Shown here piece after piece: positions 1-64,000 of a stretch of DNA of 64,000 nucleotides. Below the pieces are notes generated by a model that made no database searches, was not told the origin of the DNA, and saw only the letters and a program-made list of their open reading frames with translations. Made by a program: the position numbers and the translations under genes. Source of the DNA: an uncultured Bacteroides sp. (GTDB taxonomy: Bacteria > Bacteroidota > Bacteroidia > Bacteroidales > Bacteroidaceae); assembly GCA_944322345.1 (NCBI GenBank), contig CALUOO010000001.1:186001-250000 (forward strand), in the 5' to 3' direction. Each line of letters starts with the position of its first letter. Position 1 is the stretch's first letter.

Positions 1-136
1 CAAGTCATAGAAAATATCAAATTAATACTGACTTTTGTATCAGCCTTTGTTAAAACGAATGGCCTCCAACAAGTGAATCTGTCTTAGAAACTAATAACCC
101 TAAAAACCAAACTATTATTTATATAATTACAAAATC

Positions 137-2179
137 ATGAAAACCATCCCATTCGGAAACAAGAAACTACAAAAACTACAATGGTACAACCTGAAATGGT
201 TTACTCTTTTACTAGCACTCAGTATCTTTAGCAGTTGTTCTAAAGAAGAAGATGAAGGAGCTCCCCAGAAAGGACCTGACCCCAATGCTCCACATTCTGT
301 CAACATAAATGCCGGAAGCAATGTGCCCGTAAATGGGACACTGACAGCACAATATTCGGATTATAAAGTAGGATCTGACATCAGCAAAATAGCCGATGAT
401 GATCCGCAAACCGGATATACTACAAACCATAGTGAGTTTCATATAGTGTTTGCAGCATCAGCACCGGTAATAATAGACCATTATTCATTAACTTCTGGCA
501 GCGGAACAAGAAGTGCAGATCCTGCTTCATGGAGCTTACACGGTTCGAATGACAATAAGAACTGGACATTACTTGATAAGCAAGTAGCCAAATACTTCAA
601 CACACGCTACAAAACACTTGAATTTGAATTCAATAATGAAAAAGCCTATTCATACTATAAATTGAGCATAGAAGAAAATGGAGGTAGCGACTATACCCTG
701 ATCGGAGAATGGAAACTGGCCACTGGTTCGTTCGACCCCAGCAAACCCTACTCTACAAAAATAGAAAACACTTCAAATATGTTGTCATCATCGGGTACTA
801 TTAAGTCACAGTACAGCGATTCTCCTCAAAAAGAAAATGTCAGCAAATTACTGGACGGAAATCCAGACTCATATTTCAAAACAGGATACAATAAAGTATA
901 TCTTATATGGGAACCTGCAAACGGGACTTATGGTAACTACTACGAACTGACAGCAGCCAACGAACCTACAGAAAGTGCTCCTAGCTCATGGAAATTCTAT
1001 GGCTCAATCAATGGAGTCAGCTGGGAACTTTTAGATGAACAGGCAGAACAAAGTTTTGAACCTGGAGAAACCAAACAGTTCTTCTGCAAGGAAAACACCA
1101 ATTACCAATCTTATACTCATTACAAAAGTTACAAATTGGAAATTGAAGGTAACAACGGAGCCGATTTTACACAATTGGCAGAATGGAGAATACTGTACGA
1201 ATGCCGCAATTTAGGAGACTGTTTATATCTTGCAGAAAATTTCAAATACAGTGATCGTACTCCAATGGGAGTTGAATATGAAGGGATACCGCCTACCACC
1301 CAAGACATTCTTGACAGATTAGCAGATCCTGAAGTAGAGCCTGATATAACAGACTATGGAGATAATCTTTATTGGAATAGTGACATTGAGGTCAACTTAT
1401 ATCCTTTCGGAACTCCACTTCCTACAGATGTCAACCAACATCAGATAGGTAATTGCAGTGTTCTTGCAACCTTTGCATCCATCGCTTACCAATATCCGGA
1501 ATTCATAAGAAACATTATACACAAGAATGCAGACGGCACATATACAGTAGACATGTTTGATCCACAAGGGAAGCCTGTTAAAGTTGGTCTGAAAGCATCT
1601 TTGGTTCATCCAAATGATTGGGCAGAAAATCCGACTTGGAAATATGGAGTAAGCGGAAAGAATGATGCAACAACTTGGTCTAGTATCATTGAAAAAGCCA
1701 TGATGAAATGGGAATCTGTATTTGCTCTATATGACAGTGGCGCTAATCTTGGCGGAATGAATGCTTCTACCACAAATCCACTATTTACCGGTAATGGGGC
1801 TGGTTTTTCCTTCGCCCCCGGGAAATTGACTTCAAAGCAGCTGACAATTGTGGTAAAAGACGCACTGAAAAAAGGTATGATCGTAACAGGAGGATTCAAC
1901 ACCGAAAATCTGACAGAAGACGGCTGGACCACAACAGGCCATACGTGGACAGCTGTCATTGGAAATGGTTCGGGGGCATTGTTTGCTTTACGCAATCCGT
2001 GGGGTAACTGTGCTGACGCCGATGATAGAAAAGATGGAATATTAAATATATACGATGACCAGAAAATACCACCTACTGTAGGTATAGACATTTACATGCC
2101 GGGAGCAGCCCAACAATACTATCAGGAAAAAGGACTTCCAATAGGCAGAAAAACAATCTATGATATACCTTCATGGTAA
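137..2179 (+). CDS. Surface lipoprotein cysteine protease (papain/calpain-like) with two discoidin-like domains
   Basis: This 680-residue protein is probably a secreted peptidase. The N-terminus is a lipoprotein signal ending in FSSC, followed by the acidic run SKEEDE, which resembles the Bacteroidetes surface-export signal, so it is probably on the cell surface. Residues about 50-195 and 205-350 are two similar beta-rich segments (WSLHGSNDNKNW and WKFYGSINGVSW) of F5/8 type C (discoidin) style, usually carbohydrate- or surface-binding. The C-terminal third has the papain-fold triad: QIGNCS with Cys440, GHTW with His602 and RNPWGN with Asn620, as in calpain-like C2 peptidases. The gene stands alone and is closed by a strong hairpin at 2198-2237. 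The substrate is unknown. Confidence 0.85.
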   Translation: MKTIPFGNKKLQKLQWYNLKWFTLLLALSIFSSCSKEEDEGAPQKGPDPNAPHSVNINAGSNVPVNGTLTAQYSDYKVGSDISKIADDDPQTGYTTNHSEFHIVFAASAPVIIDHYSLTSGSGTRSADPASWSLHGSNDNKNWTLLDKQVAKYFNTRYKTLEFEFNNEKAYSYYKLSIEENGGSDYTLIGEWKLATGSFDPSKPYSTKIENTSNMLSSSGTIKSQYSDSPQKENVSKLLDGNPDSYFKTGYNKVYLIWEPANGTYGNYYELTAANEPTESAPSSWKFYGSINGVSWELLDEQAEQSFEPGETKQFFCKENTNYQSYTHYKSYKLEIEGNNGADFTQLAEWRILYECRNLGDCLYLAENFKYSDRTPMGVEYEGIPPTTQDILDRLADPEVEPDITDYGDNLYWNSDIEVNLYPFGTPLPTDVNQHQIGNCSVLATFASIAYQYPEFIRNIIHKNADGTYTVDMFDPQGKPVKVGLKASLVHPNDWAENPTWKYGVSGKNDATTWSSIIEKAMMKWESVFALYDSGANLGGMNASTTNPLFTGNGAGFSFAPGKLTSKQLTIVVKDALKKGMIVTGGFNTENLTEDGWTTTGHTWTAVIGNGSGALFALRNPWGNCADADDRKDGILNIYDDQKIPPTVGIDIYMPGAAQQYYQEKGLPIGRKTIYDIPSW

Positions 2180-2197
2180 TATACACAAGACACTATT

Positions 2198-2237
2198 AAA
2201 CAATTAAAGGACTGCGCATGCAGTCCTTTAATTGTTT
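2198..2237. terminator. Bidirectional hairpin terminator
   Basis: Perfect 18-bp arms AAACAATTAAAGGACTGC (2198-2215) and its complement (2220-2237) enclose a 4-nt loop between two convergent genes. A/T-rich flanks on both sides fit a terminator for both the protease and the nucleotidyltransferase. Confidence 0.85.
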
Positions 2238-2257
2238 ATTGATTGGAGTAAAAAGAA

Positions 2258-3169
2258 TCAAAACAGTTTTGCAGGGTATTCGCCAGCATCAACCAATGCT
2301 TTAATCTTATCTACCACGCTCTGACGGTCTTCCGGATAAGTAACGCCAAACCACTTGCTGGTTGTATCCAACACTTCAACTGTAGCTGTGCCTTCATTAA
2401 TCAGTTTATCCACCATCAGAGGTATGAAGAATTCACTCTTCAGGTTTTCCATGTTTTTCGGATCACTCAGGAAACCTTTAAAATAATCACGACTATATGC
2501 AAAATAATCAGGAGTAAATCCCCAGAAGTTCATGCTGACAGGAGTATTGTCGGGTGTAGCAGTCCATTCTCCATTATCATCGATGTACTTCACCTCGCCA
2601 TCGATACGCTGTATCTTAGTACGTTCTACTACAGATGTCAGCAGATGGTTATTATCTGTTCCACAAATGCCACGAGACACAGTTCCGCTTTCACTCAGTG
2701 TATTACCTACACGGAAACCAACCATAGCATATGTATTCTTTGAGCCCTCAGGTAGAGCAGAAAGGAATTTACCCATTACTTGGAATGAATCACGACCATA
2801 AAAATCATCACAATTGATTACAGCAAACGGTTCTTTGATTACATTCTCACCCATCATTACAGCATGGTTTGTTCCCCATGGCTTTGTACGATCAGCAGGG
2901 CAAGTAAATCCTTCGGGAAGAGCATCTAATGACTGGAATACCAATTCACACGGAATATGGCCTTCGTATTTAGAAATAATCTTATCACGGAAATCCTGTT
3001 CAAAGTCCTTACGGATAACAAATACAAGTTTACCAAAACCGGCATTGATGGCATCGTAGATAGAATAGTCCATAATTGTTTCGCCATTAGGACCCAGTCC
3101 ATCCAATTGCTTCAGACCACCGTAGCGGCTGCCCATACCGGCTGCTAACAAGAATAAAGTTGGTTTCAT
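2258..3169 (-). CDS. Sugar-phosphate nucleotidyltransferase family protein
   Basis: This 303-residue cytoplasmic protein has the NTP-transferase Rossmann-like fold. The N-terminal signature LAAGMGSRYGGLKQLDGLGP is the nucleotide-binding loop of sugar-1-phosphate nucleotidylyltransferases, with Gly-rich, Arg and Lys residues in the expected places. NCDDFYGRDSF (about residues 118-128) supplies the metal-binding acidic residues. The family transfers NMP to a sugar or polyol phosphate to make activated precursors. The substrate cannot be read from sequence and no partner gene lies beside it. It is transcribed separately from tamL, from a promoter inside the 64-bp gap. Confidence 0.8.
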   Translation of the reverse strand: MKPTLFLLAAGMGSRYGGLKQLDGLGPNGETIMDYSIYDAINAGFGKLVFVIRKDFEQDFRDKIISKYEGHIPCELVFQSLDALPEGFTCPADRTKPWGTNHAVMMGENVIKEPFAVINCDDFYGRDSFQVMGKFLSALPEGSKNTYAMVGFRVGNTLSESGTVSRGICGTDNNHLLTSVVERTKIQRIDGEVKYIDDNGEWTATPDNTPVSMNFWGFTPDYFAYSRDYFKGFLSDPKNMENLKSEFFIPLMVDKLINEGTATVEVLDTTSKWFGVTYPEDRQSVVDKIKALVDAGEYPAKLF

Positions 3170-3212
3170 AATTTATGTAACATTAAAAGATTAGTAATTT
3201 CATTTTTCACCG

Positions 3213-3220
3213 CAAAAGTA
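3213..3220 (-). promoter_or_regulatory. Bacteroidetes -7 box for the nucleotidyltransferase gene
   Basis: On the minus strand this reads TACTTTTG, matching TAnnTTTG. It lies 44 bp upstream of the ATG. No good -33 TTTG is seen because that region is the 3' end of tamL. Confidence 0.5.
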
Positions 3221-3233
3221 CAAAAAAGCTCTA

Positions 3234-5582
3234 TTAAAACGGATAACCAATGGCAAAATGTATTCCCAAGTTCTGCATGAACGACCCTGTTACATTATAA
3301 TATCCGTTTTTATACGTGTCATAAGGCAGATGTAAAGGAATACCAAAATCAAAACGGAAGACTAATATATCCATATCATAACGGATGCCAGCTCCTGTGC
3401 CTAATGCAATCTGTTTTGGAAAAGTTTTCAGCCGTAATTGAGAATCCGGCCGATCTTTATCATTACGAAGCAACCAAACATTTCCTGCATCCAAGAATGT
3501 AGCTCCCCAAATTCCCTTAAAAATCCGGAAACGATATTCTAAGTTTGCCTCAAAGCGAAATGTTCCTGTCTGATCCAAATAAGAATACTGGCTTTCTGCC
3601 GGATGATACCCACCCGGTCCAATGCTACGCACTGTAAAAGCACGGATACTATTAGCACCACCTACGTAGAACTGTTCGCTATAAGGAGCCACTGTCCCAT
3701 TTCCATAAGTAAAAAGAGCGCCAATTGCTATTCGGCTGGCAATCTTATTATTCTTATCCATGTTCCATAAATGGCGGAATTCTGTATTCAGTTTTACGAA
3801 TTGTGCAAAAGGAGCTCCCAATAAGCTCTTTTCCTTTTCATCGAAAGGCTTGCCTAAGGCTCGGTAGATTACAGAAGTAATATTACCGGCAGAAGTAATC
3901 GTCGATTGCCACCATATAGGATTTTTTATCCAACGCAACGATGCATTATCATAAGTATAAGAATATTCCATAGCCGGAATAAACTGATTCTGCAAACTGA
4001 CATACAAAGCTGGATTAGCTTCGGCTATTTCAACAAATTCTTTAGAACGATGCTGCAAGACATTAAATGTTAACTTAAAAGGTGTTATGCTATGACGATC
4101 GGTACGTGTCGGCTGAAAATCATATGTTGCATTTCCTCCAAATGAAAGAAGCTTATAATATCTGGCACGATTCAGCTGGTCAATATAAACACGGAAGGTA
4201 GTTGTTGCCGGAAAATCAAATTCAGACTTTCCTAAACGAGGGAAAAGAACTCTTGGGAAAGTCAAAGATGTGGATAGTCCCATTTCCCAACTATTCATCA
4301 ATGAATTTTTCTCACCAGTTCCTGTCTGCCACTCATAAGAGCCTTTCAACTTTACATTCCAACTTTCACCACCTCCAAAAACATTATTACGGGTTACTCC
4401 AAACGATGCTCCCGGACCGGTCTGATCGTTGCTTTTCGTCACGACATTCAGCTCCAATTCCGCGTCCAACGGCTTAGCAAAAGTCGCTTGCAATGTCATA
4501 TCCAGCGTATCACAGTCTGCTTGGTTATTACGGGGAGCATATTGCATATCAATATAACTGAATATACCCAGCTGAGTCAACTTTTCTTGTATTTGCTCCT
4601 GACGATGCTGACTGTAAAGACGATTCTTATTATCTATACGCATCTTTGCATTTCTTACAAAAGCCTGATAGTTCAGCCAGCGATGAAGCATATTTGGCCG
4701 CACCTGCAACTTGTTATAATAATGTATCTCCAAATTCTCATAAGTTATGCTATCATTAGGAGCTTCACCATTCTTACCAATCAGGTAAACCGTACCCTTC
4801 CCTACATAATAAGGACGCTGTGCAGCCTCAGGAAGTCCCGGAACAGGCAATAATCGAAGGCTGATATGTCCGCCGGGAACTAAAGTTGTATCAGCCTGAT
4901 AAGTCATATAATCTGGCCGAAAATAAAAATATCCCAAATTACGCAACAAACCACTGATACGAGTGCGTTCGTCATCCAAATCTACAACATTAAATTGTTC
5001 ACCATGAGTTAAATAGGACATACGCCGTCCCTTTTCCATTATCTTTAAAGTCTGTGCATTGAAGCGTTCATAATAAACAGTATCTATAAAATAAGGATTC
5101 TTCATATCTACCGTATACCGGATATCAGCTTTCAAACTGTCTTTCTTATCCGGCAAGACTTCGTACGTCACATTACCGTTAAAAAAGCCATAATCATGAA
5201 GAAGATTGGTAGCAGCCTTTACACGAATTTCAGGACTAACAGTAGAAATAAATACAGGTGGATTAGCCGCAAACTTATTGAACATCCATTTGCCCAATCC
5301 TTTTTTATATTTCACAAAATCGTTATACATCCACATCTTAAACGGAATAGGCAAGAAGCCACCTAACATAGTGGTACTGGGAGCTTTGTCCAAAGCAGCT
5401 TCCACTTCGGTCATGACAGTCTCTCCCATACGAGTTTTCGATTCGTTAAGAACAACTGTTTTTTGTCCGGTATACAAGACCTCTCCTTCCGGCAGATTTT
5501 TTGTTACCGAACATCCCGACAGCAAACAAATCATCAACAAGCAACAATTGCTTATTATAATTGAAAGATATCTCATTCTCAT
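3234..5582 (-). CDS. tamL: Lipidated Omp85-family outer membrane protein (TamA-like, TamL)
   Basis: This 782-residue protein has a lipoprotein signal (lipobox LSGC, Cys24) instead of the ordinary signal peptide of proteobacterial TamA. POTRA-like segments follow in the N-terminal half. The C-terminal half is a BamA/TamA-type beta barrel with the surface-antigen motifs GGANSIRAFTVRSIGPGGYHP and FRFEANLEYRFRIFKGIWGATFLDAGN, ending in an aromatic-rich strand with terminal Phe. The start codon overlaps the tamB stop as ATGA; a second ATG two codons later is possible. With TamB it should form an inner-to-outer-membrane conduit for lipid or outer-membrane-protein biogenesis. Lipidation of the Omp85 partner is known for Bacteroidetes TamL. 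Confidence 0.88.
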   Translation of the reverse strand: MRMRYLSIIISNCCLLMICLLSGCSVTKNLPEGEVLYTGQKTVVLNESKTRMGETVMTEVEAALDKAPSTTMLGGFLPIPFKMWMYNDFVKYKKGLGKWMFNKFAANPPVFISTVSPEIRVKAATNLLHDYGFFNGNVTYEVLPDKKDSLKADIRYTVDMKNPYFIDTVYYERFNAQTLKIMEKGRRMSYLTHGEQFNVVDLDDERTRISGLLRNLGYFYFRPDYMTYQADTTLVPGGHISLRLLPVPGLPEAAQRPYYVGKGTVYLIGKNGEAPNDSITYENLEIHYYNKLQVRPNMLHRWLNYQAFVRNAKMRIDNKNRLYSQHRQEQIQEKLTQLGIFSYIDMQYAPRNNQADCDTLDMTLQATFAKPLDAELELNVVTKSNDQTGPGASFGVTRNNVFGGGESWNVKLKGSYEWQTGTGEKNSLMNSWEMGLSTSLTFPRVLFPRLGKSEFDFPATTTFRVYIDQLNRARYYKLLSFGGNATYDFQPTRTDRHSITPFKLTFNVLQHRSKEFVEIAEANPALYVSLQNQFIPAMEYSYTYDNASLRWIKNPIWWQSTITSAGNITSVIYRALGKPFDEKEKSLLGAPFAQFVKLNTEFRHLWNMDKNNKIASRIAIGALFTYGNGTVAPYSEQFYVGGANSIRAFTVRSIGPGGYHPAESQYSYLDQTGTFRFEANLEYRFRIFKGIWGATFLDAGNVWLLRNDKDRPDSQLRLKTFPKQIALGTGAGIRYDMDILVFRFDFGIPLHLPYDTYKNGYYNVTGSFMQNLGIHFAIGYPF

Positions 5583-8500
5583 TTCTTCTTAAAAATAAAC
5601 AATTCACTCAACCTGTCCAGTTTTTTGCGGAGCACAAGACCAACTCCGGTCTCTGTAATCTCCCCTTCCAGTACACTTTCGTAGTTCTTATCATAGAACA
5701 GACGAATATATCGCGTTCCAGAACGGTCTAATCGATATTCCAACGAAATATTGTCAATAAATGACTCTGCATCATTCGTTGCATTCTCTCCCGTAGAGAC
5801 CTTTCCGCCAATTACAATCTGAAAACGGTTGTTGAAAAAACGCTGAGAATATCGGAAACTATAATCCGTACGTTTTCCTCCGGCTTCCGTTTCATTATGA
5901 TCCTCAATACCTACAGACACACTGGCATTCTTCAAATTTCCCATCAAAGAATTAATTTGACTGCTCAATACCGAGTTCAAGGCTGCCCCCATATTCAAAT
6001 TGCCCAAACCACTACCACCATTTCCTCCTATTGGACCTGTTCCTAAATATGTTTTTGCAACCATGATATAAAGGGCCTGTTTACCACGTTCTTCAGCGCC
6101 CATTGTTGCCAATTCGTTCTGTATGCTCGCATCTTCAGGTGCAGACACATCAAAGGCAAAAGAAAGATTATCCAAACGGTTCTTTACAATTACAGACACA
6201 TCAAAATTTACCATACGCGTATTACCATTTTCTCCCTCTGATACAGAAGCTCTGATACGGTCGGTTGCGGTAAAGTTTAAAGTGGGATCCATCAGATTAC
6301 CAGTCCACTCCACATAACTTCCATTGTTAATAGTAAACTCTTTGGCTGCAATTACAGGTAATGCGTATTTCATCAGTCCACCGGTTAGTGTATAGCGACC
6401 AGTCAATGTCATATCCCCCTGCGGGGTATATTTCAAAGAAAGATCTCCTCCACCTTCCAACTCCACACGATCATCATTATCCGCTGACAAATCAATTTTC
6501 AAACGGACCGAAGGATCTATATGAACCATCATTATCATATCAAGCCCCCCCAAAGATATTGTAGGAATTTCCTGACGAACTACTGTTGTTGTATCCTTAA
6601 ATGAGGTAAAAGTCACAAGGCTTCCTAAACGATCCTGCACTGTCAGCGGAGAATCGGTCAGCACATAAGACACATCCGTACTTCCCAGCAGATTAATATT
6701 TCCACGCATATTAAGCCCATCCAGCGGTCCCTTAATAGTAGCCATAATGTCTGCCAAGACTTTCCCATAAACCAGACTCTCACGTGTGCGTTTGGCATCA
6801 AGCAGCAAATAGTTACGGGCATTCATATCTAAATTTGCCATCGGACGAGACATATCATTGAAATCAACATATCCATCAATTGTAAATGGATTATTGCTTG
6901 TCGTATAAATAGAGAATTTATCTAATTCCAAACGATTGTTTTTCAATAATAATGGACGATTATCCAAACGTAACTTTACCCCATATTGTCGTGAAAGCAC
7001 TGTTGCACTATCTAATGAAAGATTTCCATTGATGACCGGACGATCCGAAGCTCCTGTAATATGAACTTCTCCATCCAGATCGCCTGCAAGTGTCACCAGG
7101 TTATCAGGAACAAAAACATTGGCCACATATAAAGGGAAGTGTTCTAATGTTGTATTTATCTCCAGGCTGTCTGTTCCCGAACGGGTCTGCATCAGTTTTC
7201 CATCTGCTACCATCACTTCAACATCTTCATGATTCAAGTAGGCATTCAGATATTGCTTTCCCTGTTCACCGGGCAGCCATGTAGCTCCCACCGTTACATC
7301 GCCAACACGTTTCCGCTCATACATCAACTCGTCAACAGAAGCTTCAGCAGACAACTGAAAGCTTTTTTCTGTCTGCACATAATGTGCTTCAGCCGAAAAC
7401 AGTCCAGAAATCTCCGGGAAATAAGGTAATACGCTACTTATTTCCTCCAAACGAATGCCTCTGGCCTCCATATCCATATTCTGCAAAGAAACGGTATCCC
7501 CTTCTACTGAATGAACACGAAAGCCCATGCCCTCGTCATCCAGCATATCAACATTTGCATACAGCCTCATATTCTTATGCAAATAGATCCAATTATTATT
7601 CTCTTTAAAATGGAACTTACGGAAAGCAATTATAGGATCTTGAGGAGTTAACGTAAAAACGATTCCATTTCCTTTTCCCCCACCTTCTGTCAAAGGACGG
7701 GCATTCACTCCCAACAAGATACCCGTATCACCTTGCATATTTTTATATTCAACCGATACCTCCGCATCCTTGTCACGTATTTCTCCACGAAGTGAGGCAG
7801 AGAAAGCCAATTGCGGATTCTGGGGTCCATTAATAACACCTCCATGCAACTTCATCATAGTAGTATCCTGAGTTGCAGAAAAGAATACAGTATCCAGCTG
7901 CAATGTATCCATTTTTAAAGCATGAACCATAGCTTTTCCATTGATGCCCCAATCTGGAGCAGTTCCAAATTTCAAGGATACATTCTGATAAGAAATATTA
8001 CTAGAGGACAGATAGTAAGACAAAGGATTTTCCTTGCCTGCTGTTAAAGACAAAACAGCCGAAGGCAATGCCTCACGCAACTCAGTATGATCTAAAGCTT
8101 TATTTTCCAGTTGCTTTATCAGGACTTTGACGAAGCCTGTCGATTGATCTATCAGTGAATACACATCAGTATGGGCATTAAAGTTCAGCTTCAGGTCACC
8201 AGCCGTAAGATGTGTAAAGACTCTGTCACGTCCAGCCTCAGCCGTCAAATTAAAAGCAAACGAGCGTTTCAATGGTTTCGGGGCTATCCCAAGCGCATGC
8301 AAATCCAAATGTTCCACATCCACAGAAGCTTTTCCGTCCAGATATTTATGCTTCAGATTATACTCCGCCTCTGCTCTCATCTTCAGCAAAGCATTGTCAC
8401 TGGTCAACAGTCCTGTAAGCAATGCGCCATTAAGTTTTCCCAACATGTGGATATTGGAAAGATAATAGTCAGCATAATGCAGCTGTTTCAAGTCCAAGTC

Positions 8501-10090
8501 TAAATCGGCACGGGCACGTCCAGACATTACATTCAATCCCCGCCCATTTACCTTTGCAGAAAGCGACAATTCGTACAAAGAATCTTTAGGGAAAAAATGA
8601 TGGAGCTGTAAGCTGTCTACAGAAAGATCTGCATTATATATCTCTGTAGATGTATTCAAAAGAGCAGATGCCCCAACGGTTCCTTGACGATTTTTCATAC
8701 GAAGCTTCGCCTTATACTGAGTCCCTTTCATCTCAACACGGGCATTCAGATTCATACTGTCTGGAATCATAAAAGTATGGTTTGGAGCTGCACCCGACAA
8801 CGCTGTCAGAAAATTCAAGTTACCGGTTTTCATATCCAGTCCTATGATTCCCGTGCGTCTCAAGCTGTCGTTCAGGTTCTCCAATGAGCCTCCTCCTATC
8901 GCACTGAAGGCTCCCGGAAGATCGATTTTAAAACCGGATATCTGCATTTCTTTCAAATTTCCTTCCGTTCCGGCACGAATTACCAGAGGGCGAAAAGGAT
9001 ATGCTTTTTTAAAACTGTCGGGCAATCCGCCGACAAGTAGGAACACATCTTCTTTTCCAATATAAGCATCAAAACGTGCAGACAGACGGCCCGTTGTCGG
9101 CATATTGACCAGTTCCCAATAGGTTTGCGCCGAGAAGTTCATTTCCGAATGGGGCGTTTTCAGATTCAATGAAGGAATACAAATCAGTGAATCATTCGAA
9201 TATAGCCGTCCTGACAAGGAAGATATATTTAAGCCAGAGCGTTCATTCAATGAAATTCCCCGAACAATGGCATTCATCTGCCTGCCACTCCATAATAAAG
9301 AATCAAGTCCTATATGAACATCATGAATCTGAATATTTGAAGGATCGAATCCTTCAGAAGAGAGTGAAGTCCCTTTACGATAAGATGCCGATGCATCAGA
9401 AAGTAAAAAACTCCTCAACTTGTATGCCTGCTGTTTCAAATCGGCTTCAGCCTCATCAACTGTTGCATTCCCGACATATGTTTCAAGCGACACAGTATCG
9501 TTTGGAAGCTGCATGGCAAAAGTCACATTACTCAATGCCAGATGATGAAGCGCCAATTGCCAGTTGATAGGAGAGGAAGCCGTTGTATCCTTCGGAACTG
9601 TTGTTGTATCATTCAGCAACAGTTGCACACGTGTATCTTTCAGTTCTGCCCGATTAACAACAACAGATTCTCCAGGTAGATCTACTCCATGACTCTCTAA
9701 AAAAAAATGCCCTAAAGTTCCTTTTATCTGGACCCCATCTATAACTCCAGCCGAATTGACCTCAGCTTGATGCAGTGCTATAGCATCAACCTCAACCTGC
9801 CCTTTCAAAAGTGGAAGTGCTTGTACATGAACATTCAGACTATTTAAACTTAACAAGGTATCACTCTGCTGAATGACTTCAACATCACTAACCAGTAAAT
9901 TAAGAGGAAAACGTAAATCGATTCTTCCGATACGGATATCCATACCGGTTGCATTTGAAGCGTATGCAGTAGCTTCCTGACGTAAGAAATTCTGTATTGC
10001 AGGCACATAAAGTAATGCCATCAATATTATAAAAAGCAGTATTGGAGTCAGTAGAATCCAAACTGCCCATCTTATCCATTTTTGTTTCAT
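5579..10090 (-). CDS. tamB: TamB-type translocation and assembly module protein
   Basis: This is a very long periplasmic protein with one N-terminal membrane anchor (KWIRWAVWILLTPILLFIIL). Long stretches of alternating beta-strand repeats follow, and the C-terminal DUF490/TamB domain includes the GxL-rich region near the end (GTGPIGGNGGSGLGNLNMG). The frame is open to 10132, but I choose the ATG at 10090 (1503 residues): it starts directly with the anchor, and a TTACTTTG -7 box at 10121-10128 would place transcription start downstream of the 10132 codon. TamB proteins form a hydrophobic groove across the periplasm. The order tamB then tamL is the reverse of the proteobacterial tamAB order. 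Confidence 0.9.
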   Translation of the reverse strand: MKQKWIRWAVWILLTPILLFIILMALLYVPAIQNFLRQEATAYASNATGMDIRIGRIDLRFPLNLLVSDVEVIQQSDTLLSLNSLNVHVQALPLLKGQVEVDAIALHQAEVNSAGVIDGVQIKGTLGHFFLESHGVDLPGESVVVNRAELKDTRVQLLLNDTTTVPKDTTASSPINWQLALHHLALSNVTFAMQLPNDTVSLETYVGNATVDEAEADLKQQAYKLRSFLLSDASASYRKGTSLSSEGFDPSNIQIHDVHIGLDSLLWSGRQMNAIVRGISLNERSGLNISSLSGRLYSNDSLICIPSLNLKTPHSEMNFSAQTYWELVNMPTTGRLSARFDAYIGKEDVFLLVGGLPDSFKKAYPFRPLVIRAGTEGNLKEMQISGFKIDLPGAFSAIGGGSLENLNDSLRRTGIIGLDMKTGNLNFLTALSGAAPNHTFMIPDSMNLNARVEMKGTQYKAKLRMKNRQGTVGASALLNTSTEIYNADLSVDSLQLHHFFPKDSLYELSLSAKVNGRGLNVMSGRARADLDLDLKQLHYADYYLSNIHMLGKLNGALLTGLLTSDNALLKMRAEAEYNLKHKYLDGKASVDVEHLDLHALGIAPKPLKRSFAFNLTAEAGRDRVFTHLTAGDLKLNFNAHTDVYSLIDQSTGFVKVLIKQLENKALDHTELREALPSAVLSLTAGKENPLSYYLSSSNISYQNVSLKFGTAPDWGINGKAMVHALKMDTLQLDTVFFSATQDTTMMKLHGGVINGPQNPQLAFSASLRGEIRDKDAEVSVEYKNMQGDTGILLGVNARPLTEGGGKGNGIVFTLTPQDPIIAFRKFHFKENNNWIYLHKNMRLYANVDMLDDEGMGFRVHSVEGDTVSLQNMDMEARGIRLEEISSVLPYFPEISGLFSAEAHYVQTEKSFQLSAEASVDELMYERKRVGDVTVGATWLPGEQGKQYLNAYLNHEDVEVMVADGKLMQTRSGTDSLEINTTLEHFPLYVANVFVPDNLVTLAGDLDGEVHITGASDRPVINGNLSLDSATVLSRQYGVKLRLDNRPLLLKNNRLELDKFSIYTTSNNPFTIDGYVDFNDMSRPMANLDMNARNYLLLDAKRTRESLVYGKVLADIMATIKGPLDGLNMRGNINLLGSTDVSYVLTDSPLTVQDRLGSLVTFTSFKDTTTVVRQEIPTISLGGLDMIMMVHIDPSVRLKIDLSADNDDRVELEGGGDLSLKYTPQGDMTLTGRYTLTGGLMKYALPVIAAKEFTINNGSYVEWTGNLMDPTLNFTATDRIRASVSEGENGNTRMVNFDVSVIVKNRLDNLSFAFDVSAPEDASIQNELATMGAEERGKQALYIMVAKTYLGTGPIGGNGGSGLGNLNMGAALNSVLSSQINSLMGNLKNASVSVGIEDHNETEAGGKRTDYSFRYSQRFFNNRFQIVIGGKVSTGENATNDAESFIDNISLEYRLDRSGTRYIRLFYDKNYESVLEGEITETGVGLVLRKKLDRLSELFIFKKK

Positions 10091-10120
10091 ATATGAACGC
10101 GTCCGATATATAAGACGACA

Positions 10121-10128
10121 CAAAGTAA
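10121..10128 (-). promoter_or_regulatory. Probable tamB promoter -7 box
   Basis: The minus strand reads TTACTTTG (7 of 8 to TAnnTTTG), with a TTTG about 22 bp upstream. Its position favours the tamB start at 10090. Confidence 0.4.
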
Positions 10129-10245
10129 ACAATTATAATTGTAAAAAGGTCAAAAAGAATATCTATTTTTATATATCCTGTTTGAATTGAAAGATAAACC
10201 GATTGAAGAATTTACATTTCAATAGTTATTTTTACAGTCATTTTA

Positions 10246-12552
10246 TCATACATCATTTCTTGACGAGAAAAAATCTTTTGCCTGTCGGAGAATTCCTTCT
10301 GTAAGTTCTATCACTTGTAACGCAGTATCTCTTACTTTGTCAGTGAACATTCCTCCTTTGTTGCTTTCCAACCAACGGAGTAAAGAAACCGTTTCTGAAG
10401 CGCCAATCAAAGTAAAAAGAGGAAGTAATTTATGTGCAATAGCTGCTATGTCATCGGTCTGATTTTCTTTCAATGCCAGTCTCATCCGTTCCATGCTTTT
10501 CGTTGTTTCTTCTATAAAGCTCTGTAGAATTGCCTCACCTGCTTCCTGATCATCACCCGAAAAAGCCGTTAAAGCCGAAAAGTCTAATCCTGCATTTATT
10601 TTGCCTTCCGTTTCTGTTTCTTTATCTACCGCTATATTGTCCCCGCTGACAACAGCCAACAACTCTTTTGCTGTAAAAGGTTTATGCAGGCATCCGGCAA
10701 AGCCATGAGCCTGTAAGGACTGATCATCCATTTCACTACGTGCAGTCACTGCTATAATAGGTATTTCGTGTGCTTGTGGAATGTTCGAAGCTCGCAACAG
10801 TTTCAACAGATCAAACCCATTAATGGCAGGCATTTGAATATCTGTCAGCAGCACATCAAACTTTTCAGTGCGTAGCTGTTCTATCAATTGGTCTATTTGC
10901 TCACAACACACAGCTTTCATACCCGCTTGCTCCAACATAGCCTGAGTCAGTTGTAACTGTATCTTATCGTCATCAATCAATAGGACCTTCAATGCCTTTA
11001 GCGGTACCTCCTTTTCAGCTGCAGTTTCCACCGGCAAATGATTTCCTTTTCCCATAACCGACCTTCCTACCGGGAAAAGCGGAAGGGTAACAGTAAAACA
11101 GCTACCTTCACCCAAAGTACTTTCCACATTAATACTCCCTTCCAATAAGGTAACCAGTTTTTTTACAATAGAAAGCCCCAATCCAAAGCCCTCTTCTCCT
11201 TGCGCACCCGGAAGACGTGTAAACTCTTGGAAAATACGTTCCCTATCTTCCGATGCCATACCTTTGCCCGTATCGGACACGTCAATGATAATATGTGAAG
11301 AACGATAAGTTGCATTAAGGGTTATTCCTCCCTTCGACGTAAATTTAACTGCATTAGACAGCAGGTTATTCACAATTTGACGAATACGTAGCGGATCGCT
11401 GATATATTTACCAAACAGCTCCGGATCAATTTCACATTTCAAGAATAGTCCCTTCGCCGACGTCAAAGGTTCGAAGCTGACACGTATCTCCTCAAACAAT
11501 TGTGCCGGATTGAAAACGACCCTATTTACTTCCTCTTTATTCAAATCAAGACGATGAAAATCCAATAAGTCACTAACCAGTTTCAACAAATGCTCCGAAG
11601 AACTTCTCATATTCGTCAAATAGAATTTCTGGCGCTCGTCTTCAGTCAGGCGAGACAGCAAATCTGTATATCCCATGATAGAGCCAAGTGGTGCCTTAAA
11701 GTCGTGTGTTATGGCCAACATCATTTTTTCACGTGCTTCGAGCAAATCTTCTGCCCGCTTGTTAGCCTCCTCCAATTCTTTACGGTGCCGGTTTCTGTGT
11801 GTAATATCTCTCCCTATTATTATTAAGAAAAATGCCGACAGCGTCACTGCTCCAATTGCAATCCATGCAATAGTACGTGCAGAACGCATTCTTACCTCTT
11901 GTTGCCATTCTGCATCCTGTTGGGCACGTAAGGACATATTTACCTCATATCCTTTAATCAGACTGTCCATTCTCTCTGTCAGCTGATTATTGACACGCTG
12001 ATAACGGGTTGTCGTATATCTAATTTTTTTTTGCCTTCGTTGCAACTCCTCTTCCCTCTCCATCCGCCTTTTTTGTTGCAAAGAATCGGTTACCGGAATC
12101 GTAGGCTCCAGAATAGTATCTGTAGCCACTTCCATCGATGTATTCACCAACACGGCACTGTCTTGCTTGGAAGGAACAAAGGCCTCAGCCAGCCGTTTGA
12201 GAAACCCCTTTTTCTTAGGAGGGACCAATACTGTATCCCGTTTAGTTGCTACCCGATGCTGTACACGCTGCAAAGTGATGACAGTATCTTGTTCTGAAAT
12301 GGTTTCCTCAACTTCCGAATAAGCCAACAGACTATCATTAGCCTCACTCAATACCCTAAGCATACGCAAGGTATTTTTATCCTTCTCGCGAAGAAGTACC
12401 ATCAGACTGTCAGTCAACAGGCTCTGTTGATCATCTGCTTCCGACAGTTTTTCCATCTCACGGTATACAAAAACCAATGAGCCAAACATGATAGCCAGCA
12501 GCAATGAGAAGCCAATCGTAATCTTCAATCTTGTAAAACGAGAAGAAGCCAT
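10246..12552 (-). CDS. Hybrid sensor histidine kinase with receiver and Hpt domains
   Basis: This 768-residue inner-membrane sensor has a transmembrane helix at 11-30 and another at about 228-247. They enclose a ~195-residue periplasmic region rich in coiled-coil and charged residues. The cytoplasmic part carries HisKA with His283 (AITHDFKAPLG), HATPase_c (N400, DTGKG, GFGLGL), a receiver domain (acidic pocket IDDD, Asp571, Lys624) and a C-terminal Hpt domain with His707 (AIAHKLLPL). This is a full His-Asp-His relay that still needs a downstream response regulator. The nearest candidate is the sigma-54-type regulator at 16199, divergent from the gene run that ends with this kinase. The signal sensed is unknown. 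Confidence 0.9.
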   Translation of the reverse strand: MASSRFTRLKITIGFSLLLAIMFGSLVFVYREMEKLSEADDQQSLLTDSLMVLLREKDKNTLRMLRVLSEANDSLLAYSEVEETISEQDTVITLQRVQHRVATKRDTVLVPPKKKGFLKRLAEAFVPSKQDSAVLVNTSMEVATDTILEPTIPVTDSLQQKRRMEREEELQRRQKKIRYTTTRYQRVNNQLTERMDSLIKGYEVNMSLRAQQDAEWQQEVRMRSARTIAWIAIGAVTLSAFFLIIIGRDITHRNRHRKELEEANKRAEDLLEAREKMMLAITHDFKAPLGSIMGYTDLLSRLTEDERQKFYLTNMRSSSEHLLKLVSDLLDFHRLDLNKEEVNRVVFNPAQLFEEIRVSFEPLTSAKGLFLKCEIDPELFGKYISDPLRIRQIVNNLLSNAVKFTSKGGITLNATYRSSHIIIDVSDTGKGMASEDRERIFQEFTRLPGAQGEEGFGLGLSIVKKLVTLLEGSINVESTLGEGSCFTVTLPLFPVGRSVMGKGNHLPVETAAEKEVPLKALKVLLIDDDKIQLQLTQAMLEQAGMKAVCCEQIDQLIEQLRTEKFDVLLTDIQMPAINGFDLLKLLRASNIPQAHEIPIIAVTARSEMDDQSLQAHGFAGCLHKPFTAKELLAVVSGDNIAVDKETETEGKINAGLDFSALTAFSGDDQEAGEAILQSFIEETTKSMERMRLALKENQTDDIAAIAHKLLPLFTLIGASETVSLLRWLESNKGGMFTDKVRDTALQVIELTEGILRQAKDFFSSRNDV

Positions 12553-12631
12553 TGTACGTTTAAGATATTAGTTTAACCAAATTTAAAAAATTATTACTCG
12601 TCAACAGAGAAATAGCAGGTTGCATGTTCCT

Positions 12632-13963
12632 TCATCTTGTCTGCTTTCTGAAACGAAGCCATAACATAAGGCCGGCACTTGTCAATCCGAACGGGAAAGC
12701 CATCCAAATACCTACAGCCCCCCACTCCATGATGAAACCACAAAAATATCCTACAGGAAGAGAGATTACAAAATAAGCAATAAATGCAATAAGCATCATT
12801 GGCTTCACATCAGCCATTCCTCGCAAGGCATTTGCAAAAGTAATTTGTAATCCATCACCAAACTGATAAACTAGGAAGGGGAAAATAAGTGAAGTAACCA
12901 TGGCTGCTACTTCCGGATTATTATCAGTAAACCAGCCTCCCAAATAATTCCGGCAACAAAATACAATAGACGAAAGAACAATACCCAAAGCCAACATTAC
13001 ATGAAAGCCTGCATAAGCAGCACGACGGACATTGACTATGTCATTTTGTCCCTTAAAATTACTAACGCGAACAGCTACAGCCGCTCCCATACCATAATAC
13101 ATCATGAAAGTAAACTGAGATATGGCCAGCATCACCTGATGAGATGCCAGAGCAATTGTTCCTAACCAACCGATCATAATTGCACTCAAGCTAAAAGAAG
13201 CCGTTTCCATCCCCATCTGAAAAGCAACAGGCCATCCTAATCCGTTCAGACGGTCAAACAGCTTACGCGACCATTTCAGCCGGAAGAAGCCAACCCTATA
13301 ACGAGTGAAACGGGGGCTGCGAAGAAACACTATGACATAGACTACAACCATCATAATACGGGAGAATAGTGTACTGATTCCAGCTCCCAGCAACCCCAAT
13401 TCGGGCAATCCTAATTTTCCATAAATCAACAAATAGTTACCTATAATATTCAGGACATTCCCCCCTAGTAATATCCACATTGCCGTCCGTGTATCTGTTA
13501 TACCGTCGGTAAACTGTTTAAAGCCATTGAAGAGCATTACAAATACCAACGAAAGCAACAGAACCAAATAGTAAGGTTTGATTAGGGGTATCAATTCTTC
13601 GGGCTGTCCAAGATGTTCTATGTTCAAATAAAGGATGCCCATACATATAGTCAGCAATATGGCAACCAGCAGATTAGCCAGCAGACTACAGCGCAAAGCC
13701 TGGCCAGCCGAAGCATACTGATGCGTTCCATACAACCCTCCGACAATAGGAGTCAGACCATAAGAAAAGCCTGTACTGAATATAATTACTAAATTGAAAA
13801 CATTATTTACAAAAGAAGCTGCACCCAATTCAAGGGTACTGTGATGCCCAATCATCAAAGTATCGGCAAATCCCAAGACAATAACGCCTATTTGTCCGAT
13901 AACAATAGGCAGTCCAAGGAAAAACAATGCTTTATAGTGCTGTCTGTATATATCAAATAACAT
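12632..13963 (-). CDS. MATE-family multidrug/Na+ antiporter
   Basis: This 443-residue polytopic protein has about 12 hydrophobic segments in the two-fold repeat of MATE exporters. It opens with FFLGLPIVIGQIGVIVLGFADTLMIG, the typical first helix of the family. It should export cationic compounds in exchange for Na+ or H+. It sits 77 bp downstream of the M16 peptidase gene and 80 bp upstream of the hybrid kinase on the same strand, so co-transcription is possible. Substrate and role in this cluster are not evident. Confidence 0.88.
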   Translation of the reverse strand: MLFDIYRQHYKALFFLGLPIVIGQIGVIVLGFADTLMIGHHSTLELGAASFVNNVFNLVIIFSTGFSYGLTPIVGGLYGTHQYASAGQALRCSLLANLLVAILLTICMGILYLNIEHLGQPEELIPLIKPYYLVLLLSLVFVMLFNGFKQFTDGITDTRTAMWILLGGNVLNIIGNYLLIYGKLGLPELGLLGAGISTLFSRIMMVVVYVIVFLRSPRFTRYRVGFFRLKWSRKLFDRLNGLGWPVAFQMGMETASFSLSAIMIGWLGTIALASHQVMLAISQFTFMMYYGMGAAVAVRVSNFKGQNDIVNVRRAAYAGFHVMLALGIVLSSIVFCCRNYLGGWFTDNNPEVAAMVTSLIFPFLVYQFGDGLQITFANALRGMADVKPMMLIAFIAYFVISLPVGYFCGFIMEWGAVGIWMAFPFGLTSAGLMLWLRFRKQTR

Positions 13964-14039
13964 AGTCTACAAGTATAGTGATAAGCGATGTATAAAAGAA
14001 ATATAACTGACCAAGAAATAGGAGCTTCAGCCGTGAATA

Positions 14040-15272
14040 TCAGTTTTTTCTGTAATACAGCACCACTCCATTCTCTTTTCTAAAAGCCGTTTGAGCAACC
14101 CGTATCAGCTGTTCTCTCGTCACATTCCGATAACGTTCAACCTCAGTCAACAGGTTTTCGGCTTTCCCATTCAGTTCAAACCATGCAAGGTTGGTTGCAA
14201 CATTCAGATAATTCAGATTCCCGAAAATCTGAGTTGATTCAAACTTATTTTTAACTTTTTCCAGTTCATATTCGCTCACTTTCTCTTCCTGCAGACGAAT
14301 CAGTTCCTCGCGTACGGCGTTCTCTGCCTGTTCCAAAGTAACTCCCTCTGCCGGTTTTCCACTGATTTGCAGCAATCCGGCATCTATACTGCCTGAAATA
14401 TAAGCATCCACACTGGAAAAAATTTTCTTTTCCTGCACCAGACGACGGTTTAGCCGGCTGGAACGTCCGTTACTCAATATATCCGACAATATGTCGAAAG
14501 CATAATAATCCAACGATGCATGATCACACATATGGTAAGCCATAAACAGTGCATCAAGCGGAACATTGCGCTCCACCTCCAAGCGGCGTTCTTCTTTCTG
14601 TTCCGGTTCCTTCGGAAGGTTTCGGACAGGAACTTTTCTGCGAGGTATATCGCCAAACCATTTTTCTGTCAACGCCACAGCTTCTTCAAAAGAGATATTA
14701 CCAGTCACTGCGAGGACAGCATTATTAGGAGCATAGAACTTAAAAAAGAAATCCTTCACATCAGCAAGTGTAGCCTCGGCAATATGAGAAAGTTCTTTCC
14801 CTATTGTAGGCCATTGATAAGGATGTTTCTGATAAGCCAAAGGACGTATTATATGCCCTACATCACCATAAGGTTGATTGAGACAACGTTGCTTGAACTC
14901 CTCCATCACTACCCCCCGCTGTATCTCCAGACTATGCTCGCTGAAATTCAGACTTAACATACGGTCTGATTCCAGCCAGAAGCCTATTTCTGCATTTTGT
15001 CGGGGAACAGTAAGATAATAGTTGGTAATATCATTATTGGTCCAAGCATTATTCTCTCCGCCGGCAAGCTGAAGCGGAGTATCATATTCGGGAATATTCT
15101 CCGATCCTCCAAACATCAGATGTTCAAACAGATGAGCAAATCCAGTATGTTCTGGATGCTCATCACGCGCTCCTACATTATACAGTACATTGAGGGCAAC
15201 CATCTGTGTGGTTTCATCCTTCGAATGCACCAAACGCAATCCATTGTCAAGAATATGCCTGTTTATCCTCAT
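14040..15272 (-). CDS. M16-family zinc metallopeptidase
   Basis: This 410-residue single-subunit pitrilysin/insulinase-type peptidase carries the inverted zinc motif H-L-F-E-H (His47, Glu50, His51) in GFAHLFEHLMFGGSENIPEYD. The downstream GVVMEEFKQR helix supplies the third ligand region. No signal peptide or membrane segment is seen, so it looks cytoplasmic. M16 enzymes often work with an inactive paired subunit, and none is encoded beside it. The start codon lies immediately after the cyclophilin stop codon with no gap, so the two are almost certainly translated from one mRNA. Confidence 0.88.
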   Translation of the reverse strand: MRINRHILDNGLRLVHSKDETTQMVALNVLYNVGARDEHPEHTGFAHLFEHLMFGGSENIPEYDTPLQLAGGENNAWTNNDITNYYLTVPRQNAEIGFWLESDRMLSLNFSEHSLEIQRGVVMEEFKQRCLNQPYGDVGHIIRPLAYQKHPYQWPTIGKELSHIAEATLADVKDFFFKFYAPNNAVLAVTGNISFEEAVALTEKWFGDIPRRKVPVRNLPKEPEQKEERRLEVERNVPLDALFMAYHMCDHASLDYYAFDILSDILSNGRSSRLNRRLVQEKKIFSSVDAYISGSIDAGLLQISGKPAEGVTLEQAENAVREELIRLQEEKVSEYELEKVKNKFESTQIFGNLNYLNVATNLAWFELNGKAENLLTEVERYRNVTREQLIRVAQTAFRKENGVVLYYRKN

Positions 15273-16109
15273 CTATTCCACCTCTACCTTTATAATTTTC
15301 ACATCTTCTTCCGGGCGGTCACTGCGGTCAGTTTTAACCTGCTGTATTTTGTCCACCACATCCAGTCCTTCGACTACCTCGCCAAACACCGTATATTCAT
15401 TATCCAAATGGGGTGTACCTCCCACAGTTGTGTATGCCTTCACCTGTTCCGGAGTAAAACGGAATTCCGGCAGTTTTGCAGCTTCCTCCTGTGCCTGTGC
15501 AATCAGCTTTTCCTGCAACTCATAAAGTCCGTTTTCATCATTGGCTTTTCTCATCTTATAAATCTCCTTCATGTGTTTCTGAGCAAGCCCGTTAAATATG
15601 GATTCCACTCGGCTATCATTAATATGTCTTTCCATATTCAACAGAGTAGAGTCGTTATACACCTTACCGGTCACAATATAGAACTGACAGCCAGAAGATT
15701 CTTTTTTAGGATTTACATTATCGCCCTGCCGCGCAGCAGACAAGGCTCCTTTTTTATGAAAATACTTCGGATAAACGAATTCTGCCGGAATGGTATAACC
15801 TACATCACCAGCCCCCAGCATTTTACCTTTCGGGGCATTTTTCGATTCAGGATCTCCAGCCTGTATCATAAAGTCTTTAATCACACGGTGAAACAAAGTT
15901 CCTTCATAATGTCCCTCCTTAGCAAGTTTTATAAAATTATCTCTGTGTTTAGGTGTTTCATTATACAGTTTCACCTTGATGTTTCCAGCACTTGTTTCAA
16001 TCTTTACCAATGTTTCCTTATCCATATTATTTTCTGTTTTATTTTCTTTCTTACAGGCTATCAGCCCCAAAAGTGATATAGTTATAAAAATAAATGCTTT
16101 CTTTTTCAT
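15273..16109 (-). CDS. Cyclophilin-type peptidyl-prolyl isomerase, lipoprotein
   Basis: This 278-residue envelope lipoprotein (lipobox LIAC, Cys19) carries a cyclophilin domain. The features are NFIKLAKEGHYEGTLFHRVIKDFMIQAGDP with the Arg/Phe active-site region, GALSAARQGDNVNPKKESSGCQFYIVTG, and HLDNEYTVFGEVVEGLDVVDKI. An insertion of about 60 charged residues separates the two halves, which is common in Bacteroidetes homologues. It should catalyse proline isomerisation of envelope proteins. It is the first gene of the minus-strand run and is transcribed divergently from the response regulator. Confidence 0.88.
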   Translation of the reverse strand: MKKKAFIFITISLLGLIACKKENKTENNMDKETLVKIETSAGNIKVKLYNETPKHRDNFIKLAKEGHYEGTLFHRVIKDFMIQAGDPESKNAPKGKMLGAGDVGYTIPAEFVYPKYFHKKGALSAARQGDNVNPKKESSGCQFYIVTGKVYNDSTLLNMERHINDSRVESIFNGLAQKHMKEIYKMRKANDENGLYELQEKLIAQAQEEAAKLPEFRFTPEQVKAYTTVGGTPHLDNEYTVFGEVVEGLDVVDKIQQVKTDRSDRPEEDVKIIKVEVE

Positions 16110-16134
16110 TACAGTTTTATTTAATTTAAGTTTG

Positions 16135-16142
16135 CAAATATA
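16135..16142 (-). promoter_or_regulatory. -7 box for the cyclophilin-M16 run
   Basis: The minus strand reads TATATTTG, a perfect TAnnTTTG, 26 bp upstream of the cyclophilin ATG. No clear -33 element. It lies back to back with the regulator promoter at 16164-16171. Confidence 0.5.
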
Positions 16143-16163
16143 CTACTTTCGCCTAAATCCTTT

Positions 16164-16171
16164 TACCTTTG
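16164..16171 (+). promoter_or_regulatory. -7 box for the response regulator gene
   Basis: TACCTTTG matches TAnnTTTG and lies 27 bp before the ATG at 16199. A TTTG at 16131-16134 is too far away to be a normal -33 element, so only the -7 is supported. Confidence 0.5.
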
Positions 16172-16198
16172 TAGCAGGAAAAGAGGGAAAACCTAAAT

Positions 16199-17542
16199 AT
16201 GACGAAATCTATATTAATTGTTGAAGACGATATTACTTTCGGCATGATGCTAAAAACCTGGTTAAGTAAAAAGGGATTTGAAGTATCATCTGTGAGTAAC
16301 ATTGCCCGTGCGCATAAGCATATCGAAAGCCAGACTGTCGATTTAATTCTGTCCGACTTACGCCTGCCCGATCAGGATGGTATCGACCTTTTGAAATGGC
16401 TGAATAAACAAGATAAAAATATCCCTTTAATCATCATGACAGGCTATGCAGATATCCAATCGGCTGTGCAAGCCATGAAATTGGGAGCACAAGATTACAT
16501 AGCCAAACCTGTCAATCCCGAAGAACTGCTAAAAAAAATCACAGAAGCACTGCAAAGCAGCCAGCCATCTCTCAAAGTTGTTTCCGGAAAAGAGTCGCCT
16601 GCCAGCAACCCTTCACTGCATTCTTATCTGGAAGGAGAAAGTGATGCAGCCAAACAGCTTTACAATTACGTCGGGTTGGTAGCGCCGACCAATATGTCCG
16701 TACTGATAAACGGATCCAGCGGCACAGGCAAAGAATACATAGCCCACCGGATACATCAGCTCAGCAAAAGAAGCGACAAGCCGTTCATTGCAGTCGATTG
16801 CGGATCAATCCCCAAAGAATTGGCTGCCTCCGAATTTTTCGGTCATGTAAAAGGTTCATTTACAGGAGCACTCAGCGATAAGACAGGAGCATTTGTTGCA
16901 GCCAACGGAGGAACTATTTTTCTGGACGAGATAGGGAATTTGAGCTACGAAGTGCAAATACAGCTTTTGCGCGCCCTACAGGAACGGAAAATCCGTCCGG
17001 TAGGTTCAACACAGGAAATCACGGTAGACATCCGGCTGATTTCTGCTACCAACGAAAATCTGGAGCAGGCCATCGAGAAAGGGACTTTCCGGGAAGACCT
17101 TTATCACCGCATCAACGAATTTACCCTGCGCATGCCAAGCCTGAAAGACAGAAAAGAAGACATTCTCCTCTTTGCCAATTTCTTTCTCGATCAGGCCAAC
17201 AAAGAGCTTGACAAACATTTAATCGGTTTTGACGATAAAGCTTCTAAATTATTATTGGACTATCACTGGCCGGGAAATTTACGACAAATGAAGAACATCG
17301 TAAAACGGGCAACTCTATTGGCACAAGGCAACTTCATTACCCCCATTGAACTTGGCACAGAGTTGCAGGAAACTCCGGTCGTCCATACCAGTATGGCTCT
17401 GCGTGATGAGACATCCGAAAAGGAGCACATCATGGAAGCACTACGACAGACCGGAAACAATAAGAGCAAAGCAGCCCAATTGTTAAGCATAGACAGAAAG
17501 ACCTTATATAATAAATTGAAACTATACAACATCGACTTATGA
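16199..17542 (+). CDS. Sigma-54-dependent response regulator (NtrC family)
   Basis: This 447-residue activator has a receiver domain (Asp53 in LILSDLRLP, Lys103), a AAA+ domain and a Fis-type helix-turn-helix. The AAA+ domain shows Walker A GSSGTGKE (172-179), the sigma-54-contacting loop GSFTGA (219-224, a mild variant of GAFTGA) and Walker B FLDE (241-244). The Fis-type HTH covers roughly 408-447 (NKSKAAQLLSIDRKTLYNKL). It should bind upstream sites and remodel RpoN holoenzyme. The hybrid kinase at 10246 ends with an Hpt domain and lacks an adjacent partner, which makes this regulator its best local partner. One possible target is the sigma-54 promoter at 20940, which is not otherwise assigned. 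Confidence 0.93.
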   Translation: MTKSILIVEDDITFGMMLKTWLSKKGFEVSSVSNIARAHKHIESQTVDLILSDLRLPDQDGIDLLKWLNKQDKNIPLIIMTGYADIQSAVQAMKLGAQDYIAKPVNPEELLKKITEALQSSQPSLKVVSGKESPASNPSLHSYLEGESDAAKQLYNYVGLVAPTNMSVLINGSSGTGKEYIAHRIHQLSKRSDKPFIAVDCGSIPKELAASEFFGHVKGSFTGALSDKTGAFVAANGGTIFLDEIGNLSYEVQIQLLRALQERKIRPVGSTQEITVDIRLISATNENLEQAIEKGTFREDLYHRINEFTLRMPSLKDRKEDILLFANFFLDQANKELDKHLIGFDDKASKLLLDYHWPGNLRQMKNIVKRATLLAQGNFITPIELGTELQETPVVHTSMALRDETSEKEHIMEALRQTGNNKSKAAQLLSIDRKTLYNKLKLYNIDL

Positions 17543-17592
17543 CGTCACCATAAAATATATCATAATTCATTAACTTAACACATTATCCCATT

Positions 17593-18978
17593 ATGAGAAA
17601 ACCTTTTCTTACCCCTATTTTTCTCTTGTTTTTTACCATTTGTGCGTTTGCTCAAGAGCGTACAGTCACAGTGCCCAAGCCCCATCAGTTAAAATGGCAT
17701 GAAGCCGAAATGGGTGCAGTTTTCCACTACGATTTGCACGTATTCGATGGTATCCGGTACGGACAGGGCAACAACCGTATCAATCCTATCGAAGACTACA
17801 ACATCTTTAATCCCAAACAGCTAAACACAGACCAGTGGATACAGGCAGCCAAAGATGCCGGATGCAAGTTTGCCATACTGACAGCCACTCACGAGACCGG
17901 ATTTGCACTATGGCAAAGCGATGTCAACCCTTATTGCATGAAAGCAATCAAATGGAAAGACGGGCAAGGCGACATTGTACGCGATTTTGTCAACTCCTGC
18001 CGTAAATACGGGATACAGCCGGGCATTTACATCGGCATACGCTGGAACTCCCTATTGGGCATTCACAATTTTAAGGCCGAAGGCGAAGGTGAGTTTGCAC
18101 GCAACCGTCAATTATGGTACAAACATCTATGCGAAAAAATGGTAACCGAACTCTGTACACGGTACGGAGAATTATTCATGATCTGGTTCGACGGAGGTGC
18201 CGACGATCCACAGGGAGACGGTCCGGATGTAGAGCCAATAGTCAACCGTTATCAGCCAAACTGCTTGTTCTATCACAATGTCAATCGTGCCGACCTGCGT
18301 TGGGGTGGTTCAGAGACCGGTACAGTAGGCTACCCGTGCTGGTCAACTTTCCCGACTCCGGCATCCCATCACAAGAATTCGGAAGGCACGGCCAATCAGC
18401 TGCAACTGCTGAAACACGGAGACAAAGAAGGGAAATATTGGGTCCCGGCAATGGCAGACACACCCTTACGCGGAGCGAACGGGAGGCATGAATGGTTCTG
18501 GGAGCCCGATGATGAGAACAACATCTATTCGCTGGACGAACTGATGGATAAATACGAAAAGTCTGTCGGACGCAACGCCACGCTTATCTTGGGGCTCACT
18601 CCAGACACAGCCGGCCTCATTCCGGCAGGTGATGTCCGTCGGCTCAAGGAACTGGGAGATGAAGTCAGAAAACGTTTTTCATCGCCTCTAGCCCGCACTT
18701 CAGGCAAAAAGCAGAAATTACTTCTCAGTCTGAAAGACAAACGTCCCATCGACTATTGCATCATCCAAGAAAACATAAAAGAAGGAGAACGTATCCGTCA
18801 GTACAAAATCGAAGCTAAAGTCGACGGAAAATGGAAAACTGTCTGCTCCGGCGAATCAGTCGGTCACAAACGGATAGAAAAATTCGACCCGATAGAGACA
18901 GACTTGTTGCGACTGACAGTAATAAATTCCATTGCACAGCCGGACATTACAGATTTCAGTGCCTATTCAACCAAATAA
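17593..18978 (+). CDS. GH29 alpha-L-fucosidase
   Basis: This 461-residue secreted enzyme begins with a signal peptide (FLLFFTICAFAQ). The GH29 fold is recognised from LKWHEAEMGAVFHYDLHVFDG, KFAILTATHETGFALW and ELFMIWFDGG, where Asp200 is the expected nucleophile. It should release alpha-linked fucose from glycoconjugates with retention of configuration. The C-terminal ~100 residues form a beta-rich appendage that ends in a discoidin-like strand. The gene is followed after 22 bp by a sulfatase, suggesting sequential trimming of sulfated, fucosylated glycans such as mucins. No SusCD pair lies nearby. Confidence 0.9.
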   Translation: MRKPFLTPIFLLFFTICAFAQERTVTVPKPHQLKWHEAEMGAVFHYDLHVFDGIRYGQGNNRINPIEDYNIFNPKQLNTDQWIQAAKDAGCKFAILTATHETGFALWQSDVNPYCMKAIKWKDGQGDIVRDFVNSCRKYGIQPGIYIGIRWNSLLGIHNFKAEGEGEFARNRQLWYKHLCEKMVTELCTRYGELFMIWFDGGADDPQGDGPDVEPIVNRYQPNCLFYHNVNRADLRWGGSETGTVGYPCWSTFPTPASHHKNSEGTANQLQLLKHGDKEGKYWVPAMADTPLRGANGRHEWFWEPDDENNIYSLDELMDKYEKSVGRNATLILGLTPDTAGLIPAGDVRRLKELGDEVRKRFSSPLARTSGKKQKLLLSLKDKRPIDYCIIQENIKEGERIRQYKIEAKVDGKWKTVCSGESVGHKRIEKFDPIETDLLRLTVINSIAQPDITDFSAYSTK

Positions 18979-19000
18979 CTAACACATAAAAAAATCCCCC

Positions 19001-20560
19001 ATGAACAAGAAATCAGTTTTATCAATCCTTGCACTTGCACCTGCAGTTGCAAGCCATTCGTATGCAGAGTCACCGGGCAACAATGCCGGCAACCAGACAG
19101 ACAACCGTCCCAACATCATTCTCTTTATGGTAGACGATATGGGATGGCAAGACACTTCGCTCCCGTTTTGGAATCAGCAGACCAAGTACAACCGGCTATA
19201 CGAAACTCCTAACATGGAGCGTCTGGCCAAGCAGGGAATGATGTTCACACAAGCCTATGCCAACAGCATCAGCTCGCCATCAAGATGCAGTTTGATGACC
19301 GGTACCAATGCTGCAAGACATCGGGTTACAAACTGGACACTGCAAAAAGACAAACCGACTGACCGTAAAAGTAACCTATTGGAAACACCGGAATGGAACT
19401 ATAACGGTATCAGCCAGGTGCCGGGAACAAACAACACCTTTGTCGGCACTTCGTTTGTCCAGATACTCAAAGACAACGGCTATCACACCATCCACTGCGG
19501 GAAAGCCCATTTCGGTTCGATAGACACTCCGGGAGAAGACCCGCATCACTGGGGATTCGAAGTGAACATTGCCGGACATGCAGCAGGAGGGCTGGCCAGC
19601 TATCTGGGCGAACAGAACTACGGACACGACAAAAACGGAAACCCCATATCCCTTATGTCCGTCCCCGGTCTGGAAAAATATTGGGGAACAGACACATTTG
19701 TGACCGAAGCACTCACTCAGGAAGCCATCAAGGCTTTGGACAAGGCAAAAAAATACAATCAGCCATTCTATCTATATATGGCACATTATGCCATCCATGT
19801 CCCACTGGATAAAGACATGCGCTTCTACGATAAATACAAAAAGAAAGGGATGACCGACCACGAAGCAGCTTATGCCAGCCTCATCGAAGGAATGGACAAA
19901 AGTCTTGGCGACCTGATGGACTGGCTCGAGAAAAACGGAGAGGCAGACAACACCATCATCATCTTCATGAGCGACAACGGAGGACTGGCTGCCGAGCCTT
20001 ACTGGCGCGACGGACAGATACATACACAAAACTATCCGCTGAACAGCGGAAAAGGGTCGCTCTACGAAGGTGGTATCCGCGAACCGATGATTGTCAGCTG
20101 GAAGGGAACCGTAACGCCCGGCAGCAGGTGTAACAATTATCTTCTGATAGAAGATTTCTACCCCACCATCCTCGAAATGGCAGGCGTCAGAAAATACAAG
20201 ACCATACAGCCCATCGACGGAGTCAGCTTTATGCCTCTGCTCACACAGACCGGAAACCCGTCGAAAGGCCGTAACCTCTATTGGAACATGCCCAACAACT
20301 GGGGCAACGACGGACCGGGAATCAACTTCAATTGTGCTGTCCGCAGTGGCGACTGGAAGCTGATCTATTATTATGCAGACGGCAAAAAAGAGCTGTTCAA
20401 CATCCCCGAAGACATCGGCGAGCAGCACGATCTGAGCCAGCAGCATCCCGATATAGTCAAGCGTCTGTCCAAGCAGTTGGGCAACTACCTGAGAAAGGTG
20501 GATGCACAGCGCCCCATCCAGAAAGCAACCGGCAAGCCCTGCCTGTGGCCTGACGAATAG
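19001..20560 (+). CDS. S1-family sulfatase, serine type
   Basis: This 519-residue alkaline-phosphatase-superfamily sulfatase has an N-terminal signal peptide. Metal-binding residues lie in NIILFMVDDMGWQD, and the formylglycine motif is S-S-P-S-R (residues 91-95) followed by MTG. Ser91 at the nucleophile position means maturation by an anaerobic radical-SAM sulfatase-maturating enzyme, as usual in Bacteroides; none is encoded in this window. IIFMSDNGG and SGKGSLYEGGIREP carry further conserved active-site residues. It should remove sulfate esters from a carbohydrate. Co-transcription with the GH29 fucosidase is likely (22-bp gap). Confidence 0.92.
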   Translation: MNKKSVLSILALAPAVASHSYAESPGNNAGNQTDNRPNIILFMVDDMGWQDTSLPFWNQQTKYNRLYETPNMERLAKQGMMFTQAYANSISSPSRCSLMTGTNAARHRVTNWTLQKDKPTDRKSNLLETPEWNYNGISQVPGTNNTFVGTSFVQILKDNGYHTIHCGKAHFGSIDTPGEDPHHWGFEVNIAGHAAGGLASYLGEQNYGHDKNGNPISLMSVPGLEKYWGTDTFVTEALTQEAIKALDKAKKYNQPFYLYMAHYAIHVPLDKDMRFYDKYKKKGMTDHEAAYASLIEGMDKSLGDLMDWLEKNGEADNTIIIFMSDNGGLAAEPYWRDGQIHTQNYPLNSGKGSLYEGGIREPMIVSWKGTVTPGSRCNNYLLIEDFYPTILEMAGVRKYKTIQPIDGVSFMPLLTQTGNPSKGRNLYWNMPNNWGNDGPGINFNCAVRSGDWKLIYYYADGKKELFNIPEDIGEQHDLSQQHPDIVKRLSKQLGNYLRKVDAQRPIQKATGKPCLWPDE

Positions 20561-20649
20561 CACAATTCTCTAATATCCTAAAGAAAAGGTATTAAAGAAC
20601 TAAGCCACAAGAATACGGTAATCAATATCTTTTTTGCCCATTTCTTTTG

Positions 20650-20735
20650 CGTATCACTTAAGTCAACCGTTCGTATCACTTAGGTTATCCGTTCGTATCA
20701 CTTAGGTGTTACAAACGGTCAACCTAAGTGATACG
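20650..20735. repeat. 22-bp intergenic repeat array, three direct units and one inverted
   Basis: Units beginning CGTATCACTTAGGT start at 20650, 20672 and 20694 with an exact 22-bp step; the third is cut short. An inverted full unit lies at 20714-20735. The array can fold into a long hairpin just downstream of the sulfatase stop codon. It resembles in period, though not in sequence, the arrays at 28604 and 55792. Confidence 0.85.
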
Positions 20736-20813
20736 CAAAAAAATAGCGGAAGAAAATCTCTATGGAACGAAAGTTCGGCAATAATCTACCACAAGCAATG
20801 TAGAAACAGAATA

Positions 20814-20873
20814 GTGTGGAATAATTCCACACCACGATGCCTTTTTCCACACATTCTCCACCCTATTCCACAC
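20814..20873. promoter_or_regulatory. Putative enhancer-binding sites with TTCCACAC half-sites
   Basis: A perfect 19-bp palindrome GTGTGGAATAATTCCACAC (20814-20832) is followed by further TTCCACAC copies at 20845-20852 and 20866-20873. The three same-orientation copies are 20 and 21 bp apart, about two helical turns. The last lies 66 bp upstream of the -24 element. This is the usual layout for activators of sigma-54 promoters. The cognate protein is not known. Confidence 0.6.
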
Positions 20874-20939
20874 CCGGCAGAATCTACCGAAGAGGAATTA
20901 CACGCTGATATACAGCAATTTGCCAAACAATTTCTAGTT

Positions 20940-20955
20940 TGGCACGCACTTTGCC
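20940..20955 (+). promoter_or_regulatory. Sigma-54 (-24/-12) promoter for the small exported protein
   Basis: TGGCACGCACTTTGCC matches the sigma-54 consensus TGGCACR-N4-TTGC, with GG and GC separated by exactly 10 bp. Transcription would start near 20966, giving an untranslated leader of about 87 bases before the ATG at 21053. Confidence 0.75.
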
Positions 20956-21052
20956 ATATACAGAAGTGTAAGTCGAAAACAACCGATACCTTAACATATA
21001 AAAGAGAGAATTGGAAACTGAAAAAACAGATGTTTAACTTAAGCAAACGGAT

Positions 21053-21244
21053 ATGAAGAAATTAGTATTAGTAGTAGCAATGTTTATGTTTGTTTGTGGT
21101 GGTTCATTCCTTGTAAAGGCTCAGAGTAACTCTGAAGAAGCTGCGACAGCCCCAACAGAAGTGAAAGCAATTGTAATTGTGAACGATACAGCAGTTTCAG
21201 ACACGGTAGTTCAGGATACAATTGCTAAGCCTGTCAAGGAATAA
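21053..21244 (+). CDS. Small exported protein of unknown function (63 aa)
   Basis: It begins with a clear Sec signal peptide (KKLVLVVAMFMFVCGG, cleavage after VKAQ). The mature part is only about 39 residues, acidic and threonine/valine-rich, with repeated DT pairs (VNDTAVSDTVVQDTIAKP). No known domain is recognised. It is the only gene positioned to be driven by the sigma-54 promoter at 20940, and a terminator follows at 21303. Just after the stop codon another frame reads TYTKPAETKPAE then stop (21244-21282), which looks like a natural repetitive C-terminus and may point to a frameshift that shortened the protein. Confidence 0.7.
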   Translation: MKKLVLVVAMFMFVCGGSFLVKAQSNSEEAATAPTEVKAIVIVNDTAVSDTVVQDTIAKPVKE

Positions 21245-21302
21245 CCTACACAAAACCTGCAGAAACAAAGCCTGCCGAATAATAGTAAGCACACTATATA
21301 GC

Positions 21303-21341
21303 AAAAGCCATCCCTACTTGTCTATTCCGGGGGTGGCTTTT
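21303..21341 (+). terminator. Rho-independent terminator
   Basis: AAAAGCCATCCC (21303-21314) pairs with GGGGTGGCTTTT (21330-21341) with one G-T wobble, followed by CTATTTT. It ends the single-gene transcript of the small exported protein. Confidence 0.8.
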
Positions 21342-21395
21342 CTATTTTCCATCAAAAAGATACCTTTTCTTCCTCTCTATCTCAATAAAATATCG

Positions 21396-21403
21396 TATTT
21401 TTG
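21396..21403 (+). promoter_or_regulatory. -7 box for the EEP-family gene
   Basis: TATTTTTG matches TAnnTTTG, 22 bp before the ATG at 21426. No -33 TTTG is seen at the right distance. Confidence 0.45.
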
Positions 21404-21425
21404 ACGCCGAACAAACTATAATGAT

Positions 21426-22358
21426 ATGAAAGCAAAAAACCTATTACTAATCGCATTTTCAATAATTCTTTTCTGCAATTGCCAGAGCTATCGGCCTACT
21501 ACCATCAACGTAGCATCCTACAACCTGCGGCAGGCCAACAGCGGAGATTCTGCCAGCGGCAACGGATGGGGACAACGCTACCCGGTTATAGCTCAAATGG
21601 TTCAATTTCACGATTTTGATATTTTCGGGACACAAGAGTGCTTCCTGCATCAGTTGCAGGACATGAAGAAGTCACTTCCCGGATACGATTATATAGGAGT
21701 GGGCCGCGACGATGGCAAAGAAAAAGGAGAACATTCCGCCATTTTCTACCGTACCGACAAGTTTGAGGTCATCGAAAAAGGAGACTTCTGGCTATCGGAA
21801 ACTCCCGACGTACCCGGCAAGGGATGGGACGCCGTTCTGCCGAGAGTCTGTAGCTGGGGACACTTCAAATGTAAGGACACCGGATTCGAATTTCTCTTTT
21901 TCAACCTCCACATGGACCATGTAGGCAAACAGGCGCGGGTAGAAAGCGCTTTTCTGGTACAAAAGAAGATGGAAGAGCTGGGGGCAAACCTTCCTGCCAT
22001 CCTGACCGGAGACTTCAACGTAGACCAGACCCACCAGTCATACGACGCTCTTGTCAGCAAAGGTGTGCTGTATGATGCCTACGAAAAAGCCGATTTCCGC
22101 TATGCCACCAACGGTACATTCAACAGTTTCGATCCCAACAATTTTACAGAGAGCCGGATCGACCACGTATTTGTATCGCCAGTCTTTCATGTAAAGAAAT
22201 ACGGAGTGCTGACCGACACCTATCGCAGTGAAAAAGAGAAAAAACAAAAAGCAGATGTCAAGGACGCTCCTCAAGAGATCACCGTCAAGGCATATCAGGC
22301 ACGCACACCGTCCGACCACTTCCCTGTAAAAGTGGTATTGGAATACAACCGGAAATGA
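21426..22358 (+). CDS. Endonuclease/exonuclease/phosphatase-family lipoprotein
   Basis: This 310-residue protein has a lipoprotein signal (ILFCNC, Cys at about residue 19) followed by a complete EEP fold. Motifs are VASYNLRQANSG, FGTQEC with the metal-binding Glu, FFNLHMDH, LTGDFNVD, SRIDHVFVS and the final SDHFPV with the catalytic His. EEP enzymes cleave phosphodiester bonds in nucleic acids or lipids. Envelope forms in Bacteroides that accompany glycan-degrading genes may act on phosphorylated glycans or teichoic-like polymers, but this is not proven. It sits between a sulfatase group and a GH125 mannosidase. Confidence 0.88.
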   Translation: MKAKNLLLIAFSIILFCNCQSYRPTTINVASYNLRQANSGDSASGNGWGQRYPVIAQMVQFHDFDIFGTQECFLHQLQDMKKSLPGYDYIGVGRDDGKEKGEHSAIFYRTDKFEVIEKGDFWLSETPDVPGKGWDAVLPRVCSWGHFKCKDTGFEFLFFNLHMDHVGKQARVESAFLVQKKMEELGANLPAILTGDFNVDQTHQSYDALVSKGVLYDAYEKADFRYATNGTFNSFDPNNFTESRIDHVFVSPVFHVKKYGVLTDTYRSEKEKKQKADVKDAPQEITVKAYQARTPSDHFPVKVVLEYNRK

Positions 22359-22461
22359 TGTATACCATATACATAATATATAAATAGGTATGTATCACAA
22401 CCGGAGAGCCCGTGTTTCACAAATCAAAGAAAACTCATAAACTCAAAAATTTATATTATTT

Positions 22462-23910
22462 ATGAACATCAGTAAAACATTGTTTTTATGTGCTGCACTT
22501 GCCGGAGGAACAGCCAGTGCACAAGCTATGGAACTATGTGATTTAGTTTTCAAGCAAGACAACACACAAGTAAACAACTACACGACCAATCGTCCGGAAG
22601 CATCCAAACGGTTGTTTGTATCGCAGGCCGTAGAAGACCAGATTGCAACAATCAAGAAGATTCTTACCAATGCCAAGCTGGCATGGATGTTCGAAAACTG
22701 TTTCCCGAACACACTGGATACCACTGTACACTTTGACGGAAAAGACGATACATTTGTCTACACCGGAGACATACACGCCATGTGGCTGCGCGATTCCGGA
22801 GCACAGGTTTGGCCCTACGTGCAACTGGCAAACAAAGACCCGAAGCTGAAACAAATGCTTGCCGGAGTCATCAACCGCCAGTTCAAATGCATCAATATAG
22901 ACCCATACGCCAACGCCTTCAACATGGAACCCACCGGAGGCGACTGGATGAGCGACCTGACAGACATGAAACCCGAACTGCACGAGCGCAAATGGGAAAT
23001 CGACTCACTCTGCTACCCCATCCGTCTGGCTTATCACTACTGGAAAACAACCGGCGATACAAGCGTATTCTCCGACGAATGGCTACAGGCCATTGCAAAC
23101 GTGCTGAAAACCTTCAAGGAACAGCAGCGCAAAGACGATCCCAAAGGTGCATACAAGTTCCAACGCAAAACGGAACGTGCGCTCGATACCATGACCAACG
23201 ACGGTTGGGGAAATCCCGTGAAACCCGTAGGACTCATTGCATCAGCATTCCGTCCTTCAGACGATGCCACCACCTTCCAGTTCCTTATTCCGTCCAACTT
23301 CTTTGCTGTAACGTCACTCCGCAAAGCAGCCGAAATACTGGAGACTGTAAACAACAAACCCGAATTGGCAAAAGAATGCAAGGCTCTTGCCGACGAGGTA
23401 GAACAGGCATTGAAGAAATATGCAGTATACAAACATCCCAAATACGGAAAGATCTATGCCTTCGAGGTAGACGGATTCGGTAACCAGTTGCTGATGGACG
23501 ACGCCAATGTGCCCAGTCTGCTGGCAATGCCATACTTGGGCGACGTAGACGTAAAAGACAAAATCTATCAGAATACCCGCAAGTTTGTCTGGAGCGAAGA
23601 CAATCCCTACTTCTTCAAAGGAAAAGCCGGCGAAGGAATCGGTGGACCACACATCGGATACGACATGGTATGGCCTATGAGTATCATGATGAAAGCCTTC
23701 ACCAGTCAGGACGACGAAGAAATCAAGACATGCATCAAGATGCTGATGGATACGGATGCCGGCACAGGATTCATGCACGAATCATTCCACAAGGACAATC
23801 CTAACAAGTTCACACGTGCTTGGTTTGCATGGCAGAATACACTTTTCGGCGAACTGATTCTGAAGCTTGTCAACGAAGGTAAGGCAGATTTGCTGAACAG
23901 CATCCAATAA
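22462..23910 (+). CDS. GH125 exo-alpha-1,6-mannosidase
   Basis: This 482-residue secreted glycosidase has a signal peptide ending around ASAQA. It then follows the (alpha/alpha)6 GH125 pattern: DTFVYTGDIHAMWLRDSGAQVWPY, NMEPTGGDWMSDLTDMKPELHERKWEIDSLCYPI, RTERALDTMTNDGWGNPV-type loop and GTGFMHESFHKDNPNKFTRAWFAWQN. Family members are metal-independent inverting exo-alpha-1,6-mannosidases acting on N-glycan cores or mannan. Its neighbour is the EEP-family lipoprotein 103 bp upstream. A strong terminator follows at 23943-23981. Confidence 0.93.
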   Translation: MNISKTLFLCAALAGGTASAQAMELCDLVFKQDNTQVNNYTTNRPEASKRLFVSQAVEDQIATIKKILTNAKLAWMFENCFPNTLDTTVHFDGKDDTFVYTGDIHAMWLRDSGAQVWPYVQLANKDPKLKQMLAGVINRQFKCINIDPYANAFNMEPTGGDWMSDLTDMKPELHERKWEIDSLCYPIRLAYHYWKTTGDTSVFSDEWLQAIANVLKTFKEQQRKDDPKGAYKFQRKTERALDTMTNDGWGNPVKPVGLIASAFRPSDDATTFQFLIPSNFFAVTSLRKAAEILETVNNKPELAKECKALADEVEQALKKYAVYKHPKYGKIYAFEVDGFGNQLLMDDANVPSLLAMPYLGDVDVKDKIYQNTRKFVWSEDNPYFFKGKAGEGIGGPHIGYDMVWPMSIMMKAFTSQDDEEIKTCIKMLMDTDAGTGFMHESFHKDNPNKFTRAWFAWQNTLFGELILKLVNEGKADLLNSIQ

Positions 23911-23942
23911 GCAGACAGGCATAAAAAGTCTCTTTAAAACAA

Positions 23943-23981
23943 GATAGCCCGTTTCCTCTTCAACAGAAGAAACGGGCTATC
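23943..23981 (+). terminator. Rho-independent terminator after GH125
   Basis: Arms GATAGCCCGTTTC (23943-23955) and GAAACGGGCTATC (23969-23981) are perfect over 13 bp and followed by CCATTTTTTC. Confidence 0.92.
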
Positions 23982-24041
23982 CATTTTTTCAAATTTCCCC
24001 TAACCAATTTTCTCATTTCCAATACATATTGAATAAAAAAC

Positions 24042-24258
24042 TATTTCTATTCAAGAAATAAATTTTCAGGTTCTCACACTCTTATTAGGCTTTTTCCCCT
24101 TAAAAAATGTGTGGCTTTGCTAAGCAATATGTTTGGCACAATGCTGTTGTTTATATGAGTTTATTTATACTGTATATTTCTTGAATAGAATTAATTAGTC
24201 AAATATTTGTTTTTTTTATAAATAATACGGATTTTTGCGGTATCTCTTGAATAGAGAT
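24042..24258. promoter_or_regulatory. Three related palindromes around the pilus-operon promoter
   Basis: The sites are TATTTCTATTCAAGAAATA (24042-24060, 7-bp arms), ATTTCTTGAATAGAATT (24176-24192, one arm mismatch) and ATCTCTTGAATAGAGAT (24242-24258, 6-bp arms). All share TTCT/AGAA-type arms around a TGAAT core; the first has the core inverted. The second is just upstream of the predicted -33 element and the third covers the predicted start point. They look like operators for a dimeric regulator. The rest of the 23911-24309 gap is AT-rich and shows no gene. Confidence 0.6.
24206..24237 (+). promoter_or_regulatory. Pilus-operon promoter (-33/-7)
   Basis: TTTG (24206-24209), a 20-bp spacer and GATTTTTG (24230-24237; 7 of 8 to TAnnTTTG) fit the Bacteroidetes primary-sigma promoter. 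The start would be near 24244, giving a leader of about 65 bases. Confidence 0.55.
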
Positions 24259-24309
24259 TGGAGATTGAAATCGGAAATAAATAATTACTTAACATAAAAA
24301 GGGGGAACG

Positions 24310-25476
24310 ATGAAAAGGATTTTATACTTTTTATTCACCACTTGTTGTGTCGCTTTGCCTTGTAAGGCAATGATAAAATCTGATTTACCACTACCACAGG
24401 ATTCTGTCGTAGGGGCACCTATTCCTGCAGATATGAAGTCAAGCAACGATTCCACAATACTTTTCCGCTTCGTACCGGGTAAAACCATGTTTTATTCGCC
24501 CTACAAAGACAACGAAAAGGCAATTCTGCAGGCTGGAGAATTGATAGCACGCCACCACCGGGAAATCGTTCAGGGAAAAGCCTACATCGTAGTAAAAGGA
24601 TTCTGTGGATCATATCCCACAGCACACGAAAACCTTCAGGCTGCAAAGACAAGAAGCAACCACGTCAAGTCCTATTTCATTCTGCACAACGAAATGAAAG
24701 AGGACTACTATCGTACGCGCAACTATACACATGCCTATAAAGGCATCAACGATGTAGTGGCACTGATGGGCATTGAATATGCACCAGGCTATCAGCCGGA
24801 AACCGTTGTAGAGAAACCGGAACCAAAGCACGAACCCGAGCTACAACCGGAGCCACAACCAGAGCCACAACCAGAAAAAGAGCCGGTATCCGAGCCCGAA
24901 CCACAACCCGAACCGGAGCTACAACCGGAAGTGAAACCCATCGTCAAGGAATACGAGTTCACACCATGGACAGTAAGCACCAACCTGCTCTACGATGCAG
25001 TACTGCTCCCCTCGCTCGAAGTGGAATACCGCATTAACGAACGGTGGTCGGCAGCTGTAGAAGGCAACATGGCATGGTGGCACAACAATGGCAAGCATAA
25101 ATACTACCAGCTTGCCACCATCACTCCCGAGGTGCGCTACTGGTTCCGCAGCAACAATATCCGCCACGGACACTACCTCGGACTCTTCGGCGGAGGAGGA
25201 TGGTATGACCTCGAAAACGGAGGACGCGGATACAGAGGAGAAGGCGGAATGGTAGGACTCAGCTACGGCTACCGCTTCCCCGTAGGACGCTATTTCTCGT
25301 TCGAAGCCGGAGCAGGCATCGGCTTTATGACCACCGAATATGAAGAATACCTGCCGCTGGACGGACACTACGTATATCAACAAACCAGCCGAACCAACTA
25401 TTTCGGCCCGCTGAAGCTGAAATTCTCATGGGTATGGCATATCGGACAATGGATGAAAAAAGGAGGAGCCTTATGA
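24310..25476 (+). CDS. OmpA-like / Pro-Glu linker / DUF3575 barrel protein of the pilus locus
   Basis: This 388-residue envelope protein has a signal peptide. Residues about 45-155 resemble an OmpA C-terminal-type domain (IVVKGFCGSYPTAHENLQAAKTRSNHVKSYFI, like the GHT-D and RR-A-V-Y-L region). Residues about 168-214 are a repetitive PEPQ/PEPE linker. Residues about 220-388 form a DUF3575 beta-barrel-like domain (NLLYDAVLLPSLEVEYRI, YYLGLFGGGGWYDLE-type). The order is reversed from OmpA, where the barrel comes first. DUF3575 proteins commonly open Bacteroides fimbrillin operons. A role in anchoring the system to outer membrane and peptidoglycan is an inference. Confidence 0.75.
   Translation: MKRILYFLFTTCCVALPCKAMIKSDLPLPQDSVVGAPIPADMKSSNDSTILFRFVPGKTMFYSPYKDNEKAILQAGELIARHHREIVQGKAYIVVKGFCGSYPTAHENLQAAKTRSNHVKSYFILHNEMKEDYYRTRNYTHAYKGINDVVALMGIEYAPGYQPETVVEKPEPKHEPELQPEPQPEPQPEKEPVSEPEPQPEPELQPEVKPIVKEYEFTPWTVSTNLLYDAVLLPSLEVEYRINERWSAAVEGNMAWWHNNGKHKYYQLATITPEVRYWFRSNNIRHGHYLGLFGGGGWYDLENGGRGYRGEGGMVGLSYGYRFPVGRYFSFEAGAGIGFMTTEYEEYLPLDGHYVYQQTSRTNYFGPLKLKFSWVWHIGQWMKKGGAL
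25461..25467 (+). promoter_or_regulatory. Strong Shine-Dalgarno-like site for the DUF5119 gene
   Basis: AGGAGGA lies 5 bases before the ATG at 25473, which overlaps the previous stop as ATGA. Such a site is unusual in Bacteroides, where most leaders lack one, and it decides the start in favour of 25473 over an upstream in-frame ATG at 25428. Confidence 0.65.
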
Positions 25477-26504
25477 GACAAAGAAATATGACATCATTCC
25501 TCCGATCTATCCTACTAATAGGATGTGCGTCGACACTCTTTGCAGGATGTCGTAAAGATTTGTGTTACACACACGATGAGCATTCGATGTCGGTAAAACT
25601 GCACATCAGTCCCTCATGGGTGCAAGAATGGGAGCGCACCTACAGCATAAACTGGGAAGAAGAGTGGAAAGAAGAGTGGAGCCGTGACTACGAGGAGTTC
25701 CGCCCCGAAGTAGCCAAAGGGATACGTTCATTGGCATATATGGGTGACAGATATGCCGAGAACAATCTCCCCCCGGAAGGAGGACGACTACCGTTGTCGG
25801 AAGGAGAATATTCACTGCTATTCTATAACAACGACACCGAATACATCGTCTTTGACCAAGTTAATGCCTTGGCATCTGCCACAGCAACCACCCGTACCCG
25901 CACGCGCAGCGGATACACAGCGCTACACGAGGACGAACGTACCATCACACCGCCCGATATGCTATATGGTGCATACGTGCATAGCCACATATCCCAAAAA
26001 ACATGGGAACCTGTGAGATTGTCCATCGAAATGCGCCCACTGACCTACAGCTACCTCATACGCTACCGTTTCAAATCCGGGCAACAATATGTAGCGGCTG
26101 CGCGGGGAGCACTTGCGGGAATGGCAGAAAGAGTCTATCTGTACGACGGACACACTAATGGTACACGAGCCACAATTCTTTTCGACTGCAAAGTAGACGA
26201 TAAAGGATGTACTGCACTGGTACAGTCATTCGGAGCACCAGAATATTCATACACCGACGGATATACCGAAGACCCCGAAACCCACTTCTACACATTAAGT
26301 CTGGAAGTGGTGCTACACAACGGGAAGACACTGACCTATACCTCCGACGTAAGTCAGGAACTTCGATTGCAGCCGCGTGGAGGAGTGATACAAATGGTAG
26401 ACCTCGAGGTGAGCGATGAAGACGGAACCGAAGGAGGCTCCGGATTCGACCCCGACGTAGACGGATGGGAAGACGAAATAGACATTGAACTGCCGTTGAA
26501 TTAA
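25473..26504 (+). CDS. DUF5119-type lipoprotein of the pilus locus
   Basis: This 343-residue lipoprotein has the lipobox LFAGC. The mature part is beta-rich, with the acidic/aromatic N-terminal stretch SINWEEEWKEEWSRDYEEF and a C-terminus of Asp and Glu residues (DPDVDGWEDEIDIELPLN). The pattern of strand-turn-strand and final EDEID resembles DUF5119 proteins, which occur with DUF3575 and fimbrillin genes in Bacteroidales. The start overlaps the upstream stop by ATGA, so the two are translationally coupled. The molecular role is not established; an assembly or anchor subunit is plausible. Confidence 0.7.
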   Translation: MRQRNMTSFLRSILLIGCASTLFAGCRKDLCYTHDEHSMSVKLHISPSWVQEWERTYSINWEEEWKEEWSRDYEEFRPEVAKGIRSLAYMGDRYAENNLPPEGGRLPLSEGEYSLLFYNNDTEYIVFDQVNALASATATTRTRTRSGYTALHEDERTITPPDMLYGAYVHSHISQKTWEPVRLSIEMRPLTYSYLIRYRFKSGQQYVAAARGALAGMAERVYLYDGHTNGTRATILFDCKVDDKGCTALVQSFGAPEYSYTDGYTEDPETHFYTLSLEVVLHNGKTLTYTSDVSQELRLQPRGGVIQMVDLEVSDEDGTEGGSGFDPDVDGWEDEIDIELPLN

Positions 26505-26593
26505 AACAAAGACACACCGCGCAGCCCTCCGCCCTAAGTGAGCAGGCGTGAAGCCGGTGCAGACAGTACAACAAGAGACAAGCGAAAAATGTG

Positions 26594-26622
26594 ATTATTA
26601 ACTATTATATTATTAACTATTA
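26594..26622 (+). repeat. 14-bp direct repeat in the leader of the first fimbrillin gene
   Basis: ATTATTAACTATTA occurs twice (26594-26607 and 26609-26622), separated by one base, 15 bp before the ATG. It may help ribosome access or be a promoter or regulator site; nothing further is visible. Confidence 0.6.
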
Positions 26623-26637
26623 AACACTTAATTCATT

Positions 26638-27627
26638 ATGAAGAAAAGTATCTATTTATTGGGAATGGCTGTGGCTGCATTGTCAAGCTGTTCACAGAGT
26701 GACGTGGTAGAAATGCCGGATAGCCGTGCTATCGGGTTCAGTTCGTTTGTAAACAACAATGTAAGGGATGTGACTGAAGTAGAAACCGGAACTATCGGAA
26801 CCGGATTCTATGTATTTGGAAATTATGGGACAGGAGATTCTTGGACAGGGCAGGCTTTTAATAATGAAATCAGCACTTCTACTTACTATTGGCAAGCTGG
26901 TCAAACCTACCGTTTTGGAGCCTATGCAGACGGAGTTAACGGTAAAATAGCAGATGCAAGTTTTGATGCAAGTACGCAAACACTGACATTTCCAAGTTAT
27001 AAACCGGGTGACGCCAATGATTTGATAGCAGCTACAACAGGAGATATTATAGCCAACGATTATATAAGTGGAAATAAAGTAGGCTTAACCTTCAAGCATC
27101 TCTTGAGCCAAGTGAAACTGACTTTCACAACTGATGCCGCTGCTGTGTATAACATGACTATTACAGAAGTTAAAATCAACGGTGCAGTTTCAACCAGTAC
27201 AGCGACCTATACAAATGGTGCAATTACATGGAATCCATCTAAGGCATCTGAAGCAAGTACAGGAAAAGAAGGATATACATACGATGCACTTTCAAACGAA
27301 GCAAAAATATCCTCCGGAGTTTCCTGCAGTCAATCTAAACTTGTGATTCCACAGAGTGAAACAAATAGTCTAACCGTGACTTTCACAGCAACAATCAGTG
27401 GTGAAGCTAGAGGGGAGGCTACATTCACAGCAAACTTAGGTCACACTATTTCTGGAATTACCGCGGATACATGGACCAACGGATATCGCTATAATTACAT
27501 AGCAAACGTACCGTTGGAAAAAGTAATTGAGAATCCAACTGGAAAAGTAAAAATTGAATTTACTCCGACTGTTGACCCATGGGAAGATGAACAAAATACA
27601 AATGTAACTCCAAATAAAGTTCCATAG
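26638..27627 (+). CDS. Fimbrillin-family lipoprotein (probable major or shaft pilin)
   Basis: This 329-residue protein has a lipoprotein signal (lipobox LSSC) and an early Arg before the first strand (DSRAIGFSSFV), the usual cleavage point in Mfa/FimA-type precursors. The body contains the fimbrillin pattern YYWQAGQTYRFGAYA, DLIAATTGDI and VGLTFKHLLSQVKLTFTT, and ends with a strand and EFTPTVDPWEDEQNT. Type V pilins are exported as lipoproteins, trimmed at Arg, and polymerised by strand exchange. AT content is higher than in the following gene. It is one of three fimbrillin-like subunits in this locus. Confidence 0.82.
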   Translation: MKKSIYLLGMAVAALSSCSQSDVVEMPDSRAIGFSSFVNNNVRDVTEVETGTIGTGFYVFGNYGTGDSWTGQAFNNEISTSTYYWQAGQTYRFGAYADGVNGKIADASFDASTQTLTFPSYKPGDANDLIAATTGDIIANDYISGNKVGLTFKHLLSQVKLTFTTDAAAVYNMTITEVKINGAVSTSTATYTNGAITWNPSKASEASTGKEGYTYDALSNEAKISSGVSCSQSKLVIPQSETNSLTVTFTATISGEARGEATFTANLGHTISGITADTWTNGYRYNYIANVPLEKVIENPTGKVKIEFTPTVDPWEDEQNTNVTPNKVP

Positions 27628-27660
27628 TCATAAGGGACAGACACAGAAATCCATCATACA

Positions 27661-27692
27661 GGCTACAGGGGGTTGAATGTCCCCCTATAGCC
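27661..27692 (+). promoter_or_regulatory. Intra-operon hairpin between fimbrillin and the HU-like gene
   Basis: GGCTACAGGGGG (27661-27672) pairs with CCCCCTATAGCC (27681-27692) with one mismatch around an 8-nt loop. No U-run follows, so it could be an mRNA processing or stability element that lets the pilin be made in excess. A second GC-rich stem is possible at 27708-27725 (GCCGGG/TCCGGC). Confidence 0.5.
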
Positions 27693-27765
27693 ACACGGCG
27701 GGAAGCCGGGACGAGTCCGGCAAGCCCCGCAAAACAGAAACAATAACCCTTAAACATAGAAAGAT

Positions 27766-28596
27766 ATGGCAAAGACAGAACTCACCATGGACCTCAACCT
27801 CAAGGCATATCCCAACGAACTGACACCGGACGTTGACAACGACTACACCGTCAAAGTCGACACCCAGACACAGCCCATCGGGCTGGACACCCTCGCCGAC
27901 ATGGCAGCCGAACGCATCGGTTGCGAACCCACGCTGGCACAAAGCGTCCTCCGCGTGGCAATGGAAGAGGCGGCACGCGCCGTGGCAAGCGGGTTCTGCG
28001 TCTCAACGCCACTCTGCTACGTACAGCCCATGGCATCGGGCGTGCTGATGGAAGAAGAGCTGTCGCTGCCGGTAGACCGCAACCGCATCAAGGTCTACGG
28101 CAGCTTCCGGCAAGGGACGGCGCTGGTCGAGGCAATGTCGCGCGCACACCTTAAGCTCTTCCTGCAACCCGCTTCCACCGGGCCTTACATTGCCGGAATG
28201 GTCAGCGCCATGCAGACGGCAGGAGCCAAGGAAATCATCCCCATGCGCGCAGGCGAAATGGCAGTCATCACCGGGAACAAGCTCAAAGTGGTGGGCGACG
28301 ACCCGTCGGTGGGCATCCACCTCACCTCGGCAGACAACCCCGAGACTACGTTCCACATCACAGCCGCACAGATAGCGCCCAACATGCCCAAGAAACTCCA
28401 GTTCGTACTCCCCGCAGGAATCACCGAAGGGGCATGGCTGCTCGAGGTCACCACGCAGTATTCGGGAGGTAACCACGTCACCAAACAACCACGCACATTT
28501 GCCCTGCAACGTCCTATCTATATAGGTACTCCTCCCGAAACCGGAGGAGGTGACGGAGGCGATGATACAGGCGAATCGCCCGACCCAATCGTTTAA
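27766..28596 (+). CDS. HU-like DNA-binding domain plus DUF4469 protein
   Basis: This 276-residue protein has no signal peptide. Residues about 1-120 resemble the divergent HU/IHF-like domain of Bacteroidales (ADMAAERIGCEPTLAQSVLRVAMEEAARAVASGF, then a beta arm). Residues about 130-255 match the DUF4469 Ig-like domain (GNKLKVVGDDPSVGIHL and PKKLQFVLPAGITEGAWLLEVTTQYSGG). The tail is Gly/Asp-rich. It should be cytoplasmic and may bind nucleic acid, which is odd inside an operon of exported pilins. It is visibly richer in G+C than the flanking fimbrillin genes. Function unknown; nucleoid-type or local regulatory binding is possible. Confidence 0.78.
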   Translation: MAKTELTMDLNLKAYPNELTPDVDNDYTVKVDTQTQPIGLDTLADMAAERIGCEPTLAQSVLRVAMEEAARAVASGFCVSTPLCYVQPMASGVLMEEELSLPVDRNRIKVYGSFRQGTALVEAMSRAHLKLFLQPASTGPYIAGMVSAMQTAGAKEIIPMRAGEMAVITGNKLKVVGDDPSVGIHLTSADNPETTFHITAAQIAPNMPKKLQFVLPAGITEGAWLLEVTTQYSGGNHVTKQPRTFALQRPIYIGTPPETGGGDGGDDTGESPDPIV

Positions 28597-28603
28597 CAGG
28601 CAA

Positions 28604-28677
28604 TTACCCCCGTAGGTAACGGACTGTTACCCGAGTAGGTAATTGTCTGTTACCCGAGTAGGTAACAGACGATTACC
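28604..28677. repeat. 23-bp intergenic repeat array
   Basis: Three units starting TTACCC at 28604, 28627 and 28650 with a 23-bp step, plus a partial fourth (TTACC at 28673). Each contains TTACC and GGTAA arms around a six-base core, so every unit can form a small hairpin and neighbouring units can pair alternatively. It lies directly after the HU-like gene stop codon. Confidence 0.85.
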
Positions 28678-28727
28678 AAAACCGGAAACAAACTTATTGA
28701 GTAAACAATCACAGCGCAGCCCCACAT

Positions 28728-28745
28728 CCCCTCCTTAAGGAGGGG
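28728..28745. repeat. GC-rich palindrome, interspersed-repeat type
   Basis: CCCCTCCTTAAGGAGGGG is a perfect 18-bp palindrome followed by CTTGGGGAGG, 25 bp before the next ATG. I recall similar sequences as dispersed intergenic repeats in Bacteroides; here it may also form a stem in the leader of the next gene. Confidence 0.7.
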
Positions 28746-28770
28746 CTTGGGGAGGCCAAATATATAAACT

Positions 28771-29685
28771 ATGGCAACATTCATCAAACATCTGATTCCT
28801 GCAGCAGCCATTGCCCTGATAGCCGCCTGCACGCAGACCGATGACGGCACACCGCAAGGACGCGCCATCAGCTTCCGTCCCGCGGCAGAGATACGGGCGG
28901 CAGTGGAAAAGGGCGACATACCCGCCGATTTCCTTGTATGGGGTGGCTACGGTGCAACACACTTGTTGTTCGATGGTGAAACCGTACATTCCCCCAGTTG
29001 GAATTATGACGGCGGCACGCGCTACTGGGTGCCGGGCAATTGGAATTTCTACGCCATCCATCCGAGAGCGGCACTCGACGGCAAAGTAGCCTTTGACAAC
29101 GGCACCTTCACCGTCACCGGCTTCGACGCCTCGAAAACAGGAGCGGAAGCGGTGGATCTGATGACGGCTACGGCTTCGGAAGAATACACAGAGGGAGGCA
29201 CCCCGCCTGCAAGCGTGGGGCTGAGGTTCCATCATTTGCTGGCGAGGGTGAATGTCATCATCGTTTCCGAAGGTGATGCTGTCAACATCAGCAAGGCCAA
29301 ACTTTATGGTATCAGCCATACCGGAAGCCTCAACGGAAATACGTGGGCACTCGGTACTGTAAGCGGCAGCAGCCAGCCGTCATTTACAACTACCACCCTT
29401 GCAATAGCCGATACACAAGAGCATCTCCTCTTCGGAGGTGATTTGCTGCTGCCACCGCACAATACACTCGGCGATGAAGCCACCCTCGAATTCGATTACC
29501 AATATACCACGGGCGACACTTCCTCCAAGTCCTCTACAATCAAGTTGAAGACTGCCTCTGTGACCGCATGGGAAAAAGCAAAGCGTTATAACTATCGGAT
29601 CAAAATTCCGCGTAATGCAGTAGAAGTCGAATTGACAGTAGAGGTAGCCGACTGGGAGCAAAAGGATTACACTGTAGAATGGTAA
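28771..29685 (+). CDS. Fimbrillin-family lipoprotein (accessory subunit)
   Basis: This 304-residue lipoprotein (lipobox LIAAC) has an early Arg before the first strand (GRAISFRPAAE). It repeats the fimbrillin layout: YGATHLLFDGETV, GTRYWVPGNWNFYAIHP, AVDLMTATASEEY, VGLRFHHLLARVNVIIVS, and a C-terminus YNYRIKIPRNAVEVELTVEVADWEQKDYTVEW. The last strand is typical of the donor or acceptor strand region of type V pilins. It differs strongly in sequence from the fimbrillin at 26638, which fits a distinct structural position. Composition shifts from GC-rich at the 5' end to more AT-rich at the 3' end. Confidence 0.8.
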   Translation: MATFIKHLIPAAAIALIAACTQTDDGTPQGRAISFRPAAEIRAAVEKGDIPADFLVWGGYGATHLLFDGETVHSPSWNYDGGTRYWVPGNWNFYAIHPRAALDGKVAFDNGTFTVTGFDASKTGAEAVDLMTATASEEYTEGGTPPASVGLRFHHLLARVNVIIVSEGDAVNISKAKLYGISHTGSLNGNTWALGTVSGSSQPSFTTTTLAIADTQEHLLFGGDLLLPPHNTLGDEATLEFDYQYTTGDTSSKSSTIKLKTASVTAWEKAKRYNYRIKIPRNAVEVELTVEVADWEQKDYTVEW

Positions 29686-29733
29686 AGTAAGAAAATTATA
29701 AGATCCTATATGAACATTAACATATCAAGACAT

Positions 29734-30768
29734 ATGAACAGATTCATCAGCCTGATTCCTGTACTTTGCCTTGCTGTTTTCTCAGCATGCCAGCAGGAAG
29801 ATGATTTACCAAGCGGAGACAATAATACAGTAACGCTGACACTGAACATCGGCACCCAGTCTACCGACGTATCTGCACGTGCAACCGACCCGAATGTAGA
29901 GCCTTATGAAGGGATACGCACATTACGTGCCCTCGTTATCTCAGATGCAGCAGACCCAAAAGCCAGAAAAATACTTTATAACGAGAAGCATACCATAGAC
30001 AACAGCACGGATCCGAAAGAAGCAAAACTTTCTGCTCAGCTGAAACTGGAAAACATTCCGGTAGGACAAGCAAGCATCTATCTCATCGCCAATGAGGAAA
30101 GTATCGGCACAGAATACACCAGTGATAAATTGATGAGTCCGACGTATATCGACGACAACAAGCTGCTATTACTTGACGAAGGATGGCAACACTTCCCCAA
30201 AACATATGAAGATATTGCAGAGAAAGGGCTGCCTATGAGTGGAAAAACGGAAGGTGTCACAATTTCTCCGGATACAAAATCCTTCTCTGTCACACTGGAA
30301 CGTGCAGTAGTGAAACTGCATCTTACGGTAGAGAATGCCACTACCGGAGATATGACATTGGATTGGGTGAAATATGGGGAATTTATCAGCGACAGGGTGT
30401 ATATGTACCGTACCCAACAGCTCGACATTCCCCAAGACACAAAATACAAAGGACAGAGATTCCCGCAAAACGACAATGAGACGCTAGAAGAGACATTACC
30501 AGCCGGACAAAAGACAGAATGGAATTCCGTGTACATCTATCCCAATTTTGCTTATAAAAATCCGGTCGGTCCAAATCCATACACATTAGCATTAAAAACC
30601 AACAAGAAAGAATATCCGCCTTCACTGATAGACAACAACATCAACTCCATGATCCGCAATACAATGGTAAATATCACAGCACGTATCACAGCCAGTGCCA
30701 GTATTTCCATAGGATATAAATTTGTTCCATGGACAGACGTCATAGTCAATGTACCTCCGTTCAACTAA
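29734..30768 (+). CDS. FimA/Mfa-type fimbrial lipoprotein
   Basis: This protein of about 344 residues starts at the ATG at 29734, chosen because it begins the signal peptide MNRFISLIPVLCLAVFSAC directly; an in-frame ATG at 29710 would add eight residues. After Cys it is acidic (QQEDD). The first domain has YEGIRTLRALVISDAADPKARKILYN, the classic N-terminal domain of P. gingivalis FimA-like subunits, and an Arg (SARATDP) near the maturation point. The second domain ends ASISIGYKFVPWTDVIVNVPPFN. Likely a pilus stalk or anchor subunit. A 14-bp gap separates it from the DUF4906 gene. Confidence 0.75.
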   Translation: MNRFISLIPVLCLAVFSACQQEDDLPSGDNNTVTLTLNIGTQSTDVSARATDPNVEPYEGIRTLRALVISDAADPKARKILYNEKHTIDNSTDPKEAKLSAQLKLENIPVGQASIYLIANEESIGTEYTSDKLMSPTYIDDNKLLLLDEGWQHFPKTYEDIAEKGLPMSGKTEGVTISPDTKSFSVTLERAVVKLHLTVENATTGDMTLDWVKYGEFISDRVYMYRTQQLDIPQDTKYKGQRFPQNDNETLEETLPAGQKTEWNSVYIYPNFAYKNPVGPNPYTLALKTNKKEYPPSLIDNNINSMIRNTMVNITARITASASISIGYKFVPWTDVIVNVPPFN

Positions 30769-30782
30769 ACACCAATCAGAAT

Positions 30783-33700
30783 ATGAAACCAATTTCCAGA
30801 ATAAGCCGATACATGGCGATATGCACAGCTATAGCCACCGTTGCCCTGACCGGGTGTCGGGAAGAAGAGTTATTCGATAACGGACAGCGCGTAGAGGAAG
30901 GCATTCCTACACGTATTTCCTTAGGATATGCCTCACAAGAGAGTACGGTAGAAATCCGAAGCGCACAAGAAACAGATTATGAAAACCGAATCGAAAACAT
31001 TTACCTTTTTGTATTCAATTCGGCGGGACAACGCCAGCCGTTATTGGAAAACACTAATGGCGAAGAACGAGCCAACAGTTTGTTCAATTCTACCAAAGGC
31101 CTATATCCTGAAGAAAGTAATATGTCTTCAGGTAAAGGAAGGTTGGAATTCGTCTGCGGTTCGCTGAACGACGCAACCATCGTTGCCATAGCCAATGTGA
31201 CAGAAGGAAGTACAACCACCGCATATAGCGTAACTCCTGCCGAACTGGATAAAATCACAACCCTCGCCGGACTGCAACAATACGTCATGAACATGGACAA
31301 TGAAAGCATAAGCCGCGGTGCCCTGTTCATGATGACCGGTTATGCCAAAGATATAGACGGCAACACGGCAATAGATATTGCCGGAAATGAGAGCGGTACA
31401 GGCGGATTGAATTTCAGCCTGAAATTGGAGCGGACAGATGCGAGAATAGAAGTAAATGTCACCTCTTCTCCTGCAGACCCCCAATGGACAGAATTCAATT
31501 TCCGCCCATCACAATGGCGAGTAATGCAAGTGCCTAAACAGAGCCTGCTTCTAGCCAGTGCAACAAATCCTCCGGCTGATGCACAGGGCAGCTATTTCAA
31601 TACTGCGTTTGCAGAATTCGAGACAAGAGATACCGGCAAAGGAGGATTCATCTTCTACATGCCCGAAAACCTGAAACAACCCAAAGGACAAATTACTCAG
31701 GCAGAAAACGCGACAGCCAAGGAGAAAGCTGCAGCCTATGCCCTGCGCGAGAGATGGACTACCGAAACATTTACAGACCCTACAAAGCCGGGACAGACAG
31801 TCAAGAATATTGCCTTCGAAAATGCCGACCCCAACTCGACTTATCTTGTGCTGACCGGTGAACTTTCATACAAAGACAACGGGCTGCCCGTAACGGCTAC
31901 CACACAATATTTCATCCATTTAGGGTATGCCGACCAGAACCCCAATGATTATCTGACACGAAGGAATCATCGCTATATATACACTATTACGGTACAAGGA
32001 ATCGACAATATTCTGGTAGAAGTGGAAGGCGGAGATCCACGTCCCGGACACGAAGGTGATGTGAATTACAGCCAACACGAAATCTACGAACTGGACTGTC
32101 ACTACGACCGTTGCCTGCTTGAAATCAGACCGGAGAATATCGTTACAGACGAAGCAACCCAAATGACGTGGTCGGTATCCACCCCATTCAGTAATGGAGT
32201 ATACAATCCCTCAAACGGGAATTTTACAGGTGTAGAAGATTATCGGTGGATTAAATTCGCCATCAACAAGTTGCACGGCAAACAACACGGTGAATACGTG
32301 AAATATCCGGGTGACCAAGAATACAACCCGACTTTCGTGCCGAACGAAAGCACAACCAACGGCCAGCTCCCCAAATTATTGGATGTCAACCAATTGGTGG
32401 AATACCTGAAGATTGTAAAAAAACGGGAACCGGATATGAATTCATTAATACCGGACAATACAGACCATATCTGTATCACTTCTTTTGTAGACGAATTTAT
32501 ATATGTTAATGACCCTACTGTTCCAAATGCATCCAAAGACCTGACTTTATGGAAAAGATGCGTAGACCAGCCGGACAGAGAACTGCACATCATATCCGAA
32601 GGGAAAAAGTATAGTGCAGACGGTAATTCGAGTGTCACCCGTTCACTCTACTCTTTCCGCCAAAAGGCTATCCGTACCATCTACAACAAGGACGTGGCAA
32701 ATTCGGCATGGGGAGTGGAAAGTACAATGGAAACAGAACGGCTCGAAGTAGGCTCCGTACCCTCATCAGCCAACAGTTCTGACAACGGACGGGCAAACAC
32801 CCTCGCTTTTTTAAGACAACAAGGTCTGCTGCATTGGACTCAAGTAGTCTCCACAGCCGAACGTTATAAACTACAGAGCGGTTATGAAAACGCATTCTAT
32901 GCCTGCCTGCTACGCAATCGCGACTTGGATGGTGACAATGAGATTGATGCTAATGAAATACGCTGGTATCTTGCCGCCATCAACCAGCTGAGTGACTTAT
33001 ATATCGGCGAGTATGCTTTGGACATAAATTCGCGTCTCTACCCGTGGGATCCGAAATCCGGCAATTATCCTCCCAATAATAATAATGGTGTATATTGGCA
33101 TTATACATCGAGTACTTATGATAAGAATAATAAGCCCTTTGTCGTATGGGCGGAAGAAGGCCCTTCCAAAGGAAATTACGATGCTTCCTCCGGTGCGAAC
33201 GGGCAGCTCTATGCCTATCGCTGCATACGAAGCTTAGGTATAGACATCACAAATAAAGATGAATCACCGGATTCCCTGATTACCCACAACGAAGATGCAG
33301 ACTCTTACATATTCGACCTTTCCCGTCTTAATCCGAAGGCTTTGCGCGGATACTATGTGGAAGGAGCGGGTACTTATACCGTACACAACGAAAAAAGCGA
33401 GCATAACCTTCCTTATAGAAAATTCAGGGTTAGCAAAGCGCTATATCCAAGACCAAACAAATCGTGGGGAGTATGGAATGAAAATAACTGGGAATACTTT
33501 CAGACAAACAATCCATGTGCCAATGACGGCTACCGTGTACCTAACATGCGCGAGATGTTAATATTCATGTCAAGAATCGGCAATACACTGTCAGACCAAT
33601 GGCTTGATGATTATGATCCCGGAATTTTTGGAAGCTTCCATAGACCACACATAATCTCCTTCACAGGTTTTTCAATGAGATACTTCGATCCTTATGATGA

Positions 33701-33803
33701 TAACCGACGAGGATACAGTTATAATTCTTATGACAATACCATGGGACCCAGTGACTATACTCAAGTAAAAGGCTATACCTGTGGTGTAAGAGACGAAAAG
33801 TAA
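30783..33803 (+). CDS. Large DUF4906 lipoprotein, probable pilus tip protein
   Basis: This 1006-residue lipoprotein (lipobox LTGC) has an N-terminal fimbrillin-like domain (YENRIENIYLFVFNSAGQ). A long beta-rich middle follows, then a distinct C-terminal domain (GYRVPNMREMLIFMSRIG and GYTCGVRDEK). DUF4906 proteins are long terminal genes of Bacteroides fimbrial loci and are usually thought to be tips or adhesins. Residues about 714-725 read DLDGDNEIDANE, with acidic residues at loop positions 1, 3, 5, 7, 9 and 12 as in EF-hand/dockerin calcium loops. I choose the ATG at 30783 (upstream frame to 30729 overlaps the previous gene). Terminator at 33828. Confidence 0.8.
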   Translation: MKPISRISRYMAICTAIATVALTGCREEELFDNGQRVEEGIPTRISLGYASQESTVEIRSAQETDYENRIENIYLFVFNSAGQRQPLLENTNGEERANSLFNSTKGLYPEESNMSSGKGRLEFVCGSLNDATIVAIANVTEGSTTTAYSVTPAELDKITTLAGLQQYVMNMDNESISRGALFMMTGYAKDIDGNTAIDIAGNESGTGGLNFSLKLERTDARIEVNVTSSPADPQWTEFNFRPSQWRVMQVPKQSLLLASATNPPADAQGSYFNTAFAEFETRDTGKGGFIFYMPENLKQPKGQITQAENATAKEKAAAYALRERWTTETFTDPTKPGQTVKNIAFENADPNSTYLVLTGELSYKDNGLPVTATTQYFIHLGYADQNPNDYLTRRNHRYIYTITVQGIDNILVEVEGGDPRPGHEGDVNYSQHEIYELDCHYDRCLLEIRPENIVTDEATQMTWSVSTPFSNGVYNPSNGNFTGVEDYRWIKFAINKLHGKQHGEYVKYPGDQEYNPTFVPNESTTNGQLPKLLDVNQLVEYLKIVKKREPDMNSLIPDNTDHICITSFVDEFIYVNDPTVPNASKDLTLWKRCVDQPDRELHIISEGKKYSADGNSSVTRSLYSFRQKAIRTIYNKDVANSAWGVESTMETERLEVGSVPSSANSSDNGRANTLAFLRQQGLLHWTQVVSTAERYKLQSGYENAFYACLLRNRDLDGDNEIDANEIRWYLAAINQLSDLYIGEYALDINSRLYPWDPKSGNYPPNNNNGVYWHYTSSTYDKNNKPFVVWAEEGPSKGNYDASSGANGQLYAYRCIRSLGIDITNKDESPDSLITHNEDADSYIFDLSRLNPKALRGYYVEGAGTYTVHNEKSEHNLPYRKFRVSKALYPRPNKSWGVWNENNWEYFQTNNPCANDGYRVPNMREMLIFMSRIGNTLSDQWLDDYDPGIFGSFHRPHIISFTGFSMRYFDPYDDNRRGYSYNSYDNTMGPSDYTQVKGYTCGVRDEK

Positions 33804-33827
33804 TAAAACATTCATAATAAACATCTG

Positions 33828-33863
33828 CCCCGCCCCTTCTCCCTCCCCGGGAAAGAGGCGGGG
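33828..33863 (+). terminator. Terminator of the pilus operon
   Basis: CCCCGCC (33828-33834) pairs with GGCGGGG (33857-33863), with AAACA and TGTTT extending the stem outward. Loop of 22 bases. It closes the 24.3-33.8 kb transcript. Confidence 0.7.
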
Positions 33864-33966
33864 TGTTTCGCTAAAGACATCCCAATGTTTTCCGGGATTC
33901 ATCCCATTGTTTCTCTGAAACGTCAGGACAAAAAGACATAGAAAGCCACACGCCAACGGAAGGCAG

Positions 33967-33998
33967 CTTGCTTATGTGGGTGGGAATCATTATATTTG
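33967..33998 (+). promoter_or_regulatory. Promoter of the DUF1016 pseudogene
   Basis: CTTG (33967-33970), a 20-bp spacer and a perfect TATATTTG (33991-33998) make a good Bacteroidetes promoter. Start near 34005, ahead of the ATG at 34028. Confidence 0.6.
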
Positions 33999-34027
33999 TT
34001 GCCGTAACCACTGAAACATCTATTTGG

Positions 34028-35129
34028 ATGGATAAATCAATCGGCATATTAGATAAAGATTATACTTTATGGGTTAACGAACTTGTAAAGCGTTATCGTG
34101 GCAGTCAAATCAAGGCAGCAATAAAGGTGAATAAAGAATTGCTGCGTTATTATTGGGAACTTGGTAAAGATATTGAGGAAAAAACAAGCAGACAATAAGT
34201 ATGGAAGTAAATTTTATGCTACACTAAGCCGCGACTTGCGCCATGAAATGCCTGATGTAGAAGGACTCTCTGAAACTTCTATTCGCTATGCCAAACGCTT
34301 TTATACTCTTTATAATCAGCAAATTGTAAATCTACCACAACTTGTGGAAGAATCTGATAAGGAAAATCTGCCACAACTTGTGGAAAGATTATACTCCGAT
34401 TTGTTTTCAATACCTTGGGGACATCACCGCTATATCATAGACAAATGCTCCAATGATTCAAGCAAGGCTTTGTTCTATGTACGCCAAACATTGGAAAACG
34501 GCTGGAGCAGGGATATATTGCTTAATATGCTGGGTACAAATCTGTATGAGCGCAGTGGTAAGGCTCTGACAAACTTTAAGGATACACTCCCGGATGTGGA
34601 TAGCGATTTGGCACAGGAACTGACACGCGACCCTTACGATTTCTCTTTCACAGGTTTACGTGGAAAGTACAATGAACGCAAACTGAAAGATACTCTACTG
34701 ACTAATATCACTAACTTTTTATTAGAACTTGGTACAGGATTCGCTTATGTAGGTAAAGAGTATCGCTTGCAAATAGCTGAAAAGGAAAAATTTGTTGACC
34801 TGCTTTTCTATAATCTTAGATTATCTTGCTATGTTGTTGTAGAGGTAAAAATCGGTGAGTTCGATTTTGCCGATGCAGGTCAGTTAGGCGGTTACGTTGT
34901 AGCTTGTAATCATCAACTCCGCAAAGAGGGGCGTGATAATCCGACAATCGGACTGCTTATTTGCAAGCAAAAGAACAACACTCTGGCTCAATATGCATTG
35001 GAGTCAAGCAGTCAGCCTCTCGGAATATCCGAATATGAGCTTGAAAGGCTCTATCCTGAGAGAGTTGAAGGTACAATGCCATCAATCAAAGAAATAGAAG
35101 ATAAATTAGATGGTCAAACGAATTGTTAA
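34028..35129 (+). pseudogene. DUF1016 (YhcG-type PD-(D/E)XK nuclease), frameshifted
   Basis: Two overlapping frames together give one full-length YhcG-family protein of about 366 residues. The first (from 34028) holds the DUF1016 N-terminal helices (YTLWVNELVKRYRGSQIKAAIKVNKELLRYYWELGKDIEE). The second continues QADNKYGSKFYATLSRDLRHEMPDVEGLS and carries the nuclease domain with VDLLFYNLRLSCYVVVEVKIGEF (D...E-x-K). The break lies at an A6 run (34179-34184): five A would restore the frame. Such proteins occur with restriction or defence genes. The intact promoter and otherwise clean frame suggest a recent mutation, phase variation in the A-tract, or a sequencing error. Confidence 0.85.
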
Positions 35130-35139
35130 ATTCTTATTT

Positions 35140-35283
35140 ATGAAACGCCCGGAAATAATCAATCGCATTCAGGAGACCACGCACCGCATTGCTCCCGAAA
35201 CAAGGCAAACCATCGTACCATATCGCTTAGAGCAAGCACACGAGGAACATAAATCAAACATTCGGAAACGAACTGACAAATAA
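35140..35283 (+). pseudogene. Short remnant resembling an MNT nucleotidyltransferase fused to a HEPN fragment
   Basis: This 47-codon frame is too short to be functional. Its first 20 residues (MKRPEIINRIQETTHRIAPE) resemble the N-terminal helix of minimal nucleotidyltransferase (MNT) proteins, which normally continue to a GS-x10-D-x-D site that is absent here. Its next part (VPYRLEQAHEEH) resembles the first helix of HEPN proteins. An internal deletion of an MNT-HEPN toxin-antitoxin pair would create this fusion. It lies 10 bp after the broken DUF1016 gene. The identification rests on recall of short motifs, so it is tentative. Confidence 0.4.
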
Positions 35284-35290
35284 GTAGTAA

Positions 35291-35336
35291 CCAACCACTA
35301 TAGATTGCAATTCGGTCTTGAATCTATAGTGGTTGG
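35291..35336. terminator. Bidirectional terminator
   Basis: Perfect 16-bp arms CCAACCACTATAGATT (35291-35306) and complement (35321-35336) separate the pseudogenes from convergent ispG. Confidence 0.88.
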
Positions 35337-35343
35337 AAACAAT

Positions 35344-37176
35344 TTATCCCTTACAATCCTGTTCGATGAACTCCAGCAATCGCTCTACGGCATGCTCTTC
35401 GGGGATGTTCTTCTCAATGCAGGTCTTTCCTTTGTAGAGGCTGATTTTTCCACGTCCTGCACCCACATAGCCGTAATCGGCATCTGCCATTTCGCCCGGA
35501 CCGTTGACAATACAGCCCATGATGCCTATCTTCAGCCCCTTCAGATGGGCGGTTGCCGCCTTGATGCGGGCAATGGTCTTCTCCAGATCATACAGCGTGC
35601 GCCCACAACCGGGACAGGAAATATATTCTGTCTTGGAGGTACGGAGACGTCCTGCCTGCAGGATGCCGAACGCAGTGGCATCTACCACCTCATGGGGGAG
35701 ACTACCCTGATTGAAGAGGAAGATTCCGTCGCACAGTCCGTCGAAAATCAGTGCTCCCATGTCGGCAGCCGACTTAATCTGAAAATCTTCCGCCTCATTC
35801 TCGGCATAGTGTTGGAAGAATACAAGCGGATTGCCCAGTCCTTCGCAGGTTAGCTGATGGGCCAGTGCACGAAACTCTCCCAGACGGTTGGGGTGATTGC
35901 TTTGGGCAACAAGCACAATCTCGGGATGATATTTCAAGCAGGCAATGGCTTCGTCGTCCAGCCCCATGTAGGTAATGAAAAGAAACTTCATCGGTGCACT
36001 GCAGGTGCTCACAAAAGGAAGCTGATCGCCCTTAAACGCCGGCCATGTATTGGGTACTCCCTGCCATACGTCGGCATCCACGATATACTGAACCCCATCC
36101 TGAAATGTCGCCGGCAAGCGATGTCCTGTATAGACATAATCGGGTATAAAGTGAGGATCGTATGTCTGCTTATCGTCCAGCCGTGCCGACAAGACTACCG
36201 GAAGCTGATCGCCGCCAATGTTGCGCACAGCCTTTGTCACACGCCGTACGGGGGAAAGGTAATCGAATCCGGGTGCTTCTTTCCCGGGAATATAGGGATG
36301 ATTCTCGCGCCGGATGATATAGTCGACCAGCTTGCGTGCCACGGGGATTTCTGCCTCGGGAGCCTCGCTGAGGGAAACACGGATGGTGTCGCCTAGTCCG
36401 TCGCTCAACAGAGCTCCGATGCCCAAAGCCGACTTGATGCGTCCGTCCTCGCCGTCGCCCGCCTCTGTCACTCCAAGATGCAAGGGGAACGACATGCCTT
36501 CCTGCTCCATGACGTGTACCAGAAGACGCACCGTCTTTACCATCACCACCGTATTGGAAGCCTTGATGGAGATGACCACATCCGTAAAATGCTCGTCGAC
36601 ACAGATACGCAGGAATTCCATACACGATTCTACCATGCCTTCGGGCGTATCACCGTAGCGTGACATGATACGGTCGGACAAGGATCCGTGGTTGACACCG
36701 ATGCGGATTGCCGTATGATTCTCCTTACAGATGTTCAGAAAGGGTACAAAGCGGTCGCGGATTTTCTGTATCTCGCGTTCGTACTCCTCGTCGGTATATT
36801 CAAGTTTCTTGAAAGTGCGTGCAGAGTCGACATAATTGCCGGGGTTGATGCGCACCTTTTCGGCATACAGTGCCGCCACATCCGCTACTTTGGGATTGAA
36901 ATGCACATCGGCCACCAGCGGCACCATGTATCCCTGACTCCGCAAAGCGACATTGATATTCATCAGATTTTCGGCTTCACGGACGCCTTGTGTCGTCAGC
37001 CGGACATATTCTCCGCCGGCATCCACAATCCGCTTTGCCTGCTCCACACAGCCTTCGGTATCCATCGTAGAGGTATTTGTCATCGACTGGATACGGATAG
37101 GATTAGAGCCACCCAGCGGGGTGGCTCCAACGTTTACTTCGGAGGTTTCTCTCCGGGAATAATTGAACAAATCCAT
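35344..37176 (-). CDS. ispG: 4-hydroxy-3-methylbut-2-en-1-yl diphosphate synthase (flavodoxin), long form
   Basis: This enzyme converts MEcPP to HMBPP in the MEP isoprenoid pathway using a 4Fe-4S cluster. At 610 residues it is the long, three-domain form typical of Bacteroidetes and plants. The N-terminal TIM barrel shows VNVGATPLGGSNPIRIQSMTNTSTMD, RIGVNHGSLSDRIM and HLGVTEAGDGEDGRIKSALGIG. The C-terminal cluster domain has SCPGCGRTLYDL and GIMGCIVNGPGEMADADYGYVG with the ligand cysteines. The frame opens one codon earlier with TTG, but the ATG at 37176 overlaps the purE stop as TGATG, so I start there. Translational coupling to purE is likely. Confidence 0.95.
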   Translation of the reverse strand: MDLFNYSRRETSEVNVGATPLGGSNPIRIQSMTNTSTMDTEGCVEQAKRIVDAGGEYVRLTTQGVREAENLMNINVALRSQGYMVPLVADVHFNPKVADVAALYAEKVRINPGNYVDSARTFKKLEYTDEEYEREIQKIRDRFVPFLNICKENHTAIRIGVNHGSLSDRIMSRYGDTPEGMVESCMEFLRICVDEHFTDVVISIKASNTVVMVKTVRLLVHVMEQEGMSFPLHLGVTEAGDGEDGRIKSALGIGALLSDGLGDTIRVSLSEAPEAEIPVARKLVDYIIRRENHPYIPGKEAPGFDYLSPVRRVTKAVRNIGGDQLPVVLSARLDDKQTYDPHFIPDYVYTGHRLPATFQDGVQYIVDADVWQGVPNTWPAFKGDQLPFVSTCSAPMKFLFITYMGLDDEAIACLKYHPEIVLVAQSNHPNRLGEFRALAHQLTCEGLGNPLVFFQHYAENEAEDFQIKSAADMGALIFDGLCDGIFLFNQGSLPHEVVDATAFGILQAGRLRTSKTEYISCPGCGRTLYDLEKTIARIKAATAHLKGLKIGIMGCIVNGPGEMADADYGYVGAGRGKISLYKGKTCIEKNIPEEHAVERLLEFIEQDCKG

Positions 37177-37685
37177 CAATTCGTCTTGTATTCGTACTTC
37201 ACTTCTTTCAAATCCTCGTTGGCCTTCACTATTTTTTTCTTCAGCCCTTCCTTGTAAGAGGCAAACGACTCGGCCAACCGGGCATCGCTCAGTGCCAGCA
37301 TCTGGATGGCAAGTATGGCCGCATTCATTGCTCCGTTGATGGCAACAGTAGCCACGGGAATGCCGGGAGGCATCTGAATAATGGAGTAGAGTGCATCAAC
37401 ACCGTCGAGCACAGATCCCTTGATGGGTACACCGATTACCGGAAGTGTAGTGTTTGCAGCAATCACACCCGGCAGTGCGGCAGCCATACCGGCAGCAGCA
37501 ATAATCACTTTGATTCCACGCGCACGCGCATTCTTGGCAAATGTCTCGACTGCTTCCGGCGTACGGTGTGCGGAGAGAGCATTGATTTCGAACGGCACGT
37601 GCATATCGTTCAACAACTGGGCTGCTTTTTCCATTACCGGAAGGTCGGACGTGCTGCCCATAATGATACTTACAATTGGTTCCAT
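37176..37685 (-). CDS. purE: N5-carboxyaminoimidazole ribonucleotide mutase
   Basis: This 169-residue class I PurE of de novo purine synthesis interconverts N5-CAIR and CAIR in the cytoplasm. Key motifs are IIMGSTSDLPVM near the N-terminus, NALSAHRTPE with the catalytic His, and AAAGMAAALPGVIA followed by VIGVPIKG. The length is normal. It lies between gcvH and ispG on the same strand and overlaps ispG by one base. No purK is present in the window. Confidence 0.96.
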   Translation of the reverse strand: MEPIVSIIMGSTSDLPVMEKAAQLLNDMHVPFEINALSAHRTPEAVETFAKNARARGIKVIIAAAGMAAALPGVIAANTTLPVIGVPIKGSVLDGVDALYSIIQMPPGIPVATVAINGAMNAAILAIQMLALSDARLAESFASYKEGLKKKIVKANEDLKEVKYEYKTN

Positions 37686-37829
37686 ACTATTCTGAGTTTT
37701 TGAGTTTTTAAGTTCTTAAGTTGACAAACGAGTTGACGAGTTAACAAGCTGACGGGGCAATGAAGGTGTAACATAACTCACCATAGGATTACACAGAGTG
37801 TTCGTAATGTACAGATAATCAACCGAAAT

Positions 37830-37857
37830 AATCCGTGATAATCTGCGTAATCTGTGG
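37830..37857. repeat. Short degenerate AATCTGCGT repeat
   Basis: Three consecutive 9-10-base words (AATCCGTGAT, AATCTGCGT, AATCTGTGG) lie in the 211-bp gap between gcvH and purE. Similar words are dispersed in intergenic DNA of many bacteria. The rest of this gap shows only AGTTTTTAAG-rich low-complexity sequence near purE. Confidence 0.55.
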
Positions 37858-37896
37858 TGAATCATTGTTTTGACACACCCTCGGGCAGTGATGCCT

Positions 37897-38277
37897 CTAC
37901 TCGTTGATCAACTTACCGTAGGCCTCAGCATCGAGCAAGCCTTCGGCGTCGGCTGCATTCGCCGGCTTTATCTTGATAATCCAACCCTCGCCATAAGGAT
38001 CGTTGTTCACCAATTCGGGGTTTTCTTCCAATGCTTCGTTCTGTTCGAGCACCTCGCCTGCTACCGGCAAAAACAGGTCGGATATGGTTTTTACCACTTC
38101 AATAGTGCCGAATGTGTCTCCAACAGCTAATGTTTCTCCTACAGTGGGGATATCAACAAACACAATGTCGCCCAACTGTTCTTGTGCGTAGTCTGTGATG
38201 CCTACATAAGCAACGTCACCTTCAATGCGAATCCATTCGTGTTCGCTTGTGTACTTCAAATTCTGCGGAATGTTCAT
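37897..38277 (-). CDS. gcvH: Glycine cleavage system H protein
   Basis: This 126-residue lipoyl-carrier protein shuttles the methylamine intermediate between the P, T and L proteins of glycine cleavage. The lipoyl site is Lys63 in [11 protein letters not shown], within the expected hammerhead fold ([32 protein letters not shown]). The C-terminus is standard. P, T and L genes are not in the window. It is followed by purE after 211 bp and preceded by the PAP2-like gene after 31 bp. Confidence 0.96.
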
Positions 38278-38308
38278 GATAATGACTTTTTAAGATTGAT
38301 ATATTTAT

Positions 38309-38977
38309 TTAAAACAACAAAATTCTGAAAAACAGAAGACTGCTCACAGGATGTAGCACAAGCAATGTGCATACCAGCCCTACTACGAATCCGGCGAGCA
38401 CCTCACCCAGCGTATGATGCCGAAGCACGATACGGGCAGAACCCAATACGCCTGCTATGAGTATAAAAATGCACAGCCACCCGACAGGATTGTAGCTGAA
38501 CAGTTCGCTGAAGGCAACCAGCCCGCCTATCACACCTCCGGCTCCTGCCATGTGTTCGCTCAGTTTCCACTTCAGGTTGGCAATCATGCAGATGACCGAT
38601 ACCAGCAGCGCCGAGAAGATAATTCCAACCATATAGGGCGGAAGGTTCAGACGACGCATCATCAGCCAGCAGAATATGTACGACAGGATAGTGAGCAGAA
38701 TGGGAATATAGCGTTTCTTGCGTTGTCCCAGTTCGTGGCGTGCAATGCCATTAATCTTGCGGAACAGAAAGATGCTCACCGTAGGCATCAGGATGGTAAA
38801 GCAGTAGACTATTCCCAACACATATACCTTGTATATCGTAGGCAACATGTGCAGGTAAGAAAACAGAAACAATACCAGAAAAGAAAGGAACGGTATGGAA
38901 AACGGAGTAAACACCATCGAGATGATGCGTGCCACACGTAGCATTACCATATCCGAGATTACAAGTTCCTTATCCAT
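38309..38977 (-). CDS. PAP2-like membrane phosphatase family protein (divergent)
   Basis: This 222-residue integral membrane protein has about six helices. Weak PAP2 signatures are visible: KLSEHMAG in place of PSGH, and SARIVLRHHTLGEVLAGFVVG in place of SRxxxxxHxxxD, with Arg and His kept and Glu at the Asp position. PAP2 enzymes hydrolyse lipid pyrophosphates or phosphatidate. It could recycle undecaprenyl-type or other lipid phosphates, but the divergence leaves catalytic activity unproven. It is just upstream of gcvH on the same strand. Confidence 0.7.
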   Translation of the reverse strand: MDKELVISDMVMLRVARIISMVFTPFSIPFLSFLVLFLFSYLHMLPTIYKVYVLGIVYCFTILMPTVSIFLFRKINGIARHELGQRKKRYIPILLTILSYIFCWLMMRRLNLPPYMVGIIFSALLVSVICMIANLKWKLSEHMAGAGGVIGGLVAFSELFSYNPVGWLCIFILIAGVLGSARIVLRHHTLGEVLAGFVVGLVCTLLVLHPVSSLLFFRILLF

Positions 38978-39032
38978 GCTTTGAGTTATGAGTTTTAAAT
39001 TATGATTCTTTTTTTGAGTCTTATGTTACGGT

Positions 39033-40520
39033 TTATCTGCGCAGACGTGCCACCGGTATATTCAGCTGCTGCCGGTATTTAGCTACCGTACGCCGGGCAA
39101 TGGGATAGCCTTTCGCTTTCAGTATCTCCGCCAGCTCGTCGTCTGTCAACGGTTTTTTCTTATCCTCACCGTCGATGCATTCTTTCAGAATCTTGCGGAT
39201 TTCGCGTACCGACATCTCCTCACCGTCTTCGGTGGTATAGCCATCGTTGAAGAAGAACTTCAGAGGATAAATGCCGAAATTGGTCTGCACATATTTGCTG
39301 TTGCTGACACGTGAAATGGTAGAGATGTCAAGTCCCGTCCGCTCTGCCACATCCTTCAGTATCATCGGTTTCAGCAACGACTCATCTCCTTCGAGGAAGA
39401 ACGGGCGCTGCAAATCGATTATTGCCTGCATGGTGGTAAGCAGTGTGTTCTGCCGCTGCTTCACGGCATCGATAAATCCCTGTGCCGCATCCATCTTCTG
39501 CTTCAGAAACATCATTGCCTCTTTCGACTCCTTTGTCTGATTGGCCTTGTTTTTCGTATGCTCCTCCACCATCTCCATAAAATCGCGGTTCATGCGCAGT
39601 TCGGGTATGTTACGATTGTTCAGGCTGAGATTGATTGTGCCGTCGTCGTAAGAATCTACAATAAAATCGGGGACAATCTGATGCAGGTTACGCCCGATAG
39701 CTTCGCCCAACGACGCTCCGGGACGCGGATTGAGTTTGGTAATTTCGGCAATCGCCTCATTAAATCTCGGCTCGTCCACATTCAGTTTCTTCATAATCTT
39801 GTCCCAGTGCTTGCGGGTAAATTCCTCGTAGCACTCGGATATGATAGCTTCTTCCAGATCCAGTAACGGGTCCGGCCGGCTCTGCTCTTCTTTTTTCCGA
39901 CGAATCTGTATCAGAAGACACTCTTGCAGCGTACGCGCGCCGATACCGGCTGGATCAAAATCCTGCAATACAGCCAACGCCTCTTCCAGTTCACGTTCGG
40001 ACGTCTCGACGCCGGCATAAATGGCCAGTTCGTCGCCAATACTTTCCAGTGACTTACGCAGCAGACCGTCGTCGTCCAACGAGCCAATCAGATACTCCAC
40101 CAGCTCACGCTGATGATCCGTCAGATTGCGTTCACCAAGTTGTTCCTTCAGAATCTCATAGAAAGAAGTCGCATCGGAAAAAGGAATATCCTCTGCCTGT
40201 TCGTCTTTGGAACGGTTGTTTTCCTGCAATTTATAGTCGGGAATGTCATCCTCGTTCAAATAGTCGCCCAACGAATCATACTCATTGGCATCTTCACCTC
40301 CGCCTTCCTCGTCGGCGGAAGCATCATCGGCATACTCATCCGAAGAGTTTTCTTCCTTGCCTTCCTCAAGCGCAGGATTCTCGAGCAGTTCTGCATGAAT
40401 GCGGTCTTCCAGCTCGACAGCCGGAAGTTCCAACAATTTTACAACCAGAATCTGCTGAGGCGAAAGCGTCTGTATCTGTTGCTGCGCCTGCGATTGTACC
40501 TGACGGGATCCTTGTACCAT
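39033..40520 (-). CDS. rpoN: RNA polymerase sigma-54 factor
   Basis: This 495-residue RpoN has the Gln/Leu-rich region I (QVQSQAQQQIQTLSPQQILVVKLLELPAVELEDRIHAELLENPALEE). An acidic region II follows, rich in Glu and Asp (residues about 58-105). The core-binding and DNA-binding domain comes next, and the RpoN box ARRTVAKYRQQLNIP lies near the C-terminus. It directs transcription from -24/-12 promoters that require AAA+ activators. Two such activators (16199, 52988) and two candidate promoters (20940, 46955) lie in this window. The gene stands alone, with a -7 box at 40544. Confidence 0.97.
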   Translation of the reverse strand: MVQGSRQVQSQAQQQIQTLSPQQILVVKLLELPAVELEDRIHAELLENPALEEGKEENSSDEYADDASADEEGGGEDANEYDSLGDYLNEDDIPDYKLQENNRSKDEQAEDIPFSDATSFYEILKEQLGERNLTDHQRELVEYLIGSLDDDGLLRKSLESIGDELAIYAGVETSERELEEALAVLQDFDPAGIGARTLQECLLIQIRRKKEEQSRPDPLLDLEEAIISECYEEFTRKHWDKIMKKLNVDEPRFNEAIAEITKLNPRPGASLGEAIGRNLHQIVPDFIVDSYDDGTINLSLNNRNIPELRMNRDFMEMVEEHTKNKANQTKESKEAMMFLKQKMDAAQGFIDAVKQRQNTLLTTMQAIIDLQRPFFLEGDESLLKPMILKDVAERTGLDISTISRVSNSKYVQTNFGIYPLKFFFNDGYTTEDGEEMSVREIRKILKECIDGEDKKKPLTDDELAEILKAKGYPIARRTVAKYRQQLNIPVARLRR

Positions 40521-40543
40521 ATACTTTCTGCGTTTTATCGCTA

Positions 40544-40551
40544 CAAAAGTA
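40544..40551 (-). promoter_or_regulatory. rpoN -7 box
   Basis: Minus strand TACTTTTG, a perfect TAnnTTTG, 23 bp before the rpoN ATG. A weak ATTG lies about 23 bp further upstream. Confidence 0.5.
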
Positions 40552-40719
40552 GTTTTTTTAGGCTACAGATGATACAATTTGTACAGGTTATTTTGCCTCT
40601 CTGCCTATTTTCCTGCGAATTACCGACAGACAAACCGGGCGTAGCATGACAACAGGAGACGGATAGGAAAAGAGAAAGGCATTTCTCCGGTATCATCAAC
40701 AGAATGCAACAGGCAGGTC

Positions 40720-41652
40720 TCAGTCAAAACTCAGATAGGGAGCTATACGCTCTAAATCGGCAGGGGTGAACTCCTCGTACAACGACAGTTCCTTCAGCGA
40801 ACGGATATTGCCTTTTTTCTTCCGGTGCTCATTGATAACCTTTGCCTGATAGAAATTGAGATATGGATGGCGTTTCAGGCGCTCTACACTCATTCTGTTG
40901 ACAGGAATAGTGCGCACCAGCGTTGTGTCGACCCAAAACCACGGACGCAACTTGTCCACCTTCAGGCGAATATCAGCCAACTGCTCCACCCGGTAGAATG
41001 CTCCCAGACGACTCCGATAATCCACAATCATCCGCGCAATGGCACTTCCGATGCCCGGTATTTTCTTCAGTTCCGTGGTATCGGCACGGTTCAGGTCCAC
41101 CAACGTGCCGGGAGGATATTTGAACAGGGTATCTTTTCTAAGCGGCAATGAGTCTTCCAGCAGTCTGACAGGAGCGACATATCTGTCCGTATCAGGTTGT
41201 GCAATACGGATATAAGGACGTAACGTCTGAAACTGAGCGTCTGTCATTCCATATATTTTTCTGAAATCTTCGGGACGGCGGAATACTCCATTCTTGCTCC
41301 GGTAGCGCAAGATGTTTCTTGCCATCCACGAAGGAAGTCCGAGCTTTACAAACGTAACAGAGTCTGCCGTATTAGGATCGAATTCCATCAGCAGAGGGCT
41401 CGTCTGCCCCGCAGACTGTCGCTGCGGGCGAATGCCATATTCCTTATGTGTAGAGACAGATTTCTGTTCTTTCAACGAAGAAAGGAAGTGCATATACTCC
41501 TGCTCAGAGACCTCCTGAGCGGTTATATCTCCCCTATCGGAAGAATTACTTCCGAAGAAACAGGGCAACAGACAAACTGCAGCAATAAGAAGAAGCAGCA
41601 GTACAATGCCCTTCCGTTGGGTTCTGGTAAAATAAAAGAAATCTTTCCACAT
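40720..41652 (-). CDS. Membrane-anchored helix-hairpin-helix protein (ComEA-like)
   Basis: This 310-residue protein has one N-terminal transmembrane helix (GIVLLLLLIAAVCLLPCFF) and then repeated helix-hairpin-helix units. Examples are FDPNTADSVTFVKLGLPSWMARNILRYRSKNGVFRRPEDFRKIYGM and DLNRADTTELKKIPGIGSAIARMIVDYRSRLGAFYRVEQL. Three to four such units are visible, so it probably binds DNA or acts as a protein scaffold in the periplasm, as in ComEA-type proteins. It is 27 bp downstream of the sodium-dependent transporter gene on the same strand. Confidence 0.82.
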   Translation of the reverse strand: MWKDFFYFTRTQRKGIVLLLLLIAAVCLLPCFFGSNSSDRGDITAQEVSEQEYMHFLSSLKEQKSVSTHKEYGIRPQRQSAGQTSPLLMEFDPNTADSVTFVKLGLPSWMARNILRYRSKNGVFRRPEDFRKIYGMTDAQFQTLRPYIRIAQPDTDRYVAPVRLLEDSLPLRKDTLFKYPPGTLVDLNRADTTELKKIPGIGSAIARMIVDYRSRLGAFYRVEQLADIRLKVDKLRPWFWVDTTLVRTIPVNRMSVERLKRHPYLNFYQAKVINEHRKKKGNIRSLKELSLYEEFTPADLERIAPYLSFD

Positions 41653-41679
41653 GTTTTCCAGCTTTCCGGAACGCAGCCA

Positions 41680-43038
41680 CTACAGCAAGCCAAGCTCGTT
41701 GATAAAGATCAGCGAAACCGTGATGGGAGCGATATACTTCAGAATAAAGACAATGAGCCGGTAGAGAGGAACCTTCAGTGTTCCGTTGTTGGTAATCTCC
41801 TCCCATACAATCTTCTTGTCCAAATACCAGCCGGTGAAAAGGGCAATGAACAGTCCGCCCAAAGGCAACATGAGTTTGGCTGTCACAAAATCGAAAAGAT
41901 CGAAGATGGTCAATCCACCCACAGTATATTCCTTCAGCACTCCCAAAGACAAAGAACAAAATACACCGAGGAAAATACATCCGCCGGTCACCATCTTTGC
42001 TGCTTTTCCGCGGCTGAACCGGAATTCCTCGTGCAGGTATGCCGTGACCACTTCATGAAGCGAAATGGTAGAGGTGAGCGCAGCCATAGCCAACAGGACA
42101 TAGAACATGACTGAAAACACGTATGCCAACACAGGGACATTGCCGAACGCCTGTTGAAAAACATTGGGAAGCGTGATGAAAATCAGACTAGGCCCAGAAT
42201 CGGGCTGAATGCCGACAGAGAAGGCTGCCGGAAAAATGATGAAACCAGCCAATACCGCCACACAAGTGTCAATGACACCGACGCTAAACGCAGTCTTGGC
42301 AAGATTGGTGTCCTTACCAAAATAGGAAGCATAGGTACAAAGGCATCCCATACCCAGACTGAGAGAGAAGAATGCCTGTCCCATTGCACCTAGGAAAACA
42401 TTACCATCCACCTTACTGAAGTCTGGCTTCAGCAGGAACTCGATACCTGCTCCGGCTCCCGGCAGCGTAACCGAACAACCTACCAGTATCAATATGATGA
42501 TAAACAGAGCAGGCATCATGATTTTAGACGATTTTTCGATGCCTTTTTCCACTCCCTTCACTATAATCAGATGAGTACTGACCAGAAAAGCAACCAGCCA
42601 CACAACCGGTCGCCACGGACTGGCAGAAAACTGCTGGAAAGAAGTGATAAAGTCGTCTGCACTTTTTCCGGTAAAAGCATTGGTAGCGGCTTCGAAGATA
42701 TATTCGAGCGTCCAGCCTGCCACCACCGAATAATAGCTCAGAATCAAGAATCCTGCAAGGACTCCCATTCGTCCCACCCACCGCCAGTGAGTGCCGGGAG
42801 CCAACTTCTGATAAGCGCCGGCTGTATTGGCACGCGAGTGTCTCCCAATCAGGAATTCTGCAATCAGGATAGGCAGTCCCAATATCAGCACGCAGCCCAG
42901 ATAAATGAAAATGAAAGCCGCACCGCCATGATTTCCTGCCTCGTAAGGAAAGCGCCAAATATTTCCCAAGCCTACAGCCGAACCGGCCGACGCAAGTATT
43001 ACTCCCAACTTGCTACCAAAGTTTGCTCTGTTACTCAT
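41680..43038 (-). CDS. Sodium-dependent transporter (SNF/NSS family)
   Basis: This 452-residue inner-membrane symporter has about 11-12 helices. The first helix carries the family signature FGSKLGVILASAGSAVGLGNIWRFPYEAGNHGGAAF, which forms part of the Na+ and substrate sites of LeuT-like transporters. It should import an amino acid or related solute with Na+. Bacterial members are usually shorter at the C-terminus than animal ones, as here. Substrate not predictable. Confidence 0.92.
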   Translation of the reverse strand: MSNRANFGSKLGVILASAGSAVGLGNIWRFPYEAGNHGGAAFIFIYLGCVLILGLPILIAEFLIGRHSRANTAGAYQKLAPGTHWRWVGRMGVLAGFLILSYYSVVAGWTLEYIFEAATNAFTGKSADDFITSFQQFSASPWRPVVWLVAFLVSTHLIIVKGVEKGIEKSSKIMMPALFIIILILVGCSVTLPGAGAGIEFLLKPDFSKVDGNVFLGAMGQAFFSLSLGMGCLCTYASYFGKDTNLAKTAFSVGVIDTCVAVLAGFIIFPAAFSVGIQPDSGPSLIFITLPNVFQQAFGNVPVLAYVFSVMFYVLLAMAALTSTISLHEVVTAYLHEEFRFSRGKAAKMVTGGCIFLGVFCSLSLGVLKEYTVGGLTIFDLFDFVTAKLMLPLGGLFIALFTGWYLDKKIVWEEITNNGTLKVPLYRLIVFILKYIAPITVSLIFINELGLL

Positions 43039-43075
43039 GTGAGATTATTATTAAAAAAGACAAAAACAATGGGCA

Positions 43076-43103
43076 CAAATATAGAAAATGAAGTTTATAT
43101 TTG
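43076..43103. promoter_or_regulatory. Divergent -7 boxes for the SNF transporter and VanZ-like gene
   Basis: The minus strand has TATATTTG at 43076-43083 (38 bp before the transporter ATG, with ATTG near -33). The plus strand has TATATTTG at 43096-43103 facing the VanZ-like gene. The gap then holds low-complexity TAAGTTTTTAAG-type repeats (43109-43155). Confidence 0.5.
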
Positions 43104-43269
43104 CACAATATTTAAGATTGTAAGTTTTTAAGTTTGTAAGATTTTAAGTTTTAGAGTGGGGAAAGTAAACCTGACGGACAGGCGGCAAAAGGTAAAAAGA
43201 ACAACAGTTCTGCTTTCAGGAAGCTCTGCCTTCTCCCTGCAATATGTACACCATTAAAACAAGAAAGAT

Positions 43270-43659
43270 ATGTATATAAAAAAATACCCAGTCTCCCTAC
43301 TGATCATTGCAACGGTCATCTATCTGTCATTCTTCCGTCCTCCCCAGACGGAACTGAGCGAAATCCCCAACTTGGACAAGCTTGTACACTTCTGCATGTA
43401 CTTCGGGCTGTCTGGTATGCTGTGGCTGGAGTTTCTTCGCGCACATCGTAGAGACAGCACTCCCATCTGGCATGCATGGGCAGGCGGTTGCTGCTGTCCT
43501 ATTCTGTTCAGCGGCTGCATTGAGCTGCTTCAAGCCTATTGTACGGACTATCGGGGTGGAGACTGGATGGACTTTGCAGCCAACACTGCCGGCGCACTGC
43601 TGGCAAGCCTGACGGCCTATTACATTGTGCGTCCGCGAATGAAAAGGAAACAAGGATAA
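43270..43659 (+). CDS. VanZ-family small membrane protein
   Basis: This 129-residue membrane protein has about four hydrophobic segments. The VanZ-like pattern is recognised from LDKLVHFCMYFGLSGMLWLEFLR, ILFSGCIELLQAY and YRGGDWMDFAANTAGALLASL. VanZ relatives alter teicoplanin sensitivity in some Gram-positives; the role of short Bacteroides members is unknown. No resistance genes are nearby. Confidence 0.78.
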   Translation: MYIKKYPVSLLIIATVIYLSFFRPPQTELSEIPNLDKLVHFCMYFGLSGMLWLEFLRAHRRDSTPIWHAWAGGCCCPILFSGCIELLQAYCTDYRGGDWMDFAANTAGALLASLTAYYIVRPRMKRKQG

Positions 43660-43725
43660 ATTTATAAGTTATTGGGCTATTAAATTAAAGCATATCAACA
43701 ACTTATAAACTGATAAAACCAATAA

Positions 43726-45030
43726 CTAAAGTCCTAAGCAATCGGCTATTTTATAAAGCTTAACGCCATTCGATCCCTTAATCAGAATAGTATATCCCGA
43801 AGGATGTTCCATCTCTATTTCTTTGATTACCTCTTCCACATTAGCAAATGTCCGGAACGATTGCCGGGTAGCAGCAAACTGTTCTCCCACCAGCCAAACC
43901 TTGTCGAATGCAGACTGACTGAGATAGTCGGCTATTTTCTGATGCTCTGCCCCGCTGGCACTTCCCAGTTCACGCATGTCGCCCAGAATCAGCATCTTGC
44001 GTGATGCCTTCATATTACGGAAATTCTCCAATGCAGCCATCATACTGGTAGGATTAGCGTTATAAGCATCAATAATAAGTGTATTGTATGCAGTTTTCTT
44101 CAGTTGCGACCGGTTGTTAGTCGGTGTGTATGCCTCCAGTGCTTCATCGATACGGGCATCATCTACACCAAAGAAACGGCCGATGGCTACAGCAGCCAAT
44201 ACATTGGACAAATTATACTCTCCTATCAGCTGTGTCCTGACCGGATGCAAAACACCTTCCTTACCGGCCTTCCACTCCAGTGACAGATAAGGGGTATTTT
44301 CCGTTGCATATCCGTTGACATACAAGTCATCTCCGCGTCCATACTCAATCCGTTCCAATCCTCCGGCTATTTCGTTCAGATAAGGGTTCTCATGATCTAT
44401 GAAGATAGTGGCATTTCCCTTCTTACGTAAGAAGTCATACAATTCTCCTTTCGTCCGAACGACTCCTTCGAAAGAGCCAAACCCTTCCAGATGGGCTCTT
44501 CCCACATTGGTGATAATACCATAGTCAGGTTCGGCAATGTTGACCAGTTCTTCTATATCTCCGGGATGACTGGCCCCCATTTCTATAACTCCGATTTCAT
44601 GTTCCGGACGGAGCCTCAACAAAGTCAGAGGAACACCGATGTGATTGTTCAGATTGCCTTGTGTGTATAGAATAGTGTGCGACTGTGAGAGGACAGCTGC
44701 TATGAGCTCTTTAGTAGTTGTTTTCCCATTGGTTCCGGTAATGCCGATAATCGGAATGTTCAGCTGACGCCGGTGGTATCGGGCAAGTTGTTGAAGCGTT
44801 TGCAATGAATCGGGCACAAGAATATATCGTGAATCACCTTTGGGCACATATTTCTCGTCATCCACCACAGCAAAGGCACATCCAGCTTCCAGCGCTCCGG
44901 CAGCAAAAGCATTTCCATTGAAAGAATCGCCCTTCAGTGCTATAAAAAGCGACCCGGCAGGACAGTTACGGCTGTCGGTCGTCACTGACCGGCAGTTAAG
45001 GAATATTTGATAAAGAGCAGACAGTTCCAT
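43726..45030 (-). CDS. murF: UDP-N-acetylmuramoyl-tripeptide-D-alanyl-D-alanine ligase
   Basis: This 434-residue Mur ligase adds D-Ala-D-Ala to the UDP-MurNAc-tripeptide in the cytoplasm. The ATP-binding loop GITGTNGKTTTKELI, IIDAYNANPTSMMAALENF, MLILGDMRELG and the C-terminal SNGVKLYKI region are all typical of MurF. It stands alone here, divergent from folP across a 148-bp gap that holds promoters for both. Confidence 0.95.
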   Translation of the reverse strand: MELSALYQIFLNCRSVTTDSRNCPAGSLFIALKGDSFNGNAFAAGALEAGCAFAVVDDEKYVPKGDSRYILVPDSLQTLQQLARYHRRQLNIPIIGITGTNGKTTTKELIAAVLSQSHTILYTQGNLNNHIGVPLTLLRLRPEHEIGVIEMGASHPGDIEELVNIAEPDYGIITNVGRAHLEGFGSFEGVVRTKGELYDFLRKKGNATIFIDHENPYLNEIAGGLERIEYGRGDDLYVNGYATENTPYLSLEWKAGKEGVLHPVRTQLIGEYNLSNVLAAVAIGRFFGVDDARIDEALEAYTPTNNRSQLKKTAYNTLIIDAYNANPTSMMAALENFRNMKASRKMLILGDMRELGSASGAEHQKIADYLSQSAFDKVWLVGEQFAATRQSFRTFANVEEVIKEIEMEHPSGYTILIKGSNGVKLYKIADCLGL

Positions 45031-45054
45031 AATCAGATTCTTTTAAAAACGGTG

Positions 45055-45062
45055 CAAAGATA
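45055..45062 (-). promoter_or_regulatory. murF -7 box
   Basis: Minus strand TATCTTTG, perfect TAnnTTTG, 24 bp before the murF ATG. Confidence 0.5.
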
Positions 45063-45118
45063 GAGGAATCTTCCGGATTTTATTTCTATACTTTCGCACG
45101 AATAATGGCTTTTTTGCC

Positions 45119-45126
45119 TACTTTTG
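45119..45126 (+). promoter_or_regulatory. folP-cdaA -7 box
   Basis: TACTTTTG, perfect TAnnTTTG, 52 bp before the folP ATG. A -33 element is not clear. Confidence 0.45.
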
Positions 45127-45178
45127 CAACAAGAATTCAAGTCCCTTAAAACCCATAACTTAGAACTCATAGCTCAAA

Positions 45179-46021
45179 ATGACCATAAATGTAAAAGGAC
45201 AGTTGCTCGACCTCAGTACTCCTCAAGTGATGGGTATACTGAACGTAACGCCTGACTCTTTCTATTCTGCCAGCCGGATGCAAACCGAACAGGAAATTGC
45301 CGAACGGGTTCAGCAAATTATCGACGAAGGTGCATCCATTATCGATATAGGAGCTTATTCCTCACGTCCCAATGCCGTGCATATCTCGTCAAACGAAGAA
45401 ATGGACAGACTACGCATGGGACTGGAAATCATCAACCGCTATCATCCCGAAGCCATCGTATCTGTTGATACGTTCCGTGCCGAAATAGCCGAACGGTGTG
45501 TAGAGGAATACGGAGCAGCCATCATTAACGATATTTCGGCTGGAGAAATGGACAAGCAGATGTTCGAGACTGTGACCAGACTGAGAGTGCCTTACATCAT
45601 GATGCACATGCAGGGAACTCCACAGAATATGCAGCAACAGCCACACTATGAAAACCTCCTGAAAGAAATTTTCCTTTACTTTGCCCAAAAGATACAGCAA
45701 CTCCGTGATCTGGGAATGAAAGACATCATACTCGACCCCGGTTTCGGGTTCGGCAAAACATTGGAACATAACTACGAACTGATGGAGCATTTAGAAGAGT
45801 TCCGGCTCTTTGAACTACCCTTACTGGTAGGAGTCTCCAGAAAATCGATGATATATAAGTTGTTGGGCAACAGTCCGCAGGAAGCACTGAACGGGACTAC
45901 CGTACTGAATACCGTCGCCTTGATGAAAGGCGCCCACATACTACGGGTGCACGATGTACGCGAAGCAGTAGAGGCTGTACGGATAGTAGAAAAATTAAGA
46001 ACAAACATATTTAATCAATAA
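45179..46021 (+). CDS. folP: Dihydropteroate synthase
   Basis: This 280-residue TIM-barrel enzyme joins DHPPP and p-aminobenzoate in folate synthesis, the sulfonamide target. VMGILNVTPDSFY, DEGASIIDIGAYSSRP, IINDISAG and DPGFGFGKTLEHNYELM are the conserved family segments. It is followed after 16 bp by the diadenylate cyclase gene. This pairing is, to my knowledge, common in Bacteroidetes. Confidence 0.96.
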   Translation: MTINVKGQLLDLSTPQVMGILNVTPDSFYSASRMQTEQEIAERVQQIIDEGASIIDIGAYSSRPNAVHISSNEEMDRLRMGLEIINRYHPEAIVSVDTFRAEIAERCVEEYGAAIINDISAGEMDKQMFETVTRLRVPYIMMHMQGTPQNMQQQPHYENLLKEIFLYFAQKIQQLRDLGMKDIILDPGFGFGKTLEHNYELMEHLEEFRLFELPLLVGVSRKSMIYKLLGNSPQEALNGTTVLNTVALMKGAHILRVHDVREAVEAVRIVEKLRTNIFNQ

Positions 46022-46037
46022 AGTTAAAGATAGCAGC

Positions 46038-46802
46038 GTGTTTTTCGATTTTAGTATAAAAGATTTCATTGATATCTTACTGGTAGCTTTCCTACTATAT
46101 TACACCTACAAACTGATGAAAGCTTCCGGTTCCATCAAGGTGTTCATGGGAATCCTTGTATTCCTTTTAATCTGGCTGGTCGTTACCCAAGTATTGGAGA
46201 TGAAACTTCTAGGATCCATCTTCGATACACTCATGAGCGTCGGCGTCATAGCCCTGATTGTTCTTTTCCAAGATGAGATACGACGTTTCCTGCTGACTTT
46301 GGGTTCGCACCAGCACATCAGTGCACTGGCGCGCTTCTTCAGTGCCTCCAAAGGCGACGCACTGCAACATGACGACATCATGCCAATCGTTATGGCATGC
46401 CTGAGCATGAGTAAGCAGAAAGTGGGAGCACTGATTGTAATAGAGCATGAGACTCCGCTGGATGAAATCGTCCGGACAGGAGATGTTATCGATGCCTTAA
46501 TCAACCAACGTCTGATCGAAAATATCTTCTTCAAAAACAGCCCCTTACACGACGGAGCTATGATCATCAGCCAGAAACGCATCAAAGCAGCCGGTTGTAT
46601 TCTTCCCGTATCACATTCACTGAATATTCCCAAGGAATTAGGTCTGCGCCATCGCGCTGCCATGGGAATGTCGCAGCAATCGGATGCACATGCTATTATC
46701 GTCTCGGAAGAGACCGGTGCCATATCCGTAGCCTACAGAGGGCAGTTTTATCTTCGTCTAAGCGCAGAAGAGCTGGAACGTATACTGACAAAAGAAGTAT
46801 AA
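46038..46802 (+). CDS. cdaA: Diadenylate cyclase (c-di-AMP synthase, CdaA type)
   Basis: This 254-residue membrane enzyme makes cyclic di-AMP from two ATP. Three N-terminal hydrophobic segments (about 10-75) are followed by the DAC domain with DGA (172-174) in SPLHDGAMIIS and RHR (204-206) in LGLRHRAAMG, the two catalytic motifs. The start is GTG at 46038. c-di-AMP commonly controls osmolyte transport and cell-wall balance. No CdaR regulator is seen beside it. It is transcribed with folP. Confidence 0.93.
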   Translation: MFFDFSIKDFIDILLVAFLLYYTYKLMKASGSIKVFMGILVFLLIWLVVTQVLEMKLLGSIFDTLMSVGVIALIVLFQDEIRRFLLTLGSHQHISALARFFSASKGDALQHDDIMPIVMACLSMSKQKVGALIVIEHETPLDEIVRTGDVIDALINQRLIENIFFKNSPLHDGAMIISQKRIKAAGCILPVSHSLNIPKELGLRHRAAMGMSQQSDAHAIIVSEETGAISVAYRGQFYLRLSAEELERILTKEV

Positions 46803-46874
46803 GAACAGCTTAAACAAAGCACCTATTTATAGAAACTGTTTTATAAGAAAACCGGCAAGTTCTTATGGGAATAT

Positions 46875-46919
46875 GTCCGCATTTGTTTTAGGGTGTCCGT
46901 TTTCGGACACCCTAAAACT
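46875..46919 (+). terminator. Hairpin after cdaA, possibly also an activator-binding site
   Basis: Perfect 15-bp arms GTTTTAGGGTGTCCG (46886-46900) and CGGACACCCTAAAAC (46905-46919) with a TTTT loop could end the folP-cdaA transcript. The same DNA holds TGTCCG at 46875-46880 and 46895-46900 (20 bp apart) and CGGACA at 46905, ending 35 bp upstream of the sigma-54 -24 element. It could therefore equally be an enhancer for the export operon. Confidence 0.7.
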
Positions 46920-46954
46920 TTATTATAGCACTGATTCATAGCCGAATAGACATT

Positions 46955-46970
46955 TGGCACAGCTTTTGAC
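46955..46970 (+). promoter_or_regulatory. Sigma-54-type promoter of the export operon
   Basis: TGGCACAGCTTTTGAC fits TGGCACR-N4-TTGC apart from A in place of C in the -12 GC. GG and GA are separated by exactly 10 bp. Start near 46981, giving a 25-base leader to the ATG at 47006. No TAnnTTTG box is seen in this gap. Confidence 0.65.
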
Positions 46971-47005
46971 CTACTATTGTCGTTTTTCACCAAAACAGAA
47001 CATAA

Positions 47006-48250
47006 ATGGACAGAGAAATACCAACAGACGTAAAACGGCAGAACCTGAAAAAAAGAGTTATCAGATACTCACTATCCGGAGGAATAGTAATAACCATCAC
47101 CTGCATACTGTTCTCTCTTTTAAAAAGCAGTGTCAGGAAAGAAGAGCTCAGTTTCTCTACAGTCGACGAGGGGAAACTTGAAGTATCGGTCAGTGCATCG
47201 GGAAAGATTGTCCCGGCATTCGAGGAAATCATCAATTCTCCCATCGATACACGAATAGTTGAGGTTTACAAGAAAGGAGGAGACTCTGTAGACATCGGGA
47301 CTCCGATTCTGAAACTGGATCTGCAAAGCACAGAAACAGAATACAAAAAGCTGCTGGACGAAGAGAAAATGAAACAATATGAGTTGGAACAGCTCAAAGT
47401 GAACGGAAAGACCAAAATCAGCAACCTCTCCATGCAAATCAAGGTTGCTGCCATGAAGCTGGACAGGATGAAAGCAGAGTTACGCAACGAGCAATATCTG
47501 GACAGTCTGGGTGCCGGTACCACAGAGAAAGTACGTGAAGTAGAGTTAAACTATACCGTAGCCCAGCTGGAACTGGAGCAATTAAAGCAGCAATATGAAA
47601 ACGAGCAACTGGTTCTTGCCGCAGATTTGAAAGTAAAAGAGCTGGATTTCAACATATTCCAAAAATCAATAGCAGAAATGAAAAGGACGCTGAGCGACGC
47701 ACAACTGCGTTCGCCCCGAAAAGCCGTTCTGACCTACATCAACAACCAGATAGGGGCACAAGTAGGCAAAGGGAGCCAAGTAGCTATCCTTTCAGACCTG
47801 TCACACTTCAAAGTGGACGGCGAGATAGCCGATTCATACAGCAGCTATCTGGCTACAGGGGGTAAAGCAATTGTCACATTAGAAGGCAAACAACTGCAAG
47901 GAACAGTAAGCAGCGTCACTCCCCTTTCGCAAAACGGAGTCATCTCGTTCTCCGTACTGCTGGAAAACGATCATCACAAAAGTCTGCGCTCCGGTCTGAA
48001 AGCTGATATACACATTATAAAAGCTGTGAAAGACAAGGCCATGCGCATAGCCAACTCTTCCTATTACAGAGGAAAGGGAAAGTACGAACTGTTTGTCATC
48101 GATGGAGACGAACTGGTGAAGCGATGGGTAGAACTGGGAGACAGTAATTTTGAATACGTCGAAGTGCTGTCCGGATTAAAGACCGGCGACCGCGTCGTAA
48201 TCAGCGACATGAATGCCTATAAAGGGAAAAAAAGACTGAAAATCGACTAA
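47006..48250 (+). CDS. Periplasmic adaptor (membrane fusion protein, MacA/HlyD type)
   Basis: This 414-residue protein has one N-terminal inner-membrane helix (residues about 33-48). A lipoyl-like barrel is interrupted by a long alpha-helical hairpin (residues about 105-235, rich in Glu, Lys and Leu). The C-terminal beta domains end with SGLKTGDRVVISDMNAYKGKKRLKID. It should bridge an inner-membrane transporter to a TolC channel. The next genes encode the ABC ATPase, two permeases and a TolC, all close together, so it belongs to a complete tripartite exporter. Confidence 0.9.
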   Translation: MDREIPTDVKRQNLKKRVIRYSLSGGIVITITCILFSLLKSSVRKEELSFSTVDEGKLEVSVSASGKIVPAFEEIINSPIDTRIVEVYKKGGDSVDIGTPILKLDLQSTETEYKKLLDEEKMKQYELEQLKVNGKTKISNLSMQIKVAAMKLDRMKAELRNEQYLDSLGAGTTEKVREVELNYTVAQLELEQLKQQYENEQLVLAADLKVKELDFNIFQKSIAEMKRTLSDAQLRSPRKAVLTYINNQIGAQVGKGSQVAILSDLSHFKVDGEIADSYSSYLATGGKAIVTLEGKQLQGTVSSVTPLSQNGVISFSVLLENDHHKSLRSGLKADIHIIKAVKDKAMRIANSSYYRGKGKYELFVIDGDELVKRWVELGDSNFEYVEVLSGLKTGDRVVISDMNAYKGKKRLKID

Positions 48251-48272
48251 ATCAACCTAAAAACTCAACAAT

Positions 48273-48938
48273 ATGATTCAATTGACATCAATTAGCAAAA
48301 TCTATCGGACTAGTGAAATAGAAACACTGGCACTTGAAAACGTGAACCTGACAATCGGAGACGGAGAGTTTGTCAGTATCATGGGGCCTTCGGGCTGCGG
48401 CAAATCTACTCTACTGAACATTATCGGATTACTTGATTCCCCAACCACAGGAACTGTTGAGATAAACGAAGTGCAAACCAATGCCATGACAGACAAAGAG
48501 CTGGCGGCATTCCGCAACCGTCAGCTGGGATTCATTTTCCAAAGTTTCCACCTGATCAACTCATTGAATGTATTAGACAATGTCGAGATTCCCCTACTGT
48601 ACCGTAAAGTTCCCGCTTCCGAACGGAAACGGTTGGCACAGGAAGTTCTCGAGAAAGTAGGGCTCAGCCATCGGATGCGCCATTTCCCTTCGCAACTATC
48701 GGGTGGACAGTGTCAGCGTGTAGCCATCGCCCGTGCCATAGTAGGCAATCCAAACATCATTCTTGCCGATGAACCTACAGGTAATCTGGATTCCAAGATG
48801 GGAGCAGAAGTAATGGAAATTCTACATCAACTGAATAAAGAAGACAAACGGACCATCGTAATGGTGACTCACAATGAGGAACAGGCACGGCAGACCTCAA
48901 GAATTATCCGTTTCTTCGACGGCAGACAAATCAGTTGA
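48273..48938 (+). CDS. ABC transporter ATP-binding protein (MacB/LolD type)
   Basis: This 221-residue ATPase has Walker A GPSGCGKST (about 39-47), Q-loop FIFQSFHLI, ABC signature LSGGQCQRVAIARAI, Walker B IILADEPTGNLD and H-loop VTHN. The GNLD after Walker B and the short length place it in the MacB/LolD/FtsE group, which powers periplasmic conformational change rather than transmembrane passage. It serves the two FtsX-like permeases downstream. Confidence 0.95.
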   Translation: MIQLTSISKIYRTSEIETLALENVNLTIGDGEFVSIMGPSGCGKSTLLNIIGLLDSPTTGTVEINEVQTNAMTDKELAAFRNRQLGFIFQSFHLINSLNVLDNVEIPLLYRKVPASERKRLAQEVLEKVGLSHRMRHFPSQLSGGQCQRVAIARAIVGNPNIILADEPTGNLDSKMGAEVMEILHQLNKEDKRTIVMVTHNEEQARQTSRIIRFFDGRQIS

Positions 48939-48967
48939 TGTTATAACAAGTTTACAAAGAATCTACT

Positions 48968-50212
48968 ATGTTCAAACAATATTTCAAACAAGTCATTTAT
49001 CAGCTTAAGGAGAATAAGCTCATCAGCTGGATTTCCATTTTGGGGACGGCATTCTCCATTGCCATCATCATGGTGATGGTTATTCTCTTCCAGATTCGGA
49101 ATGCCAACTACCGCCCGGAAGTAAATCGAGACCGGACACTGTATGTTCAATTCGGAGAACGTTTTTGGAAAAACACACAAAACATTAACAGTCGGAATTT
49201 CAAATTATCCGGCGAGGTGATACAGGAGTGTTTCTATCCTCTAACACAGGCAGAAGCTGTCTGTGCTATTGCATGGAATAGCAAGGCACTGGCAATTCCC
49301 GGAAAAGACGAATGGCTTTCCGGTCAAGTTTCTTTTACCGATGCTGAGTTCTGGAAAATCTTTGATTTTGAATTCCTTTCCGGAAAGCCCTTCACAAAAG
49401 CCGATTACATGTCCGGCATCAGGAAAATAGTACTGACAGACGAAATGGCACGTAAACTTTATCAGACAACCGATGTTGTCGGGAAGACTCTTTACATGCA
49501 AAGTGTTCTCTACACAGTATGTGGTGTTGTCCGGAAATGCTCCAAATGGGCACAGTTTGCCTATGCCGACGCATACGCCCCCTATTCAAGCGGAGGAGTA
49601 TGGATGGGAGAAGGTATGGAAGGTCCCTGTTCCTGCCTGATTCTTGCCCCGGACAAAGACTCCTTTGAGAAAATTCGGCAAGAAGTCGATATACTGATAG
49701 AACGCTACAACCAAAAGCAGTCCGAACAGGTATTGGGACTGCGGGGGCAACCTTATACTCACTTTCAGCAACAATTTTTCGTTTGGGACTCCCAAATGCC
49801 TCACGTAGCAAAGAATGTCACACGCTACGCCATTATATTGGTAATCCTGTTGCTGGTACCCGCCATCAATCTGAGTGGACTATCTCTTTCAAGAATGCGG
49901 AGAAGGACGCAGGAAATCGGTATCCGTCGTTCATTCGGAGCTAGCAAATGGCAGATTGTCAGTCAGGTACTGAACGAGAATCTGCTGTTTACCTTGATGG
50001 GAGGAATCTTAGGGATATTGTTTTCCTACTTGTCCATATACTTGATGAACGACTGGCTTTTGGATTCCGATCCATATATATCGGCAGAAATGGTAGCCTC
50101 ACCCACCATCTTCATTCTTGCTTTCCTGTTCTGCCTGATACTGAATCTGCTCAGTGCCGGCATTCCTGCATGGCTCGTAGCCAAAAAGGACATCACAGAC
50201 ATACTCAGATAA
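48968..50212 (+). CDS. ABC transporter permease (MacB/FtsX type), first subunit
   Basis: This 414-residue protein has one N-terminal helix (SWISILGTAFSIAIIMVMVILF), a ~240-residue periplasmic domain and three C-terminal helices. GLSLSRMRRRTQEIGIRRSFGASKWQIV is the coupling-helix motif of FtsX-like permeases. It is followed after 21 bp by a second permease of the same kind. The pair should form a heterodimer on the ATPase at 48273. Confidence 0.9.
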   Translation: MFKQYFKQVIYQLKENKLISWISILGTAFSIAIIMVMVILFQIRNANYRPEVNRDRTLYVQFGERFWKNTQNINSRNFKLSGEVIQECFYPLTQAEAVCAIAWNSKALAIPGKDEWLSGQVSFTDAEFWKIFDFEFLSGKPFTKADYMSGIRKIVLTDEMARKLYQTTDVVGKTLYMQSVLYTVCGVVRKCSKWAQFAYADAYAPYSSGGVWMGEGMEGPCSCLILAPDKDSFEKIRQEVDILIERYNQKQSEQVLGLRGQPYTHFQQQFFVWDSQMPHVAKNVTRYAIILVILLLVPAINLSGLSLSRMRRRTQEIGIRRSFGASKWQIVSQVLNENLLFTLMGGILGILFSYLSIYLMNDWLLDSDPYISAEMVASPTIFILAFLFCLILNLLSAGIPAWLVAKKDITDILR

Positions 50213-50233
50213 CTTATAAAACCATTGACTATT

Positions 50234-51439
50234 ATGATAAGGAACATATTAAAACAACTGTGGAATCGGCGCGATTCAAATATATGGATATGCATCGAAC
50301 TGCTATTGGTATCCATATTCCTGTGGATACTTATTCACCAGTTTTTGCTGCACTGCCGGAGTTTCAATCGTCCGATGGGATTCGACATTACAAACACTTA
50401 CCTTATACAACTGTCGGAACAAAGCCGTACCTCCGATAAATACATCACTCCGGAAGAATCAGGGAGCAATCGTGAAGAAGATTTGATAAACATACTCGCA
50501 CGAATTCGTCAGGTAGAAGGAGTAGAAGAGCTTTCCGTCTCTTCCTGCGCTCGTCCTTACTGTCCCTGTAATGGTACAGCACCGGTAAGCGCTATTCATG
50601 GGAAAGATACCCTTACTTTCTTCCCATACATACGATGGGTCTCCCCGGAATATTTCAGAGTGTTCCGGATAAAAAAAGCCGACGGTCAGACGATAGCCGG
50701 ACAGTCGCAAAAACTCCCATACTTTGTCCTGTCACAGAATCTTGCCGACTCACTGAAAATATCATTCAATGACTCCGTTTCACAGGGATATCCAAGAAAG
50801 TATCCGGTCGAGGTATGTACCGATATACGTTATGCAGAGACATGGCCTGACATATTCAATGCATATTCGGTTACCAGCGAACGGAACCTTATCGGTGCAA
50901 AAGACATCTGTATCCGCCTGAAAGATGGGCTGACCGCCCAACAGCAACAAGCTATATGGGAAAAAATTTCGGCAGCATGCCGGGTCAACAATTTCTTCCT
51001 CTTCTACAAAGAGCCATACGATAAAATTCGGAAGGAATATATTTCAACTCTGACTGATGAGTTAAAAGCAGAAGCCTGGTATGCGGTATTTCTGATTATC
51101 AACATGCTGATGGGAATTGTCGGTACTTTCTGGCTGCAAACCCAGCAACGACGTACAGAAATAGGAATCCGGATTGTTGCAGGAGCTACCAAGAAATCAC
51201 TGTTTGCACAATTCATCGGTGAAGGAATCCTGCTGCTTTCATCAATCTTCCTGCTGACCATTGTCATTCAGTTGAACCTCTGGCATCTGGAAATTATATC
51301 GGTAGACAACTGGCAGAGTTTCGTCTGCGATATGCTGGCAACATGGATTGTCCTGGCTATGACCATTATCCTCGGCATCTGGTATCCTGCCCGACAAGCC
51401 ATGAAGGTGAATCCCGCCGACGTATTACACGAAGAATAA
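50234..51439 (+). CDS. ABC transporter permease (MacB/FtsX type), second subunit
   Basis: This 401-residue protein has the same topology: one N-terminal helix, a large periplasmic domain and three C-terminal helices. Its coupling motif is FWLQTQQRRTEIGIRIVAGATKKSLFAQF. The frame opens earlier with TTG (50225); I use the ATG at 50234. It differs clearly from the first permease, consistent with a heterodimeric transporter. A 12-bp gap leads to the TolC gene. Confidence 0.9.
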   Translation: MIRNILKQLWNRRDSNIWICIELLLVSIFLWILIHQFLLHCRSFNRPMGFDITNTYLIQLSEQSRTSDKYITPEESGSNREEDLINILARIRQVEGVEELSVSSCARPYCPCNGTAPVSAIHGKDTLTFFPYIRWVSPEYFRVFRIKKADGQTIAGQSQKLPYFVLSQNLADSLKISFNDSVSQGYPRKYPVEVCTDIRYAETWPDIFNAYSVTSERNLIGAKDICIRLKDGLTAQQQQAIWEKISAACRVNNFFLFYKEPYDKIRKEYISTLTDELKAEAWYAVFLIINMLMGIVGTFWLQTQQRRTEIGIRIVAGATKKSLFAQFIGEGILLLSSIFLLTIVIQLNLWHLEIISVDNWQSFVCDMLATWIVLAMTIILGIWYPARQAMKVNPADVLHEE

Positions 51440-51451
51440 AACAACACAGCC

Positions 51452-52933
51452 ATGAAGCAACAGACTATCATCGCACTTTTCGTGTGCCTGACAAACATTA
51501 CCCCGTCAGCAGCACAGCGGAAGATGACACTGGACGAAGCCATCCGTATCGCACAGGTGCAAAGTGTAGATGCAGCCGTAGCACTCAACGAACTGAAAAC
51601 TGCCTACTGGGAGTATCGCACATACAAGGCAGACCTGCTGCCGGAGATAAACTTCTCCGGCACTCTGCCCAGCTACAACAAAAGCTACAACTCCTATCAG
51701 CAGGAAGACGGTACATACACGTTTGTCCGCAACAACAGACTGGGGCTGAACGGTTCACTCTCTGTCAACCAGAACATCTGGCTGACGGGAGGGACCCTGT
51801 CGCTGCAGAGCTCACTGGACTATATGAAACAGCTCAACGAACAGAGTGCAGACCCAAACTTCATGAGCGTTCCTGTCACACTGACGCTGAATCAACCCAT
51901 TTTCGGGGTGAACAACATAAAATGGAAACGACGCATCGAGCCGATACGGTACCGGGAGGCAAAAGCAGCGTTTATCTCTGCTACCGAAGAGGTTACAATG
52001 ACCACCATCACCCACTTCTTCAATCTGCTTCAGGCGCAGAACAACGTGGTTATCGCCCGGCAGAACAAAGAAAATGCCGACCAGCTCTACAAAGTGGCAC
52101 AGGCAAAGCGGAAAATGGGGCAGATCTCCGAAAACGAGCTCCTGCAGCTGAAGCTGAAAGCACTTCAGGCAAAGGCAACAGTCACCGAGAGCGAAAGCAA
52201 TCTGAATGCAAACATGTTCCAACTCCGTTCATTCCTCGGACTGGATGAGAAGGAAACGATAGAACCTATTATGCCGGAATCGGCACCCGACCTCCACTTA
52301 AACTACGACATGGTACTGGAAAAGGCACTGACAAACAATTCGTTTGCCCTAAGCATACGTCGTCAGCAGATGGAAGCAGACTACAACGTCGCCACTGCCA
52401 AAGGCAATCTGCGAAGTGTCAACCTGTTTGCATCGGTGGGACTGACCGGTAAAGGACGAAACTTCACGGAAACTTACCGGAACGAATACCTGAAAGACAA
52501 TCAAGTAATAGAAGTGGGAGTACAAATCCCCATTTTAGACTGGGGAAAACGCCGTGGTAAAGTGAAAGTGGCAGAGAGTAACCGGGAGGTAATAGCCAGC
52601 AGGCTGAAGCAGGAACAGATGAATTTCAACCAGAACATTTTCCTGCTCGTAGAACATTTCAACAATCAGGCGGAGCAACTGCATATAGCGCGCGAAGCAG
52701 ACCTGATTGCCCAACAACGGTACAAGACGAGCATCGAGACTTTTCTGATTGGTAAAATCAACACCTTAGACCTGAACGACGCACAGACCAGCAAAGACGA
52801 AGCCCGGCAGAAACACATATCGGAGCTGTACCTGTACTGGTATTACTACTATCAGATCCGGAGCCTGACACTTTATGACTTCAGCGCCGGCACTACACTT
52901 GACGCCGAATTCGAGAAAATCGTCCGGCAATAG
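51452..52933 (+). CDS. TolC-family outer membrane efflux protein
   Basis: This 493-residue protein has a signal peptide (IIALFVCLTNITPSAAQ) and two repeats of long coiled-coil helices with beta strands, the TolC layout. It should form a trimeric outer-membrane channel docking on the MacA-like adaptor. The helical parts (for example EVTMTTITHFFNLLQAQNNVVIARQNKENADQLYKVAQ) are typical. It is the last exporter gene; the two-component genes follow with their own promoter. Confidence 0.92.
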   Translation: MKQQTIIALFVCLTNITPSAAQRKMTLDEAIRIAQVQSVDAAVALNELKTAYWEYRTYKADLLPEINFSGTLPSYNKSYNSYQQEDGTYTFVRNNRLGLNGSLSVNQNIWLTGGTLSLQSSLDYMKQLNEQSADPNFMSVPVTLTLNQPIFGVNNIKWKRRIEPIRYREAKAAFISATEEVTMTTITHFFNLLQAQNNVVIARQNKENADQLYKVAQAKRKMGQISENELLQLKLKALQAKATVTESESNLNANMFQLRSFLGLDEKETIEPIMPESAPDLHLNYDMVLEKALTNNSFALSIRRQQMEADYNVATAKGNLRSVNLFASVGLTGKGRNFTETYRNEYLKDNQVIEVGVQIPILDWGKRRGKVKVAESNREVIASRLKQEQMNFNQNIFLLVEHFNNQAEQLHIAREADLIAQQRYKTSIETFLIGKINTLDLNDAQTSKDEARQKHISELYLYWYYYYQIRSLTLYDFSAGTTLDAEFEKIVRQ

Positions 52934-52956
52934 CCACACGAATAGTAATGAATTAA

Positions 52957-52964
52957 TATCTTTG
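52957..52964 (+). promoter_or_regulatory. -7 box for the two-component genes
   Basis: TATCTTTG is a perfect TAnnTTTG, 23 bp before the ATG at 52988. It implies that the regulator and kinase have a basal promoter separate from the sigma-54 promoter at 46955. No -33 TTTG is visible. Confidence 0.5.
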
Positions 52965-52987
52965 TACATCAAACCAACACACAAAAC

Positions 52988-54343
52988 ATGATTCTAATAG
53001 TAGATGACGACAGTGCCATACGTACTTCTCTTTCCTTTCTCCTGAAAAGAGCCGGCTACAATGTGCAAGCAGCAGCTTCGCCGAAGGAAGCAATCTGTAT
53101 AGTCCGTTCGACTGCACCGGAACTCATCCTGATGGATATGAATTTCTCGCTAGGCACATCGGGCGAAGAGGGGCTGACACTGCTGAAACAGGTAAAAATA
53201 TTCCGACCGGAAACACCCGTCATACTGATTACGGCATGGGGAAGCATAGCACTTGCCGTCCAAGGCATGCAGGCCGGAGCGTTCGATTTTATCACCAAGC
53301 CGTGGAACAATGCCGCTCTTCTGAATTCTGTCCATACGGCCTTGGAACTGAATAGAAAAGAGACACCCGAAACAAACATACAGAAACAAACCGAAAACGA
53401 AGCACAGCCGAATTTCGACAAGATTATCGGCCGTTCACCGGCATTGGCCAATATACTGAACACCGTTGCGCGCATTGCACGGACAAATGCTTCGGTGCTG
53501 ATAACCGGAGAGAGCGGAACCGGAAAAGAACTGATAGCAGAAGCCATCCATGCCAACAGTCTGCGTGCGAAGCAACCGTTTGTCAAAGTCAACCTTGGAG
53601 GAATATCGCAAAGCCTGTTCGAAAGCGAGATGTTCGGGCATAAGAAAGGCGCTTTTACCGATGCTGCGACCGACCGTACCGGCAGGTTTGAGCTGGCCGA
53701 TAAGGGAACAATATTCCTTGACGAGATAGGCGAACTGGACATAAACTGTCAGGTCAAGCTGCTGCGTGTATTACAGGAACAGACATTCGAGAAACTGGGA
53801 GACAGCCGACCGAAACAGATAGATATCCGCGTGGTCTGTGCCACCAACCGCGACCTGCAGGAGATGGTGAACCAGCATACTTTCCGGGAAGACCTGTTCT
53901 ACCGCATCAACCTGATTACCATCCACCTGCCCGCCCTAAGGGAACGCAGAGAAGACATCCCCCTGCTGGCACGCTATTTTGCCGACCGGCTGACAACAGA
54001 AAACCATCTGCCCCGCACAGAGTTCACCCCAAGAGCAATGAAGCTTCTGCAACGCCTGCCCTACCCCGGCAACATACGGGAGCTGAAAAACCTGATCGAA
54101 CGGACCATCCTCATCAGCGGGAAAGAGCTGCTGGACAGTAGCGACTTTGAGGGTCAATGCCAGCAATCCCATTTGCCCTCTTCTCCCATCCTCCCCGGCA
54201 TGACACTGGAAGAGATAGAACGGCAAACCATTCTGCAGACATTGGAAAAATACCACAACAATCTCTCTCAGACGGCTGCCGCATTGGGCATCAGCCGTGC
54301 AGCGCTTTACCGACGACTGGAAAAATATAACATCACTCTATAG
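52988..54343 (+). CDS. Sigma-54-dependent response regulator with GAFTDA loop
   Basis: This 451-residue NtrC-type activator has a receiver domain (Asp50 in LILMDMNF, Lys104), then AAA+ with Walker A GESGTGKE (174-181) and Walker B FLDE. The sigma-54-contacting loop reads GAFTDA (221-226), with Asp in place of the second Gly of GAFTGA. A Fis-type HTH ends the protein (NNLSQTAAALGISRAALYRRLEKYNITL). It is followed after 4 bp by its kinase. The likely target is the exporter promoter at 46955, upstream of five genes on the same strand. Confidence 0.93.
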   Translation: MILIVDDDSAIRTSLSFLLKRAGYNVQAAASPKEAICIVRSTAPELILMDMNFSLGTSGEEGLTLLKQVKIFRPETPVILITAWGSIALAVQGMQAGAFDFITKPWNNAALLNSVHTALELNRKETPETNIQKQTENEAQPNFDKIIGRSPALANILNTVARIARTNASVLITGESGTGKELIAEAIHANSLRAKQPFVKVNLGGISQSLFESEMFGHKKGAFTDAATDRTGRFELADKGTIFLDEIGELDINCQVKLLRVLQEQTFEKLGDSRPKQIDIRVVCATNRDLQEMVNQHTFREDLFYRINLITIHLPALRERREDIPLLARYFADRLTTENHLPRTEFTPRAMKLLQRLPYPGNIRELKNLIERTILISGKELLDSSDFEGQCQQSHLPSSPILPGMTLEEIERQTILQTLEKYHNNLSQTAAALGISRAALYRRLEKYNITL

Positions 54344-54347
54344 ACTT

Positions 54348-55661
54348 ATGCATCTGAAAGGAATATACTGGACACTGTTCTGCCTTCTGCTGGCAATACT
54401 GTCCATACTGACATGGAGACTGATAACGGACAACACTGCACTTTTCTTTGTTGTCGAAAGTCTGATCCTGTGTACATTCATCCTGCTGTGGCAATTTTAT
54501 CGGAAAGTAGTAAAGCCACTCCGGAAAATCGGGAACGGCATGGACCTGCTGAAAGAACAGGACTTCAGTTCCCGGCTCAGTCACGTAGGGGAATTCGAGG
54601 CAGACCGTATTGTGGACATATTCAACCGCATGATGGAACAGCTGCGCAAGGAACGCCTGCATGTCAGAGAACAGAACCAGTTGCTCGACCTCCTGATCAA
54701 TGCAAGTCCGCTGGGAGTAATCATGATGGGAGACAATCAGGAAATCCGCTCGCTGAATCCGGCAGCCCGAAAGCTGATTGGCGAAGAACTGTCTGAAACC
54801 CTGGAAGGAAAGAAATGGGAAGACATCCATACCGAACTGGCCGACGGACTGGCTTCGTTGCCTGTAAATGAAACACGGACCGTCCGGCTGAGCAACTCAG
54901 GCATCTATCGCTGTTCGCACCTCACCTTCATGAACCAAGGATACAATCATCCTTTCTTCCTGATAGAAAGCCTCACGAGCGAAGTGATGAAGGCAGAGAA
55001 AAAAGCATACGAGAAAGTAATACGCATGATAGCCCACGAGGTGAACAATACGACAGCCGGCATCACCTCTACGCTGGACACCGTAAATCAGACACTGGCC
55101 GAGATGGAACAGACGGAAGAGATCAGACAAGTGACACAGGTATGCATCGACCGCTGTTACAACATGAGCCGCTTTATCACCAATTTTGCCAATGTTGTCA
55201 AAATACCGGAGCCACAGCTAAAGCCGGTAAATCTGAACAATCTGCTGTCGTCATGCAAACGCTTTATGGAATCGCTCTGTCAGGGAAGAGACATCAGGCT
55301 CCACCTCCGGCTATGCGACGCACCGCTTGTTGTACGGATAGATGCCTCTCTGTTCGAACAGGTGATAGTCAATGCGATTAAGAATTCAGTAGAGAGCATC
55401 GGACAGGACGGAGATATCTACATCACAACGACATCCACTCCTGCCTGCATGGAAATTGCCGACACGGGCACAGGCATCAGCAAAGAAACCGAAAGCAAGC
55501 TGTTCAGCCCTTTCTTCTCTACCAAACCAAACGGACAAGGCATCGGGCTGGTATTCATCCGCGAGGTACTCTTCAAGCACAGATGCGCATTCTCGCTAAA
55601 GACATATCCGGACGGGCTGACAAGATTCAAGATACAGTTCACGGACGGTGGTGGGAACTGA
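54348..55661 (+). CDS. NtrB-type sensor histidine kinase
   Basis: This 437-residue inner-membrane kinase has two adjacent N-terminal helices (about 5-25 and 31-50), so almost no periplasmic sensor. A HAMP-like segment (VVKPLRKIGNGMDLLKEQDFSSRL) and a PAS-like segment (about 112-205) follow. Next come the phospho-acceptor His230 in IRMIAHEVNN, N-box NAIKNSVESI and G-boxes DTGTGIS and GQGIGL. The ATG at 54348 follows the regulator stop by four bases; the frame opens upstream inside the regulator. With so little periplasmic sequence it may sense membrane or cytoplasmic cues linked to the exporter. Confidence 0.92.
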   Translation: MHLKGIYWTLFCLLLAILSILTWRLITDNTALFFVVESLILCTFILLWQFYRKVVKPLRKIGNGMDLLKEQDFSSRLSHVGEFEADRIVDIFNRMMEQLRKERLHVREQNQLLDLLINASPLGVIMMGDNQEIRSLNPAARKLIGEELSETLEGKKWEDIHTELADGLASLPVNETRTVRLSNSGIYRCSHLTFMNQGYNHPFFLIESLTSEVMKAEKKAYEKVIRMIAHEVNNTTAGITSTLDTVNQTLAEMEQTEEIRQVTQVCIDRCYNMSRFITNFANVVKIPEPQLKPVNLNNLLSSCKRFMESLCQGRDIRLHLRLCDAPLVVRIDASLFEQVIVNAIKNSVESIGQDGDIYITTTSTPACMEIADTGTGISKETESKLFSPFFSTKPNGQGIGLVFIREVLFKHRCAFSLKTYPDGLTRFKIQFTDGGGN

Positions 55662-55791
55662 TGCCGGCAACTGCCAAATGACAATATCCACTGAAACTCT
55701 TTTCTTTCCAAGAGCGTCATTTTGTACTGATTTTTCTTATCACGTATCTGTCCTCTTCTCTTCCTTCGCGACAGGCAGCCTTTCGGCTCGT

Positions 55792-55901
55792 GTCAGCTGA
55801 CCTTTCCCAACAGATTGGGTAACCTTTGCCAACACGTCAGCTAACCTTTCCCAACACGTCAGCTAACCTTTCCCAACGCGTCAGCTAACCTTTGCTATCA
55901 G
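55792..55901. repeat. 22-bp tandem array, five units
   Basis: Five units in exact 22-bp register (55792, 55814, 55836, 55858, 55880) share the core TAACCTTTCCCAACAC; unit starts read GTCAGCT except the second. Units three and four differ by one base. The array lies between the sensor kinase and the convergent SGNH gene. Confidence 0.9.
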
Positions 55902-55946
55902 CCCACTGACAATCAGCAAATTACAAAGCCGAAAACAGACATAAAA

Positions 55947-55976
55947 AAACAACCGGAAAGAAAATTCCGGTTGTTT
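55947..55976. terminator. Bidirectional terminator
   Basis: AAACAACCGGAA (55947-55958) pairs perfectly with TTCCGGTTGTTT (55965-55976). It can serve the kinase on the plus strand and the SGNH gene on the minus strand. Confidence 0.9.
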
Positions 55977-56082
55977 CCATACGGTTCGTATTTTTCAAAT
56001 GTAAGTTTTTTCTACCGTTCCGACAAGGTGTTTTCTGCAACTGCATCCATGCCGGGAGCAAAGGCTGACAGCTTCTGAGCCT

Positions 56083-56916
56083 TCAGAAGAGAGCCGGGAT
56101 TGCCAACAGCTGATAGAGCAATGTACGTGCCATCCGCTCCTGCCCCAATGTGTTGGGATGCAGACGGTCTGTCTCCTTGTCACGGAAATAGACCACCTGT
56201 TCGTCGACCATCGGATTCATTCCGCTGCATGCATTGAGGTCGATTACCGAAACTCCCCAAAGGCTGCCGGCTTCCTTTACAGCCTGCACATAGGCGTCGA
56301 TATACTCTCCGCAACTGTTCTGATAGCTTTCATCGGGTTGCACGTTGTCTTCTCCAAAAGTGGCATAGGCACGGTGCAGCGGAGTGAGCAATACAATCTG
56401 CTTGTCCGGAAAGAGCTGTTTCAGCCTGCTGATACCCACATTGATTCTGCCCTTATAGGTATTCCGGTCCATCACAAGCGTTCTCCTGACACGCGCCATC
56501 ATCTGTCCGCGGGCACCCTTTACCTGCTCCGGTGCTTCGGTAAACCATTCGCCGACAGGGATACCGGAGTTATAGTCGTTCGTCCCCATGAACACCAGAA
56601 TGGCATCTACCTCCCCGCCGTGCTCTTTCTTCAGCTGTTCCGCCTGACGGGGGACATCATCCCACTGCCTGCCGTTGACTGCACACACAAAGGACGTCGT
56701 GCCCAACCAGTCTTCCAGAAACGACCAATATCTCTTGACATCGGTATAACAGCCGGGATCGGTAATCGAGTCGCCGATATATCCGATCCGTACTCCGAAC
56801 CACGGATGACGCACCGTCCCGTTCTTCTCCACCACAGGCTTCTCCGGCTTGGGCTGTGCATCAGCCACCAGCCAGCCTGCGCAGACAAACAGCATAAGAA
56901 TAAAAAGTCTTTTCAT
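56083..56916 (-). CDS. Secreted SGNH/GDSL hydrolase
   Basis: This protein of about 277 residues has a signal peptide (FILMLFVCAGWLVADAQ). SGNH features are IGYIGDSITD with the nucleophile Ser, VDAILVFMGTNDYN with Asn and Gly, and the final DRLHPNTLGQERMA with Asp and His. It should be an esterase, for example a deacetylase of carbohydrate esters. An in-frame ATG at 56928 would add four residues. It is 27 bp downstream of the GH78 gene and most likely removes ester groups from the same glycan. Confidence 0.9.
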   Translation of the reverse strand: MKRLFILMLFVCAGWLVADAQPKPEKPVVEKNGTVRHPWFGVRIGYIGDSITDPGCYTDVKRYWSFLEDWLGTTSFVCAVNGRQWDDVPRQAEQLKKEHGGEVDAILVFMGTNDYNSGIPVGEWFTEAPEQVKGARGQMMARVRRTLVMDRNTYKGRINVGISRLKQLFPDKQIVLLTPLHRAYATFGEDNVQPDESYQNSCGEYIDAYVQAVKEAGSLWGVSVIDLNACSGMNPMVDEQVVYFRDKETDRLHPNTLGQERMARTLLYQLLAIPALF

Positions 56917-56943
56917 CTGTTCTTCCATTTAGCAGTCAGTATG

Positions 56944-59586
56944 TTACAACGTAAATTCCAGCGTATGCTCTCCCGCTTCGAGATGGGTTATCCGTTCTCC
57001 TTTCACATTATCGGGAGCATAGAATGTGGCTGTGCTGTTGGCAGGAACGGTCACACGACAAACAATCCGTTTTCCCTTGCGCTCCCACGCCGAACGTATT
57101 TCTCCGTATGGCGACCGGTGAGTGGCCTCGAATTTATCCAATCCAGCCGGAAAATTGGGACGAAGCAGAATATGCTTGAAACCGGGATATTCGGGATCGG
57201 GGAAAATACCTCCCAGCCCTTTGTAGAACCACCCGCCTATTTCTCCAAACATCATGTGGTTGTCGGAAATGTCGCGTGTGGCCTTCAGATCCCAGTTTTC
57301 CAATAAGGTAGTAGCCCCATTTGCCACCCAGTTGCCCCATGACGGATAGGTGTTCTGTACCGCCAGTTTGTAAGCCGTTTCAGCCTCGCCGTTTTCGCTC
57401 AATGCATTCAGGATGGCTTTTGCTCCCAACACACCCACGTCAAGATGGAATCCGGCAGCCTCAACCTGCTTCGCCAGATTGCGGGCTACCTTCTGCTTCA
57501 GCTCTTCGGGAACAATTCCCCACTGCAAAGGAACACTCTGCTCCGTCTGTACGCCACTGCCGTAAATACCGGTCTCACGGTTCAGGAACTTGTCATTGAT
57601 GGCATTTCTGATTTTCTCGGCAAGAGCCGTATAGTGGGTATAGTCGTCCGTCTTTCCAAACAGTCTGGCCGCGTTTGCCAGTATCTTGGTATCCACATAG
57701 AAATAAACCGAAGAAGTCAGCTCCTTATTGGAATGCGATTTTACAGGAACCCAGTCTCCCCGTCCCCATGAGGTCAATCCATCAGGAGCAATACGGTCTA
57801 CATAATCCACATAACGCTTGATGTTGTCATAACAGTCTGCCAGCAGTTTGCTGTCACCGTAGAACAGGTAGACGTTCCAAGGAATAATGGCGATGGTGCT
57901 TGTCCAGTCCAGTCCGTTGTCTGTTCCGTATCCCCATCCGCCTGTAGGAATAATATCGGGCAATACTCCATTGGGCTGCTGTTCGTCACGATGGTCGGCA
58001 AGCCATTTCTCATAGACGGTGATACCGTCGAAGTTGTAAAGGGCAGTCTCAATGGCAAGGTGTCCGTCGCCTGTCCATCCGTTTTTCTCACGCTGAGGAC
58101 AATCTGTAGGATACCCCATCAGGTTTGACAGATAAGAATTGTCCGACGCCCGACAGAGCTTATTGATAATCTCGTTCGATGCAGTCACCCATCCTATTTT
58201 CTCCACGTCGCTGTGTACGAAGTAGGCCGTCAGGCTGTTTTCGTTCAGCACAACCGGTTTGCTGCTGGTCACCTCTACATAGCGGAATCCTTTATAGTTG
58301 AAACGGGCGGCAAACTCATCCTCCCCCTCTCCGCTCAGAATAAGGATGTCGGTCTGAAAGGGGTCTGAACCATCTACCGGACGATGGTATACGTCGATAT
58401 TGGAGGTGTTTACCCTTCCGTTCTCGTACAGCCGTTCGCCATGTTTCATACGTACCACAGTTCCAGCCTCTCCTGCCACCTTGATATGAGTGACTCCCGC
58501 CATATTCTGTCCGAAGTCGAACACGTAAGTGGTATCATCCAACTGTTTCCACGACTTGACTGCAAGTGTATCCACAGCGCGTATAGGCTGTACCTGTTGC
58601 GACACTACGTTTTGCGAAGGAACGGCACGATAACCGATTCCATGCCATTTCGAGTCGTCGAAGTCCACAGTATTCCATCCCTTCTGTTCCAGACGGGCAT
58701 CGTAATGTTCGGCTGTATAGATGCTATTGAATATCAATGCACCCGATGACGTTTTCCAGTCTCTTTCAGTAGGAATCACCTCAACGCTTCCGTCCTCGTA
58801 AGTTATCCGCAAATCCATACAGAAGGCAGGACGGTTGCGCCACGGTGCACGGTGGAAATCCCATACTCCCATTGACTGATGGTTGTACCAGCCATTGCCC
58901 AGCAACACACCAATCGCATTCCGCCCCTCTTTCAGCTGAGAGGTAACGTCATACGTGACATAAAAATTCCGGCGGTCAAAACGGGTGTAAAGAGGATCCA
59001 GACGATGGTTCCCTATTTTCTCGCCATTGATATAGAGTTCATACAATCCGGCTACCGCTATATAAGCCCTTGCAGACCTGATTTTCTTCTTTGCATCGAA
59101 CACTTTACGGAAATAAGGAGCCGGCCGGAAATGGATATCTCTTCCATCACCAATCCATGCTCCTTGCCAATTGGACATTTTCATCATACCAGTCTCAAAA
59201 GTGCTGACACACGACGAAACCGGAGTCCGGTCTTTATCCCAAGCCTTGACTTTCCAATAATATTTTGTAAAAGGACGGAGCTCCTCTCCGGCATAAGTCA
59301 CCAGCATCTGTTCGGAAGGCTGCTTACCGGAGTCCCAAACCTTCCCCTGATTATTTACCACCTCCAGCGAATCTTCGCCTACAATAATCTGATAGGCAGT
59401 CTGTCGTGCACCCTGACGCTTGTCTTCCAGCTGCCACGACAACCGTGGGGTGGGATTGTCCACTCCCAACGGAGCAACCAGATGATCACAAGCCAAATGT
59501 ACAGGTTTACAATGTATCGGTTCCTGAGACAGTGCTGTCTGCAAGCCAAGCAGCAACAGTCCGGCCGAGATTGTCAGTTGTTTCAT
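56944..59586 (-). CDS. GH78 alpha-L-rhamnosidase
   Basis: This 880-residue secreted enzyme has a signal peptide (SAGLLLLGLQTALSQ). N-terminal beta domains (FEVN/YITV-type, with a rhamnosidase N domain at about 170-330) come first. An (alpha/alpha)6 catalytic domain then carries GYPTDCPQREKNGWTGDG around residues 490-507, which contains the conserved Asp and general-acid Glu of GH78. A C-terminal beta domain (PEYPGFKHILLRPNF) ends it. It should release terminal alpha-L-rhamnose from plant or microbial polysaccharides. It is co-directional with the SGNH hydrolase and has a -7 box at 59631. Confidence 0.95.
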   Translation of the reverse strand: MKQLTISAGLLLLGLQTALSQEPIHCKPVHLACDHLVAPLGVDNPTPRLSWQLEDKRQGARQTAYQIIVGEDSLEVVNNQGKVWDSGKQPSEQMLVTYAGEELRPFTKYYWKVKAWDKDRTPVSSCVSTFETGMMKMSNWQGAWIGDGRDIHFRPAPYFRKVFDAKKKIRSARAYIAVAGLYELYINGEKIGNHRLDPLYTRFDRRNFYVTYDVTSQLKEGRNAIGVLLGNGWYNHQSMGVWDFHRAPWRNRPAFCMDLRITYEDGSVEVIPTERDWKTSSGALIFNSIYTAEHYDARLEQKGWNTVDFDDSKWHGIGYRAVPSQNVVSQQVQPIRAVDTLAVKSWKQLDDTTYVFDFGQNMAGVTHIKVAGEAGTVVRMKHGERLYENGRVNTSNIDVYHRPVDGSDPFQTDILILSGEGEDEFAARFNYKGFRYVEVTSSKPVVLNENSLTAYFVHSDVEKIGWVTASNEIINKLCRASDNSYLSNLMGYPTDCPQREKNGWTGDGHLAIETALYNFDGITVYEKWLADHRDEQQPNGVLPDIIPTGGWGYGTDNGLDWTSTIAIIPWNVYLFYGDSKLLADCYDNIKRYVDYVDRIAPDGLTSWGRGDWVPVKSHSNKELTSSVYFYVDTKILANAARLFGKTDDYTHYTALAEKIRNAINDKFLNRETGIYGSGVQTEQSVPLQWGIVPEELKQKVARNLAKQVEAAGFHLDVGVLGAKAILNALSENGEAETAYKLAVQNTYPSWGNWVANGATTLLENWDLKATRDISDNHMMFGEIGGWFYKGLGGIFPDPEYPGFKHILLRPNFPAGLDKFEATHRSPYGEIRSAWERKGKRIVCRVTVPANSTATFYAPDNVKGERITHLEAGEHTLEFTL

Positions 59587-59630
59587 ACATGTAAAAAGAT
59601 TAGTCAGTATTAATAATAGAATTATAAGTA

Positions 59631-59638
59631 CAAAGGTA
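59631..59638 (-). promoter_or_regulatory. -7 box for GH78-SGNH
   Basis: Minus strand TACCTTTG is a perfect TAnnTTTG, 44 bp before the GH78 ATG. It gives this pair its own promoter beside the SusD-led operon. Confidence 0.5.
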
Positions 59639-59699
59639 ACAGGCTATACGAAAAAAAGACGGACAACCGTAGTTATTTTTTCGTTTTATATAACAAAAA

Positions 59700-59753
59700 C
59701 TACCTATAAGCAACAACTGGTTTTTGAAATGCCAGTTGTTCACCTATAGGTAG
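59700..59753 (-). terminator. Terminator after the NodB-like gene
   Basis: Two-part stem: CTACCTATA (59700-59708) with TATAGGTAG (59745-59753), and AACAACTGG (59712-59720) with CCAGTTGTT (59732-59740). On the minus strand it is followed by TTTTTG. It would end the SusD-led operon before GH78. Confidence 0.75.
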
Positions 59754-59873
59754 ACCATCCAATATCTATTGAAGCTTGGGTAATAACATGCCTGTAAATA
59801 TCTAGCTATTTATTCCCTGAGTCTGTCAGTTCATAGATTACAGTCATATAATGACTGAAAAAGCTTAGTTTCT

Positions 59874-61520
59874 TTATTTAAAATCACGGAACGAACAATC
59901 CACTACAAGCCTGTTGTTCTCCGGATTCAACACTACTGTATCTCCATTCTGCTTTATCTTTCCTTTCAGGCAGACAATGCCGTATGGGATACCTTTCTGT
60001 TCACCAGTCAACGAATCATCCCCTTCCACCTTCAAAGGTAATTTCTTTCCGGAAGCAACTCCAAGTTTCAGCATCCATGCATTGGGTGTTTCGCCCTTCA
60101 CTTCAATCTGTTTCTCAGACAAAGTGATTGTATAGACTGACTGATCGGTAGCCAAACACCGAAATAGCATCTTCTTATCTTTTACAGCCTTAACCTCAAC
60201 ATTTTGCAAGGCTACCTCTTTCTCAACTCCATCCGTCATTGTATAAAAACGAATGGCTGCATACTCTTCCGGTGTACTCCACAAGAAACCGTCTACAATA
60301 GGACAAGTAGTATAAACACACTGGTTAGAAGTTCCACGCTGCTTCAGATAATCAGATTCTATCCGTTCGTCAAACAACTGTATATCTCTGAAACGGATAG
60401 TCCGGTCATTCCACAAGAGATTTGTACGATAGAAACGGCTGTTGAACCATACTGTGCGATTACCGTTATCATACGTGTCAGTCAGTGCCGTAACAGAGGT
60501 AGGTGGTGTCACAGGATATTTCTTTTTAAACCAGCGTCCTGACTCTTCCAATGTTTCAATCCGAATATCCCCGGCCTGAGACAATGAATCAAGAATAGGA
60601 AATTGCATTTCCAGCCCTTTTCCCATGCCAGCCCAAGTAAAAGAGTTTTCCTGACCTGCCTGAGTATAATTAAAGCCAATACACGGATCTTCAAAGATAG
60701 ACTTAAAGAAACGTCGAACCCATTTCTCACTGCCTCCGGCGTCTCCATAAACAGGTTCCAACGTAATAACCCCTTGTATAGTATGTCCCAGTCCGGTATC
60801 ATACTGGTAGATAGGATCGCTACCCAACATCCGGAAAACCGGAACAGGAATTTGTCCTTCTTGAGTCTGTGCTGGCATATATCCGTTGAGACGGCTGGGA
60901 TAGTAAGCCTGATTCCAGTATCCACCCCACAGCGTATAGCCATCTGTTCCATATTGGTCTTTACAGTTACATGACGCTACAATACCATACTTTTCGTACA
61001 TGTATCCCAGTGTATGTGCATCAATAAACCATGAGCCTACAGAAGCGGGATATTTTCCAAAAAATTCCTTGAATTTCTCCATGTACACATCTACCAGTTT
61101 CTCACGTTCTTCGGGTGTATATCCTGTTGCGAAACCAACATCTGCATGCCAGTCCCACGGATACCGACCTCTCCATTTCAGTCCGGCAGCTTCTACATGC
61201 GGTTGAGTAATCTCCCACCATCCGCCAACTTCCGTTCCTTTCTTCATCTCCTCTTTCAACAATGACTGATAGCGGGGATTAATCAGCGCATCATATTGCA
61301 ACAGAAACGTCCCCTTCATATTATACTTATTCAGCAGCTTCACCTGTTCGTGTACCGTTTCATACAAAACATCCTCTGTAATTTTACTATCTCTAGGTTC
61401 CAACTGACGAATAAAGTTGATGATATTTACAATACGGGGAGAGGTATTATTTTTGGCAGTGACAAACGTCACCGCCAAAAGTAAAAAAGACATAATAGAG
61501 AATCTTAATTTCATTATCAA
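59874..61520 (-). CDS. Secreted NodB-fold-like protein of a polysaccharide utilisation locus (function unknown)
   Basis: This 548-residue exported protein has a signal peptide (MSFLLLAVTFVTA). The first ~300 residues look like a (beta/alpha) barrel of the polysaccharide-deacetylase/GH57 kind: KLLNKYNMKGTFLLQYDALI, then EEMKKGTEVGGWWEITQPH, then SWFIDAHTLGYMYEKYGI and CNCKDQYGTDGYTLWGGYWNQAYYP. The rest is a beta-rich C-terminal region. I think it may match a Bacteroides family of unknown function (DUF3863/DUF3864), but I cannot confirm this. The canonical NodB TFDDG motif is not seen, so deacetylase activity should not be assumed. It lies 27 bp after the DUF4998 lipoprotein gene. Confidence 0.6.
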   Translation of the reverse strand: MIMKLRFSIMSFLLLAVTFVTAKNNTSPRIVNIINFIRQLEPRDSKITEDVLYETVHEQVKLLNKYNMKGTFLLQYDALINPRYQSLLKEEMKKGTEVGGWWEITQPHVEAAGLKWRGRYPWDWHADVGFATGYTPEEREKLVDVYMEKFKEFFGKYPASVGSWFIDAHTLGYMYEKYGIVASCNCKDQYGTDGYTLWGGYWNQAYYPSRLNGYMPAQTQEGQIPVPVFRMLGSDPIYQYDTGLGHTIQGVITLEPVYGDAGGSEKWVRRFFKSIFEDPCIGFNYTQAGQENSFTWAGMGKGLEMQFPILDSLSQAGDIRIETLEESGRWFKKKYPVTPPTSVTALTDTYDNGNRTVWFNSRFYRTNLLWNDRTIRFRDIQLFDERIESDYLKQRGTSNQCVYTTCPIVDGFLWSTPEEYAAIRFYTMTDGVEKEVALQNVEVKAVKDKKMLFRCLATDQSVYTITLSEKQIEVKGETPNAWMLKLGVASGKKLPLKVEGDDSLTGEQKGIPYGIVCLKGKIKQNGDTVVLNPENNRLVVDCSFRDFK

Positions 61521-61547
61521 ATCAAATAGTAATAATATTATTAATAA

Positions 61548-62690
61548 TCATTCATAAAAACAGATTTCAGCCAATGCGGTATGTGGATCACTTGAATATC
61601 CATCCACTAACAGAAGTTTTACAAACTGAGTATCGACAGATTGTGAAAGTACAAAAAATTGTTGTTCATTTTGCACATGGTTCATTGTAAATGATTCTAC
61701 TTCGTCCCAGTCAATACCATTCTCACTTTTCAATACCTTAAAATTCTTGACCATATTATCTGTATTTTGACGAGGTGTCAGAGAAATAGCCCTAATCAGA
61801 TGCTTACTATTTAAATCAAAAGATAAATAATGTGGGAAACCAGGATGCTGTCCCTGCCACTGTGAATGCCAAAATGTATTAACATCATTATCTATAGCAT
61901 GCTTAGCCCATCCATTTTGCCCATTATTCTCTCCTGTTTCTTCTTGAGAGCTATAGCCATGAACACTTACTGATTCAATTTTACACAAAGGTGCAATCTT
62001 TTCCGATATTTTAGAAGAGAAAGTATCAATACATAATGTATCAGGCACATATTGTGTTACATAAGTAAACTCTGTCCCTTGTTTATAATCCTCAATAAGA
62101 CAGGTTTCTTGATTAGTTGCCACATGAACTGTATCTTCTTTATCGTTTTGGTTAATATAAGAAACTACGGTATAAACAGGTCCCAAAGTTTGATCTACAG
62201 GTAAGAAGCGAACAGTCAACCCATTCTCGACGGAAATAGGTGTTCCTTTCAAAGGGCGATTAATAAGTTGTGCAATAAAGTTTGCTCCATAAGAATCGCC
62301 AGTAGCATATACTGGAACAGATCGATTACCATATTGGTCATATGTATAAATTTCAAAATTATACAGATTCTCGGGCAAATTAATAATCTGTCGTAATGTA
62401 TCCACATTATCTGTACGCGTAACAGGGACATCCAAAGAATCCATTTTGGCATTCCAATAAATCATACAGCCTGTAACCTTGGGATCAGACATAAACAATC
62501 CCTCAATCATTACCCGTTCGTGTCCGGAATATACTTTGACTGAATCAATCTTACCGGTATACGATTTTATTCCATCTTTTAGGTATAAATCCTTATATTC
62601 ATCCATATCAGAGCATGCATATACACCTAATGCAATACATGTCGTTATCATTATTTTCTTATAAATATTCTTATTCATAATCTCCATCAT
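61548..62690 (-). CDS. DUF4998 / F5-8 type C surface lipoprotein
   Basis: This 380-residue lipoprotein has a signal ending LGVYAC, followed by the acidic SDMDEYKD. The first half is Ig-like (SVKVYSGHERVMIEGLFMSDPKVTGCMIYW, typical of DUF4998). Residues about 245-380 form a discoidin domain (WAKHAIDNDVNTFWHSQWQGQHPGFPHYLSFDLN and WDEVESFTMN). Such proteins sit beside SusCD and are thought to bind glycan on the cell surface. The start overlaps the previous stop as TAATG, indicating coupled translation; a second ATG lies at 62678. Confidence 0.78.
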   Translation of the reverse strand: MMEIMNKNIYKKIMITTCIALGVYACSDMDEYKDLYLKDGIKSYTGKIDSVKVYSGHERVMIEGLFMSDPKVTGCMIYWNAKMDSLDVPVTRTDNVDTLRQIINLPENLYNFEIYTYDQYGNRSVPVYATGDSYGANFIAQLINRPLKGTPISVENGLTVRFLPVDQTLGPVYTVVSYINQNDKEDTVHVATNQETCLIEDYKQGTEFTYVTQYVPDTLCIDTFSSKISEKIAPLCKIESVSVHGYSSQEETGENNGQNGWAKHAIDNDVNTFWHSQWQGQHPGFPHYLSFDLNSKHLIRAISLTPRQNTDNMVKNFKVLKSENGIDWDEVESFTMNHVQNEQQFFVLSQSVDTQFVKLLLVDGYSSDPHTALAEICFYE

Positions 62691-63895
62691 TAACGGTTAT
62701 CACCATATATCTGTATCTCTGTCATATCCAACCATGTAGTTCCTACCCAATTCAATATCTGTTTGAAACGTAAATATTGAGCTCGAGGAGCCAACGGATC
62801 AGCTATAACATCAAAACCAGCCTCTGCAAAGCGCTTGTCTTCATCACTCATCTGACCATATGGTAGACCAGAAGGTTTAATCACTTCATGACGTGACAAT
62901 AAGAACCATGAATCGTCCCAACTACCATCGGGATTTGGATTCTCTGATCCCCATATTTCTATAATACGTGGGCAACCTCTATAATAGTAGGGATGTATTC
63001 CACTAGGCATAAATTCCGGATATGTCCAAAATTTGATGCGGCTAATTTGTGCCAGTTGTCCAATATTTACCGTTACAAACGCAGAACTACCATCCAACGG
63101 TTGTTCAGTCATATATCGTACCGATGATGTTGTATTATTATCCCATAATTTATCTATTCCTCTAGATCCTTGGCGTTCAGGGGTATCCGTTCCATTTAAA
63201 TTGGCACCTCTATATCTGGATTTTTCCAAAGTTGTTTCATAATACGGTGATACAGAAGCATATATTGTATCTGTATAATTTTGGAATTTGTCACGGATTA
63301 CAGCTCCCATTTCATATTTCAAAGTATCAAGTCCTCTCAAGGTAGTATTAATATCTGTTGTAGATGTATAGATGCCCTCCATATTTACCCATTTATTTAA
63401 TGAGTCTTTATAAAAGACCTGAATAGCTACATCTGCTTTTGCCTTGTTTTCCGCCGTCACTTTAACACCCATAAAGTCTGCGTTTAAGGACAATGTACGC
63501 CGTATCTCCCAGATAGGGCTCTCGTCTGGACGAACAGTTATAATTACAGGTTCTGATGCGACCTCACTCTTATTGTACGAATAAATTTTCACTTCGTGCT
63601 CTTCTGTGTCAAAGAATCCATCTAATGTCATCGTATTAGTATAATACGAAGCACGAACCTCACGTTCTGCTCCACTCTGTAAGGTATATACAGCTTTCAC
63701 ATATAACAAGTTCTTGTCACGTGGCAAAGTGTAACGAAGAGTTACAGTACCAGGGCCAGATTTAACCTGAATATTAGAAACTTGTCCCGGAGGAGTTGAA
63801 TCATGTTCCAGAGGTTCTCTATTACCTTCCTCCTCACATCCACTTACTGCCCAAACAAACAGTAACAATGATACTATTTTAAAAAATGCTTTCAT
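62690..63895 (-). CDS. DUF4959/DUF5000-type surface glycan-associated lipoprotein
   Basis: This 401-residue lipoprotein has the lipobox VSGC followed by EEEGN. The N-terminal Ig-like domain contains DSTPPGQVSNIQVKSGPGTVTLRY (DUF4959-like). A middle domain has ETTLEKSRYRGANLNGTDTP-type sequence. The C-terminal discoidin-like part (IDKLWDNNTTSSVRYMTE, ITRIKFWTYPEF-type and IIEIWGSENPN) resembles DUF5000. It lies directly downstream of susD and is probably part of the outer-surface glycan-capture complex. Confidence 0.78.
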   Translation of the reverse strand: MKAFFKIVSLLLFVWAVSGCEEEGNREPLEHDSTPPGQVSNIQVKSGPGTVTLRYTLPRDKNLLYVKAVYTLQSGAEREVRASYYTNTMTLDGFFDTEEHEVKIYSYNKSEVASEPVIITVRPDESPIWEIRRTLSLNADFMGVKVTAENKAKADVAIQVFYKDSLNKWVNMEGIYTSTTDINTTLRGLDTLKYEMGAVIRDKFQNYTDTIYASVSPYYETTLEKSRYRGANLNGTDTPERQGSRGIDKLWDNNTTSSVRYMTEQPLDGSSAFVTVNIGQLAQISRIKFWTYPEFMPSGIHPYYYRGCPRIIEIWGSENPNPDGSWDDSWFLLSRHEVIKPSGLPYGQMSDEDKRFAEAGFDVIADPLAPRAQYLRFKQILNWVGTTWLDMTEIQIYGDNR

Positions 63896-63927
63896 TTCTA
63901 TTGTTTTTTGTTTTTACATGTGAATTA

Positions 63928-64000
63928 TTACCATCCCGGATTCTGAACTAAGGCTGTATTCCTTCTTAACTCTGCTTCCTGTATAGGCCATAAATAATCA
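63928..64000 (-). CDS. RagB/SusD family protein, C-terminal end only
   Basis: The last 24 codons read DYLWPIQEAELRRNTALVQNPG plus W and a stop, the hallmark end of SusD proteins (LWPIP-x-E, NP-x-LVQNPGW). The rest lies beyond the right edge of the window. It shows that the minus-strand genes from 63.9 to about 59.9 kb are the distal part of a SusCD-type polysaccharide utilisation locus. Confidence 0.9.
   Translation of the reverse strand, partial: DYLWPIQEAELRRNTALVQNPGW

Follow-up and report, generated by a model that had tools for sequence, protein, structure and literature searches.

A putative response-regulator- and sigma-54-activated RNA of Bacteroides, found with and without a small exported-protein reading frame

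We carried out a comparative analysis of a small transcription unit within a 64,000-nt stretch of an uncultured Bacteroides genome (hereafter the window). The unit probably specifies a structured RNA of Bacteroides which is activated by a response regulator and sigma-54 and is itself functional, acting in this species as a dual-function RNA that also encodes a 63-residue exported protein while existing elsewhere without the open reading frame (ORF). Comparison between genomes shows a shared architecture, conserved elements, co-variation of a stem termed P2 and retention of the RNA in units without the ORF. From these features we infer that the unit is transcribed, that the RNA has a function and that it acts in trans. 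Since many species have lost the protein yet keep the RNA, it is probably the RNA on which the role of the unit depends.

According to the mechanism we propose, a signal would be passed on by a kinase relay, perhaps involving the hybrid kinase encoded at 10246-12552, to the response regulator encoded from 16199. Once phosphorylated, this regulator would bind a phased array of TTCCACAC half-sites and activate sigma-54 RNA polymerase at 20940-20954. This would yield a structured RNA some 375 nt in length (20966-21341, plus strand, as predicted from promoter and terminator, with transcription presumably starting at about 20966), with a terminator at its end that carries the invariant loop GUCUAUUC. 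This RNA would most likely act in trans as a small RNA via its GU-rich core and/or the terminator loop, the likeliest partners being mRNAs or an RNA-binding protein. The same RNA would, in this species and in roughly half of the units compared, also be the mRNA for the small exported protein, with signal-peptide codons overlapping the RNA core and the end of the ORF here falling within P2. Elsewhere, the ORF would have been lost and the RNA alone would remain.

Conserved elements of the RNA

Related units were compiled from genome samples that are draws from larger groups. Entry into the resulting set of 54 units required a promoter box with at most three errors and a core-like 16-mer. The presence of box and core in this set is thus given by construction because both were entry criteria, while their degree of identity and all other elements were not fixed in this way. 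The nearest unit to that of the window is found in genome G030.

The conserved RNA core (21062-21099, plus strand) lies over the signal-peptide codons and is kept in ORF-less units. Within coding units, core codons 4 to 18 were identical in 2140 of 2776 comparisons in which the same residue was kept (0.77). For the regulator gene of the same 23 coding genomes, the corresponding values averaged 0.45 and reached at most 0.58 (133 gene windows, 253 pairs). Synonymous sites are thus under much stronger constraint in the core codons than in the regulator gene.

The unit ends in an intrinsic terminator at 21303-21341 (plus strand) whose loop, CTTGTCTATTC, occupies 21317-21327. The loop motif GTCTATTC was identical in 49 of 49 cases with compensatory changes at 9 of the 12 stem pairs, and it is the only element that is universal across units. 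A search of the window's own genome with a terminator model yielded one strong hit (1.9e-9), the next one scoring 0.005; this represents the fairer test of specificity for the loop. Although 76 of 78 distinct loop contexts in the 1.59 Mb of fetched loci were preceded at no more than 700 nt by the core or TTCCACAC and the other two were units as well, this count says little about specificity because the loci share sequence with one another and most of them were retrieved around units. Of 301 genomes from the family, 19 matched the terminator model (R1), including 17 that belong to the genus, while five genus genomes were without a match under the strict filters used. Two weak matches outside the genus turned out on reading to be ordinary terminators without GTCTATTC. 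The unit is usually single, the model having matched once in each of these 19 genomes; exceptions are G043 and two loci in which the gene of the unit occurs in tandem, L211 of B. nordii and L224 of B. salyersiae. At locus L010, GTCTATTC occurs twice in a doubled terminator loop.

In most units, the stretch following the core is paired, as stem P2, with a second stretch located at the end of the ORF or close to it. In the window, its 5' arm lies at 21097-21130 and its 3' arm, which covers the stop codon, at 21221-21253 (both plus strand), whereas in L025 to L030 the stem falls inside the ORF. Many ORF-less units show P2 as a tight hairpin. The sequence of the stem differs between clades while complementarity is retained, and when the arms of 46 units were combined with foreign partners, a median of only 2.3% of these paired as well as the unit's own partner, with none doing so in 20 units. 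The pair table of P2 is no independent test because it was chosen to pair. Compared with shuffled sequences, P2 had a mean z of -2.7. Values above -1 were seen in 11 of the 46 units (coding: L022, L024, L103, L167; ORF-less: L133, L164, L165, L171, L174, L175, L191), in some of which a short hairpin was cut by the fixed split of the test. Downstream of P2 lies a conserved 3' box (GCCGAATAATAGTAAGCACACTA, 21274-21296, plus strand), seen across units as GCCGAAnAAnAGTAAGCACACTAAC, which is located at or past the stop codon in coding units and is also present in most ORF-less units. Four units (L100, L176, L177, L192) are missing both P2 and the 3' box.

A pairing between the core and the 3' box was predicted by RNAalifold, without co-variation. 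With a mean z of -0.87 and a median of 34.5% of foreign partners pairing as well, it was not adopted and is kept as a possible interaction; the best single hint of co-variation comes from L103, where ten pairs (AAGTTAATTT/AAATTAGTTT) can be formed. The overall fold of positions 21053-21349 in the window has a z of -4.8 and is better than 200 of 200 shuffled sequences. Values for relatives were -6.4 (L087 and L130) and -5.9 (L020).

Regarding possible targets, a search for near-complete complements of the core in 20 genomes returned 94 hits. Sixteen of these were the units themselves, leaving 78 compared with 65 in a reversed control, so that core complements are hardly enriched. A recurrent near-match, CCACAATCAATCATAAA, read in L308, L309 and L311, is not considered a target because it is antisense to the start of an ORF, presumably encoding a ribonuclease Z-like protein. 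The scarcity of complements, together with the invariance of the loop in 49 of 49 cases, would fit an RNA that binds or titrates a protein through its loop instead of pairing with mRNAs, in the manner of the decoy RNA CsrB. We consider such a role possible but unlikely, since each RNA carries a single loop, not many, and the core is conserved even in units that have neither P2 nor the 3' box.

Units with and without the reading frame

The ORF of the window (21053-21244, plus strand) encodes a signal peptide followed by a variable low-complexity tail. Both the signal-peptide ORF and a downstream terminator hairpin, here placed at about 21303-21341, had been part of the original prediction and are present. 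Homologues of the protein were detected in 41 of 99 genus genomes (E <= 0.001). The protein had no Pfam hit and no NCBIfam match at cut-off; a similarity to the PhrK pheromone family of NCBIfam was discarded, as it scored 16.8 against a required 35 bits and covered only residues 1-27, that is, the signal peptide. In the mature region, 88 close pairs, which are not independent of each other, differed at codon positions 1, 2 and 3 by 508, 486 and 1152 substitutions, respectively. The coding ORF is thus under protein-level selection, and the protein is probably real in coding species. It follows that part of the core conservation in these species is driven by the protein.

The view that the unit is devoted to one tiny exported protein could not be upheld: the ORF is gone in about half of the units, while array, promoter, core and loop are kept. 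Among the 54 units, 25 carry an ORF of the MKKLVLV type, 24 lack an in-frame ATG upstream of the core, three possess an ATG but are open through the terminator and two have tandem copies. Where ORF-less units were inspected by eye, an ATG internal to the core led only to short, unrelated frames. The 24 start-less units keep both core and loop, and P2 co-varies, indicating that the RNA is conserved independently of the ORF. An independent exact search for the 19-mer core TGTTTATGTTTGTTTGTGG in a named genome collection returned 67 matches, comprising 26 coding units, 29 without an in-frame start (three of which have less than 25 nt of upstream sequence and are therefore incompletely classified), three open through the terminator and nine outside units. 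ORF-less examples include B. fluxus YIT 12057, Mediterranea massiliensis and B. ndongoniae. Because the records of these three species are not titled as metagenome-assembled genomes, ORF-less units are not only metagenome artefacts.

Several individual loci deviate from these classes. In L088 and L121 the first gene copy is damaged while the second one codes. In L163 (genome G089) the core has been lost, but the array, the promoter, the 3' box and the terminator loop are present. As for the nine 19-mer matches outside units, four lie in records assigned to other taxa and look like chance, and five lie in Bacteroides. Four of the latter immediately precede the terminator that follows a gene for a B12-binding-domain protein (the domain was tested in L204) and the fifth in a tRNA row. 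Their positions are 6198 in L204 (reverse complement), 191 in L229, 911 and 964 in L260 (duplicated) and 638 in L215 (reverse complement).

The unit might instead be nothing but the mRNA of a small exported protein, with constraint resulting from cis-acting mRNA structure that affects translation or stability and with ORF-less units representing decaying pseudogenes that have had no time to diverge. The excess of third-position differences, the occurrence of the protein in 41 genomes and the fact that P2 embraces the ORF in the window are all consistent with this explanation. We nevertheless judge it improbable. In the 27 units without a usable ORF (24 lacking an ATG and three open-through), TGTTTATGTTTGTTTGT is exact in 26, compared with a synonymous codon identity of 51% between the regulators of the 27 ORF-less genomes (59046 of 116083 comparisons, 351 pairs). 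Further, ORF-less units keep the loop, many of them have different but complementary P2 hairpins, and start-codon lesions, as read in the units, vary from genome to genome. Decay would not lead to this pattern. An RNA that is functional in its own right, with or without the ORF, remains our preferred reading.

The direction of change was addressed using a quick, midpoint-rooted tree of 69 regulators to which states were assigned by hand: 35 coding (two of them tandem), 27 ORF-less (three open-through and one core-lost) and seven unclassified. ORF-less units are confined to one half of the tree, the other half containing 24 coding and six unclassified rows. Five changes of state were counted, at least two of which are forced by well-supported branches. 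This distribution suggests that the ORF was repeatedly lost from an already functional RNA, while the opposite direction may apply given that the tree is rooted at its midpoint without an outgroup. The further-reaching scenario is one of repeated conversions from mRNA to regulatory RNA, in which a sigma-54-activated mRNA for an exported protein already contained a functional RNA within its signal-peptide codons, several Bacteroides lineages independently dropped the protein and kept RNA, dedicated activator and loop motif, and the core was reused elsewhere in a few genomes. Whether it is correct appears to us evenly balanced.

Relation to described systems

Small RNAs activated by sigma-54 and an NtrC-type protein are known from Proteobacteria, namely Qrr with LuxO, GlmY with GlrR and CrcZ with CbrB. 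Similar to the unit described here, a response-regulator enhancer-binding protein and a sigma-54 promoter are devoted to a small RNA in these systems. To our knowledge, none of them contains an exported-protein ORF in its core. With regard to the combination of RNA and protein, the closest parallel is the enteric SgrS/SgrT system, where one transcript likewise unites a regulatory RNA, a terminator and a small ORF and is encoded beside the gene of its own activator. However, the pairing region of SgrS is located downstream of the ORF, whereas the core of our unit is the signal-peptide coding sequence itself; the window in addition has a long stem reaching from just after the core to the end of the ORF, and the unit is associated with an NtrC-type activator and a sigma-54-like promoter. 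By analogy, the unit may work as SgrS/SgrT does, as a dual-function RNA, under control of the Qrr/GlmY/CrcZ type. Some species appear to keep the SgrS RNA without a functional small protein (PMC4021124). Trans-acting small RNAs have also been described in the same genus. These are GibS and FopS of B. thetaiotaomicron, which are described with sigma-ABfr or PM2 promoters, not sigma-54, and 14 paralogues are given for FopS, whereas our unit is usually single (PMC7366714, PMC11697453). The term RpoN is absent from the text of PMC7366714.

A search of Rfam 15 returned nothing at gathering score for positions 20500-21500 of the window and only tRNAs in 14 loci. E-value hits to plant and animal microRNAs were far below gathering scores, lay mostly on an inverted repeat at 20640-20742 and were disregarded. 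We found no description of the unit among the matches listed for the open-access literature. If our interpretation is true, an entire response-regulator/sigma-54 circuit in gut Bacteroides would be devoted to a single RNA for which Rfam gave no match at threshold. The unit would also offer a natural before-and-after series for the conversion of a bacterial mRNA into a non-coding RNA, as related species with and without the ORF share the same kind of promoter and the same RNA elements. For genome annotation it is a warning that conservation of a signal peptide does not necessarily point to the protein as the conserved feature.

Promoter, half-site array and candidate regulators

The putative enhancer includes a palindromic activator site, GTGTGGAATAATTCCACAC (20814-20832), an exact pair of facing half-sites that is unique in its genome and, being of odd length, perfect except for the central base. 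It is followed by two further TTCCACAC half-sites on the plus strand at 20845-20852 and 20866-20873. The TTCCACAC starts at 20825, 20845 and 20866 are thus separated by steps of 20 and 21 bp, and the spacing is helically phased across units: 66 of 73 steps between successive TTCCACA motifs measure 9-12, 20-22 or 29-32 bp. All four copies of TTCCACAC in the window lie within 60 bp, compared with 2.17 expected in 64 kb. Exact facing half-sites and exact tandem half-sites within 30 bp both occur in the 3.2-Mb genome at this locus only, with reversed-pattern controls giving zero, and a search for a second exact half-site array in the same genome found none. The array, being unique, probably serves one target, in line with a single activator-dependent unit as suggested by the original prediction, whose palindrome and phased half-sites were likewise recovered and recur across the genus. 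Exact facing half-sites were detected in 24 of 99 genus genomes and are situated upstream of the unit in those that were read. Within the 190 nt preceding the promoter box, at least two exact TTCCACA/TGTGGAA half-sites are conserved in 46 of the 54 units, while four have one and four have none. Three of these last four have an array 224-378 nt before the box; in L170 no array was seen within 700 nt of the box. An array variant, TTCTACAC, in G039 and G060 was compared with the recognition helix of the regulator, which is nearly identical, and no co-variation was seen. Directly upstream of the array, positions 20643-20742 contain four CGTATCACTTAGGT-like copies (three direct, one inverted) forming a hairpin. 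This repeat has no other match in the window (0.31 expected by chance) and one more copy among the fetched loci, in L080.

A sigma-54-type promoter, TGGCAC-N4-TTTGC, follows at 20940-20954 on the plus strand (TGGCACGCACTTTGCC spans 20940-20955), the median distance from last half-site to box being 69 nt in the units compared. All 54 units have at most one error relative to TGGCAC-N4-TTTG (43 with none, 11 with one). The promoter had been called near-perfect, which is true for the window copy, where C follows TTTG and the box fits TGGCAC-N5-TTGC with fixed GG/GC spacing, but not for the family: the base 3' of TTTG is A in 38 units and otherwise C (9 units), G (6) or T (1), so that the GC dinucleotide is mostly GA in relatives. 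Taken alone, the box is weak evidence, with 12 sites genome-wide against 3 in a reversed control; what establishes the arrangement as genuine is its conservation among the units. Two other good sigma-54-like boxes, both without an array, are located in the window at 56117-56132 (minus strand, TGGCACGTACATTGCT) and 46955-46969 (plus strand, TGGCACAGCTTTTGA). GrpE transcription in B. thetaiotaomicron is called sigma-54-dependent in PMC12316311, and a sigma-54 factor has accordingly been reported in the genus. It is highly improbable that the box is coincidental, with sigma-54 uninvolved and another promoter driving the gene, since, despite the frequent A in place of the C of the usual TTGC, GG and TTTG stand at a fixed spacing after a phased array and the adjoining NtrC-type activator has a sigma-54 interaction domain. 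We therefore favor a unit that would depend on sigma-54.

The likely activator is an NtrC-type response regulator encoded at 16199-17542 (plus strand), in which Pfam recognizes a receiver, a sigma-54 activation domain and a Fis-type HTH. Orthologues were found in 71 of 99 genus genomes (E <= 1e-140), and 69 of them could be anchored with their flanks. In 38 of these 69, no more than 100 nt separate the regulator stop codon from the start of the array, and in 11 the array lies further off. A strict definition of the array, requiring two exact half-sites within 70 nt of each other, left 20 without one in the sequence covered per locus (up to 4 kb). Several of these 20 genomes have the unit elsewhere or carry variant half-sites. 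On the regulator tree, the half containing the window shows this adjacency in 9 of 30 cases and the remaining half in 29 of 39. The window's own regulator is separated from the unit by a fucosidase-like gene and a sulfatase (17593-20560), and in L052 a sulfatase lies between the two. A phased upstream array, in 38 of 69 cases next to a regulator with a Sigma54_activat domain, is what an AAA+ activator would use as its enhancer, and this proximity argues for the regulator at 16199, already proposed as the activator, as the protein that would bind the array.

Its earlier description as an orphan is doubtful. A hybrid histidine kinase is encoded 3.6 kb away at 10246-12552 (minus strand) in a divergent neighbouring gene row that also comprises a cyclophilin, an M16 peptidase and a MATE transporter. 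The kinase has HisKA, HATPase and receiver domains and an HPt match of 20.7 bits (cut-off 24.6), and would be the natural candidate for the partner and sensor of the regulator. A matching kinase is found at the corresponding place in both relatives checked (L064 and L068).
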